From: a virus
Reading direction: 5' to 3' (one strand)
Length of the DNA stretch: 36,915 bases
Virus record (IMG/VR): IMGVR_UViG_3300034101_001829
Location: 1-36,915 of that record
Numbering within the stretch: position 1 is the first letter of the stretch; each line of letters starts with the position of its first letter. The position numbers and the translations under genes were made by a program. Shown piece by piece: positions 1 through 36,915 of the stretch. The notes under the pieces are model-generated. The model was not told where the DNA came from, made no database searches, and saw nothing but the letters and a program-made list of their open reading frames with translations.

Positions 1-83
1 GTGTAATTCGGTACTTCCTCAAACTCTCGAAACCCAGGAGAGTCGGTGAACCCGAAACTGAAATCGGTGACTCCAGTAGCCAT
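1..83 (-). CDS. 5' part of a glycosyltransferase gene cut by the window edge
   Basis: An ATG at 83 preceded by a GAGG ribosome-binding site opens a frame of 27 codons that runs off base 1. On its own the segment (it includes DFSFGFTDSPGF) is not recognisable. If the window is circular, the two bases left over at this edge and the single base left over at 36915 form one Thr codon. The frame then continues into the glycosyltransferase at 36177-36915, giving one 273-residue protein. The start follows the gp80-like gene by 14 bases on the same strand, as expected for an operon. Seen: start, RBS, open frame, compatible phase. Inferred: circular junction. Otherwise this is the N-terminus of an unknown virion-region protein. 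Confidence 0.65.
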   Translation of the reverse strand, partial: MATGVTDFSFGFTDSPGFREFEEVPNY

Positions 84-97
84 CTGGCTACCTCACC

Positions 98-460
98 TCA
101 ATCCAATGTCAGCGTCAGCGAAGTGATCTGAAAAGTGTCACCAGCAGTCACCGCAGCAGACGACGACAATGCGCCAGTCCACAAACAGTTACCGGCAGTG
201 GAGTTATCCCACAGCGAAAAATGCGAATAGGTTTCCGTGGTGGAAACGTTCGTCCACTCAACGGTCGCAGACGACGCCATCGAACCAGACGATGCAGCAG
301 AGAACGTGACTTCCTCACGGGTTGTCTCTGTGGCTGCGTTGCTCGTGCCCGCTTCACCAGGGTCACCGGTGTGCAGCTTCACGTAAACGTTGCTCACCGA
401 GAACGATTGAGCGCGAAGGGTATCGAGCAGTTTGTTCTCTGCGTAGTTAGAAATCGACAT
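98..460 (-). CDS. gp80-like small phage structural protein
   Basis: A 120-residue protein beginning MSISNYAENKLLDTL and containing VYVKLHTGDPGEAGTSNAA. This layout, a short N-terminal helix followed by a beta-rich domain with L(Y/H)TxDPGEAGT, is typical of the gp80-like family found beside tail and capsid genes of many actinophages and other tailed phages. The exact role is not established; a minor tail or virion decoration part is likely. The rest is Ser/Thr-rich and beta-prone and ends TLTLD. It is the first gene after the capsid terminator, so it probably needs read-through or its own weak promoter. The start is set by GAGGT nine bases upstream of ATG. Confidence 0.75.
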   Translation of the reverse strand: MSISNYAENKLLDTLRAQSFSVSNVYVKLHTGDPGEAGTSNAATETTREEVTFSAASSGSMASSATVEWTNVSTTETYSHFSLWDNSTAGNCLWTGALSSSAAVTAGDTFQITSLTLTLD

Positions 461-477
461 CAGTTACCTCGCGCAAA

Positions 478-486
478 ATGATAGCA
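478..486 (-). promoter_or_regulatory. Possible extended -10 promoter after the capsid terminator
   Basis: The minus strand reads TGC TATCAT here, an extended -10 element with five of six matches to TATAAT. It lies just downstream of the T-tract of the capsid terminator and about 20 bases before the start of the gp80-like gene. No -35 hexamer is visible at the usual distance. Its position would allow restart of transcription after termination. Confidence 0.3.
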
Positions 487-487
487 G

Positions 488-536
488 AAAAAACGAAGGA
501 GGGGTGGCCGACCAGGGGAACGTCGAACCACCCCTC
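488..536 (-). terminator. Rho-independent terminator after the major capsid gene
   Basis: On the minus strand a perfect 9-bp stem (GAGGGGTGG with CCACCCCTC, bases 528-536 and 499-507) is followed by CCTTCG and six T residues (493-488). It sits about 30 bases beyond the capsid stop codon. It would end most transcripts of the capsid operon and limit expression of the genes that follow. Confidence 0.75.
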
Positions 537-546
537 ACAATCGTTG

Positions 547-566
547 ACTGAACTGGTTAGTTCAGT
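547..566 (-). terminator. Second hairpin at the capsid stop codon
   Basis: A perfect 7-bp inverted repeat, ACTGAAC and GTTCAGT with a 6-base loop, overlaps the first base of the capsid stop codon and precedes the main terminator. It has no T-tract of its own. It may protect the 3' end of the capsid message or assist the downstream terminator. Confidence 0.45.
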
Positions 567-1525
567 TACGCGCCGAGCGAGGACGCCGACTCAATGCGAC
601 GCAGTGAAGCCTCGCGGAATCGTGCGTAACCGCCGAGCCAGTACCAGCCGACAGGCTGGAAGCGCTGGAGCACGTCGACCACTGGACCGCGCACAACGCG
701 TGGGAACGCGCCGTTGCCATCCACGATCGAGTGGGCCTTGGCGAGTGCCTGACGTCCACAGATGTGGGTGCAGTACGCGTCAATGGTGCCCGTCGAGCCT
801 GAGCCGTTGGAGGCGTTCTCGAAAATCTTCGCACGTGGCGTCTCAATGAAACGCACACCTTCGAAGGCTCCGATTTCGCCGTTGTAGATACCGGCTGGGT
901 CGCTGTACACGTGCGGGTCACGCCACGACGCGACACCGGTTTCACGGCGAAGGTCGTAACTTACATCGGGGTGAATGTAACCCATGTACATGCCGTTGAA
1001 CGAAACGGCGTTGGCCTTGCGGAGGGCGGCGACAATCTTGCGAACGTCGTTTGCCTCAATGATGTCTGCTGCCGCAATGTTGTTGCGAGCCGTTGGGGTG
1101 GTGGTTCCGCCACCGCCGTAGATCACGTTGGTGCCAGCCGAAAGCACGTCACGGATAACTCCGTCGATGCTGATACCGGCGTTGTAACCAACGAGGTTTG
1201 CGGCTGCCGCATCCACGTCAAGGAACGACGTGCCACGCAACTTGGCGGTGGTGTTCACGGCATTGCCGTACTCATCCAACGTCACTTCAACTTGGCTGTC
1301 ACCCATGACAACTGGGGTCACGTCGGTGTCCTCAGTCAAGGTGCTGGTCTTCTCGCTCAGGTCATTGAAAATGGTGAACTTCACCGATGATCCTGGCATT
1401 GCTTGTGCGACTGGCATCACGTCTGCAACCGCGTCGAACAAAAGTTCGCTGCGGAGTGCGAAGTACGCAATCCTGTCAAATGCAACCTGGTCTGTGAGCA
1501 GGCTGCTCTGTTGTGTCTTGGACAT
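566..1525 (-). CDS. Major capsid protein, N4-gp56 type (HK97 fold)
   Basis: A 319-residue protein with the overall pattern of the N4-gp56 major capsid family. The N-terminal part has FDRIAYFALRSELLFDAVAD, followed by the basic/aromatic segments YIHPDVSYDLRRETG and FEGVRFIETPRAKIF, and a C-terminal part with DVLQRFQPVGWYWLGGYAR. The family forms the icosahedral shell in N4-like and many environmental podoviruses. No protease or maturation cleavage site is evident. It lies directly after the scaffold gene, the usual order, and is followed by a strong terminator. The leader between scaffold and capsid genes contains a perfect hairpin around the ribosome-binding region. Family assignment is confident; assembly details are inferred. 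Confidence 0.93.
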   Translation of the reverse strand: MSKTQQSSLLTDQVAFDRIAYFALRSELLFDAVADVMPVAQAMPGSSVKFTIFNDLSEKTSTLTEDTDVTPVVMGDSQVEVTLDEYGNAVNTTAKLRGTSFLDVDAAAANLVGYNAGISIDGVIRDVLSAGTNVIYGGGGTTTPTARNNIAAADIIEANDVRKIVAALRKANAVSFNGMYMGYIHPDVSYDLRRETGVASWRDPHVYSDPAGIYNGEIGAFEGVRFIETPRAKIFENASNGSGSTGTIDAYCTHICGRQALAKAHSIVDGNGAFPRVVRGPVVDVLQRFQPVGWYWLGGYARFREASLRRIESASSLGA

Positions 1526-1527
1526 TT

Positions 1528-1550
1528 CCTGTGGTTCTTTCTCCCACAGG
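1528..1550 (-). promoter_or_regulatory. Hairpin in the capsid gene leader
   Basis: CCTGTGG and CCACAGG form a perfect 7-bp stem with a 9-base loop, ending two bases before the capsid ATG. On the message the loop reads GAGAAAGAA and the stem contains the GGGAG and AGGA candidates for ribosome binding. The hairpin therefore covers the only Shine-Dalgarno-like sequences. It may tune or time capsid translation, or act by coupling to the scaffold gene upstream. Confidence 0.5.
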
Positions 1551-1564
1551 TTTATGCCCGTGGG

Positions 1565-2017
1565 CTAGATGTTTTCTGCTTCTTGCCTTGCCTGAGCCAA
1601 AATCTGCATGACCTCTTGCTCGTTACGAGCCTGGTTGATTTTGGTTGACCAATCGACCACAGGATCACTTGACTCACCGGCACGTTGAGCCTTCGTAATA
1701 CGGCTCCACGCATCAGCCTCAGATTTGGCTTGCGCCGTCTCTGCTGCCTTCGCAATGAGATTCGCTTCCTCCGCTGCTAACCGAATTGCCTCTGGTGTCA
1801 CTTCACCGTCGTAGCCTTTTACGAAATACTTCGAAACAGGATTATCCATTGGAACTCCTGCTTTGATGAAAGCCATTTCGCGTTTGACTGCTTCGGCTTC
1901 CGCAAGCTGTTTCTTCAGCTCTGCGGCTTCCTTTTCCAGTAGACGCATCCGTGCCCGCACGGGGTCTTTCGGTGCCTCGTCAACATTGTCGTCTTCGAAC
2001 TCGTGGACATTGGACAT
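1565..2017 (-). CDS. Capsid scaffolding protein (putative)
   Basis: A 150-residue, highly charged, helix-rich protein. Residues 20-50 (RMRLLEKEAAELKKQLAEAEA) are a strong coiled-coil candidate and the middle and C-terminal parts are Ala/Glu/Gln-rich. An acidic, coiled-coil protein of this size directly upstream of a major capsid gene is the normal setting of a scaffolding protein, which shapes the procapsid and then leaves or is degraded. Sequence similarity alone does not prove this; context does most of the work. The ATG at 2017 has AAAGGAGTG seven bases upstream, a strong ribosome-binding site, which fits high expression. Confidence 0.75.
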   Translation of the reverse strand: MSNVHEFEDDNVDEAPKDPVRARMRLLEKEAAELKKQLAEAEAVKREMAFIKAGVPMDNPVSKYFVKGYDGEVTPEAIRLAAEEANLIAKAAETAQAKSEADAWSRITKAQRAGESSDPVVDWSTKINQARNEQEVMQILAQARQEAENI

Positions 2018-2083
2018 TGGCTCACTCCTTTACCCACACCAGGTTGGAGGTTCCTGGTGGCTGTGTCTGATATGACAACTACC

Positions 2084-2111
2084 AGAGTAGCAGTATGACT
2101 ACTTTTGTCAA
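2084..2111 (-). promoter_or_regulatory. Candidate promoter for the scaffold and capsid genes
   Basis: A consensus -35 TTGACA (2111-2106) is followed after 16 bases by TACTCT (2089-2084), itself preceded by TG one base upstream in the extended -10 position. The 101-base space between the 363-residue gene and the scaffold gene is the largest gap in the leftward virion block, which supports a regulatory role. The motif GTCATA occurs twice around it. The -10 is weak (3 of 6). Confidence 0.45.
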
Positions 2112-2118
2112 GGGGGTG

Positions 2119-3210
2119 CTATTGGGCCATGCCTGCACCGGTTTCAACGGTGCCAGAGGTGGCTCCTGTGGTGCGTGCGAATGATCCGCCGCCAGCGAAC
2201 TCTCCGACGCGTTGAGCGCGACGACGTTCCAATGCTTGCTGTGCTGCTATGTCGTAGCCGAATGTGGCGCCAAGTTGCTGTTCTTGGGTGAGGGCTTCTT
2301 CGCCGGTCATTTCGCTGTACAAACCCGAGAGTAGACCTTGTTGCGCAAAACGGGCTTGGGCTTCCTCGGCAGTGATACCACGTGCGGCAAGTTCTTCGGC
2401 TTGCAGGGCGGTTAGTTGCATACGTCCCTGTTCACGGCCTCGGGCCGCAATTTCCGCTGCACGAGCCTGACGGGTGAGCAGAGGCGCTGCGCGTTCTGGG
2501 TCAAGGAAATAGGCGGTAAGACCGTTATCGTCTACCCCGTACAGTTCTCGCATCTGACGGCGAACCTCTGGGTCAGCATCCTGTACCCGACGGTAACCCT
2601 GTTGGATGCGATCCTGTAGTTCTTGGGGTGAAACGTCGCCCTCAATGAGTCGTCGGAAGTCGTCGTTTTGGTCGTAGAAGCCTGTGGGTAGACCGTTGGA
2701 TTGCATGAGTTGGCGGTACTGTTCTTCCAACCCGACATAGGTTGCGGGGTCAAGTTCTGGCAAACCCTTTTTGGCTCTGGCTGCGTTGCCAGCAAAACGG
2801 CGCTGGTATGCGGGCTGTTCACGTAGGGCGAACAGGATGGCGTTGGAATCGTTGAGGTCTACTGCACCACCGGTGATGACGCCCTCTACTGCGCCTTCTA
2901 GTTCGGACAGTCCGACTCGGCCGAGAAGGGTTCGGAGTCGACTAAAAGCGTCGGTGCGTACCCGTTGCGCTGCCGCTTGGGATGCTTGCTGGAGTGCGTT
3001 GAATTGGCGTTGCTGTTCTTCCAACTGCTGCTGGGCGATACGATCCGCTTCGGTTTGCCCTGGGGTGGTTGATGCTGCGGGTGGCTGTGGGGCTACGCCC
3101 AGCGCTTCACGCAAAGCCGCAATCTGCTCTGGGGTCTGGTTAGCGAACGCCTCATCAAGTTGACGACGCAACTCAGGCAACTCAATAGGACCAAGTTCTA
3201 CGTTGCTCAT
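2119..3210 (-). CDS. Putative internal virion protein, Gln/Ala-rich (363 aa)
   Basis: Not recognised at family level. Residues 10-100 are rich in Gln, Ala and Glu and probably coiled coil (IAQQQLEEQQRQFNALQQ). The middle alternates short helices with conserved-looking turns (LPTGFYDQNDDFRRLIEGD, MRELYGVDDNGLTAYFLDP). The C-terminal third (GITAEEAQARFAQQGLL onward) is followed by a Gly/Thr-rich tail. It overlaps the end of the preceding 295-residue gene by four bases (ATGA). It is the last of four genes running from the giant virion protein to the capsid block. By position and composition I infer a virion-internal or DNA-ejection protein, possibly partnered with the 295- and 308-residue proteins. 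Confidence 0.6.
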   Translation of the reverse strand: MSNVELGPIELPELRRQLDEAFANQTPEQIAALREALGVAPQPPAASTTPGQTEADRIAQQQLEEQQRQFNALQQASQAAAQRVRTDAFSRLRTLLGRVGLSELEGAVEGVITGGAVDLNDSNAILFALREQPAYQRRFAGNAARAKKGLPELDPATYVGLEEQYRQLMQSNGLPTGFYDQNDDFRRLIEGDVSPQELQDRIQQGYRRVQDADPEVRRQMRELYGVDDNGLTAYFLDPERAAPLLTRQARAAEIAARGREQGRMQLTALQAEELAARGITAEEAQARFAQQGLLSGLYSEMTGEEALTQEQQLGATFGYDIAAQQALERRRAQRVGEFAGGGSFARTTGATSGTVETGAGMAQ

Positions 3211-4094
3211 CGCACTAACCCGAAAGCCCTTTCAAGAGTAGAAACCACGCTAGACACCTGTTGATTTGCCTGATTGGTGAAACGCCATCCGTAGTCTTTG
3301 TTTGTCTTTAGTTCGCGTTCCCAGTCAGCCAGCGACATGGGTCCCTTGTCGGCGGTGCCGAACGCACGTGACCATTTCGGGTCTTGCATAAAGTCGATGC
3401 TGTTCGGTTCTACTTCCAAAATTGCTGAGGCGTATTGGCGATAGTTCTTGAACAAATCATCCAATGACAAACCTGAATCAAGTTGTTGAGCCAGATGCGG
3501 ATAGAGGGCTTTGGCTGAGTTTTTTGCTCGCTCAACAAGGGCGTTCTGATTCAGCACCATGCCTTTGCGGTCAGGGGCGCCCGTAAGCACTGAGGCGATT
3601 TCGTCATCGGTTGCCATGTATCCGTATTCGCGTACGGTGTTGCGCAACGCATCTGCCTGTGTTGATTCCAACGCTGGCGCTTTGGTTCCAACGGGAACAT
3701 TCTTCATGGATTCTGCGTACACAAAGTTCTTTAGACGTGTGCCAGTCAGCCCGAAACGTGCGGCTCGCTCAGCAACAGTACGTGCAGTTTGGGCGTTGTC
3801 AAATGCGTCAGCATACGCCTCAGTAATTTCTGCCAAGTATTTCTCTACATCGGCATCCCGTTCGGCTTTGGTTTGTTTGTCGAAGAGTTTGGCTGCATCT
3901 GTGGTTTCGTTGGAGTAACGGGTTTGAGCGAACTCCTGGTCAAAACGATCCGTGGTGAAGTTCGGGTCAAGGGTTGCGCGAACCAGCAAATCAAGAAGGT
4001 CTGCACCGAAATCACCGGCATCCTCATCAAACAGGAACCTGAAGTTTGGGAACAGTTTCTTGATTTGGTCAATCGTTGCTTGGTCTAAGTTCAC
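3207..4094 (-). CDS. Putative internal virion protein (295 aa)
   Basis: No clear family. The N-terminus (MNLDQATIDQIKKLFPNF) is amphipathic and is followed by charged helices with many Asp, Glu and Ala residues. The segments LTGTRLKNFVYAESM and YPHLAQQLDSGLSLDDLFKNY look like folded helical modules. There is no signal peptide, membrane span or enzyme motif. The gene overlaps both neighbours by four bases, so all three small partners of the giant virion protein are translationally coupled. Context suggests a virion component, perhaps a core or ejection protein; an assembly factor is equally possible. Confidence 0.6.
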   Translation of the reverse strand: MNLDQATIDQIKKLFPNFRFLFDEDAGDFGADLLDLLVRATLDPNFTTDRFDQEFAQTRYSNETTDAAKLFDKQTKAERDADVEKYLAEITEAYADAFDNAQTARTVAERAARFGLTGTRLKNFVYAESMKNVPVGTKAPALESTQADALRNTVREYGYMATDDEIASVLTGAPDRKGMVLNQNALVERAKNSAKALYPHLAQQLDSGLSLDDLFKNYRQYASAILEVEPNSIDFMQDPKWSRAFGTADKGPMSLADWERELKTNKDYGWRFTNQANQQVSSVVSTLERAFGLVR

Positions 4095-5017
4095 GGCATA
4101 CTCGTTTCGGGGACACCAGTGCCACTACCAGCAGCACCGAATACACGTTCAGCAAATTGCGCAAAACGGAAAGCATTGGCTTCTGGGCCAGCAGCACGGC
4201 GAATCTTCTGTTCGGCAAGGTTCTGCAAATCCATCGGCTCAACACGGCGACCACCCGACATCGGCAAACCAGTTTGTGATTGGACTTGGGATGCTTGGAA
4301 CTGTCGAACGATTTGGTCAACAACGTTTTGGTCTGCGCTACGCCCAAGAATCTTCGAGGACACCTGTTGAACAATCTTCTTGATGTCTTCAGGGTTGGAA
4401 ACCCTTGGTGGCAATGCACCAGTTCCACCGCCAATCGGTGAAGCTGTGGCGGTGCTGAGGGCAGTGTTCCAGTCCACATTGGATCGGTTGGCTTCACCGA
4501 GCAGTTCCACCCATGCTTTGCGTGTGGCGTCGTCAATGACACCGATACGGTATTTACTTCCAAGTAGACCCGACTTGTTGAGTTTTGCTTGGATGTCTGC
4601 AATTTGGTCACGGCTGAAACGAGAAATGAGGTCTGCGTCGCGTTCAAAGTATCGTGGTGCGAAACCTGGTGATGCGCCATATGGGGTGACTACGGTTCCG
4701 ACTCTGGTTGTGGTACCTGGGATGGTGGCACCGGAGGCGATGTCAACACGACGACCACCTTCAAGACCGATAGCGGATTCAAAACGGTCGGTATAAGTTT
4801 GAGTTGCGCTTGGGTTGAATGTTGGTGCTGCGCTTCCGCCACCGATTTGCGTATTCGTTCCAGCGCCCTGCGATACGAGGGCAAACAACTGTTGGATTTG
4901 CGCCGACTTGGACGCCATGTTGGTGTTCTGGTCAACGATTTGTTTCAGTTGCGGAGGCAACTGGTCATACTTCGCCTGATCGTCGGGCGACAGATTTTTG
5001 CGTGGTTTAGATGCCAT
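4091..5017 (-). CDS. Putative virion protein with a peptidoglycan-binding-like segment (308 aa)
   Basis: The N-terminal 60 residues are charged and helical, then a Gly/Thr/Pro linker leads to a compact region. There DQIADIQAKLNKSGLLGSKY followed by IGVIDDATRKAWVELLGEA resembles the LQxxLxxxGxxxxxxxGxxDxxTxxA pattern of peptidoglycan-binding type 1 domains. The C-terminal third is helical and mentions RRVEPMDLQNLAEQKIRRA. If the resemblance is real, the protein could contact cell wall during DNA entry, in keeping with an ejection-protein cluster. The start at 5017 overlaps the stop of the giant gene by one base. Domain assignment is tentative; the similarity is judged by eye. Confidence 0.6.
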   Translation of the reverse strand: MASKPRKNLSPDDQAKYDQLPPQLKQIVDQNTNMASKSAQIQQLFALVSQGAGTNTQIGGGSAAPTFNPSATQTYTDRFESAIGLEGGRRVDIASGATIPGTTTRVGTVVTPYGASPGFAPRYFERDADLISRFSRDQIADIQAKLNKSGLLGSKYRIGVIDDATRKAWVELLGEANRSNVDWNTALSTATASPIGGGTGALPPRVSNPEDIKKIVQQVSSKILGRSADQNVVDQIVRQFQASQVQSQTGLPMSGGRRVEPMDLQNLAEQKIRRAAGPEANAFRFAQFAERVFGAAGSGTGVPETSMP

Positions 5018-8000
5018 TAGTCCTCATCAACTATGAACTCATACGATAACACTTGCTCATACACGTCCCTGAAGGAAGGGTTCTGTTGGATGAGGGATGG
5101 TGCCAACTGCTCTGACAGGTAGAGGCGAAGTGCTTTTGCGGCTTTGACGGTTCCCCAGTTGCCCACGTTCACGGTTTTGTTTGAGGCAATCATGGCGTCA
5201 ACGGCTTTGTCGCGGGCATCAAAGTATGAAGCTAAGGTGCGCACAACCCCATTTTGTTGCAAATCTGGGTTGGCGACGATGGCACGCAACTGGGAAAGTT
5301 GACGACGCACACGCTCTTGGGAGTCCTTGCGTTGCTCACCAGGGGGCGAATACAGTGGCAAATCGGTAGTAATTGCTTGCAGTTTTTCAGCCAAAAGGCT
5401 ACGAACTTGCGGCATCTTCAACTGATCTTCGGTGAAGTTGTCCCTGAAACCGTAGTAGAGGTAGTTTCCGAGACGTTGTTGGGCTTCCTGTGATGCGGTT
5501 TTGGCATCCTTGATTTCTCGACGTCCAGCCTCGGACTGCTGTTGCCATGCCTCAAAGGTGCGGTCACCCGAACGTGGCCCAAGATAGCCAGCAACCAGCG
5601 GATACTGGTCAACCAGACCCTTGTTTTCGCTAGCCCAAGCGTTGAACTCTCGGCTCGCTACCTGCCCACCGATATTTGAACGGGTCAATGTGCCGGTGTA
5701 CGGCCAGACGATTTCGCCCCAGAAGTCCAACCATTCACCGAACGCTTGTGAACTTGGCAATCCAAGTTTTTGTTTGTCTTCTTGGCGTTTGTATAAATCG
5801 TCCATCACGATTGAGGCATCAACATTACCGTACTTTGTATTGGTGACCCATTCCGTGAGGGTTGCGCCTGGACCAGTTGCGGAAACGAAACCACGAAATG
5901 CCGACAGTTTGTTGGCAATAGATTCAGCTTCTTCAAATGCAGCAGAAAAGCCGTCTTCGCCAACATACTTTTCTGGGTAGCTGTTCAACAAGAATTGGTG
6001 CGCCCGAATGATGGCTTTTTGTTTGTAGTCAAGATTTTCTGTGTCAAGCAATGCTTCACTAAGACCAGTAATAACACCGATGTCTTTTACTACTGGTAAT
6101 TCGTATAGGTATTGCGCCATTTGCGACCAGACTGGCGGGAATGGTCCAAGTGTTTGACGTGGGGTTGTATAACCGTACGGTGAAACGATGTCACGCAACC
6201 AGTCATAATCAGGCGTGGGGGGCGCAAAATCGTTGACGGCGTACTGGATTACTGGTCCGAAACCTGGGCGCATTTGCAGGGCGATGTTCACGGCATCCGT
6301 ACCGACGGTGAAGTTGCGGATGATTGTTTGGTCTGAGCCAATAAGCATGGAGGCAATTTTGCCGGTCATTGGCAATTCAAATACCTTGCGACCATTCTGA
6401 TCGGTGGTAAATGCGCCGTCGTTTTGTGAGGCGTCAACGAATTGTGCGGTGTTTCGAACAATGCGAGGGTTCATTGCCATGAGACGTAGCCACGTGCTTG
6501 TTACTTCTCGGAACGCTTCAAAGAACGGGAAAAGAATCTTGTGTTGGGTTGCGAACACCGAGCGACGGTTGGCGTTGAATAGCAGGTCGTTGGTTGCTCG
6601 TGTAGCGAACTGTTCGGCAAGGATGTTGGCTCCTTCCAAGGTGCCTTCGCCTCTTGCCATACGAGCCGCCGTTTCAATTCGTTCCAGTCTGGTTGCGGTC
6701 AGTCGTGCTTTCTTGGCTGCATCCAATGTTGCACGTGCATCAAACTTCGTCATCAGTGGGACGAGTTCTTCCATGCGGTTCCAGTAGTTTGCTTTCCAGC
6801 TTGGGGATCGTGCCGCAAAGTCCGACACCCGACCGTACATTTCTTGGAAGTAGAAACCGTACAGTCGTTGCAATCCTCGTGCAATGCCGACGCCCTTTTG
6901 TGGGGCAAACTCGTATTGTGACAGTTCGCGTACAGGGAAGAACTTCACTTTTCGTGGTGCGTGAGGCAAGTTCACGAAATTGTTGGCAATCCACGCTTCC
7001 AAATCTGGAGACACAGAACCACGCCCAGTCACTTCTTTGAACACGGCACGACTACCCTGATACTCGCCCTTGGTGATGACATCCAAAAGTGTTTGATCCA
7101 TGCCAGTAACCCAACGGATGTCATTGTTGAGAATGGTTTCAACACGCTCGGACGCAACAGCGTATGAGTCGTAGCCTCCACCCTTCATCCCAGGCTTGAG
7201 GTTCGCAAGGTTGTCAAAGTATTGGTCGAAGAAACGGCGTCCCTCGCCGTCAAACAACCAAAGTTTTACCGCATCCAAATCGTTCGTAAGCCGTTGACCG
7301 GTGTACGGGTGGTTTTCGCCTGCCGCAATGTGGTCGGCAATGCTTTTGGTTTGTCCGTTGATGGTCACCAAATCATCGTCAAAGAGTTTTTGGGCGGCAA
7401 TACGGCGATAGTCCTCGTTGTATGCCATGTCCACAACTTCTTGCACGACACCTTTGACCCAGCCACCGCGCTGGTTTTGGATGGTGCGATCAGGGAGTTG
7501 CATGACGCCACGGCGTACCATGCGCAGGTAGACGGGTGCGTATTCGCCGGTGGCTGAAGCCATAGCGCCTCGGCTTCGAGGGCCGATGAGGACGTCTTGG
7601 ATGGCTTGTGGTGAGGCGTTGATTTTGGCGGTCAGGTTGGTAATTTTCTGTTGAATCTCTGGGATTTCGTCAACCAGTTTTTGTTGTTTGGCGGTGATAC
7701 TTGCGCCTGTTGCCGCTTGCGCCTGATACTGTTTGGCTTCAATCAGCACATTGTCCAGTTCATCAAGTTGCGTGTGCATTTTGATGACGTTGGGAATCTT
7801 GCCTTTGATGACATTGCCTGTGGCGTCACGACGCAGGGTGGTGGTGAGCATTGCCAACATTTGTTCCATCGGATGTTCATAGATGCCTGATGCTGCACCT
7901 CGTAGGACTTCTTCTGGTACGACTCGAATGAGGTGGCTTGGTTTGGCTACGCGGGCTGGTTTCCAATATCCGCCCATGTAGTTGCGAACGCCGTCAGCCA

Positions 8001-9807
8001 ATGCTTCGTAGCCTTTGAATCCTTTTCCGATGACTGGGATTTCTTGGCCGCCACGAACGAAAGCGCCAGCCAATCCAGACAATCGAACGATTTCTTCAAC
8101 TACTTGTTTTGGCATCACGTAATAGTCGTCGCCCATCAACTGCGACAAACGCAATGGACCGATTCCGTCACCGTCAAGCCAAGGCAAAGGAACACCGTTT
8201 CCGATGTCGTCGGTGGCAAACAAGCGAACTTCGTCAGCCATCTTTTGTGTCCACGAGGTCAGTTCCCGAATCGCATCTTCTGGCAACAGTTGGCGATTCG
8301 TACCAGGGAATGTGATTTCACGGAGACGGCTGCCGACGGCTTGGTATTCAAAGTCCCGCAAGAAAGTGAACAGTTCATCTTTTGATCCTGAAGCTGCTAC
8401 GAAGAATCGGGATAGCCAGTCGTTGCGGTCTTCGAGTTTGAATCCGAATGACCCCATCAAGTTGTCCAAGTTGCGGGCAGACTGAGGAACATCAGTCAAA
8501 CCAATCTTTGTGTCTTCTGGCAGGATTTCTACAGCGCGACTGCCAAGTTGCTGGGCTTTGTATTTGATGACGTTTCCATCACCCATTCGGATTGAGTCCA
8601 GTCGGTTGCGTCCGAGGTTACGCAAGTTGAAACCAGGTTCAAAGGATGCCACACCTTCATCTACGATGCGCCATACGTCGTCAATGGTTGTGTTGGGGTT
8701 GGCGAGTTCTTGCACGAGACGGGCAGCGGTTTGTGGGCCTTCACGGTTGAGTACCGTGCGCCATACTTCGCCGGCGTTCAGACGACCAGAACGCACACCG
8801 TCCATGAGTGTTTGTGCCCATTCGGTTCCTGCTGCCGATGCACGCCAACGCTGATAGTTGTTTTGCACCATCGAAGGTGCCACATCTACGACTGCACCGG
8901 TTTGAATTGGGGCGTTGTTGAGCATGTCGTCAACGTCTGGTCGCCATGCTTCGTAGATGTCGCCAGCGTTGTAAGACTGCACCGTTTTGGTGGTGCCTGG
9001 GAGGAGTGGGTCGTTGACTTCACGGCTCAGGGTTGGTACGACACGGCTTGTCAAATCGTTGAACAGTGCAGACTTGGCTGTTTCGTCGGGGGTCAACTGT
9101 CGTGGGGCGATGGCAAGTTCTTCGCGCAGGTTGAGGATTTCGTCTTCCAACTGGTTGAACGAATTGGCAAAGTCTTGTTTGGCAATGATTTTGGTGTTGG
9201 CGGTAGCGGAAACGGATTCTGCTCCGATACCTGCTGGACGGATTTTGCCAATCCAGTTGAACGGATCAACGGGGTTCTTGACTGCTTTTACGATGTCTAC
9301 TGCGCCAGAGGTCATCTTGTAGAGGATGGAATCTTGTGAGTACAAGCCGAGGGCTACTGGCGGATATGCGGCTGCTCGACCTAGGGTGAATGGCAGTTCG
9401 CCAACTTTGGGTCGGTCGGACAAAATGTTTTCTTGCGAACGGCGCAACGCCTCACCACCAGGCAGATAGCCGGTGCCGACATCGCTTGTTCCTTGCCCGA
9501 GAATGAGTTGGTCTTTCAGGTTGGTTGCGTAACCGAATGTTCCTTCTCGTTTGACGCGTTCCAAATATTCTTTGCGTTTGAACACCGACTCGTAGTTGTC
9601 GGCCATGATGTACTCAAAAAGGTTCGCTGCGTCAAACGCCACGGTTGTCGCTGAACGAATCGTTGGCTTCAGCGCATAATCTTTGATGCCTTGGACTGAA
9701 CCGTATTTGACCAACGGTTTCTCAATCTGGTCTGGTACGACCGACGACAACGCGTTATCAAGCCATTTGTATCCGCGTTTCGCCCAATCAAAATCCCAGA
9801 AACTCAC
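5017..9807 (-). CDS. Giant putative internal virion / DNA-ejection protein (1596 aa)
   Basis: The largest gene in the window, 13% of its length, directly after the portal-associated small genes. It starts with GTG at 9807, overlapping the previous stop as GTGA. The N-terminus (MSFWDFDWAKRGYKWLDNAL) is amphipathic. Coiled-coil stretches occur near residues 210-235 and 690-760 (for example VDEIPEIQQKITNLTAKIN). Near residue 1100 the segment KILFPFFEAFREVTSTWLRL is hydrophobic enough to insert in a membrane. No protease, lytic or polymerase motif was found. Giant proteins in this position in podoviruses are usually internal core or ejection proteins that extend the short tail across the envelope. 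That role is inferred from size and neighbours; a polyvalent enzyme with divergent domains is the alternative. Confidence 0.7.
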   Translation of the reverse strand: MSFWDFDWAKRGYKWLDNALSSVVPDQIEKPLVKYGSVQGIKDYALKPTIRSATTVAFDAANLFEYIMADNYESVFKRKEYLERVKREGTFGYATNLKDQLILGQGTSDVGTGYLPGGEALRRSQENILSDRPKVGELPFTLGRAAAYPPVALGLYSQDSILYKMTSGAVDIVKAVKNPVDPFNWIGKIRPAGIGAESVSATANTKIIAKQDFANSFNQLEDEILNLREELAIAPRQLTPDETAKSALFNDLTSRVVPTLSREVNDPLLPGTTKTVQSYNAGDIYEAWRPDVDDMLNNAPIQTGAVVDVAPSMVQNNYQRWRASAAGTEWAQTLMDGVRSGRLNAGEVWRTVLNREGPQTAARLVQELANPNTTIDDVWRIVDEGVASFEPGFNLRNLGRNRLDSIRMGDGNVIKYKAQQLGSRAVEILPEDTKIGLTDVPQSARNLDNLMGSFGFKLEDRNDWLSRFFVAASGSKDELFTFLRDFEYQAVGSRLREITFPGTNRQLLPEDAIRELTSWTQKMADEVRLFATDDIGNGVPLPWLDGDGIGPLRLSQLMGDDYYVMPKQVVEEIVRLSGLAGAFVRGGQEIPVIGKGFKGYEALADGVRNYMGGYWKPARVAKPSHLIRVVPEEVLRGAASGIYEHPMEQMLAMLTTTLRRDATGNVIKGKIPNVIKMHTQLDELDNVLIEAKQYQAQAATGASITAKQQKLVDEIPEIQQKITNLTAKINASPQAIQDVLIGPRSRGAMASATGEYAPVYLRMVRRGVMQLPDRTIQNQRGGWVKGVVQEVVDMAYNEDYRRIAAQKLFDDDLVTINGQTKSIADHIAAGENHPYTGQRLTNDLDAVKLWLFDGEGRRFFDQYFDNLANLKPGMKGGGYDSYAVASERVETILNNDIRWVTGMDQTLLDVITKGEYQGSRAVFKEVTGRGSVSPDLEAWIANNFVNLPHAPRKVKFFPVRELSQYEFAPQKGVGIARGLQRLYGFYFQEMYGRVSDFAARSPSWKANYWNRMEELVPLMTKFDARATLDAAKKARLTATRLERIETAARMARGEGTLEGANILAEQFATRATNDLLFNANRRSVFATQHKILFPFFEAFREVTSTWLRLMAMNPRIVRNTAQFVDASQNDGAFTTDQNGRKVFELPMTGKIASMLIGSDQTIIRNFTVGTDAVNIALQMRPGFGPVIQYAVNDFAPPTPDYDWLRDIVSPYGYTTPRQTLGPFPPVWSQMAQYLYELPVVKDIGVITGLSEALLDTENLDYKQKAIIRAHQFLLNSYPEKYVGEDGFSAAFEEAESIANKLSAFRGFVSATGPGATLTEWVTNTKYGNVDASIVMDDLYKRQEDKQKLGLPSSQAFGEWLDFWGEIVWPYTGTLTRSNIGGQVASREFNAWASENKGLVDQYPLVAGYLGPRSGDRTFEAWQQQSEAGRREIKDAKTASQEAQQRLGNYLYYGFRDNFTEDQLKMPQVRSLLAEKLQAITTDLPLYSPPGEQRKDSQERVRRQLSQLRAIVANPDLQQNGVVRTLASYFDARDKAVDAMIASNKTVNVGNWGTVKAAKALRLYLSEQLAPSLIQQNPSFRDVYEQVLSYEFIVDED

Positions 9808-10190
9808 ATGTCCTCCGCAGAACGAACCGACATCAACATTTCGTTCAACAAAAAGTCTCCCTTGGGGTCGGCTTTCATCGCCTCTTTCAACAAACGTTCC
9901 TGTACGCCACGACCGACCGAATCTTTTTGGGCGATGTCACGTGGGGTGACACCTGTTTGTGCCATGCGTGCAGCGGCATATTCGGCAACTTGTGGCATCA
10001 AATCGTCGTTGTCGGTCAACACGAGCGATGCAGTGATCTGCGGGTTGACCCACGGATATTGGGCGTATGCGTTACCTAAACGGTATGCGTACTGTTCTCC
10101 GTACTGTTTGCTGTATTGGTCCATGCGCACTTCTTCGGTGTTGGCTGCATCTGCAACTGATTGCCAAAACGTGTCTGACGGATTCGCCAT
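9804..10190 (-). CDS. Small virion-module protein (128 aa)
   Basis: Unrecognised. It is soluble and helical, with aromatic N-terminal half (YSKQYGEQYAYRLGNAYAQY) and an acidic, Met-rich C-terminus (LLNEMLMSVRSAEDM). It starts with ATG immediately after the stop of the preceding gene (TAAATG arrangement) and overlaps the giant gene start by four bases. The position between portal and giant virion protein suggests a connector, chaperone or minor core part. There is no motif to decide. Confidence 0.6.
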   Translation of the reverse strand: MANPSDTFWQSVADAANTEEVRMDQYSKQYGEQYAYRLGNAYAQYPWVNPQITASLVLTDNDDLMPQVAEYAAARMAQTGVTPRDIAQKDSVGRGVQERLLKEAMKADPKGDFLLNEMLMSVRSAEDM

Positions 10191-10529
10191 TTATGCTTCC
10201 AGTTCCGCTAGCAACCCTAAGAGGGCAGCGTTCGGGAACTGGGCGGCGATTGCCCGCACACGCATCGCAAGGTCGACGCGATCCCCGATTGCTGGTGCGA
10301 CAGGAAACGGTAGAGCTTCTGGTCCTGGACCTTCACCGAACGGCGCACCGGCTGTGATTGGTTCCATTGGGCGACCTGTTGGTGCCGTCAACGGAGTCAA
10401 TGGTGCCTGTTGTGCTTGCTGTTGTGCGCGTTGCTGGGTGGGTGATGCACCTGTTGGTACGGCACGAACGCGACGTTCCTGTGCGGTGGCTTCACCGTAG
10501 GTTTGTCCTTTGAACTGTGGCTGAACCAT
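10191..10529 (-). CDS. Pro/Gln-rich small protein downstream of portal (112 aa)
   Basis: A 112-residue protein with a low-complexity N-terminal part (SPTQQRAQQQAQQAPLTPL), a central APTGRPMEPITAGAPFGEG segment, and a C-terminal helix (VRAIAAQFPNAALLGLLAEL). Proteins with the same plan, a Pro-rich linker, a TAPTxRPxEPxTAGxPFG-like core and a short terminal helix, recur after portal genes in actinobacterial phages, without known function. The gene is flush with the portal stop (TAAATG). Likely a minor head-assembly component. Confidence 0.65.
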   Translation of the reverse strand: MVQPQFKGQTYGEATAQERRVRAVPTGASPTQQRAQQQAQQAPLTPLTAPTGRPMEPITAGAPFGEGPGPEALPFPVAPAIGDRVDLAMRVRAIAAQFPNAALLGLLAELEA

Positions 10530-12293
10530 TTATCCCCCCAACTGTGCGAGTAGCGCCTCGATTGGTGGCGGGCCTGCTGGTGCTTGCATTGGTGCTTCAG
10601 CGCCCATACCTGGCATTGCTAACCCTGGCATGGTTTCTGGTGAGCCTTGTGGCATGGCTTGTGCTTGGCGTTGGCGGGCACGCTCATCGGTTTTGGATAC
10701 GGCTTCAAATAGTGGCACATCTTGTTCTACGACGAGACGGGTGAGGTATGCGAGGTCGTCTGGCTGGTATGGGCCTTGCGGGTTGGCTGCCTGCTGTTGG
10801 ATGGATGACAGCAGTGCGTCCTCTACGCCTTCTGCGATGATGCGATCATGTTCAAAGTCTGGGTCGGAGATGAGTGGGTCGGCTTCGCGAGCAGACTCTT
10901 TTGACATCAGACCGACACCCAAACGTTGTCCGAGGGCAACGATGAGATTGTTGACGTCGGAACCTGCTGCCGAGTACGCGACATAGTGGAAGTCGGTTTG
11001 CCACACTTTGTTCGGCGTGTACGACTCTTGGCCTTGTGTCATACGACCAGACATGAAGAACGTTTTTGGTTGGTCACCCCAATACGCTTTTTCTAATGCG
11101 ATGGCGATTTTATCTTCGTGGAGTATCGAGTTGGCGAAGGTTTCTTGTGCTTCTTGTACACGGTAATCCACGGTCGCAGAGAGAACGGTTTCGCCTCGGC
11201 GTCCGGTTCGGATGTTGGTTGCGGACTCGCCACCGAACTCTGCGGGTATCGCGCCTTCAAGACGTTCTTGGCGTTCCAAACGGTCGAGGGCTGTGTCGGT
11301 TTTGTAACCAGGATTTAGTTGCAACTGCTGGATGTCGCCACCTTTGACAACACCCAAGATGCCGGCTTTGCCGTCGGCAAGTTGCATGATCTCAGGGTTT
11401 TCTCCTGGGCGTGCAACCAAATATTCTTCAGGGAAGATGCCGCGCTCAATAGCAATCTCGGTCAACGCTTGGAGACGGGCGCGCGTGTAGTACATGCCGA
11501 GTACGCCGTCAAATTGCCCGCGTGGTTTATCAAGGGTGATGCGTTGTGGTACGACTGCGAGTGGCATACCGGTGCGATTCGGGATTGCTTCGAGAAGGAT
11601 TGCTTCCAAACCTGCACGCTCAGACTGTGACAGCTCAGGGTTGTCTTCGGCACCTAGCACGATGAGTTGCATGGATTCGCCGCATACGTATTCAAGAAGT
11701 GTGTAGCGGGAGTCGGAGTCAACGCGACCGAAACGTAACTGGTCTGAGACGAGTGGCCCATAGTTTTTGAGAAGCCATGATGCGGTGACCCGTGAAGTGA
11801 AGATGCAGTTTTCTGGTACAACGTCATCGTCTTCCATTGGGGCAGCGAACGTGTCCAACGGGTTGCGCACGACCCATTTGGGGGTGAGGGTGGCGAAGTC
11901 TGGTTTGATGAAGACTGGGGAGGATGAGTATGCGAGGAGGTGTCGTGCGCGGCGACGCAGTTTCATCTGCATCTTGTTCTCATCCCAGAACGACAGCAAT
12001 GCTTTCTTGCGCATACGCGCATACTTCTTGGCGTTCTCCGAACCTTCCTTGACCGGAGGGAAGAATGGTGATGGCATCGTTGACGATACACGCATCGACA
12101 TTTGATCCAAGCCTTGTACGAGCAGGTTGGCGACGTTGGTTTTTGCGTTGCGGTCTAACTCGTTGAGTGGTACTACGACGTCACCGTTGGCGAGGTCGCG
12201 TACGCGACGCATCTGCTCATGTACAGGTCCAGCCGCAAGTCGGCGCTGGTGGTAGAGTTCAACGATTTCGTCTAGTGAGCGCACAGTCTCCAA
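10530..12293 (-). CDS. Portal protein
   Basis: A 587-residue protein placed directly after the terminase, with the size and character of podovirus portals, which form the dodecameric vertex through which DNA is packaged and ejected. Visible features include an N-terminal helical region (LYHQRRLAAGPVHEQMRRVR), a mixed wing region with PKWVVRNPLDTFAAPMEDD, and a long helical C-terminal crown rich in Gln, Met and Pro. The RTGRRGETVLSATVDYRVQ segment near the middle resembles portal stem regions. The called start at 12293 is a TTG without a clear ribosome-binding site; a GTG nine bases downstream, preceded by GGAG, is an alternative. The portal call is mainly by context and length. Confidence 0.85.
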   Translation of the reverse strand: METVRSLDEIVELYHQRRLAAGPVHEQMRRVRDLANGDVVVPLNELDRNAKTNVANLLVQGLDQMSMRVSSTMPSPFFPPVKEGSENAKKYARMRKKALLSFWDENKMQMKLRRRARHLLAYSSSPVFIKPDFATLTPKWVVRNPLDTFAAPMEDDDVVPENCIFTSRVTASWLLKNYGPLVSDQLRFGRVDSDSRYTLLEYVCGESMQLIVLGAEDNPELSQSERAGLEAILLEAIPNRTGMPLAVVPQRITLDKPRGQFDGVLGMYYTRARLQALTEIAIERGIFPEEYLVARPGENPEIMQLADGKAGILGVVKGGDIQQLQLNPGYKTDTALDRLERQERLEGAIPAEFGGESATNIRTGRRGETVLSATVDYRVQEAQETFANSILHEDKIAIALEKAYWGDQPKTFFMSGRMTQGQESYTPNKVWQTDFHYVAYSAAGSDVNNLIVALGQRLGVGLMSKESAREADPLISDPDFEHDRIIAEGVEDALLSSIQQQAANPQGPYQPDDLAYLTRLVVEQDVPLFEAVSKTDERARQRQAQAMPQGSPETMPGLAMPGMGAEAPMQAPAGPPPIEALLAQLGG

Positions 12294-12305
12294 TACGATA
12301 GCAAA

Positions 12306-14282
12306 TCATATCCAGGTTGGGCGCCACATGCGTGGTGGACGCTTCACCGGACCGAGTTGAGGCATGTGGAGTTCTGCGAACCAGTGTGCCATTACGAGGT
12401 CGGTTCCGTTCTTTTTGTTGCGAGTCCAACTGGACATTTCCTCAATGAACGCAAGCGTCTTCCAGTTTTCTCTCATCGTCGGCAACCGTATTTGCCCTGC
12501 CCGCCAAAGTGGGGGGAGTAGTGCTTCGACACCGAGGTTTTCGTCTAGTTTGTTGCGGGAGGTCGTATGAGGAACAACCATGACACCGTGAAGGGCTTGC
12601 CACTTGCGAACGAAGTCGTGAGCCAACAGGAAGCGTTGGGCGGCGTTGACTTCCACAATCCAATGGGAGATCGGGTAGCCCATCTCGAACGACCTGTTCT
12701 GCCAAACCTCCATTATGCCGCCGTACTGTCGGCTAGAGGTATCAAAACCAAGTAGCTCCTCAGCAGTCAACTTGGTTCGTTCAACGTCTATCAGGTAGCG
12801 CAGGTTGGTGTTGGGTTGGAATAGCCACCATTGGACTGCCCAAAAGTTTGTGGGGCTGGGGTCTACGGACGCAATCGAGATGATTGGGGGTTCTAGGCCG
12901 CCTGGGATGTAGCCGGCTTTGCGGTCACCGTCAATGCACCCTGGGTACAGTACGCCGTCGTTGCCCATGCCGCCTGTTGCCCAGACGCGTTCAATCAGGT
13001 ATTGGCCTTGTGCCATGTCTTCTTGCTGGTAGATGACTTGGAACTTTGCGGGCGTTGAATGTTTCAGGTATGAGAGGTCTTTCCACGACAAACGGTATGG
13101 GTCAAGTAAGGGTCCGTTGGGCCATGGTGGTGCCGTAGTCTTACGAGATTCTCTGCCGGTATCCAGTTCGTCGTAGTAAGCCTTGTAAATAAAGTGGGTG
13201 TACTTGGATTTTTTTTCTGGTTCTTTGACGTCGGAAATGTCGGTGACGTCGGACCCGTCGTACGCGTCAGGGTCCTCCTCGTAAGTCACTTTGGACAAAC
13301 AGTGGGCGTAGAGATCACCTGGCCCGAGACGCTGACCGATGACAGCCAGCAAGCCACCTGGGTCGACGCGTGCCTCAGCGACGGTATCCCACCGTTCCAA
13401 AAGTTTGTCGCGAGCAACGGACTCTTTGGCGTTCTCTGGGGTTGCCACGTCGTCAAACAAACAGAGGTCGGCACGATGACCGATGAACTCTGAGTCAATA
13501 CCGTACGACGAAACCGTAGGTTCCTTGTTATCCAAACCCGACAAGTCTTCTTGCTCAACGATGAACTCCTCGGCACGCCACAACGCACCGCTTGATGACG
13601 GTTTGAAACGCCCATAGTCGATAGAGAGGCAGCCTTCGGCGTTGAGTGCCAACCCTTTCTCCACAAGAATCGGATCAGGGCTAAGAGGAAATGGTCGTTC
13701 CAACGTTTCACGAATACGACGGCTATACATCTTCGCCAACGTTTGCGTCGCTGACCCAATCAGCACACGAATCTTACGATTCCGTACAATCATCCAACAC
13801 GCAAAGTCGTGAAACAGTGTTGATTTGCCTGCTCCTGGGGGACAGTTGATGCAAATAAACTCTTTCTCCGGTGATTCCAACATTTGCACAATCTTGTACG
13901 CAGCATCTACCTGCCACGGGCTAGGGACACGCCCCAAGTATCGTCGGCGGAAGTAATCAAAATCATCCCAACCCCTTTGTGCCTCGGGGCTAAGACGCTC
14001 ATAAGGGATAACAGGTGGCAAATCTGCGACGTCCATCGCATGTTTCCACGCATCATTCTGTACACCACCCTGCTTTTTGCGAACTTGCCCAACTTCTACT
14101 TCAGCAAGTTTGATTTCAGCAGCAGCTTTACGTCGTTTCGCCTCCCACTGTGATGCAGTGTTGGGGTGGATGCCAGCAATTTTCGCTGCATCCTGAATAC
14201 TCATCCCTGATGCCCTGGATTGCCAGTAGCGGGCTACGTCTTGTGGCGGGATTTGCCGTCTCCCCGAACGACCAGCAGGCAT
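12306..14282 (-). CDS. terL: Terminase large subunit with N-terminal helix-turn-helix
   Basis: The DNA-packaging motor of 658 residues. Residues 148-155 are a Walker A (PPGAGKST) and residues 273-278 a Walker B (LCLFDD), so the ATPase is intact. SVDPSPTNFWAV around residue 474 carries the first catalytic Asp of the C-terminal RNase H-like nuclease, followed by HWIVEVNAAQ. Ahead of the ATPase, residues 12-55 contain a helix-turn-helix (GMSIQDAAKIAGIHPNTASQ) like those of small terminase subunits, followed by a basic helix. No separate small terminase gene is seen nearby. The DNA-recognition part may therefore be fused to the motor. It is the first gene of the leftward block, next to the divergent control region. 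ATG start with AGCAGG upstream. Confidence 0.93.
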   Translation of the reverse strand: MPAGRSGRRQIPPQDVARYWQSRASGMSIQDAAKIAGIHPNTASQWEAKRRKAAAEIKLAEVEVGQVRKKQGGVQNDAWKHAMDVADLPPVIPYERLSPEAQRGWDDFDYFRRRYLGRVPSPWQVDAAYKIVQMLESPEKEFICINCPPGAGKSTLFHDFACWMIVRNRKIRVLIGSATQTLAKMYSRRIRETLERPFPLSPDPILVEKGLALNAEGCLSIDYGRFKPSSSGALWRAEEFIVEQEDLSGLDNKEPTVSSYGIDSEFIGHRADLCLFDDVATPENAKESVARDKLLERWDTVAEARVDPGGLLAVIGQRLGPGDLYAHCLSKVTYEEDPDAYDGSDVTDISDVKEPEKKSKYTHFIYKAYYDELDTGRESRKTTAPPWPNGPLLDPYRLSWKDLSYLKHSTPAKFQVIYQQEDMAQGQYLIERVWATGGMGNDGVLYPGCIDGDRKAGYIPGGLEPPIISIASVDPSPTNFWAVQWWLFQPNTNLRYLIDVERTKLTAEELLGFDTSSRQYGGIMEVWQNRSFEMGYPISHWIVEVNAAQRFLLAHDFVRKWQALHGVMVVPHTTSRNKLDENLGVEALLPPLWRAGQIRLPTMRENWKTLAFIEEMSSWTRNKKNGTDLVMAHWFAELHMPQLGPVKRPPRMWRPTWI

Positions 14283-14305
14283 GAACGCCTGCTAGCATAC
14301 ACGCT

Positions 14306-14361
14306 GCCGGTCGGCGTTGATCGCATATGGGTTGTGCGACGGGTTGTTGGCGTCGACCGGC
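14306..14361. repeat. Inverted repeat, 11-bp arms (10/11)
   Basis: GCCGGTCGGCG at 14306-14316 and CGTCGACCGGC at 14351-14361 pair with one mismatch across a 34-base spacer. The spacer contains GGGTTGT twice, 12 bases apart. The element begins 24 bases upstream of the terminase start codon, a suitable place for a repressor or packaging-protein site. Confidence 0.6.
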
Positions 14362-14362
14362 A

Positions 14363-14417
14363 CCTACCTCAACGACAAGAACCCCAACGGTTCTGCACAA
14401 AAGCTAGTTGAGGTAGG
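14363..14417. repeat. Perfect 11-bp inverted repeat with inner hairpin
   Basis: CCTACCTCAAC (14363-14373) and GTTGAGGTAGG (14407-14417) are perfectly complementary. Within the 33-base loop, AGAACC and GGTTCT (14378-14394) form a second perfect 6-bp stem with a 5-base loop. The two-level structure starts one base after the previous inverted repeat. A structured RNA or a protein-binding cruciform is possible. It is not a tRNA: there is no anticodon arm or CCA-side geometry. Confidence 0.6.
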
Positions 14418-14418
14418 A

Positions 14419-14433
14419 ACACACAACAACCCT
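14419..14433. repeat. 15-bp direct repeat, copy 1 (ACACACAACAACCCT)
   Basis: An exact copy of the 15-mer at 14870-14884. Immediately downstream lies TGC TACACT (14435-14443), an extended -10-like sequence reading rightward. The reverse complement contains GGGTTGTTG, also present on the plus strand at 14341-14349. Confidence 0.55.
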
Positions 14434-14775
14434 CTGCTACACTCAACACGCCACGTCGAGAGACGCGCACAACACCCAAAGAATACGGACCCTAAACGAT
14501 TACATTCCTCCTCACCACAACTATCGGTGAGGGCAGCATGGTTAGATCGCACGGGATGAGTGGCCTGAAAAGGGGACCGATGGTGGTCGCCTTCTTTCGG
14601 TATCAAGACAGACGGGTTCAGGCGTAAAACAGAACTTGGGGGGGCTAAAGAAATGCCTGACGCCTCGCATACGCTCGTTGTCCTAGCGCCCTCACATACG
14701 TTCGGTTGCTACCACCGGTGCTTACACAACTTCGAGAACAGGCGCGACCAGGCGCAGCACAAAAGATAACATTCA

Positions 14776-14801
14776 CCCCCACCCCCACCCCACCTCCCTC
14801 C
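14776..14801 (-). other. G-quadruplex-capable tract
   Basis: The plus strand has C-runs of 5, 5, 4, 2 and 3 separated by one or two bases. On the minus strand these are G-runs with single-base T or A loops, an arrangement that readily forms a G-quadruplex. It lies in the middle of the non-coding control region, where such a structure could stall replication or transcription or mark an origin. Confidence 0.6.
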
Positions 14802-14869
14802 GAGCAAAAACGGCGCGCCACAAACACCCGCAGCCTCACGCCCCGCGTGACCCAACCACAAAAATGACC

Positions 14870-14884
14870 ACACACAACAACCCT
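14870..14884. repeat. 15-bp direct repeat, copy 2
   Basis: Identical to 14419-14433. It is followed at once by TATACAT, a good -10-like sequence reading rightward, with ATGACC fifteen bases before it as a poor -35. Both copies of the 15-mer thus lie just upstream of -10-like sequences, which suggests an activator site or promoter element. Confidence 0.5.
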
Positions 14885-14945
14885 TATACATACCCATACG
14901 CGGGGGTGCCTCGGCAGATGCCCCGTGTTGCGAACGTGTGTTTGG

Positions 14946-15080
14946 GCGAACGTCCGTTCGCGGATCGCTACGCTTCGTGGTTGCGACCACGGAGAGTGAC
15001 CGGCTGCGGAGAGTGGTCGCGTCACCACTAGTACTAAAGTACTGCTAACTATTGCTAGCACTTTGGGTTCGGTAGTTAGC
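14946..15080. repeat. Cluster of palindromes upstream of the plus-strand cassette
   Basis: Successive perfect or near-perfect inverted repeats: GCGAACG/CGTTCGC (14946-14961, 2-base loop), CGTGGT/ACCACG (14976-14991, 4-base loop), AGTGGT/ACCACT (15012-15029, 6-base loop), a doubled AGTACT separated by AA (15029-15042), AAAGTACT paired with AGCACTTT (7/8) and GCTAACTA/TAGTTAGC (15044-15080, 21-base loop). The last two interleave. Such density is far above background and suits a replication origin, a recombination site or a multi-operator region. Confidence 0.6.
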
Positions 15081-15099
15081 GGTTGCCTCCGCCTATGTG

Positions 15100-15129
15100 A
15101 CTTGCGGGTAGGTTACTTGTGGGTAGGTT
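15100..15129 (+). repeat. Tandem 15-bp repeat before the early promoter
   Basis: ACTTGCGGGTAGGTT is followed directly by ACTTGTGGGTAGGTT, one base different. Further G/T-rich sequence (GGTGGGTTGGGTTTG) continues to 15144. The repeat ends about 45 bases upstream of the -35 of the promoter candidate, where an activator or an iteron-binding protein could act. Confidence 0.6.
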
Positions 15130-15174
15130 GGTGGGTTGGGTTTGTTGCGATCGTGTTACTTTTTGTTTCTGTCC

Positions 15175-15203
15175 TTGCATCCGATAACGGTATGGCGTAT
15201 CTT
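15175..15203 (+). promoter_or_regulatory. Candidate promoter of the plus-strand cassette
   Basis: TTGCAT (15175-15180) and TATCTT (15198-15203) are separated by exactly 17 bases. The expected start of transcription, about 15210, coincides with the first base of the leader hairpin at 15211. The hexamers match the housekeeping consensus at 3 and 4 of 6 positions, so the call rests partly on position. Confidence 0.5.
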
Positions 15204-15210
15204 TGAGGAT

Positions 15211-15237
15211 GTCGGCAAGGGGCCGACAGAAAGAGAG
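15211..15237 (+). promoter_or_regulatory. Leader A: 5' hairpin plus AGAAAGAGAG ribosome-binding region
   Basis: GTCGGC and GCCGAC form a perfect 6-bp stem with loop AAGGG, followed by ACAGAAAGAGAG (15226-15237) and the ATG at 15244. The purine-rich core recurs before the genes at 16528 and 17997. It replaces the GGAG-type site used elsewhere in this genome. Confidence 0.55.
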
Positions 15238-15243
15238 CGAGAT

Positions 15244-15588
15244 ATGTCCAGATTGTTCGGAGTTACTTTCAGGGTGAGGGAGGGCGATATGCCCTCGCTC
15301 ATCACTAGCGATAGTTCTGACCCGTTGGATTGGGATAATCGCGTCGCGGAGTTTGGCGACGTGTTTGAGGCGCGAGAGTTTGCGGAGGAGTGCTATGACA
15401 CTCTTACGGAGATGAGCGCCTATAAGGGCGATTGGCAGAGTCTCATGGTAGATGTCGTGGAGTTTGAGGGGTGTCAGGAGTGTGGCGCGTACGTGTTCCG
15501 TTTGCCTGAGCCTGATTCCGATTACTTTCACGTCGGCGCGAACTGTGCGCACGGTCAGAACCTCGCGCACGTTGAGGTTGCGGTATGA
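15244..15588 (+). CDS. First gene of the plus-strand cassette, possible zinc-binding protein (114 aa)
   Basis: Not recognised. It is an acidic protein with CQECG (Cys77, Cys80) and, twenty residues later, CAH (Cys101, His103), a spacing that could bind one zinc ion. The rest (RVAEFGDVFEAREFAEECYD) is helical. An in-frame upstream ATG at 15136 would precede the predicted transcription start, so the ATG at 15244 behind the AGAAAGAGAG leader is preferred. It overlaps the next gene by four bases (ATGA). As the promoter-proximal gene of an early-type cassette it may act on host functions, but nothing in the sequence says which. Confidence 0.7.
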   Translation: MSRLFGVTFRVREGDMPSLITSDSSDPLDWDNRVAEFGDVFEAREFAEECYDTLTEMSAYKGDWQSLMVDVVEFEGCQECGAYVFRLPEPDSDYFHVGANCAHGQNLAHVEVAV

Positions 15589-15863
15589 GCGATACAAAAC
15601 CGGTTTTAGCGTCGTTCGTGGTTGGTGATTGGTTCATCACTTTGACGCGAGATGACGGTAGAGAACCCGACGGCGTGCGGTTGGTTGCTACGTCTGGCGG
15701 TGTTCGGCGCTCCGAATGGTTGCCTAGTTACTCCGTGGCGTTAGCGAGAGCAGCTTGCTTTGTTCGGATTGTGGAGTCAAACGAAACGCAAGGTTTTACA
15801 CGGGCCGCTAGGGGTTTTGAGCGCCAGGTAGAACGATTCTTCGGTGAGGCGGTGACGGCATGA
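15585..15863 (+). CDS. Small cassette protein (92 aa)
   Basis: Unrecognised soluble protein. The N-terminal half is beta-prone (LASFVVGDWFITLTRDDG) and the C-terminal half helical and basic (TRAARGFERQVERFF). It has a single cysteine and no membrane segment. It overlaps its neighbours by four bases on each side (ATGA), which shows it is translated as part of the run. Function unknown. Confidence 0.65.
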   Translation: MSDTKPVLASFVVGDWFITLTRDDGREPDGVRLVATSGGVRRSEWLPSYSVALARAACFVRIVESNETQGFTRAARGFERQVERFFGEAVTA

Positions 15864-16108
15864 GGCTCACTATCGACGGGCAACTATTCGCTACGGCGTT
15901 ATCGGTTCCCCTCCACATCAACGGCTACGCCCAACCGGTTTTTTCTGCCGAAGAGCGCGCACGGATTTTGGCGGAGTGTGTTCGGTTGGGTTGGGATGCC
16001 CCAAACGATGACTACGACGGAATCCCCTCCCACCTGGCGGGGTGGGAGGAGCTGCCTGATGGTACTTGGACGGTTCAGGGTTGGGTATGGGAGGAGGTGC
16101 AAGGATGA
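15860..16108 (+). CDS. Small cassette protein with helix then Trp-rich end (82 aa)
   Basis: Unrecognised. It opens with a beta-like LTIDGQLFATALSVPLHING, then a helix (SAEERARILAECVRLGWD) and an unusual Trp-rich C-terminus containing five Trp in the last 38 residues (GWEELPDGTWTVQGWVW). The Trp-rich end suggests a small protein-interaction domain. Coupled by ATGA at both ends. Function unknown. Confidence 0.65.
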   Translation: MRLTIDGQLFATALSVPLHINGYAQPVFSAEERARILAECVRLGWDAPNDDYDGIPSHLAGWEELPDGTWTVQGWVWEEVQG

Positions 16109-16317
16109 ACTACGAACTATCTGTAACGTTTCGTACCTCTCGCCCCTTGACCGACGGCGAGGTAACGGATCTTCTGAACCGCATCGGGTTGGAGATTAGC
16201 GAACCGTCATCGACCGACGACGACGGTATGCCCACAGAGGCCGAATGGAGTGGACGCAATGCGCGTATGCTCCTCATCGACGATGCCGGCACGGAGGCGG
16301 GATCGTGGAGATGGTGA
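16105..16317 (+). CDS. Small acidic cassette protein (70 aa)
   Basis: Unrecognised. The start ATG at 16105 overlaps the previous stop and has GGAGGAGG about ten bases upstream, one of the strongest ribosome-binding sites of the cassette. The protein is acidic (EPSSTDDDGMPTEAEW), with a beta-prone start (YELSVTFRTSRPLTD) and a helix (EVTDLLNRIGLEI) between. Small acidic phage proteins are often DNA mimics or inhibitors, but no specific similarity supports that here. Confidence 0.65.
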   Translation: MNYELSVTFRTSRPLTDGEVTDLLNRIGLEISEPSSTDDDGMPTEAEWSGRNARMLLIDDAGTEAGSWRW

Positions 16318-16472
16318 CCCTCGCGGTTCGTTTCCTGGTGACCGTCGGCGCCGTTGCCATGGTGATGCTATGGGCGCTCTATGTTCTATGGGATGCTCAG
16401 GGCCGACGCCAAACATTCGGCAGCCAGATCGGTTCGGCGGTTCGTTGGATGCTCAACATCCCCCGCCGATAG
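16311..16472 (+). CDS. Small single-span membrane protein (53 aa)
   Basis: Residues 2-24 (TLAVRFLVTVGAVAMVMLWA and following) form one strong transmembrane helix. A basic tail follows (DAQGRRQTFGSQIGSAVRW and RR at the end), so the C-terminus is probably cytoplasmic. The ATG at 16311 overlaps the previous gene by seven bases. The tail coding region also contains the promoter candidate for the next gene. Small membrane proteins of early cassettes may affect superinfection or the host envelope; here this is only a possibility. Confidence 0.6.
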   Translation: MVTLAVRFLVTVGAVAMVMLWALYVLWDAQGRRQTFGSQIGSAVRWMLNIPRR

Positions 16473-16481
16473 TGTTATCAT
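16453..16481 (+). promoter_or_regulatory. Candidate internal promoter of the plus-strand cassette
   Basis: TCAACA (16453-16458, 4 of 6), a 17-base spacer, an extended TG (16473-16474) and TATCAT (16476-16481, 5 of 6). The predicted start near 16488 falls at the beginning of the hairpin at 16487, the same arrangement as for the first cassette promoter. Confidence 0.55.
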
Positions 16482-16486
16482 CAATA

Positions 16487-16525
16487 TGGGGGCAACCCCA
16501 CCAACCCAAAGAAAGAGAGAAAAAG
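16487..16525 (+). promoter_or_regulatory. Leader B: GNRA-capped hairpin plus AGAAAGAGAG ribosome-binding region
   Basis: TGGGG and CCCCA form a 5-bp stem closed by the stable tetraloop GCAA (16487-16500). Then comes AACCCAAAGAAAGAGAG followed by AAAAAG (16503-16525), three bases before the ATG at 16528. Sixteen bases of the core (AGAAAGAGAGAAAAAG) are shared exactly with leader C. Confidence 0.55.
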
Positions 16526-16527
16526 AA

Positions 16528-17091
16528 ATGAAAATAAAAGAAATAGCCGACGCGGCTCTACGCCTGGCGGCCATGGAAGAAGAAATGCAGACACTCCGCG
16601 AAACGGTCAAGGCCGACACGCCAACCCTCGACGCGCTGTGCCTCGCCGTAAATAGTTGGGGCGAATTGCGAAAGCGTGACGCCCTCACCGTTGAGGCAAC
16701 CGGCGCCGAATGGCAACGAACCTTGCACAGCTCAGGCGCTTACCTCGATGCCGTTGCATATGTCATCGTAAAGCGTGACGGCAGCCAACAGCGAGGGCAG
16801 CTCAATATCCGAACGATTGCTACGCACGAATCAGGAACCGTATCCGCATCGGGATGGGACACGCACGACGGGAGACACGTCATGTTCTCCGCGTACGTTT
16901 GCCACGTCGAAATACCCGACGCGGCACGGAAGATCATCAACCAAAAACTATCTGAAACATGGAGCCAGGTCGCTCCGTGCGTGCCGACGCTATGGAATGA
17001 GGCTATGACCTATAAGGCCGCCCGTAGTGTTCAGGAAAAACACTATGACGCCGTAGAAAACATTTCGCGTCTCATCGTGGCGGTGAAATGA
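16528..17091 (+). CDS. Largest cassette protein, unknown (187 aa)
   Basis: The first 40 residues (EIADAALRLAAMEEEMQTLR) form a likely coiled coil. The middle is mixed (LDAVAYVIVKRDGSQQRGQL, HVMFSAYVCHVEIPDAARK), and the C-terminal part is helical. A longer in-frame ATG at 16381 is unlikely because it would precede the promoter and leader; 16528 follows the purine leader directly. The coding start is A-rich (AAAATAAAAG), which keeps the initiation region unstructured. A coiled-coil oligomer is likely; function unknown. It overlaps the next gene by four bases. Confidence 0.7.
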   Translation: MKIKEIADAALRLAAMEEEMQTLRETVKADTPTLDALCLAVNSWGELRKRDALTVEATGAEWQRTLHSSGAYLDAVAYVIVKRDGSQQRGQLNIRTIATHESGTVSASGWDTHDGRHVMFSAYVCHVEIPDAARKIINQKLSETWSQVAPCVPTLWNEAMTYKAARSVQEKHYDAVENISRLIVAVK

Positions 17092-17336
17092 TGTCTACGC
17101 TCAATGTTTGCGTCGATTGCGCAATGCGAGGGGCGAACGGGTACGAACCCGACGCCGTGGACTACTCCAACGGTCACCCGCAACGATATGAGGCTGCCCT
17201 AGTAGCCAATGATGGAGCCGAACCATATCCAACCGGCGAAACGGAACCCCACTTTTCGTGGACGGCGTGCCACTATTGCGGAGACATCAACGGCGGAGAT
17301 CGAATCGAATCCCAACTAGTAGGAGGTAGAAAGTGA
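17088..17336 (+). CDS. Putative zinc-finger protein (82 aa)
   Basis: Two CxxC pairs, Cys8/Cys11 (CVDCA) and Cys61/Cys64 (CHYCGD), frame a region with conserved-looking Gly and aromatic residues and end in GDINGGDR. This plan, an N-terminal CxxC, then HFSWxxCxxCGxxxGGDR, is familiar from unnamed small phage proteins of actinobacterial viruses. One structural zinc is likely. The start may be ATG 17088 (overlapping the previous stop) or the adjacent ATG 17091. Function unknown; nucleic-acid or protein binding possible. Confidence 0.65.
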   Translation: MMSTLNVCVDCAMRGANGYEPDAVDYSNGHPQRYEAALVANDGAEPYPTGETEPHFSWTACHYCGDINGGDRIESQLVGGRK

Positions 17337-17677
17337 TTAGCGTAGAAACACTGTTCCCAAGTGGGGACCTTGAGCTGTCGGCCTTAGTGGGTGACGGGCG
17401 GGCGCCTGGCGCTTACTACGAACGGCAACGATATTCGGGTTACGGCGAAACAGAGGCGCTCCGTCTCTTTGTGACCTATCTCTATGCGCACGGGAAACGC
17501 ATCGACGACGGCGACCTAGTGTTTGAGGCTCCTTGCCGGTCATGTCGCTCCGTATGTCTTACGGACGAATGGACGGCAGGCGGCCCCTACTTTGGGAGCG
17601 GTTGCGAATGTGGCGGTGACGTCGATACGGATGCTTGGCAGCTTTCGGACGAACCTCATCCGTCAGTGTGGGGGTGA
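17333..17677 (+). CDS. Cys-rich cassette protein (114 aa)
   Basis: It begins with GTG at 17333, eight bases after AGGAGG, and overlaps the previous stop (GTGA), so this start is well supported. Five cysteines lie in the C-terminal half: CRSCRSVC (68, 71, 75) and CEC (91, 93), a zinc-ribbon-like set. The N-terminal half is helical (GETEALRLFVTYLYAHG) and may be a small folded domain. Unrecognised. Together with the preceding gene it makes a pair of Cys-rich proteins. Confidence 0.65.
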   Translation: MISVETLFPSGDLELSALVGDGRAPGAYYERQRYSGYGETEALRLFVTYLYAHGKRIDDGDLVFEAPCRSCRSVCLTDEWTAGGPYFGSGCECGGDVDTDAWQLSDEPHPSVWG

Positions 17678-17678
17678 C

Positions 17679-17975
17679 ATGACCCGCCGAAATGGGGGGT
17701 ACCTAGATGGGGGGCGGGGTACGGTTCGCGCCTCCTGGCGCCTCCTGACGCGTGTTTTAGATGAGGTTCGGCACGGTTTCACCGTTTCGAGGGTAATCGT
17801 GCCGACGTTCGGCACGACACTGTTTATCGTCCTACCGGTCACCGCTACCACGCGATCACTGACCGCAACACTGACCGCAATGGCAGCCGTCTACCCGTTC
17901 TGCCATCTCTATTTTCGATACCGTGCCCGCCACGATATCGGCAGCAATGTCGGCCACCATTTCGGTGACCGCTAA
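17679..17975 (+). CDS. Small two-span membrane protein (98 aa)
   Basis: The N-terminal 35 residues are basic (MTRRNGGYLDGGRGTVR). Two hydrophobic stretches follow, about residues 41-57 (VIVPTFGTTLFIVLPVT) and 62-80 (LTATLTAMAAVYPFCHLYF), and then a basic cytoplasmic tail (RYRARHD). It begins one base after the previous stop with only a weak ribosome-binding site (GGGGGTGAC). The basic ends suggest an N-in, C-in hairpin topology. Function unknown. Confidence 0.55.
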   Translation: MTRRNGGYLDGGRGTVRASWRLLTRVLDEVRHGFTVSRVIVPTFGTTLFIVLPVTATTRSLTATLTAMAAVYPFCHLYFRYRARHDIGSNVGHHFGDR

Positions 17976-17996
17976 CCCAACAGAAAGAGAGAAAAA
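17951..17996 (+). promoter_or_regulatory. Leader C: hairpin plus AGAAAGAGAG ribosome-binding region
   Basis: CGGCCACC and GGTGACCG (17951-17958, 17964-17971) pair with one mismatch. AACCCAACAGAAAGAGAG and AAAAA follow and lead into the GTG start at 17997. The core is shared with leader B over 16 bases, counting the G of GTG. Part of the hairpin lies in the end of the membrane-protein gene. No convincing promoter is seen here. Confidence 0.5.
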
Positions 17997-18323
17997 GTGA
18001 ACACAGAAGATATTCATGCACTTGCCCGCCGACATGGTACGGAGGCCGCGCATCACTTTTGGCAGCTTGACCCTGCCGAATATGACATGGCAACCGAATG
18101 GGTACGCAATGCCGACGCCGGCACCATGCAGGAGTATGACATACCAGGAGCTTTCGATGAGATGCCATGCGATCTCAACACGGACGGATGGGATTGGGAT
18201 GATATTGCGACATACGGCGCCATTTGGGAGGCCGCATACCTCAATGCAACCACAGAACTATGTCGGCAAGTAATCTCCGCCGATGACATGGCAGCCGCCA
18301 ATGAGGTTCGACATGAACGGTAG
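17997..18323 (+). CDS. Acidic helical cassette protein (108 aa)
   Basis: GTG start directly behind leader C. The protein is acidic and helical with many Asp, Glu, Ala and Trp residues (WQLDPAEYDMATEWVRNAD, DGWDWDDIATYGAIWEAAY). No cysteine pair, membrane span or enzyme motif. The density of acidic and aromatic residues would suit a DNA-mimic or an inhibitor that binds a host protein, but this is a guess from composition. It overlaps the next gene by eleven bases. Confidence 0.65.
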   Translation: MNTEDIHALARRHGTEAAHHFWQLDPAEYDMATEWVRNADAGTMQEYDIPGAFDEMPCDLNTDGWDWDDIATYGAIWEAAYLNATTELCRQVISADDMAAANEVRHER

Positions 18324-18486
18324 GACGACGTTCACCGACGCGTGGGCTACCGCGCTCGCCGCCACCCTCCTACTTGGTATCACTACCGGTAGCCCTACCG
18401 ACGGCTACGGAGTGTGGGCTGCGAGGTTAGTTGGCTCTCTCGCCGTCAGCTACCTGGCGTGGCGTGCGTGGCATCGCCGTCGATGA
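18313..18486 (+). CDS. Small membrane protein (57 aa)
   Basis: One or two hydrophobic helices (WATALAATLLLGITTG, then WAARLVGSLAVSYLAW) separated by a Gly/Asp turn, with an Arg/His-rich end (RAWHRRR). The start ATG at 18313 has GAGG six bases upstream; an ATG at 18301 is in frame but lacks this. Hairpin topology with the basic end inside is likely. Coupled to the next gene by ATGA. Confidence 0.55.
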   Translation: MNGRTTFTDAWATALAATLLLGITTGSPTDGYGVWAARLVGSLAVSYLAWRAWHRRR

Positions 18487-18749
18487 GACGGTATCTTTAC
18501 CGCCGTCTCGCCCATTCGATACGGCAACCCGAACCCAAGAAGATGTGGGCCGTGCGTCGTAATCATGACGGCGCATGGTGGGCTGGACCGTATCGGTGGC
18601 GTGGTGAAACGTTCACACCGCTACCGCGTCGCGCATACGTGTGGGGTAGTCAGCCGGCTGCGATGTCGGCGGTGCAATGGGGAGGTTGGCAAGGGGTGAC
18701 CGTGGTTGAGGTTGATCCTGCCGTGTTTAGTCGGCGGAAACGCCGATAG
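18483..18749 (+). CDS. Basic Trp-rich last cassette protein (88 aa)
   Basis: Strongly basic at both ends (MRRYLYRRLAHSIR, FSRRKRR) with a Trp-rich centre (WAVRRNHDGAWWAGPYRW, WGGWQG). No family recognised. The composition favours binding of nucleic acid or an acidic protein surface. It is the last gene before the convergent hairpin; its stop codon lies ten bases before the left arm. Confidence 0.6.
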   Translation: MRRYLYRRLAHSIRQPEPKKMWAVRRNHDGAWWAGPYRWRGETFTPLPRRAYVWGSQPAAMSAVQWGGWQGVTVVEVDPAVFSRRKRR

Positions 18750-18758
18750 TATTGAGGT

Positions 18759-18801
18759 GGCGGCCTGCCCGAGTTACTCTCTCTTTCTTGGGCGGGTCGC
18801 C
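18759..18801. terminator. Hairpin between convergent transcription units
   Basis: Arms 18759-18773 and 18787-18801 pair over all 15 positions, three of them G:U, around a 13-base loop. It lies between the last plus-strand gene and the end of the leftward block, where a bidirectional terminator is expected. Neither side has a clear T-tract, so termination may be partial or Rho-dependent. On the plus-strand transcript the loop and adjoining arm read CUCUCUCUUUCUU, complementary to the AGAAAGAGAG leaders of the cassette. Confidence 0.55.
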
Positions 18802-18923
18802 ATTTCTACGGCTGTTGAGCCGTGAGCTTTCGGGTTTCTGCACATCGGCGGCTGTGTCGCCTGGACGTGTAGCACTACTGTTTGGCCGCAACGTGGACAT
18901 TCGTAGCGCACAGATTTTTTCAT
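18774..18923 (-). CDS. Small zinc-ribbon protein (49 aa)
   Basis: The ATG at 18923 overlaps the methyltransferase stop (ATGA). Cys9 and Cys12 (CPRCG), Cys28 and His34 make one zinc site, in the pattern YxCPRCGxxVxLHV followed by a second knuckle. Similar short zinc-ribbon proteins are common at the ends of actinophage operons and have no assigned role. The C-terminus is basic (RPRKRE). Its stop codon lies in the loop of the convergent hairpin. A longer in-frame start inside the methyltransferase gene is less likely. Confidence 0.65.
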   Translation of the reverse strand: MKKSVRYECPRCGQTVVLHVQATQPPMCRNPKAHGSTAVEMATRPRKRE

Positions 18924-20524
18924 AGTTTGAGGAGTTGTTCCGCGATCCATTGGGCGACGGGTGAGGCTACGCCGTTGCCGCATTGTTTGTAGCGGTGGGT
19001 GTCTGATTGTCCTGCTGTCCAGTCATCAGGCCAGCCCATGAGTCGTTCGCATTCGAGTGGGGTGAGGCGACGGACTGCCATGGTGGGTTGCTCTGCGATG
19101 AACATTTGGGCGTGGTGTGATTGCGGGCTGGGACGTAGAGCCGACAGCGAGTTCGCTTTGTCTAGTTCGGTTGCCGAGAACGTGTTGGCTTTTGCATCCT
19201 CGCGCACAGAGTAAGCGACGGCTTGCGCACCGGTTCGGTCGATGGTGTACGCAGGTGTGCCATCGTCTGCTACGCCGATGCCGTTTTGGTTCTTTTCCAT
19301 TTCGCGTCCGTCTTGTATGGGGAAGGCAATCATTGGTGTGTTGCCTCCGCCGGTGCCCATTTTGCTGGTGAGTGTTTGGGTGATGCCGTCTTCTGCGATG
19401 CGTGCAGCGTCACGGTATGAGTTCTCAAACACGATGGGGTCTTCGGCGGGTTGGAATAATGTTTGGTCATTGCCACCAGAGAGGGTTAGCGATTTGTTGT
19501 TGGAGAGGAGTGGGCCTTTGCCTCCTCCTGGTTTGCCTTCTCGTTGACGCATCAACACGGGGTCTTCGACGATGACGGTGGTGGTGCGTGTGTCGCCTTG
19601 GTCGAAGGCGTTGAGTGTGGGGTTGGGTTGGTTGGCGACCCATGTTTCGTCATCAGTTGCTGTTTGAGGCCGCTTCGATTTGGTGAAGACGGCGAGTGTT
19701 TCGCTGCCGCCTGCCAAGTCGCCGCCGTTGGATCGTAGTGTGCCGACACCTTCGGTGTATTGAGCGAACTGTGACGGGGTAAATGGTTCTACGGTGATGG
19801 TGTTGCTGCTTTTGTAGTCGCGTTGGGAGAGGGTTATGGCTGTGTCGGTTGCTGTCCAGCCGCCGTAACTACCGCTTCCAAAGCTTGCTGAAGTCTCGCC
19901 GGTAACTGTTTGCCTCGTCGTGTGGCTCGTCGCAGGATGCCACTGCACGCCTTCGCTGACAGGTAGTAGCGGGTCGGGACATCGTGTTGCGGTTGCAGTA
20001 TCAAAGATAGAGATGAGGAACACTCTTCGACGCCGTTGTGGGACTCCGAAGTATTGTGCATCCAGGACTCGCCATTCTTGGACCAGCGCCCCTGCTTCAG
20101 CCATTTCGTTGAGGATGACCCCGAAGTCAGCGCCTCGGTTGGAGTTGAGTGCCCCGTAGACGTTTTCCCAAATAGAGATTCTTGGGTATTCATTGTTGGT
20201 TTCCTTTCGTAGTTCTTTGATGATTCGTACACCTTCATGGAATAGTCCTGAGCGTGAGCCTTCTAGGCCTGCTCGTTTGCCTGCGACGGAGAGGTCTTGG
20301 CATGGTGATCCCCACGCCACGACGTCGATGACGGGTGCATGTAAGAGAATGAACTTGCCAGTCAAGGTGGATACGTCGCCCCAGCGTGGGATGTGGGGCC
20401 AGTGGCGTTCGAGGATGTTGGTGGCGTGTTTGTCCCATTCGCATTGGAACACCGTTTCCATACCAGCGGCCTCTAAGCCCAGGTCAAATCCGCCGACACC
20501 CGAGAACAGTGATAACACTTTCAT
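18920..20524 (-). CDS. DNA (cytosine-5) methyltransferase
   Basis: A 534-residue C5 methyltransferase with all main motifs. Motif I is LFSGVGGFDLGLEAAG (binds S-adenosylmethionine), motif IV is GSPCQDLSVAG with the catalytic Cys75, motif VI is ENV (120-122), motif VIII is QRRRR (163-167). The C-terminal motifs IX and X are LTPLECERLMGWP and GNGVASPVAQW. Between VIII and IX is an unusually long region of about 300 residues, Ser/Thr/Gly-rich, which should contain the target-recognition domain. It transfers a methyl group to C5 of cytosine within a short site, probably to protect phage DNA from host restriction. No restriction endonuclease gene is present, so it is an orphan. Coupled to neighbours by TAATG and ATGA. 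Confidence 0.95.
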   Translation of the reverse strand: MKVLSLFSGVGGFDLGLEAAGMETVFQCEWDKHATNILERHWPHIPRWGDVSTLTGKFILLHAPVIDVVAWGSPCQDLSVAGKRAGLEGSRSGLFHEGVRIIKELRKETNNEYPRISIWENVYGALNSNRGADFGVILNEMAEAGALVQEWRVLDAQYFGVPQRRRRVFLISIFDTATATRCPDPLLPVSEGVQWHPATSHTTRQTVTGETSASFGSGSYGGWTATDTAITLSQRDYKSSNTITVEPFTPSQFAQYTEGVGTLRSNGGDLAGGSETLAVFTKSKRPQTATDDETWVANQPNPTLNAFDQGDTRTTTVIVEDPVLMRQREGKPGGGKGPLLSNNKSLTLSGGNDQTLFQPAEDPIVFENSYRDAARIAEDGITQTLTSKMGTGGGNTPMIAFPIQDGREMEKNQNGIGVADDGTPAYTIDRTGAQAVAYSVREDAKANTFSATELDKANSLSALRPSPQSHHAQMFIAEQPTMAVRRLTPLECERLMGWPDDWTAGQSDTHRYKQCGNGVASPVAQWIAEQLLKL

Positions 20525-20775
20525 TATTTCCCCTTCGTTTTAGGTTTCTTTTTCTTCCAGTTGTTGTCTGCTGATGTCAGTTTGCCCATGCGGTATGCGT
20601 GGCAGGGGCAACCGCAAGTGTCATGTATCTGTTGAGGGAGTGGTGTCAGCGCTCTCTCGACCGTCCCGCAGTGGAGGCAGGTTCGCCAAATCCCACCATT
20701 GGTCTCCCCAAATGGAGGCTGGGTGCAGTCCCATTCGGACTGCAACTTTGTCTGCTTGCGGTTCGGGGATGCCAT
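20524..20775 (-). CDS. Putative Cys-rich zinc protein overlapping the helix-turn-helix gene (83 aa)
   Basis: Cys33/Cys36 (CLHCG), then His51 and the cluster CGCPCHAYR (Cys54, 56, 58, His59), a convincing zinc-binding set, and a Lys-rich tail (KKKKPKTKGK). Its stop is coupled to the methyltransferase start as TAATG, which supports translation of this frame. The start at 20775, with GGA eight bases upstream, lies inside the preceding gene in another frame, giving a 155-base overlap. The only later ATG (20589) would lose all cysteines. Real, but start uncertain; a nucleic-acid-binding protein is plausible. Confidence 0.5.
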   Translation of the reverse strand: MASPNRKQTKLQSEWDCTQPPFGETNGGIWRTCLHCGTVERALTPLPQQIHDTCGCPCHAYRMGKLTSADNNWKKKKPKTKGK

Positions 20776-20902
20776 GTTTTTTCCAGTTCCAAATAGTTCC
20801 GGAGTTCACTTGTGCAACTTCCGCCAAATCTTCTGCCGTGATTTCGCCGTTGAACATTCGTTCCAACGCTTGATACGGGAGGCGGTGTTGTTTGACGAAC
20901 AT
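20621..20902 (-). CDS. Cro-like helix-turn-helix regulator (93 aa)
   Basis: Residues 17-65 read like a small one-domain regulator: FNGEITAEDLAEVAQVNSG, then TIWNWKKHGIPEPQADKVAV with RMGLHPASIWGDQWW. This is the pattern of phage Cro/MerR-type and replication-initiator HTH proteins, where W-x-W-K-K-x-G-I-P follows the recognition helix. It should bind DNA as a dimer; the operator is not known. ATG 20902 overlaps the previous stop as TAATG, which fixes the start; a longer frame to 20995 is rejected. The C-terminal tail (RDGRESADTTPSTDT) is low complexity and lies in the overlap with the zinc protein. Confidence 0.75.
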   Translation of the reverse strand: MFVKQHRLPYQALERMFNGEITAEDLAEVAQVNSGTIWNWKKHGIPEPQADKVAVRMGLHPASIWGDQWWDLANLPPLRDGRESADTTPSTDT

Positions 20903-21156
20903 TAGAACGGTTCTTCGTCCAACGTTTTTGGACCTGATGCCGTGATGTTCCTGGTTGGTATCACGTTTTGTGGTGCGTTGTCGGTAATCGACCACAGTTG
21001 GGCGTCATCAAACTTGGCTGCGCAACCGACCAGATAGACGGTTTTGGTTTCGCCGTTCTTGTTCGTGACTTCAATTTGTTCGTTTGGTTGCCCGTCGTGG
21101 CGAATCTTTACGCCCCATACGCCGCTTTTGAGTTTGTACCACGTTGCTGCTGACAT
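20902..21156 (-). CDS. Small beta-rich protein of the regulatory block (84 aa)
   Basis: The segment WYKLKSGVWGVKIRHDGQPN, then IEVTNKNGETKTVYLV reads like a small beta-barrel (OB- or SH3-like). The C-terminal part is a flexible tail (ASGPKTLDEEPF). The acidic, Phe-terminated tail recalls single-stranded-DNA-binding proteins that recruit partners through an acidic C-terminus, but the similarity is general. ATG at 21156 behind GGGGAGATG. Function unknown; nucleic-acid binding possible. Confidence 0.65.
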   Translation of the reverse strand: MSAATWYKLKSGVWGVKIRHDGQPNEQIEVTNKNGETKTVYLVGCAAKFDDAQLWSITDNAPQNVIPTRNITASGPKTLDEEPF

Positions 21157-21332
21157 TATTCATCTCCCCTTTGTTGGATGAGGTTGGTTAGTTTATTGCC
21201 GTATTCCGCGATGAGATGTTCGAGTTGTGCCACTTTGCGTAGCAGTTCTCGTTTATCTTCTCGCAGACTGTCGAGGTCGCGTTGCAGATCGCTGATCCAC
21301 GCCTCATAGAAAATGGATTGGTTGTCGCTCAA
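21156..21332 (-). CDS. Small coiled-coil protein, TTG start (58 aa)
   Basis: The frame could start further upstream, but TTG at 21332 overlaps the WhiB stop as TTGA and has AAGGAG six bases before it, so this start is chosen. The protein is one long helix (LQRDLDSLREDKRELLRKVA and AQLEHLIAEYGNKL), a typical short coiled coil. It probably forms a dimer and serves as an adaptor; no function can be assigned. Confidence 0.6.
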   Translation of the reverse strand: MSDNQSIFYEAWISDLQRDLDSLREDKRELLRKVAQLEHLIAEYGNKLTNLIQQRGDE

Positions 21333-21586
21333 CACAAGCTCCTTCTGTATCGTTGTCGTTCCGGTGGGGTCATTCCACCCCAAATACCGTATGCGATGTA
21401 GTTGTTCATTGCAAATGCTAGACAGCGTTCACGTACCGGACATCGGTTGCAGATCGTGAACGCTTCGGGGTTGTAATGGTTGTTGTCTCCTGGGAAGAAC
21501 AGGTCGCCTGAGAGTCCGTAGCAGGCTGCTTCGTCTTTCCAGTCCTGGTGTTTGTCGGCCAGTTCCCATTCGCTTAGCAGTTGCAT
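21329..21586 (-). CDS. WhiB-family iron-sulfur transcription regulator
   Basis: With the start at 21586 the protein has 85 residues. Cys22, Cys46, Cys49 and Cys55 (C-x23-CNRC-x5-C) are the four ligands of the [4Fe-4S] cluster. They are followed by the family turn GIWGG (67-71) and a basic end (RQRYRRSLC) that contacts DNA. WhiB proteins bind the housekeeping sigma factor and change promoter choice; phage copies can interfere with host WhiB proteins. An in-frame ATG at 21643 would add 19 residues and overlap the transglycosylase gene; neither start has a good ribosome-binding site. The family ties the phage to an actinobacterial host. Confidence 0.92.
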   Translation of the reverse strand: MQLLSEWELADKHQDWKDEAACYGLSGDLFFPGDNNHYNPEAFTICNRCPVRERCLAFAMNNYIAYGIWGGMTPPERQRYRRSLC

Positions 21587-21596
21587 GTACGTGTAT

Positions 21597-22124
21597 TTAG
21601 AGTTTCCACGGTTGCCATCCGTTTCCGTTGGTTGTTTGCGCATAGTCGTAGATGGCTTTCGCTGAGAGGAGGTTTAGGTATGGGTCGAATAGTTGTTCGC
21701 ATCCAACAGTAGATAATGCGCCGACGGTTTGCAAGTATCCTCCTGGATACCAGCGTGTGCCTTTGCACCAGCTTCGGTCGTTGATTTGGGTGAGGCCGAC
21801 GTCGGCTGAGCCATCTCGGTTGAGGGTGGTGTTGTGTGCTTCGGGCTGGCATCGGGACTCACGCCACATCACATAGTCGAGGGTGGGGAGGAGGTCGGGT
21901 GTCCAGCCTGCCTCGACAGCCAAGGCCCACCATTGGGGGCAGAGGGCATCTGCCGGTATCGGCAAAGTGGTGGTAGGTACCGTCTCAGGCGCAATAGGAA
22001 GCGTTATAAGCGTCGTTACAGGGGTGGGGGTAGGTGTGGGAGGGGTCGGTTCGGACACCCCCCAAAAGCCCACAAGTGCGAACGTTGCCGTCAAGCCTGC
22101 GAACAGGCGGATAATCCACTCCAT
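21597..22124 (-). CDS. Membrane-anchored lytic transglycosylase (SLT/lysozyme-like)
   Basis: A 175-residue muralytic enzyme. Residues 3-23 (WIIRLFAGLTATFALVGFWG) form a signal anchor, followed by a Pro/Thr-rich wall-spanning linker (residues 25-57). The catalytic domain starts near residue 60, with VMWRESRC giving the catalytic Glu89, and SADVGLTQIN, the transglycosylase motif, at 106-115. It cuts the MurNAc-GlcNAc bond of peptidoglycan. It sits in the regulatory block next to whiB and far from the lysis genes, so it may loosen the wall in early infection or act in exclusion rather than in final lysis. ATG 22124 behind GGGGAAATAG. Confidence 0.85.
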   Translation of the reverse strand: MEWIIRLFAGLTATFALVGFWGVSEPTPPTPTPTPVTTLITLPIAPETVPTTTLPIPADALCPQWWALAVEAGWTPDLLPTLDYVMWRESRCQPEAHNTTLNRDGSADVGLTQINDRSWCKGTRWYPGGYLQTVGALSTVGCEQLFDPYLNLLSAKAIYDYAQTTNGNGWQPWKL

Positions 22125-22145
22125 CTATTTCCCCTTTACCTTAGT

Positions 22146-22394
22146 TCACGACCACTCGTGATCTGGCCAAGACCTTTCTACCAGCGAACCCAACGCTTGC
22201 AACACCATTCTTGTCACTTCAGCCGGAGACGCACCAATCATCACTGCATCCAACTCGTCCTCCTCGAATCCTTCGGGGCCAGCGGCAGCAACGAGGGCAG
22301 CCATCCCGATGATGCAGGTGGCAGCCTCAAAGTTTCGGACTTGTTGTTCGATTTCGGTTCCGTCGTCGGGGTTACGCCCGAAGTAAAGCTTCAC
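22146..22394 (-). CDS. Small acidic protein (82 aa)
   Basis: GTG start at 22394 overlaps the previous stop (GTGA). The N-terminus (MKLYFGRNPDDGTEIEQQVR) is followed by a helix rich in Ala and acidic residues (FEEDELDAVMIGASPAEVTR). The middle segment IIGMAALVAAAGPEG is hydrophobic but short. Unrecognised; no enzymatic motif. Confidence 0.55.
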   Translation of the reverse strand: MKLYFGRNPDDGTEIEQQVRNFEAATCIIGMAALVAAAGPEGFEEDELDAVMIGASPAEVTRMVLQALGSLVERSWPDHEWS

Positions 22395-22837
22395 GCAAGA
22401 AGACTAACAAGGTCACTGAACTCATCCAAATCCATGAGAATAATGCCTTTCGTTGTCCCATCTGGCATCGCTACCATTACGAACGGGCGAATGTCGCCCA
22501 ACGCCTTCGCCGCATCAGACTGGGCTTTAGCGGCGTAGAAACGGGTAGCAATCGGACCGATCTGTAAGCCGGCTTTGATTTCGGTACGAAAAGCACCACC
22601 CCAATTCTCCTCGTGACGTGTAAGGTGACCGCCCAACCCCAACTTTTTACGGGCACGACGCGCCTTCGCATCCCCTTTAGTCCGATTTCTACGACCGCGA
22701 GCGGCAGGATCGGCACACCCTCGTACGCGGCGTACGCCACGTCGGTCGGGTCTTCCCAAAGTGCCAAACAGCGGGCAGTTGTCCAAGGTACATCTGTCCT
22801 TATTGCCTTGACATTCCCCTTTGCGTTCATCGGTCAT
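22391..22837 (-). CDS. Putative PD-(D/E)XK-like nuclease, resolvase candidate (148 aa)
   Basis: The start at 22837 (ATG, GGAG nine bases upstream, overlapping the stop of a 28-codon gene) is preferred over a GTG at 22852. The N-terminal 45 residues hold four cysteines that may bind zinc. Then RTKGDAKARRARKKLGLGG and RTEIKAG (Glu86, Lys88) reproduce the start and the E-x-K of small Holliday-junction-resolvase-type nucleases. A downstream helix ends in QSDAAKALGD, and the C-terminus has FVMVAMPDGT. Next to the annealing protein and exonuclease genes, a junction-resolving nuclease makes sense. The motif reading is by eye and needs a profile search. Confidence 0.55.
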   Translation of the reverse strand: MTDERKGECQGNKDRCTLDNCPLFGTLGRPDRRGVRRVRGCADPAARGRRNRTKGDAKARRARKKLGLGGHLTRHEENWGGAFRTEIKAGLQIGPIATRFYAAKAQSDAAKALGDIRPFVMVAMPDGTTKGIILMDLDEFSDLVSLLA

Positions 22838-22920
22838 ATCCCCATTCTCCACAAGATGCGGCTAATGGCGGCTCCGACCGCTGCACTAGCCAGAAGCGTT
22901 ACTGCGAATGTGCAAGTCAT
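22834..22920 (-). CDS. Tiny membrane peptide (28 aa)
   Basis: A 28-codon frame bounded on each side by ATGA overlaps, with the annealing-protein stop upstream and the nuclease start downstream. Chance alone would seldom place both junctions. The peptide is a single hydrophobic helix (FAVTLLASAAVGAAISRIL) ending WRMGI. It may serve only to couple translation of the nuclease, or be a small membrane effector. Confidence 0.5.
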   Translation of the reverse strand: MTCTFAVTLLASAAVGAAISRILWRMGI

Positions 22921-23771
22921 GAGGCCCTCGCATCAAGAATCTCAATCACTTGCGACGCCTCACCCTGATTCATCTGTTCCATCTTGTTGATAGGACGGTT
23001 GATGAGATCGGCACACACCTCAGTCTTCTCCGTAAAGGATGCGACACCTGATGCGTTGAGCAGCGCACGAATCTTACCTATCTGTGCTTTCGTTGCCGGC
23101 TCACTGGGGTTCTTCGGGTACGGGCCTTCGTGTTTGGTTTCCGCAATCACTTTGACTTGCTCACCAAACACGTTCTTCACAGCCTCCACAGGGTCAGCAG
23201 GTTTCTGCTCTGCCTGTTTGAACGCGTCGCGCAGTTTCGGTGCGTCAGCGTCGGTCACATTGGTGAGGTCCACACCAGCAGACTTCGCTACTGTTTTCGG
23301 GTCAAGGTTTTTCTTGGCGCACGCTTCACGGAACTTGGCAACGAAATCTTGCGACACTGGCTTCGGCTCGGCAGGTTTGCGTGGCGTAGCCGCCTGCTCC
23401 TCCCACTCCGACTTCGACCACAGGCTGAGGCTGATGCCGAATCGCATGGCTGCGTTGCGTAGGAAGTCTCCAATGAGTTCCTTGTCAAGGTCTGGTTTGT
23501 CGTGGCGGGCTGAGCCGACACCCAACCTGGTTTGACCTAGCACTGTGAGCTTGCCCCACATCACAGCCATACCGTTCACCGTGTTGATAGCGGGACGACC
23601 ATCGGTAGTCCATGCCACCGGTTCCCATGACCAGTTCGGGTCAACCTCAATCAGAATCTTGGTGATCTCAGCGTGTCCTACGAAGTCGAGGGTGATGCCG
23701 CCTCGTGGGAGTTTGCCGACGATAGACGGGTCGGGCACCCCATAGTTGGTGAGGATGTCTTGCAGGTTCAT
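22917..23771 (-). CDS. Single-strand annealing protein (Erf/Rad52-like)
   Basis: A 284-residue recombinase. The conserved core is N-terminal: KLPRGGITLDFVGHAEITKI, then VDPNWSWEPVAWTTDGRPA, VMWGKLTVLGQTRLGVGSA and KELIGDFLRNAAMRFGISLS, a signature of Erf/Rad52-type phage annealing proteins. These pair complementary single strands during recombination-dependent replication and repair. The C-terminal half has helical repeats around a Lys/Pro/Ala linker and ends in an acidic helix. ATG 23771 (GGAG upstream, ATGA overlap) is preferred over an upstream start at 23846. The adjacent YqaJ exonuclease would supply its single-stranded substrate. Confidence 0.85.
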   Translation of the reverse strand: MNLQDILTNYGVPDPSIVGKLPRGGITLDFVGHAEITKILIEVDPNWSWEPVAWTTDGRPAINTVNGMAVMWGKLTVLGQTRLGVGSARHDKPDLDKELIGDFLRNAAMRFGISLSLWSKSEWEEQAATPRKPAEPKPVSQDFVAKFREACAKKNLDPKTVAKSAGVDLTNVTDADAPKLRDAFKQAEQKPADPVEAVKNVFGEQVKVIAETKHEGPYPKNPSEPATKAQIGKIRALLNASGVASFTEKTEVCADLINRPINKMEQMNQGEASQVIEILDARAS

Positions 23772-23941
23772 TGGTTGTTCTCCTTCTTCAGTTGGTTGTT
23801 GATTTCTTCTATTACATCTGGACGGTTCTCCACGAGCCATAGCCACGCAAGTTTGCGTTTCGTTTGGAGTCGCTGGTTTGCCCGCTTCTGTTTAGCTTTA
23901 CCTGCGGGTGTGTCATAGTAAGCCTTGTTGTAGGTGGTCAT
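23768..23941 (-). CDS. Small basic protein between exonuclease and annealing protein (57 aa)
   Basis: The start ATG at 23941 overlaps the exonuclease stop and its own stop overlaps the next start (ATGA each). The sequence TYNKAYYDTPAGKAKQKRAN, then LQTKRKLAWLWLVENRPD is a basic helical pair. Short proteins starting (A)TYxKAYYxTPAxK are recurrent in actinophages, without known role. The basic helix and the position suggest nucleic-acid binding or an accessory role to the recombinase pair. Confidence 0.65.
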   Translation of the reverse strand: MTTYNKAYYDTPAGKAKQKRANQRLQTKRKLAWLWLVENRPDVIEEINNQLKKENNQ

Positions 23942-24873
23942 TTGCCTGACACCCTGAACGTGCGTACCGGTGACGACTTGCGATACTTTTCCCACAACGC
24001 TGGGTGATCCTTCTGGAACTTCTTGGAGTCGAACGATTCGCGTTGCGTCGTTTTCCATGTGCACACGAGTTCGTCTTGGATGAGGCCGTATTCGGCGTCG
24101 CCCAGAATCTCGCACAGTTCTGCTTTGCACGCATCCTCTGACGCTTCCGCAGATTTGATTTGCTCCTTGGCCAGTAGCAGTCGCTCAATGGTGGCGAGTG
24201 CTGACATTGGGAGTTCGACTTCTTTCTTCGCTGTGCCTTCTGGGTGGCGGTCTTGCACGTGACGGTATTCAAGTACGGCGTCATCGGGCATGATGCCCAT
24301 GTCGATGGCTGCGAGGAATCGTCGGCACGCCTCAATGTGGGTTTGTTTCTCATCGCTTGACACCGCCTGAATGTGGAAGTGCAGGTCAAGGGTGGAGTCA
24401 AACACGACCCACGTAATCTCTGAGACACCGGTGCAGATGGCTTGTTGTACGCCCTGCCAATACCAGTAGTCGGGCAGTTCGCCACGCCAAATCTTGTTCG
24501 TCGTTTTCTGCTCAAACACCCTGCCGTCTTTGCTCATTGAGTCGATGGTGGCAATCAGGCGTACGCCTGGTTCGTCCCAGCAGTAGAGGGTTTGTGGTTC
24601 GGTGAGTGGATGTCCGAGCAGTTGGGCTGCCCAGTCACGGATCGGTGCTTCAAGGGTGGTGCCTCGTAGCATCGCAGAGTTCTGTTCTTTGGGTTGCGGT
24701 GGCGTCTCGGAGAGCAGTTCGTTGGCGAGGTCTGCGACGGTGATGAACGGGTGTTGTCCGTGGACTGCTGCGCAAGCTGAGGCTGCGATGCGGGCTTCAC
24801 CGTTGTCGTTACGCCATCTGACTTCGAGCCACGCGTTTGAACCGTGGGCAGGTTTGTTTATCTGTGTGAGCAT
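23938..24873 (-). CDS. YqaJ-like exonuclease
   Basis: A 311-residue nuclease of the lambda-exonuclease/YqaJ group. The motifs are AMLRGTTLEAPIRDWAAQ (Glu75), VRLIATIDSMSKDG (Asp111), FEQKTT (Glu121, Lys123) and YWYWQGVQQA (Gln140, Gln143), the PD-(D/E)XK core and the glutamines that follow it. It degrades one strand of duplex DNA from an end and loads the annealing protein encoded two genes downstream. C-terminal helices (residues 215-265) are probably the lid. ATG 24873 with GGGGATAAGC upstream. It is the first gene after a strong promoter candidate, so recombination genes can be expressed as their own unit. Confidence 0.88.
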   Translation of the reverse strand: MLTQINKPAHGSNAWLEVRWRNDNGEARIAASACAAVHGQHPFITVADLANELLSETPPQPKEQNSAMLRGTTLEAPIRDWAAQLLGHPLTEPQTLYCWDEPGVRLIATIDSMSKDGRVFEQKTTNKIWRGELPDYWYWQGVQQAICTGVSEITWVVFDSTLDLHFHIQAVSSDEKQTHIEACRRFLAAIDMGIMPDDAVLEYRHVQDRHPEGTAKKEVELPMSALATIERLLLAKEQIKSAEASEDACKAELCEILGDAEYGLIQDELVCTWKTTQRESFDSKKFQKDHPALWEKYRKSSPVRTFRVSGK

Positions 24874-24909
24874 TGCTTATCCCCTTTGGTTGTTGTGATT
24901 ACATTATCC

Positions 24910-24938
24910 ACCATACAGGTGGGGTGTCACAAAGTCAA
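24910..24938 (-). promoter_or_regulatory. Promoter with operator-like repeat for the recombination genes
   Basis: TTGACT (24938-24933, 5 of 6) and TATGGT (24915-24910, 4 of 6) are 17 bases apart on the minus strand, in the only gap between genes in this block. CCACC and GGTGG (24908-24912, 24918-24922) form an inverted repeat around the -10, a possible operator. The -35 overlaps the stop codon of the preceding gene. Confidence 0.6.
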
Positions 24939-25210
24939 ATATTCCAGTCAGGCTCACCAAGGATTGACACACGCTGCACCATCCCCTGCGGAATGTGCGT
25001 CACCATACCCACCGTATCCAACTCCGGTTCTTCACCAGGACACCACGAGCAAGTGACTGACACATACCCGTCGAGTAGGTCGGGCCACAGCCAACCGACA
25101 GAAACGACGTGCTGGGTTTTAGGTTTGTAGTCCTTGGTGTTGATCCAACCGTTGCTGGAATCGAACGCGTCTATCCAATGCACGGCGACCAGCGACCATG
25201 GGCAGGACAT
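24935..25210 (-). CDS. Conserved small phage protein, unknown (91 aa)
   Basis: The sequence VAVHWIDAFDSSNGW, VSVGWLWPDLLDGYVSV and VGMVTHIPQGMVQRVSIL has the feel of a widespread small phage protein of unknown role, often found near replication genes. It is compact, beta-rich and aromatic, with two Cys (CSWC) that may bind metal. It begins two bases after the phosphoesterase stop and ends inside the promoter of the exonuclease operon. No function can be assigned. Confidence 0.65.
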   Translation of the reverse strand: MSCPWSLVAVHWIDAFDSSNGWINTKDYKPKTQHVVSVGWLWPDLLDGYVSVTCSWCPGEEPELDTVGMVTHIPQGMVQRVSILGEPDWNI

Positions 25211-25212
25211 GG

Positions 25213-26274
25213 CTACCAGCGTTCCTTTTTGCGGTCAGCAGAAAAGATTGGGGCGTGGAAGGTGATGTTGTGTTTCGGTGTCACGACTGCCAACGCCTGC
25301 TGTGGTTGCTCGAACTGGAAGTTGTTGATGAACGCATACTCATCGTAACCTTTCAAGCTGCCGTTGACGACAAGGTGTGGGGATGGGAGGTATTGGTGCC
25401 AGTGCCCAATCCACAGCGTTGAGAAGTCTTGTCCGGTGGTGAGGTACCGTTGGGCTTTGCGTGCCCGCATCCGCATGATCGGCGGATAGATACCACCGAT
25501 ACCGCCACCGCCAGATACCTGGTCGCCGTGGGATAGCAGATGGTTCCACTGGTAGATAGACACCAACGCATCCGTACCCTCGGGGATATCGAAGGTGACG
25601 CGTTTATCTTTAGCGAAATGCTTCTCGACCATTTTGCCGAGCAGCCAATCGAAGTTTGTTTTGGCTCGCAGTTTCATGCGCGGCTTACGAGACATGCGCC
25701 CGTGGTTGCCGACAACGACCGGCACATGGACTTTGCCGAACTCATTAGCCAACACATCCACAGCCGCAGCCACCTGCTCAGACCAGAACAGGACTGAGGA
25801 GATCATGGTGTCCTCGTTGGTTTGGGCTAGTTCTTCGTGGATGTCTCCAGAGAAGATGTCGCCACCCAACATGAGTACCACCCCGTCGTAGTCCACACCG
25901 GCAAGGTAGTGGCGTGCGACGTTGACGGTGTTGGTTGCCCACTTGTGGAGACGCATGACCGCTATCTCGCGGTTGTATGCGTTCAACCCTTCCACCTCAT
26001 CGGGGTTCACCACTTCATCGAAGTGGGTGTCTGAGAGCATGAGGAGCAGGGTTGCTGCTGACGGTTTGGGTTTTGCTGGGGTCATCCACTTTGGTGGTTC
26101 CAGGCGTGTCTGCTCAACGGAGGACACGATGGATAGGGCGCGGTTCGCAGCGTCAAGTTCTTCCCGTATGCGGGTCAACTCTTTCGTTGCGACGTCTCGT
26201 TCACGTCGAGCTTTGATGAGGTCAGCTTTTGCTAGTGCCTCGTTCTCGTCGGATAGTTCGTCTTTGAAACTCAT
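25213..26274 (-). CDS. Calcineurin-like metallophosphoesterase with coiled-coil N-terminus
   Basis: A 353-residue enzyme. Residues 1-55 are a charged coiled coil. The metallophosphoesterase core is complete: DTHFD (Asp82, His84), GGD (Asp139), GNH (Asn190, His191), HGD (His249) and GHWH (His291, His293), which together bind two metal ions. Related phage enzymes are SbcD-like nucleases or nucleotide phosphoesterases; here the position beside exonuclease and annealing genes favours DNA repair or end processing. The coiled coil suggests it works as an oligomer or with a partner. Substrate unknown. ATG overlaps the previous stop (ATGA). Confidence 0.88.
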   Translation of the reverse strand: MSFKDELSDENEALAKADLIKARRERDVATKELTRIREELDAANRALSIVSSVEQTRLEPPKWMTPAKPKPSAATLLLMLSDTHFDEVVNPDEVEGLNAYNREIAVMRLHKWATNTVNVARHYLAGVDYDGVVLMLGGDIFSGDIHEELAQTNEDTMISSVLFWSEQVAAAVDVLANEFGKVHVPVVVGNHGRMSRKPRMKLRAKTNFDWLLGKMVEKHFAKDKRVTFDIPEGTDALVSIYQWNHLLSHGDQVSGGGGIGGIYPPIMRMRARKAQRYLTTGQDFSTLWIGHWHQYLPSPHLVVNGSLKGYDEYAFINNFQFEQPQQALAVVTPKHNITFHAPIFSADRKKERW

Positions 26275-26507
26275 CGGGTGGCCAACTGACGAAGGTAGTC
26301 GCGTCGCAGTTCGCTGATGGTGCCGGTGCCGATGTGGACACCGCGTTTGGCGAGCGCCCTACGCAACGATGCTTGACTAATCTTTGGTTCTTGTAACGCT
26401 TCGCAGAACTCGTCGAAGTCTTTCTTGTCAAGTTTCTCTTGTATCTCTGACCACTTGTTGCGGCGAGGGGTGTTGACTTCACCCATCAGTTCGTCCATCA
26501 TCCCCAC
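26271..26507 (-). CDS. Small protein with helix-turn-helix-like end (78 aa)
   Basis: GTG start at 26507, with AGGAG seven bases upstream. The N-terminal half is charged (RRNKWSEIQEKLDKKDFDEF) and the second half, EPKISQASLRRALAKRGVHI with GTGTISELRRDYL, has the two-helix pattern of a DNA-binding domain (a Ser/Ala-rich turn before a basic recognition helix). Similar small proteins occur in actinophages next to nucleases. May regulate or load the phosphoesterase, with which it shares an ATGA junction. Confidence 0.65.
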   Translation of the reverse strand: MGMMDELMGEVNTPRRNKWSEIQEKLDKKDFDEFCEALQEPKISQASLRRALAKRGVHIGTGTISELRRDYLRQLATR

Positions 26508-26866
26508 GTTGAATCTCCTGTCTTGTAGTGCTTATGTAACTGGTCGAACACTCGGTCAATCTCCGACTGTTCTTCGCGCTGCTTTCTGCGCACCATGTTC
26601 AGGCAACCGAGGTAGCCGATGGCGTCCCGTGTGTTGTCAGGGACGTTCAGTTCGTTGTTCAACTCGTTCGCCAGACGAGACAGTTTCATTGACACCATGA
26701 ACATGATGCCTTCTTCCGCACTCAGGTTGATTCCTGTGATGGCACGGAAGATATCTACCGTGCGCGAGTAGTCCTCTAGCGGGTGGTCGTAATCGTTTTG
26801 GCGTTGACCGGTGATGAGGTTGTATGCCTCACTTATGATCTCCGCGCCTGCGGTTGCTGGTTCCAT
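26498..26866 (-). CDS. DUF6378-like protein (122 aa)
   Basis: The sequence NDYDHPLEDYSRTVDIFRAI, then LSAEEGIMFMVSMKLSRLA and DNTRDAIGYLGCLNMVRRKQ follows the plan of DUF6378 phage proteins: a YGDPxE-like start, a helix with alternating acidic residues, and a DxxxDxxGY segment. The all-helical fold recalls MazG-type nucleotide pyrophosphohydrolases, but the catalytic residues were not confirmed. ATG 26866, with GGGGAAAC upstream, is preferred over an earlier in-frame start. Possible role in nucleotide-pool control. Confidence 0.65.
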   Translation of the reverse strand: MEPATAGAEIISEAYNLITGQRQNDYDHPLEDYSRTVDIFRAITGINLSAEEGIMFMVSMKLSRLANELNNELNVPDNTRDAIGYLGCLNMVRRKQREEQSEIDRVFDQLHKHYKTGDSTWG

Positions 26867-26999
26867 GTTTCCCCTTTGTGAGTTGTTCGGTTTTCTCAAT
26901 CAGGTTCCACAGCTCGTCTTGATCTCCGACGCCTGGATAAACCTTCCTAAGAAACTTTGCTAGTTGCTTCAACTCCATTTTGGTGAACTGTTCGCCCAT
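26829..26999 (-). CDS. Small basic/helical protein (56 aa)
   Basis: ATG 26999 with GGAGGGG ten bases upstream. The protein has a helical first part (FTKMELKQLAKFLRKVYPGV) and a basic, low-complexity tail (KGKHGTSNRRRGDHK). It overlaps the membrane-protein gene before it by 53 bases and the DUF6378-like gene after it by 38. Unrecognised. Overlaps of this size make the frame a little less secure than its neighbours. Confidence 0.45.
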   Translation of the reverse strand: MGEQFTKMELKQLAKFLRKVYPGVGDQDELWNLIEKTEQLTKGKHGTSNRRRGDHK

Positions 27000-27231
27000 T
27001 GTCAAGTATCCCCTCCGAGGCATGTGAATCTAGGTGGCTGGTGAGCCGTTCGTCAACTCGGTCCACTTTGTCTTCGACTCGCATCTGGGACTTGCGTAAC
27101 ACCTGCAACAGGCCGACAACTACTTGGTGGTCGGTATGGTTTTCCTTCTTGAATTGTTGGAGGACTGCGACGATAATCCCGCCGACCGCCGTAACGACGG
27201 CAGCAAGGACAAGCGCCCAACCCCCGTCCAC
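26947..27231 (-). CDS. DUF2746-like membrane protein, probable lysis accessory (94 aa)
   Basis: GTG start at 27231, sharing a base with the endolysin stop (TAGTG). An N-terminal transmembrane segment (WALVLAAVVTAVGGIIVAVL) is followed by a coiled coil (VLRKSQMRVEDKVDRVDERL) and a His/Ser-rich end. DUF2746 proteins of actinophages have the same plan and lie next to endolysin genes. A role as second holin, antiholin or spanin-like partner is likely but unproven. Confidence 0.7.
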   Translation of the reverse strand: MDGGWALVLAAVVTAVGGIIVAVLQQFKKENHTDHQVVVGLLQVLRKSQMRVEDKVDRVDERLTSHLDSHASEGILDNGRTVHQNGVEATSKVS

Positions 27232-27782
27232 TATGCCTCAGCAGGCTTGTTTGCTAGCCACTCTTTGACACGTGTAGGGGCATTGTCACCGGCGACATAA
27301 CGCAGATGCCACGGCTCGGACTGGACTTCCCATGAGAAGCCGAATGACTGTGCGTGTTTGAGTAGCCACTCCAAGCGTTTGCCGCTGGCGTTCGCAATAT
27401 CAACAGCAATACCAAGGTTATGGTTGGAGGTCCCTGGGACCGCCATTGGTGCTACGCCTTTTTTGAGGTACCACGCTTTGTTTTTGTAGATGCGCGGCGT
27501 TTGCTTGAGGAGCTTTTTGTTCGGCTTGTCTGTGTACCTTTGGTAGAAGCCGTACTCTTGGGTTTCGAGGGAACGGTACGTGTCGGCTTGGCTGGTTGGG
27601 GAGAGGTCGATACCGTCGGCGTTGGCTGCTGCGTCCATTGCTTCGTATGCGTCAGCCGCACAATGATGGAGTTTGCCTTTGCCTTCAATACCGCGAAGGA
27701 GCGACGGATCGAGTTCACCAGGTTTTACCCCTTTCAGGTGAGAACACAGTTGTACTTTGACTACCGGATATTTGTCGGGCAT
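27231..27782 (-). CDS. Endolysin, VanY-type D,D-peptidase
   Basis: A 183-residue peptidase of the D-alanyl-D-alanine carboxypeptidase (VanY) family. The motif SNHNLGIAVDI (119-129) supplies zinc ligands His121 and Asp128, and EPWH (156-159) the catalytic Glu156 and third ligand His159. An N-terminal part (PVVKVQLCSHLKGVKPG, residues 6-22) and the segment EAMDAAANADGIDL precede it. It cuts D-amino-acid bonds in the peptide stems of peptidoglycan and should be the main endolysin. No signal peptide is present, so it depends on the holin candidate whose stop it overlaps (TAATG). Confidence 0.9.
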   Translation of the reverse strand: MPDKYPVVKVQLCSHLKGVKPGELDPSLLRGIEGKGKLHHCAADAYEAMDAAANADGIDLSPTSQADTYRSLETQEYGFYQRYTDKPNKKLLKQTPRIYKNKAWYLKKGVAPMAVPGTSNHNLGIAVDIANASGKRLEWLLKHAQSFGFSWEVQSEPWHLRYVAGDNAPTRVKEWLANKPAEA

Positions 27783-28036
27783 TACTTCTTCCCGAACGCC
27801 TCTTGGATTTCTTCACTGGTCAACTCGCCGTCAGTTGAGGCGGAGGCAAGCTTTTGGATGACCTGCACAACGGCCATGAACCCTGCGAGGAGGGCAGACT
27901 TGGCTACCGATACACCGATCACGGCGCCACCAGTGACCGCTGGGAGGGCGTTGGCGAGGAATAGGGAGAACAGGCGTTGTCCCAAGTCCAAGAACTTGGC
28001 GACGGTTGCGTTGGCTTTGAGCATGATGTCAGTCAT
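27782..28036 (-). CDS. Holin candidate (84 aa)
   Basis: An 84-residue membrane protein directly upstream of the endolysin. Hydrophobic segments are residues 22-45 (LFSLFLANALPAVTGGAVIG and following) and 48-62, followed by an acidic, EF-hand-like end (DGELTSEEIQEAFGKK). Actinophage proteins ending DGxLTxEEIxxAF beside endolysins are usually called holins. It would open or depolarise the inner membrane at lysis. The ATG overlaps the preceding small membrane gene by eight bases. Direct evidence of lesion formation is lacking. Confidence 0.75.
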   Translation of the reverse strand: MTDIMLKANATVAKFLDLGQRLFSLFLANALPAVTGGAVIGVSVAKSALLAGFMAVVQVIQKLASASTDGELTSEEIQEAFGKK

Positions 28037-28196
28037 CTTTCCCCCCTGTGAAGGTCAGGACTGAGTGTAGCACCAGTGCTACGCCTGTGATCCAGAGAGC
28101 TTGACGCAATGTTGGACCCGAGAGGGTAATAAGTACTAGCCCTGTGCCGGCGAGGGTCCACGAGTTTTCGGTGATGTAGTCCAGTATGCGTTTCAT
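28029..28196 (-). CDS. Small membrane protein upstream of the holin (55 aa)
   Basis: ATG at 28196 shares bases with the stop of the PA14-like gene (TAATG). Two hydrophobic stretches (WTLAGTGLVLITLSG and LWITGVALVLHSVLTF) with short turns give a hairpin membrane protein. It could be an antiholin, a second holin component or a regulator of the timing of lysis. It overlaps the holin start by eight bases. Confidence 0.6.
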   Translation of the reverse strand: MKRILDYITENSWTLAGTGLVLITLSGPTLRQALWITGVALVLHSVLTFTGGKDD

Positions 28197-29482
28197 TATC
28201 GGCGTATCCTAGTCGCTCCTGCGGCGGTGATGGCTGCGCCGATGGCGATGAGGGCGCGACGTTCCCCGACGGGGATGTTGGAGCCTGTCGGAATATAGTC
28301 ATCCAGTCCTTCTTTGAAGATGTCTACCTTTTCTTCGAACGCTTCTCTGACTTCGGTGGGGGCGTCTTGGACCGCGGCTACCAGTTCAGCCACCTGTGCC
28401 TCGTCCAACGTGCCGAGGTCAAGGGCTTCGAAGATTGCTTCGGCTTCTTCGCTGCTGATCGTGGCAAGCACCTCTGGGTTGCTGGCTAGGGTTGCTGCCT
28501 GCTCCGATGTCGGCTCCTCGGGTATGGTTGATTGTGATGGTTCTTCTTCTGTTTCCGGTTCTGGGAATGTTTCTTCTGGTGTCGTTTCTGTTTCTAGCGT
28601 TGTTTCGGGTTGAGGCATTTCAGGCTCGGTTGTCGGAGGAGTCTGAGGGGTTGGGTCCTGTGGCTCGTCGTCTTCTGGCTGAGGAGGCGTGCTGTCAGGG
28701 GGAGGCGCTTCCTCCTCGACAGGTTCCGTAGTCGTTGTAGTCGTCTCGGGTTCTGGTTCGGGTTCTGTGGTGGTGGTTGCTGGCGGCACATAAACAGTCG
28801 TCGTCGTAGTGGTGGTGGTTTGTTCAGTAGTTGTCGTAACCAACTCTGTGGTCGTGGTGACAGGCTCAGTCGTAGTTGTCTCAGGCAGTGTCGTCTCAGG
28901 AACGGTCGTCTCAGGAACGGTTGTCTCAGGCACCGTCGTCGTGGTGGTCGGTGGGGTGGAGGTTTGAGTGAACGCCTCATCAGGGACGATGGCCCAGCCT
29001 TCGTTGTCAATGTTCCAGGCAAGCATGTAGCAGGTTCCGCCACCCCATTCGAAGAACCAGCCGTCTAACGGATACGTGCCAGCCCCAACATCAAGGCTGA
29101 CTTGCTCACTCCATTGGCAACTTTTGACGTCCCATGTGCCGAACTCGGTGTCTGCGATTTGGATGGTGCCGCCGTCGTCGGCTGCGACCATGAACTGAAT
29201 CGTCTCATGTTCGGGGAGGGTGATGAATCCCGTGTAGTGAACCATGAAGAAGTCGTATCCGCAGTTTTGGAATGGTTCGCCGTTGAAGTTGCGGTTGATG
29301 TTGTTTTCTGTCTCTGACCCGCAGGTTGGGTAGAGGTCGTCTACGCGGAGGGGGATGCCTGTCGGCTCATAGGTGTAGCCAACGGCGTTGAGTCCAGGTT
29401 CAACGTCGGCTTTCGCTGGGGCAGCGAGCGCGAGGATTGCTGCTGGAAGAAATATCAGCCAGCGGAGTCGACGGCTACCCAC
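28196..29482 (-). CDS. Secreted PA14-like, Thr/Pro/Glu-rich protein (428 aa)
   Basis: The N-terminus (RRLRWLIFLPAAILALAAPA, then KADVEP) is a classical signal peptide. Residues 30-170 resemble a PA14/GLEYA domain, a beta-sandwich that binds carbohydrates: DFFMVHYTGFITLPEHETIQ, FMVAADDGGTIQIAD, with several cysteines. Residues 175-330 are a low-complexity Thr/Pro/Glu stalk with repeats of PETTV. Residues 335-400 are helical and acidic (SEEAEAIFEALDLGTLDEAQ). The end has IPTGS, a hydrophobic helix (ALIAIGAAITAAGAT) and RIRR, as in wall-anchored proteins, but without a full LPxTG. Probably displayed on the infected cell or virion; function unknown. GTG start, GAGG upstream. Confidence 0.75.
   Translation of the reverse strand: MGSRRLRWLIFLPAAILALAAPAKADVEPGLNAVGYTYEPTGIPLRVDDLYPTCGSETENNINRNFNGEPFQNCGYDFFMVHYTGFITLPEHETIQFMVAADDGGTIQIADTEFGTWDVKSCQWSEQVSLDVGAGTYPLDGWFFEWGGGTCYMLAWNIDNEGWAIVPDEAFTQTSTPPTTTTTVPETTVPETTVPETTLPETTTTEPVTTTTELVTTTTEQTTTTTTTTVYVPPATTTTEPEPEPETTTTTTEPVEEEAPPPDSTPPQPEDDEPQDPTPQTPPTTEPEMPQPETTLETETTPEETFPEPETEEEPSQSTIPEEPTSEQAATLASNPEVLATISSEEAEAIFEALDLGTLDEAQVAELVAAVQDAPTEVREAFEEKVDIFKEGLDDYIPTGSNIPVGERRALIAIGAAITAAGATRIRR
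28875..28934 (-). repeat. Tandem 15-bp repeats encoding PETTV units
   Basis: Four consecutive 15-bp units; the two central ones are identical (28890-28904 and 28905-28919) and the outer two differ at a few bases. They encode ETTVP-type repeats in the stalk of the PA14-like protein. Unit number is likely to vary between relatives by slippage. Confidence 0.75.
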
Positions 29483-29820
29483 GAAGTCGTATCCTCATCC
29501 CAGCGGTAAGTTTCCCCGTCGGTTGGATACGGTGTTGGCGGCTGCCAATCGTAGTTGTTGTCAAGCGACCATGATGCAAACGGTTGTGGTGCAATGAACA
29601 CGTCAGCAGTCGCGTCGTAGGTGTAGCCGATGCCTGCGTATTGTTTACGGAACGTGCCGTTATAGGAGCACTGTTTCCAGTTTGTGCCCAAGCCGAGTGA
29701 TTCAAGGAACGCTGCGCCCTGCGCCTCGTTACTCGGGGCTGGGTCTGGGCAGTCGTTGTTGGACACCGAAACAACTCTGGTGACCACATTGTTGTCGTCA
29801 AGTTGTGCCATGTACGCCAT
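29455..29820 (-). CDS. Adhesin partner protein 2 (121 aa)
   Basis: The sequence MAQLDDNNVVTRVVSVSNND, then WKQCSYNGTFRKQYAGIGYT and FIAPQPFASWSLDN belongs to a common small-protein family of marine and freshwater phage tails, often beside tail-fibre or adhesin genes. It shares the order AxxDxNxVVxxVxxVxNxD, SYNG and YAGIG with the 79-residue protein at 30765-31004, of which it is a longer paralogue with an extra Trp/Pro-rich C-terminus (DWQPPTPYPTDG). ATG 29820 behind GGAG. It overlaps the PA14-like gene by 28 bases. Probable tail or fibre component, or an assembly partner of the adhesin before it. Confidence 0.75.
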   Translation of the reverse strand: MAYMAQLDDNNVVTRVVSVSNNDCPDPAPSNEAQGAAFLESLGLGTNWKQCSYNGTFRKQYAGIGYTYDATADVFIAPQPFASWSLDNNYDWQPPTPYPTDGETYRWDEDTTSWVAVDSAG

Positions 29821-29829
29821 GAATGCTCC

Positions 29830-30762
29830 TTACGCCGCAACCACTAGAGAGCCAGTGTCGTTGAATGTATGAATCGTGTATGAACCGCTTGTCGTTTTTG
29901 TTCCACCAGTGATAGTAAAAGATGTTTCAGAGGATGTAAGGTAACGAACAATCACCACACCCTTACCGCCAGCACCGCCAGTGTAGGTAAAGGAAGCGAA
30001 AGGGTCGGGGCCTGCGCCACCACCACCACCGCCCGTGTTTATGGTACCAGCAGAACCATCTTGTTCTTCGCCCCCCCCACGACCTCCGCCACCAGCGCCA
30101 CCGTTACTTGTGGTGCTATTTCCACCGCCACCACCACCAGCACGAGTTACGGAAGTTCCTGTTATTGAAGATGCGACACCATCACCACCTTCTCTGGTCC
30201 CATCTGTGTTTCCTGCTTCACCAGCACCGCCACCGCCACCACCATTTGACGAACTGAAAGCACCACCAGCAAAACCTTGATTAGCGGTTCCCGTACCAGC
30301 GGGGCTTGCACCATTCGCAGCACCACCGCCAGAACCACCATTTATGATGGCAGGGAAGACGCCGCCCGCTGATTGTCCACCACCACCACCACCAGTTGAA
30401 GTAATAGAACTAAAAACGCTATTGCTTCCCTTGCTGTCAGCCGCACCGCCACCACCAACGGTGACTGTGTATGTTCCTGCAATCAATGAAAGTGATGATT
30501 CTGCGGATGCTCCACCACCAGAACTCTCACCCGCAACAGAAGAACGGTAACCGCCAGCACCGCCACCGCCAGAACCATCATAAGTAAAGGTGTTTGAACC
30601 TCCGCCACCGCCGCCAGCGATGACTACATACTCGACGCTCAATGTAGGTGCCTGGTATGTTACGCCTTTTGCCTGTGCGGAAACGTAACCTAGATAGGAG
30701 CGGTTTATTGTTTCGCCAGGGTTAGGTGTCGCAGAAACGTAACCGTAATACGAACGGCTCAT
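29830..30762 (-). CDS. Glycine-rich tail adhesin 2 (310 aa)
   Basis: About 40% glycine. The N-terminus has the repeat RSYYGYVSA and RSYLGYVSA, then a beta segment (VTYQAPTLSVEYVVIAGGGG) and many Gly-rich motifs (GGGGGG, GGSGGG) with short variable loops between them. It ends with a small beta domain (TKTTSGSYTIHTFNDTGSLV). The pattern resembles the polyglycine-sandwich adhesins of T-even-like phages, in which loops between packed polyglycine helices bind the receptor. Likely receptor-binding tip protein. Followed by a small partner gene. The coding strand is correspondingly rich in GGT repeats. Confidence 0.8.
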   Translation of the reverse strand: MSRSYYGYVSATPNPGETINRSYLGYVSAQAKGVTYQAPTLSVEYVVIAGGGGGGSNTFTYDGSGGGGAGGYRSSVAGESSGGGASAESSLSLIAGTYTVTVGGGGAADSKGSNSVFSSITSTGGGGGGQSAGGVFPAIINGGSGGGAANGASPAGTGTANQGFAGGAFSSSNGGGGGGAGEAGNTDGTREGGDGVASSITGTSVTRAGGGGGGNSTTSNGGAGGGGRGGGEEQDGSAGTINTGGGGGGAGPDPFASFTYTGGAGGKGVVIVRYLTSSETSFTITGGTKTTSGSYTIHTFNDTGSLVVAA

Positions 30763-30764
30763 CG

Positions 30765-31004
30765 TTACTCCTCGCTTATCGGAGCAACAAACTTAGACCC
30801 ATCCCACACATCACCAATACCAGCAAACTTCCCACGATCCGCACCCTCAACCGGATTACCGTTGTACGACGTTTGCACCCATTCGCCAGCAAGACCGATG
30901 CTTGCGATGAACGCTTTGCCTGCGGCCTCTGTTGGGGCGTCACCGTTGCCGACGACGATAACTTCTCGAACGATACCGTTTTCAATCTTTGCGAAGTGTG
31001 CCAT
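30765..31004 (-). CDS. Adhesin partner protein 1 (79 aa)
   Basis: The sequence MAHFAKIENGIVREVIVVGN, then WVQTSYNGNPVEGADRGKFA and GIGDVWDGSKFVAPISEE is a shorter paralogue of the 121-residue protein at 29455-29820, lacking its C-terminal third. It is flush between the two glycine-rich genes with two-base gaps. The pairing of one such protein with each adhesin gene suggests a structural or assembly link. Confidence 0.75.
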   Translation of the reverse strand: MAHFAKIENGIVREVIVVGNGDAPTEAAGKAFIASIGLAGEWVQTSYNGNPVEGADRGKFAGIGDVWDGSKFVAPISEE

Positions 31005-31006
31005 AG

Positions 31007-31852
31007 TTACGCCCTGAACCTTACAAGAACAATTCCTGAGCCACCTGCTGCACCAGCGCCAGTTGTTGCAGTGCTTCCACCGCCACCACCGCCAGTATTT
31101 GCTGTGCCAGCATTGCCGCGAGTACCGCCGCCACCAGAACCACCCGTGCCACCCGAAGCACCACCACCACCACCACCACCTGCGTAGAAAGTTGTAGATG
31201 ATGCTTCTCCACGGAAACTGGAAGCGTCATATCCAGCACCACCGTTACCGCCAGCGGTCCCAGAAGCGTTAGCGCCAACAGCACCACCGCCACCACCGCC
31301 ACCAGAACCGTCGTTGTCATTGCCGCCACCAGAACCACCATCAAAACCTTGATAGCCGATTCCTGCTGCTGTGAACTGAGCATTACCAGAACCAAAACCG
31401 CCGCCACCGCAACCACCTGCGCCTGCTCGGAATCTGTCACCACCAGATGAGCCAGTGCCACCGCCAGTACCGCTCAGCGAATTGCGTGAAGTGTCAATTC
31501 TGGAAGCATTAGACCCCATTGCACCAACAGAGCCACCAGCACCAATCACTACGCTGGTATTTGCGCTGAGATAAATGGTTTCCGTGATTACGCCGCCACC
31601 GCCGCCAGCACCCGCATAGCCAGTTGCGGAACGACCTCCACCGCCACCGCCACCAATTACAAGCACATCAAATAATCCCGCAGTGGTAACCGTCAAGGTG
31701 CCCGAAGAAGTAAAAGTCAGCAGCGTGTAGTTCACACCACCAATCGTGATACTGCTACTAGTTCCACCTGTCGCCGAGCCATAGGTCATAACAGGCGTGT
31801 TCTGCTGCGTCAGCGACGACACATACCCAAGTTGACGGCGAGCAGTAGCCAT
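31007..31852 (-). CDS. Glycine-rich tail adhesin 1 (281 aa)
   Basis: The N-terminus (RRQLGYVSSLTQQNTPVMTY) shares the GYVS motif with adhesin 2. It is followed by a small beta domain (SSSITIGGVNYTLLTFTSSG), then a long polyglycine part (GGGGGGGRSATGYAGAGGGG, GGSGGGND), ending GIVLVRFRA, the same end as adhesin 2's glycine core (VVIVRYL). The polyglycine core should carry variable receptor-binding loops (DTSRNSLSG, YDASSFRGEASSTTFYAG). The two adhesins differ in loop sequences, which may widen the host range. Confidence 0.8.
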   Translation of the reverse strand: MATARRQLGYVSSLTQQNTPVMTYGSATGGTSSSITIGGVNYTLLTFTSSGTLTVTTAGLFDVLVIGGGGGGGRSATGYAGAGGGGGVITETIYLSANTSVVIGAGGSVGAMGSNASRIDTSRNSLSGTGGGTGSSGGDRFRAGAGGCGGGGFGSGNAQFTAAGIGYQGFDGGSGGGNDNDGSGGGGGGGAVGANASGTAGGNGGAGYDASSFRGEASSTTFYAGGGGGGGASGGTGGSGGGGTRGNAGTANTGGGGGGSTATTGAGAAGGSGIVLVRFRA

Positions 31853-31855
31853 CAG

Positions 31856-32218
31856 TTACGCCTCAATCGCGTTGACAAACCCAGTCAGCAAAATCACATC
31901 AGCCGTCGCAGCAAACGCCTTCACGACCTTTGCGTTCTGCAGAATCAAGCCAGGAATCACCGTCACCAAACCCGCTTCGGGCAACACTGTCAACTCAATG
32001 TTCCCATCAGCCGCAGTAGCAGTACCCCACTCAATCGTCAACTTCACGCTCGACGCAGACGTGTTGCACGCGTACAACCAAATCTCATCAAACGTACCGA
32101 CAGTCGTACCAGCAACAGCAGTGTGCGCCGTCACCGTTGCTGAAGTAGAGGTGCCAGTGACCTTGATGGCCATGCCATCAGTGGAGCCAGAGAGTTTCTT
32201 CTTGGTGAATGTAGCCAT
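31856..32218 (-). CDS. Small beta-rich tail protein (120 aa)
   Basis: The sequence ATFTKKKLSGSTDGMAIKVT, then GTFDEIWLYACNTSASSVKL and ends VILLTGFVNAIEA. It is beta-rich with few charged residues after the start. Proteins with the same KKKLSGSTDGxxIKV opening recur among tail-tip genes of environmental podoviruses and are thought to be minor tail parts. Its ATG lies nine bases after the previous stop. Function by context only. Confidence 0.65.
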   Translation of the reverse strand: MATFTKKKLSGSTDGMAIKVTGTSTSATVTAHTAVAGTTVGTFDEIWLYACNTSASSVKLTIEWGTATAADGNIELTVLPEAGLVTVIPGLILQNAKVVKAFAATADVILLTGFVNAIEA

Positions 32219-32227
32219 GTTCCTATC

Positions 32228-32713
32228 CTAACTGAATACTTGAATCTGAATAAGGTCCACCGACGGCGGAATAGCCGCCCACTTCAAACCAGTTGAAGCA
32301 GACGAATCAGCAGTCAGCACATACTCATTCGTCCCAACACCAAGACGAGCAACATCAGTCCCATTGAACGCAACAAGGTCACCCTTCGTCGTCCAACGCG
32401 ACGCCAAGAAGTTCGCCTCATCAGCATCATCCGCAGAAAACACAGGATAAATCGTCGCACCCGACGCATGACTCTGAGCAGTCGTATCATCCTGCGCACG
32501 AGTCAAAGTCAACACGGAACCGGAGATCGTGGCGCTGCACTTCTCCTCGCTCGCAGTCCCAGGACTAATCACAACATAGAACGGAACACCAGCCGTTGAA
32601 GGCCAACCAGTCGTCGCCGCCAACGTAGCCGACGTGTCACCAGACGCCAAAGCGTTCGTGATCGTCGTCTGCGCCGCCGCGCCCTTATATTGTCTACGAG
32701 TTACTGCTGCCAT
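32228..32713 (-). CDS. Tail-fibre-like protein with TKGDL repeat motif (161 aa)
   Basis: The N-terminal half is beta-rich (TTITNALASGDTSATLAATT, FYVVISPGTASEEKCSATIS). The C-terminal part has WTTKGDLVAFNGTDVARLGV and TNEYVLTADSSASTGLKWA, the TKGDLLxxxGTxxAxLxxGxxGxVLTADSxxxTGxKWA motif of phage tail fibres. The fibre is shorter than most and ends soon after the motif, so it may be an attachment or base piece. Follows the tail propeller protein with a seven-base gap. Confidence 0.7.
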   Translation of the reverse strand: MAAVTRRQYKGAAAQTTITNALASGDTSATLAATTGWPSTAGVPFYVVISPGTASEEKCSATISGSVLTLTRAQDDTTAQSHASGATIYPVFSADDADEANFLASRWTTKGDLVAFNGTDVARLGVGTNEYVLTADSSASTGLKWAAIPPSVDLIQIQVFS

Positions 32714-32720
32714 CGGCTCA

Positions 32721-34574
32721 TCATCTTACACTACGCATAACCACAATAGCCGTCCCCTCAAAATCGTTCGTCCGATGGGCGTTCACCAACTGGGCTATCC
32801 GCATCTGCACATTCTCAACCACCACCGCAAACGTCTCCTCGTTCTCCTGATAGGTCACCACCCGAGGGTTCTCCACCAAGTCACGCAAATAGCCGAGTTC
32901 ACGGTCCACATCCTGCCAGTATTCCCGTCCGTTGATAGACAGCTTGTGGTGCATGATGAGGGGCACGGAAAAGATTTGGGATCGTAGCGGGGCGGCATAG
33001 GCGCGAGCCATCCAACGGGTAAGGGTTGGACCGGTGCTGGTTACGGCGTCACGGTTGAGGGTCACTTTGATTTCGGCTTCGAACACCTTGTCTTCCAACC
33101 CGTCAAACGTCTTTTCCTTCACATTCGCCGTAGTCAGGGTGGCGAAGTCAAAGAAGTCTCCGCCGTCTGATGCCACCGACATGGTGACCGAACCTTTCAA
33201 CGGCAAGCAACGCAAGTCAAGTTTGGGGATGAACTTGGCGTCCGGTACACCCCAACGGTAGATACCTGATCGTAGATAGCCCGACGACACCAGGTTCGTG
33301 GCGTGGGGTGTGAACACGCCGACACCCGAGACGGTGAATAGTGGCTTGTTTTGGAACTCGTGGATTGACTGCACCGTACCTTGTGCGGTGGCCATCAGAT
33401 CGGTTGCGTATGCCGGCTGGTTCGGGGAGATGAATACGGAGATGTCCATGCGTCCGATGCCTGTGGAGGTGGAGTCAAAGTTGGACCATGAGAAGTAGAC
33501 GTATTGACCGATGCCTGCCATCGCTCCGACTGCTGCACCTGTTTGTACGAGTGGTCCGACGGTGAGGTTGCCGTCGGTGTCCGTGGAGCAGAAACGGAAT
33601 CCTGTGGTCGTACCCAGGATGATGTAGCCGAGGTAGCCGTAGATGGATTGGACGATTTCTCCGAGGGGTAGTTCGGCGGCTGCGGTTGGGATGTCGAGGG
33701 ATGTGCCATCGGCTTTGATTTGCGTCTTGTAGATAATGCTCGTGTTGCCTGCGTAGCCTGCGGCATAGATGTGGGTTTGTCCAGCAGCGAAACCTACCCA
33801 CGTCCAGTTCGTGTTCGGGTGCGTGTAGAGCGCAGTCGGGTTGTTCGCTGATGAGCCTGCCGCGGTGGTGATGTTCCAAATCTTGCGCTTATCGGTACCC
33901 TGCCCAGCGACCATCAGACGCCCCCTGACGTAAGCCAGGACTCCAGCCTCAATACCGGTAATGTACGCCGACGAAGTAGAAACACCAGCGTTCGTCTGGT
34001 CGATGTCGCCGTTGGCGTACGAGTAGAACACGTTGTAGCCGTCAGACGTAATCGAATACAAGTCAGATGCCTGGGTGCCAGTCACCGTTGTGACCGTCAC
34101 AAAATCGGTGGTGTACCTAACCGTCTGTCCGTCAGTTCCATAAAGGCGACCATCAGCAGTCACCGCATACAAGTTCGTACCCGAAGTTGGGTACACGTTC
34201 GTCGTATCCTTCAACAGGCTAAGCCTGCCCTTCGTCCACGGGTCCACACCCTTGCTTGAATAGAACCTGTACGCCTCAGCGTCAGCCGTATCCGAATACT
34301 GTTGCCCCGCGCCGTAATGCCACGATGACTGCGAACGACGCCACAAACCCTGCGGATTCAACGCCGACTCGCCAGGTTCCGTTGACTGGTCAACCGAATC
34401 ACGAACACGCGCATCAAACTGGCGACTAAACTCATTCGCCTTCATATCCAACATGTACGGGCGACCGTTGATCGCAATAGGGAACACATCAGGAACGAGC
34501 TGTGTCGCACCCGTACCGGTGTAGAAACTTGACGCAGGTTTGAAAGCGTCTTTGAAACGCGTCAGCGTAGCCAT
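32721..34574 (-). CDS. Tail propeller / nozzle protein (putative, 617 aa)
   Basis: A 617-residue beta-rich protein. The N-terminal part (FKDAFKPASSFYTGTGATQL, ANEFSRQFDARVRDSVDQS) precedes repeated units of about 45 residues with YxxxxxGxLYxxDG-like cores (LYAVTADGRLYGTDG, LYSITSDGYNVFYSYANGD, GRLMVAGQG, TTTGFRFCSTDTDGN). These resemble a seven-bladed beta-propeller. The C-terminal part has WMARAYAAPLRSQIFSVPL and YWQDVDRELGYLRDLVENP. Propeller proteins of this length just after an adaptor gene serve as the nozzle or hub of short tails. The assignment is by architecture and position. Confidence 0.7.
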   Translation of the reverse strand: MATLTRFKDAFKPASSFYTGTGATQLVPDVFPIAINGRPYMLDMKANEFSRQFDARVRDSVDQSTEPGESALNPQGLWRRSQSSWHYGAGQQYSDTADAEAYRFYSSKGVDPWTKGRLSLLKDTTNVYPTSGTNLYAVTADGRLYGTDGQTVRYTTDFVTVTTVTGTQASDLYSITSDGYNVFYSYANGDIDQTNAGVSTSSAYITGIEAGVLAYVRGRLMVAGQGTDKRKIWNITTAAGSSANNPTALYTHPNTNWTWVGFAAGQTHIYAAGYAGNTSIIYKTQIKADGTSLDIPTAAAELPLGEIVQSIYGYLGYIILGTTTGFRFCSTDTDGNLTVGPLVQTGAAVGAMAGIGQYVYFSWSNFDSTSTGIGRMDISVFISPNQPAYATDLMATAQGTVQSIHEFQNKPLFTVSGVGVFTPHATNLVSSGYLRSGIYRWGVPDAKFIPKLDLRCLPLKGSVTMSVASDGGDFFDFATLTTANVKEKTFDGLEDKVFEAEIKVTLNRDAVTSTGPTLTRWMARAYAAPLRSQIFSVPLIMHHKLSINGREYWQDVDRELGYLRDLVENPRVVTYQENEETFAVVVENVQMRIAQLVNAHRTNDFEGTAIVVMRSVR

Positions 34575-34577
34575 CGG

Positions 34578-35462
34578 CTACTTCCTAAACTTGATTGGGT
34601 ACTGCGCCTTCAAACGCCCAGCCTCAGCGATAACACGCTCACGACGCAACCGTTGAATGTTCGCAATCGAGTTCGCAACCGCACCAGCCTGCACCTCATC
34701 AGGGCGACGAGTATCCCCCTGCGACTCAATAAAGTTCCGTTTGATTTCACGGCCAGCCATCAGACGCATCACAACACCCATCTCCACAATGTCATCACAC
34801 GTCGCAGGCAAAAAACAATCAGTCGTCAAATCCGACGACTCTGAACTGGCACGAGTGAAAGGAGCTTTGTAGCGCACACGTACCGTGCCAGCCATCACCG
34901 GCTCATCAAACACGAGCGTGTTCCCTGACGCAAAATCGGAGGTCGGCAAACCAGTCTGCAAACGCACGTAACTCAACACGGGATGGTCGTCAGCCAAATA
35001 ACGCAGACGGACATCCAACAACTCCAAAATTGTTCCCGACCCAATAATGTTGATTTGGCGATCCGAACCGTTGTACGTCAAATCAACGCTCACCACACGA
35101 AACAAACCGTTCGCCGTAGAAGACAAATCATCAAGGTCTGCGTTCAACGCATCCAACATCTGTGCCCGAGGGAACCGTGGGCTGAGCGTTACTATCGCTC
35201 CCGAAGCGTGGGATGTCGCAGTCGTGCCCGCATAACCGCGTTCGACCGTAAGTGTTTTCGTCGCAGGGTTCGAATCCCAAACATAGAAAAGTTCTGATCC
35301 GACCTCGAATACAGAACCAGTACGAAGGCCGCCAACATCGTAAGAAGTGACAACACTCGTGTCACCACTCGTGAGACTTGCAGCCAACTTGTTGCGTTCT
35401 TCAACGACCCCTGCCAACATCTGCCGCGAAGCCCTGTTCAGGACCGTCGCAACCGTAGTCAT
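34578..35462 (-). CDS. Head-to-tail adaptor protein (putative, 294 aa)
   Basis: The first part (TTVATVLNRASRQMLAGVVE) is followed by a beta domain with VTSYDVGGLRTGSVFEVGSE, YVWDSNPATKTLTVERGYAG and HASGAIVTLSPRFPRAQML, the ASGAxVxxxPRFPRxxxLxA segment typical of podovirus adaptors and collar proteins. A helical C-terminus follows (IVEMGVVMRLMAGREIKRN, AVANSIANIQRLRRERVIAE). It should bridge the portal and the propeller protein next to it. Start ATG 35462 directly follows the stop of the tiny gene before it. Confidence 0.75.
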   Translation of the reverse strand: MTTVATVLNRASRQMLAGVVEERNKLAASLTSGDTSVVTSYDVGGLRTGSVFEVGSELFYVWDSNPATKTLTVERGYAGTTATSHASGAIVTLSPRFPRAQMLDALNADLDDLSSTANGLFRVVSVDLTYNGSDRQINIIGSGTILELLDVRLRYLADDHPVLSYVRLQTGLPTSDFASGNTLVFDEPVMAGTVRVRYKAPFTRASSESSDLTTDCFLPATCDDIVEMGVVMRLMAGREIKRNFIESQGDTRRPDEVQAGAVANSIANIQRLRRERVIAEAGRLKAQYPIKFRK

Positions 35463-35618
35463 CTAGTAGACGTACCCTCCGTACCCAGGGAACGAACCTG
35501 CTTGTGCTTTCGCAGAAGACTTCATCGTGCGCTTACCCTTCTTGCGTTTCGGGGCAGGACGATACTCCTTAGCGGGAGCACCTTTCACGGAAGACTTCTT
35601 GTTCTTTGGAAGTGGCAT
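35463..35618 (-). CDS. Tiny Lys/Pro/Gly protein (51 aa)
   Basis: MPLPKNKKSSVKGAPAKEYR is followed by PAPKRKKGKRTMKSSAKAQ and a Gly/Tyr-rich end (GSFPGYGGYVY). ATG 35618 overlaps the previous stop as TAATG, and the stop at 35463 touches the adaptor start (TAGATG). The protein is a basic, probably unfolded peptide, one of a series of four. It may help condense or neutralise DNA in the head or bind an acidic surface of the connector. Confidence 0.6.
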   Translation of the reverse strand: MPLPKNKKSSVKGAPAKEYRPAPKRKKGKRTMKSSAKAQAGSFPGYGGYVY

Positions 35619-35731
35619 TACTTTTTCTTCTTGCCTGACTTCATTTTCTTGCCAGTCTTCTTCGCTTCAGCCTTCGCCATAGCCATACCCTTTGCGGTGT
35701 ATGAGAACTCTTTCTTTCCAACTTTCGGCAT
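35618..35731 (-). CDS. Tiny Lys-rich protein (37 aa)
   Basis: MPKVGKKEFSYTAKGMAMAK then AEAKKTGKKMKSGKKKK. Fourteen of 37 residues are Lys. Short proteins that begin MPKVGxKxFxYTxKG and end in a Lys cluster are widespread in marine and freshwater phages, without known role. ATG 35731 behind AGGAGTTTT; the stop overlaps the next start. Confidence 0.65.
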   Translation of the reverse strand: MPKVGKKEFSYTAKGMAMAKAEAKKTGKKMKSGKKKK

Positions 35732-35768
35732 AAAACTCCTGTCTAGTAGTTGGCTAACACCTTACCAC

Positions 35769-36029
35769 TTAGCAGTCCCACTTACGTAAAGCCAAAGCCT
35801 TACGCGTTGGACGACCCTTGCTGTCTTTCATCGGACCAGGCATCCCACCCATGCGGGCACAAAAGGATCGGCGTCGAGCAGCAGCTTTCGGTGACCGTTT
35901 CGCTTGAGCAGCCGACACAGGCGGCTTCAGATTCATACCCTGACGTTTAGCAGACGCACGACCTTTAGCGTTCAAACCGCCCTTCGGGTCTTTACCTTCT
36001 TTGCGTTGCCACGCCGGAGTCTTAGCCAT
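35769..36029 (-). CDS. DUF6321-like small basic protein (86 aa)
   Basis: The sequence AKTPAWQRKEGKDPKGGLNA, then KGRASAKRQGMNLKPPVS and RRRSFCARMGGMPGPMKD ending KALALRKWDC matches the DUF6321 plan (AWQRxEGKxPKGGLN, SFCARMxGMxGPM, RKxW). This is a small phage protein of unknown function seen across podoviruses and myoviruses. The ATG at 36029 is preferred to an upstream frame start at 36089; it overlaps the previous gene by eight bases. Two Cys and many Arg/Lys residues suggest nucleic-acid or virion binding. Confidence 0.75.
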   Translation of the reverse strand: MAKTPAWQRKEGKDPKGGLNAKGRASAKRQGMNLKPPVSAAQAKRSPKAAARRRSFCARMGGMPGPMKDSKGRPTRKALALRKWDC

Positions 36030-36180
36030 TACGTTTCGCCCACGCGTTATCAACAAGATTTGGATACGGGCGACCCGCATCAGCGGCACGTCGCTTCGCA
36101 GCAGACTTCTGCTTCGGACTCAACGGCTTAGATTTCTTGTTTGGGTTCTTCTTGTCCCAGAACTGTTTTTTCTTTTTCAT
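36022..36180 (-). CDS. Tiny basic protein after the glycosyltransferase (52 aa)
   Basis: MKKKKQFWDKKNPNKKSKPL then SPKQKSAAKRRAADAGRPYP and NLVDNAWAKRNG. ATG 36180 overlaps the glycosyltransferase stop (ATGA), GGAGG is six bases upstream. The block AAKRRAADAGRPYPNLVDN recurs in phages of several kinds. Basic and largely helical; DNA or virion binding is likely but unproven. Confidence 0.6.
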   Translation of the reverse strand: MKKKKQFWDKKNPNKKSKPLSPKQKSAAKRRAADAGRPYPNLVDNAWAKRNG

Positions 36181-36915
36181 CGTACCTCCACTGTATATGC
36201 ATCAACATAACCTGACGCGAGCAGCACGTCAAGCACCCCTTCAGGTACCCGCAACGGCTCCCCTCTCACAAACCTGTAGGTCTTGCCGGCGATGTCGCAT
36301 TGCAAGGTGCGTTTCAAGGTGACGTGATGCCAGAGGGTAGCGGTTTCGGTTGAGTGATCGGTGAGCAGGGTGCCTGCGGGGAGGGTGTCTGCGAGCTGTC
36401 TGGCAGCCGATGTCCAGGACCATTTGCGAACCTCGGGCAGTTTGGCTTTCGCCCACGCCAGATAGGTGTTGTGGTTGGCGTACATTTCGCGCATCGCCTC
36501 AGCCAACTCTCGTGGGTCGGTTTCATCCCAAGTGCCACCATAAATCGACGGCGCTGGCTTGTGGCCCAACACGAAAGGGGAGAGATGAGCGAAACCTTTC
36601 TGTCCCGAGGAGTCATTGAGAATCGTTGGAATACCACACGCCATTGCCTGCAACGGCATCAACCCGAAACCTTCGCCTCTGGTGATGGCGATGTAGCAGT
36701 CGGCTTGATGGAAGTAGTCGATGGTTTCTTGGTCGGTGAACCAGGCTCGGTGCATAAACACGTTGTCCGGCAACTTCAGATTAGGTACGCCGTGTGCTTC
36801 AGGGTTGGGTTTGAGGTGGAGTTCGGCGTCAAGGTCAGCCAACTTGAACGCCTCCAACACGATGTCCAACCCTTTACGCAACCACTGTGACCCGCCAGCA
36901 TGAAACCTGAACCTC
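36177..36915 (-). CDS. Glycosyltransferase, GT-B/GT4-like (5' end across the window edge)
   Basis: The open frame continues to the right edge with no start; the TTG at 36881 is internal, because FHAGGSQWLRKGLDIVLEAF before and after it is the continuous opening of a GT4 C-terminal domain. The protein then shows LHLKPNPEAHGVPNL, YIAITRGEGFGLMPLQAMAC and GIPTI, where the EX7E motif of GT4 enzymes reads E-x7-Q. Joined with the 27 codons at 1-83 it would have 273 residues, so it lacks most of a usual N-terminal acceptor domain. It may transfer a nucleotide sugar to a virion or DNA target. Located between virion genes. ATGA overlap with the next gene. Confidence 0.8.
   Translation of the reverse strand, partial: RFRFHAGGSQWLRKGLDIVLEAFKLADLDAELHLKPNPEAHGVPNLKLPDNVFMHRAWFTDQETIDYFHQADCYIAITRGEGFGLMPLQAMACGIPTILNDSSGQKGFAHLSPFVLGHKPAPSIYGGTWDETDPRELAEAMREMYANHNTYLAWAKAKLPEVRKWSWTSAARQLADTLPAGTLLTDHSTETATLWHHVTLKRTLQCDIAGKTYRFVRGEPLRVPEGVLDVLLASGYVDAYTVEVR

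Follow-up and report, generated by a model that had tools for sequence, protein, structure and literature searches.

The 36.9-kb virus record IMGVR_UViG_3300034101_001829 (36,915 nt), analysed here over its full length and referred to as the window, carries a densely palindromic control region between two gene blocks. A terminase operon encoding the terminase, the portal, and the major head protein runs leftward from 14282, and small early genes of unassigned function run rightward from 15244. Further along, a DNA methyltransferase, a single-strand annealing protein, a RecE-like exonuclease, and other genes are read leftward from 20524. The arrangement around the palindromes is divergent, with the candidate early promoter downstream of them, just as the first-pass annotation had described it. 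Positions 29830-31852 encode two proteins rich in glycine, with long runs of it; they are probably tail or fibre proteins and the likely cause of a GC-skew reversal near 30 kb.

A DNA similarity search of 50,697 phage records returned zero matches to the record, and no closely related isolate was found, the best terminase (TerL) protein match among phage records having 27% identity. In viral contigs, 163 stretches code for a relative of this terminase, of which the 80 loci with 72-100% identity were used; relatives are cited below by locus number. Control regions were compared in a set of 60 non-redundant regions anchored on block B, a conserved element between the terminase gene and the palindromes (Table 1). 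From the metagenome contig numbers, we take these phages to come from lakes. A host search of genome-collection contigs with the pattern of the neighbouring RNA element and a TerL profile gave no match. Our guess, based on the LexA-type boxes described below and on threonine-rich linkers of a putative surface protein (28196-29482), is that the host is Gram-positive.

Table 1. Elements of the control region, in window coordinates, with their state of conservation
Element	Position	Strand	Remark
Block B, leftward (late) promoter-like element	14857-14926	-	conserved in 69 sequences
Block B, -10-like TATAAG	14888-14883	-	
Block B, TGCC box	14916-14913, inside GGGGCATCTGCC (14924-14913)	-	near-invariant
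Block B, downstream part TGTGTGG..TTTTGTG			conserved
LexA/SOS-type box 1, CGAACGTGTGTTTG	14931-14944	+	exact match to CGAACRNRYGTTYG
LexA/SOS-type box 2, CGAACGTCCGTTCG	14947-14960	+	13/14 to strict consensus
Degenerate inverted copy of 17-bp site, CAACCACGAAGCGTAGC	14967-14983	-	better preserved in L001
17-bp operator-like site, copy 1, GACCACGGAGAGTGACC	14985-15001	+	for enrichment of the 17-mer, see text
17-bp operator-like site, copy 2, GGCTGCGGAGAGTGGTC	15002-15018	+	abuts copy 1 directly
Dyad AGTACT-AA-AGTACT	15030-15043	.	kept in L001, L002, L006; not in L008
6-N4-6 dyad GCTAAC-TATT-GCTAGC	15044-15059	.	
Second, degenerate dyad GGGTTC-GGTA-GTTAGC	15065-15080	.	
Two tandem degenerate copies of GTTACC-N4-GGTAAC dyad, GTGACTTGCGGGTAGG, GTTACTTGTGGGTAGG	15097-15127	+	15 bp apart
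Candidate early promoter TTGCAT-17-TATCTT	15175-15203	+	placed by position against relatives' TTGACA-17-TAnnnT
Leader hairpin TGTCGGC-AAGGG-GCCGACA before first early gene	15210-15228	+	kept in L001, L007

Density and composition of the palindromes

At least five inverted repeats, two of them interleaved, had been reported in the 135 bases from 14946 to 15080. Counting perfect arms of at least 6 bases and loops of at most 22, we find six, against a mean of 0.75 in dinucleotide shuffles, and this number was reached by 0 of 1000 shuffles and by none of 818 sampled genome windows. With loops of at most 10, four are found (shuffle mean 0.39, p = 0.001), a count seen in 1 of the 818, namely the one that overlaps this stretch. 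The stretch ranks first for inverted repeats among the 818 (p ~0.001 against dinucleotide shuffles), and its folding with DNA parameters is lower than that of shuffles (z = -2.7). The interleaving was also recovered, since the palindrome at 14983-15020 overlaps both 15012-15029 and 14996-15025. The cluster itself therefore stands, but its boundary shifts slightly: the unit extends from 14931 to about 15127, a second LexA-type box lying to the left of the start given before.

Comparison of relatives, proposed earlier as a check, resolves the palindromes into distinct putative operators that follow one another in a set order. Box 2 is the core of the first palindrome (14946-14961). The palindrome at 14976-14991 consists of one 17-mer and its inverted copy, and the interleaved 8-bp palindrome at 14983-15020 arises where two 17-mers abut, its arms being their outer half-sites. 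The right half of the dyad at 15065-15080 pairs with 15044-15051 to give an 8-bp palindrome, and the arms of the resulting larger dyad (37 bp, 15044-15080) are kept in L001, L002, L006, and L008, with the intervening sequence altered in L008.

LexA-type boxes

Box 1 is the only exact match to the strict consensus in the whole window. In the first 130 nt to the right of block B, summed over the 60 regions (7.8 kb), there are 28 LexA-type boxes, whereas shuffles of the same 7.8 kb gave a mean of 0.05 and a maximum of 2; that 1% of the 709 kb of relatives' loci holds over half of all LexA-type sites. They are carried by 18 of the 60 regions, the other 42, close relatives among them, having none. 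In all 28 sites position 6 is a purine (R) and position 9 a pyrimidine (Y), as in the published Gram-positive LexA consensus, printed as CGAACRNRYGTTYC (PMC2248561). The Bacillus box is given as CGAAC-N4-GTTCG (PMC4551915) and the Streptomyces venezuelae motif as tCGAAC-N4-GNNCGa; 13 contiguous bases of box 1 are shared with the S. venezuelae lexA-2 box TCGAACGTGTGTTT and 11 of box 2 with its dnaE2-2 box TCGAACGTCCGTAC (PMC9380542). Given that the 14-bp Gram-positive dyad, CGAACRNRYGTTYG or CGAAC-N4-GTTCG, is present, that it lies in a regulatory position, and that it is conserved in relatives, we infer that the pair at 14931-14960 would be bound by LexA of the host.

The 17-bp sites and further dyads

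The tandem 17-bp sites at 14985-15018 read GACCACGGAGAGTGrYC and are the only matches to the 17-mer within 3 mismatches in the window. Across the 60 regions, 15 sites occur in 12 (shuffle mean 0.1). L011, L062, and L013 carry near-perfect to perfect versions of the GTTACC-N4-GGTAAC dyad in their control regions. It gives 24 sites, spread over 14 of the 60 regions (shuffles average 1.1), the degenerate window copies falling beyond the 2-mismatch cut-off used for it. These two families and GTTAGG-N4-CCTAAC all occur far more often than in shuffles; in early genes they are nearly absent, the densities of the 17-mer, GTTACC, and GTTAGG motifs there being 0, 0.03, and 0.02 per kb. The enrichment of GCTAAC-N4-GTTAGC is inflated, some of its matches being LexA-type boxes, and is not independent evidence. 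Apart from the 17-mer, all dyad families here have a half-site-N4-half-site geometry.

Sequences to the right of block B are mostly unalignable across relatives, but short motifs are shared among them and keep a common order. Their median distances from block B are 22 nt for the LexA-type box, 50 for the 17-mer GACCACGGAGAGTGGTC, 107 for GTTACC-N4-GGTAAC, and 157 for GTTAGG-N4-CCTAAC. Each phage holds a subset of the families; that of the window comprises the LexA-type boxes, the 17-mer, the GCTAAC-type dyad, and the degenerate GTTACC-type repeats. About 160-190 nt to the right of block B, L011 has TGTGGATAR words, roughly where the window has TTGYGGGTAGG repeats.

Flanking candidate promoters

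Block B lies upstream of TerL in nearly all relatives with 72-100% TerL identity. On its leftward strand TATWAK is preceded by an invariant TGCC box (TGCC in 68 of 68; TAT(A/T) near-invariant), and a -35 hexamer is absent at the usual distance. We infer from this pattern that block B is the late promoter; TGCC and TATWAK without a -35 hexamer suggest a so far unrecognised phage activator or sigma factor.

On the early side, relatives have promoters of the form TTGACA-17-TAnnnT about 190-290 nt from block B. No promoter in this region of the window passes a sigma-70 consensus scan, and the candidate was placed by its position. Its spacer contains an imperfect dyad (15183-15201), and the equivalent in L007 is TTGCAA-17-TATCTT with the dyad AAGGGTATCCCTT. 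The leader hairpin that follows is slightly changed in L002 and L006.

Exchange of the control region with the early genes

In L004, L005, and L023, TerL is near-identical to that of the window (~99.7-100%) and the neighbouring RNA element is common to all three. However, homology to L004 and L005 stops at 14893, within block B, and to L023 at 14791. It resumes in L005 and L023 after ~18.3 kb, in scattered pieces only; the L004 locus ends before that point. Relative to window positions 14893-18300, the control region and the early genes have been replaced as one block in these three phages. Among 49 early proteins of relatives there are matches to ArdA, other antirestriction, and RusA-like families, which fits a role in host takeover rather than in the start of replication. 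In one relative there is also a match to a family of DNA polymerase processivity factors, and the early genes thus do not lack replication-related members altogether.

In lambda-type immunity regions, too, operators move with the early genes beside them between phages that are otherwise near-identical. The present case differs in that no repressor gene was found and that three unrelated operator types stand in tandem. The sites themselves, their enrichment, order, and conservation, and the exchange of the module were all observed directly.

A structured RNA beside the terminase gene

A 176-nt element (14474-14649, plus strand) has the terminase gene on one side and the control region on the other; it is represented by 38 distinct sequences and found upstream of the terminase gene wherever a locus includes that gene. 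For seven proposed helices, 99.2% of cells are paired and 117 are changed on both sides, against a mean of 33 in shuffles (0 of 500 as high) and at most 17 in slid controls, and an exhaustive scan of column pairs puts the helix pairs on top. The 3' side of helix 119-122/153-156 falls within the loop of 147-151/164-168, which would make the two a probable pseudoknot; the latter helix is invariant, so covariation lends it no support. The plus-strand reading is favoured by a GAAA tetraloop. A 265-kb search brought up diverged members in six more loci, from more distant relatives (L069, L053, L057, L049, L035, and L034; E ~0.0003-0.03); all share the strand of the element and lie upstream of the terminase gene. 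The element had no match in Rfam 15 even at E up to 1, and none was found in phage records; it is apparently a structured, strongly covarying RNA undescribed so far.

Just upstream, at 14435-14443, is a plus-strand extended -10, TGCTACACT, to which some relatives add TTGCAA 17-18 nt away. The spacing between the TerL start (14282) and the RNA element (14474) varies from ~50 to 1900 nt in relatives, which indicates that inserts are frequent there. Phage phi29 has a packaging RNA, and the position beside the terminase gene recalls it, although this is only a thought. The element is a concrete new object absent from Rfam 15, and it probably deserves more attention than the palindromes.

Discussion

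We consider it likely that the palindromes form a LexA-linked multi-operator control region flanked by a late promoter reading leftward and an early one reading rightward. Its first two dyads would be Gram-positive-type LexA (SOS) boxes next to the conserved late-promoter box. Host LexA bound there would hold back transcription, most likely leftward, and its cleavage after DNA damage or during infection would release it. The tandem 17-bp sites and the 6-N4-6 dyads may serve as operators for two additional dimeric regulators, encoded by phage or host, that set early transcription, and the operators would evolve with the genes they serve, region and early gene block being exchanged as one module. 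In this model, which proteins bind, that they repress, and which promoter each site controls are all deduced from sequence. Among the functions offered before, replication origin, resolution site, or multi-site operator, it is the operator that recurrent, ordered motif families in dozens of relatives uphold; the origin finds no support.

Which promoter answers to LexA is the weakest step of the model. In phages that have the boxes, these often lie 4-31 nt from block B and generally at least 150 nt from the early promoter, and leftward control is therefore favoured. However, the window boxes lie ~55-85 bp upstream of the putative late start and >200 bp from the early promoter, and with these distances simple steric repression is not obvious. 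In L020, an additional LexA-type box close to where the first early gene begins suggests that early control may be exerted as well. No phage regulator for the sites other than the LexA type was found among the window proteins searched or the sampled early genes.

The boxes could instead be bound by a phage repressor or activator with LexA-like specificity. Bacillus thuringiensis phage GIL01 offers a precedent in gp6, a truncated LexA homologue that activates the late promoter (PMC6182141), and the half-site-N4-half-site geometry common to all dyad families except the 17-mer would suit such a regulator. Against this, the window proteins searched and the sampled early genes include no LexA-like or repressor-like protein, and the boxes fit the cellular consensus down to its R and Y positions; we think this explanation unlikely.

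A replication origin, in which the tandem 17-bp repeats would serve as iterons, bound by a host protein or by an unrecognised initiator of the phage, while the palindromes would aid unwinding, seems to us somewhat more doubtful still. Tandem direct repeats and dyads are indeed present, there is a modest AT maximum (62% in the best 50 bp, 15029-15078), L011 has two tandem TGTGGATAR words, one of them a perfect DnaA box, at a roughly equivalent place, and a control and early block that moves as a unit would also suit an exchangeable replication module. However, given that 14850-15300 contains zero DnaA boxes within 1 mismatch, that the AT content of the stretch is average (44% against 45% for the genome), that neither GC skew nor third-position skew shows a switch at 15 kb, and that no initiator, helicase loader, primase, or polymerase was recognised among the window proteins searched and the 49 early proteins of relatives, several hallmarks of an iteron origin are missing. 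Where such an origin would have several tandem repeats of 17-22 bp, the repeats number only 2-3 in the window (two in tandem and one inverted) and 0-3 in relatives, most of which have none recognisable. Moreover, near-identical phages swap this sequence wholesale, and an essential, unique origin is not expected in a block so exchanged. A single primase-family match proved to be the DNA methyltransferase. The first-pass annotation had noted that no initiator or polymerase gene is seen, but its deduction that host proteins must recognise the origin does not follow; nonetheless, for two of the sites the best candidate binder is indeed a protein of the host, LexA.

Far less probable is a site for site-specific recombination, resolution, or packaging (a terminal site): dense inverted repeats, the 37-bp dyad, and the adjoining terminase gene would suit one, but the window proteins searched gave no integrase or resolvase family match and the dyads are not universal by TerL, in contrast to the late block and, within a subset, to the RNA element. 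Least credible of all are RNA-level hairpins (terminators or an attenuator) or coding sequence, for although an open frame of ~50 codons passes through from an ATG at 14864, the key dyads at 14946-14961 and 15030-15043 have 2-nt loops and would make poor RNA hairpins, and a terminator scan finds none here. The small plus-strand peptide starting at 14864 was rejected, only its first few codons being alike in the alignment of relatives.

To return to the LexA-linked control region, its closest parallel is GIL01, in which host LexA acts with the phage proteins gp7 and gp6 at promoters P1 and P3, the LexA boxes being dinBox1/1b and dinBox2/3 (PMC4551915; PMC6182141). Both phages have pairs of Gram-positive-type LexA boxes beside known or putative promoters, neither shows a classic CI-type repressor gene, and the GIL01 late promoter also carries an activator site, as the putative one here may. 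In contrast, the GIL01 boxes lie at or just beside promoter elements, whereas those of the window lie upstream of the box of the putative late promoter. Two further operator families occupy the region here, the phage lineage is unrelated, and matches to the gp7 and gp6 families are absent among the early proteins, although proteins so small are easily missed. The control logic would be similar to that of GIL01 and its parts different, and we do not claim membership. The S. venezuelae LexA regulon, with its near-identical boxes at lexA-2 and dnaE2-2, includes prophage-cluster genes (PMC9380542). There the boxes are chromosomal, whereas here they belong to an uncultured phage.

More tentatively, it is possible that a lineage of freshwater phages without a recognised integrase ties its late genes directly to the SOS repressor of the host, by means of LexA boxes placed against a conserved late promoter specific to these phages, and that it swaps this whole three-tier module together with antirestriction-type early genes between genomes that are otherwise near-identical, the adjacent RNA being part of the switch. 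The dense palindromes of a phage control region can be resolved into separate operator families by comparison alone. If the proposal is true, it would provide a testable decision circuit for an uncultured phage group without an isolate. Induction of the host SOS response should then alter the expression of phage genes. Phages that have the boxes and phages that lack them, which combine the same late genes with a different module, would serve as natural controls.
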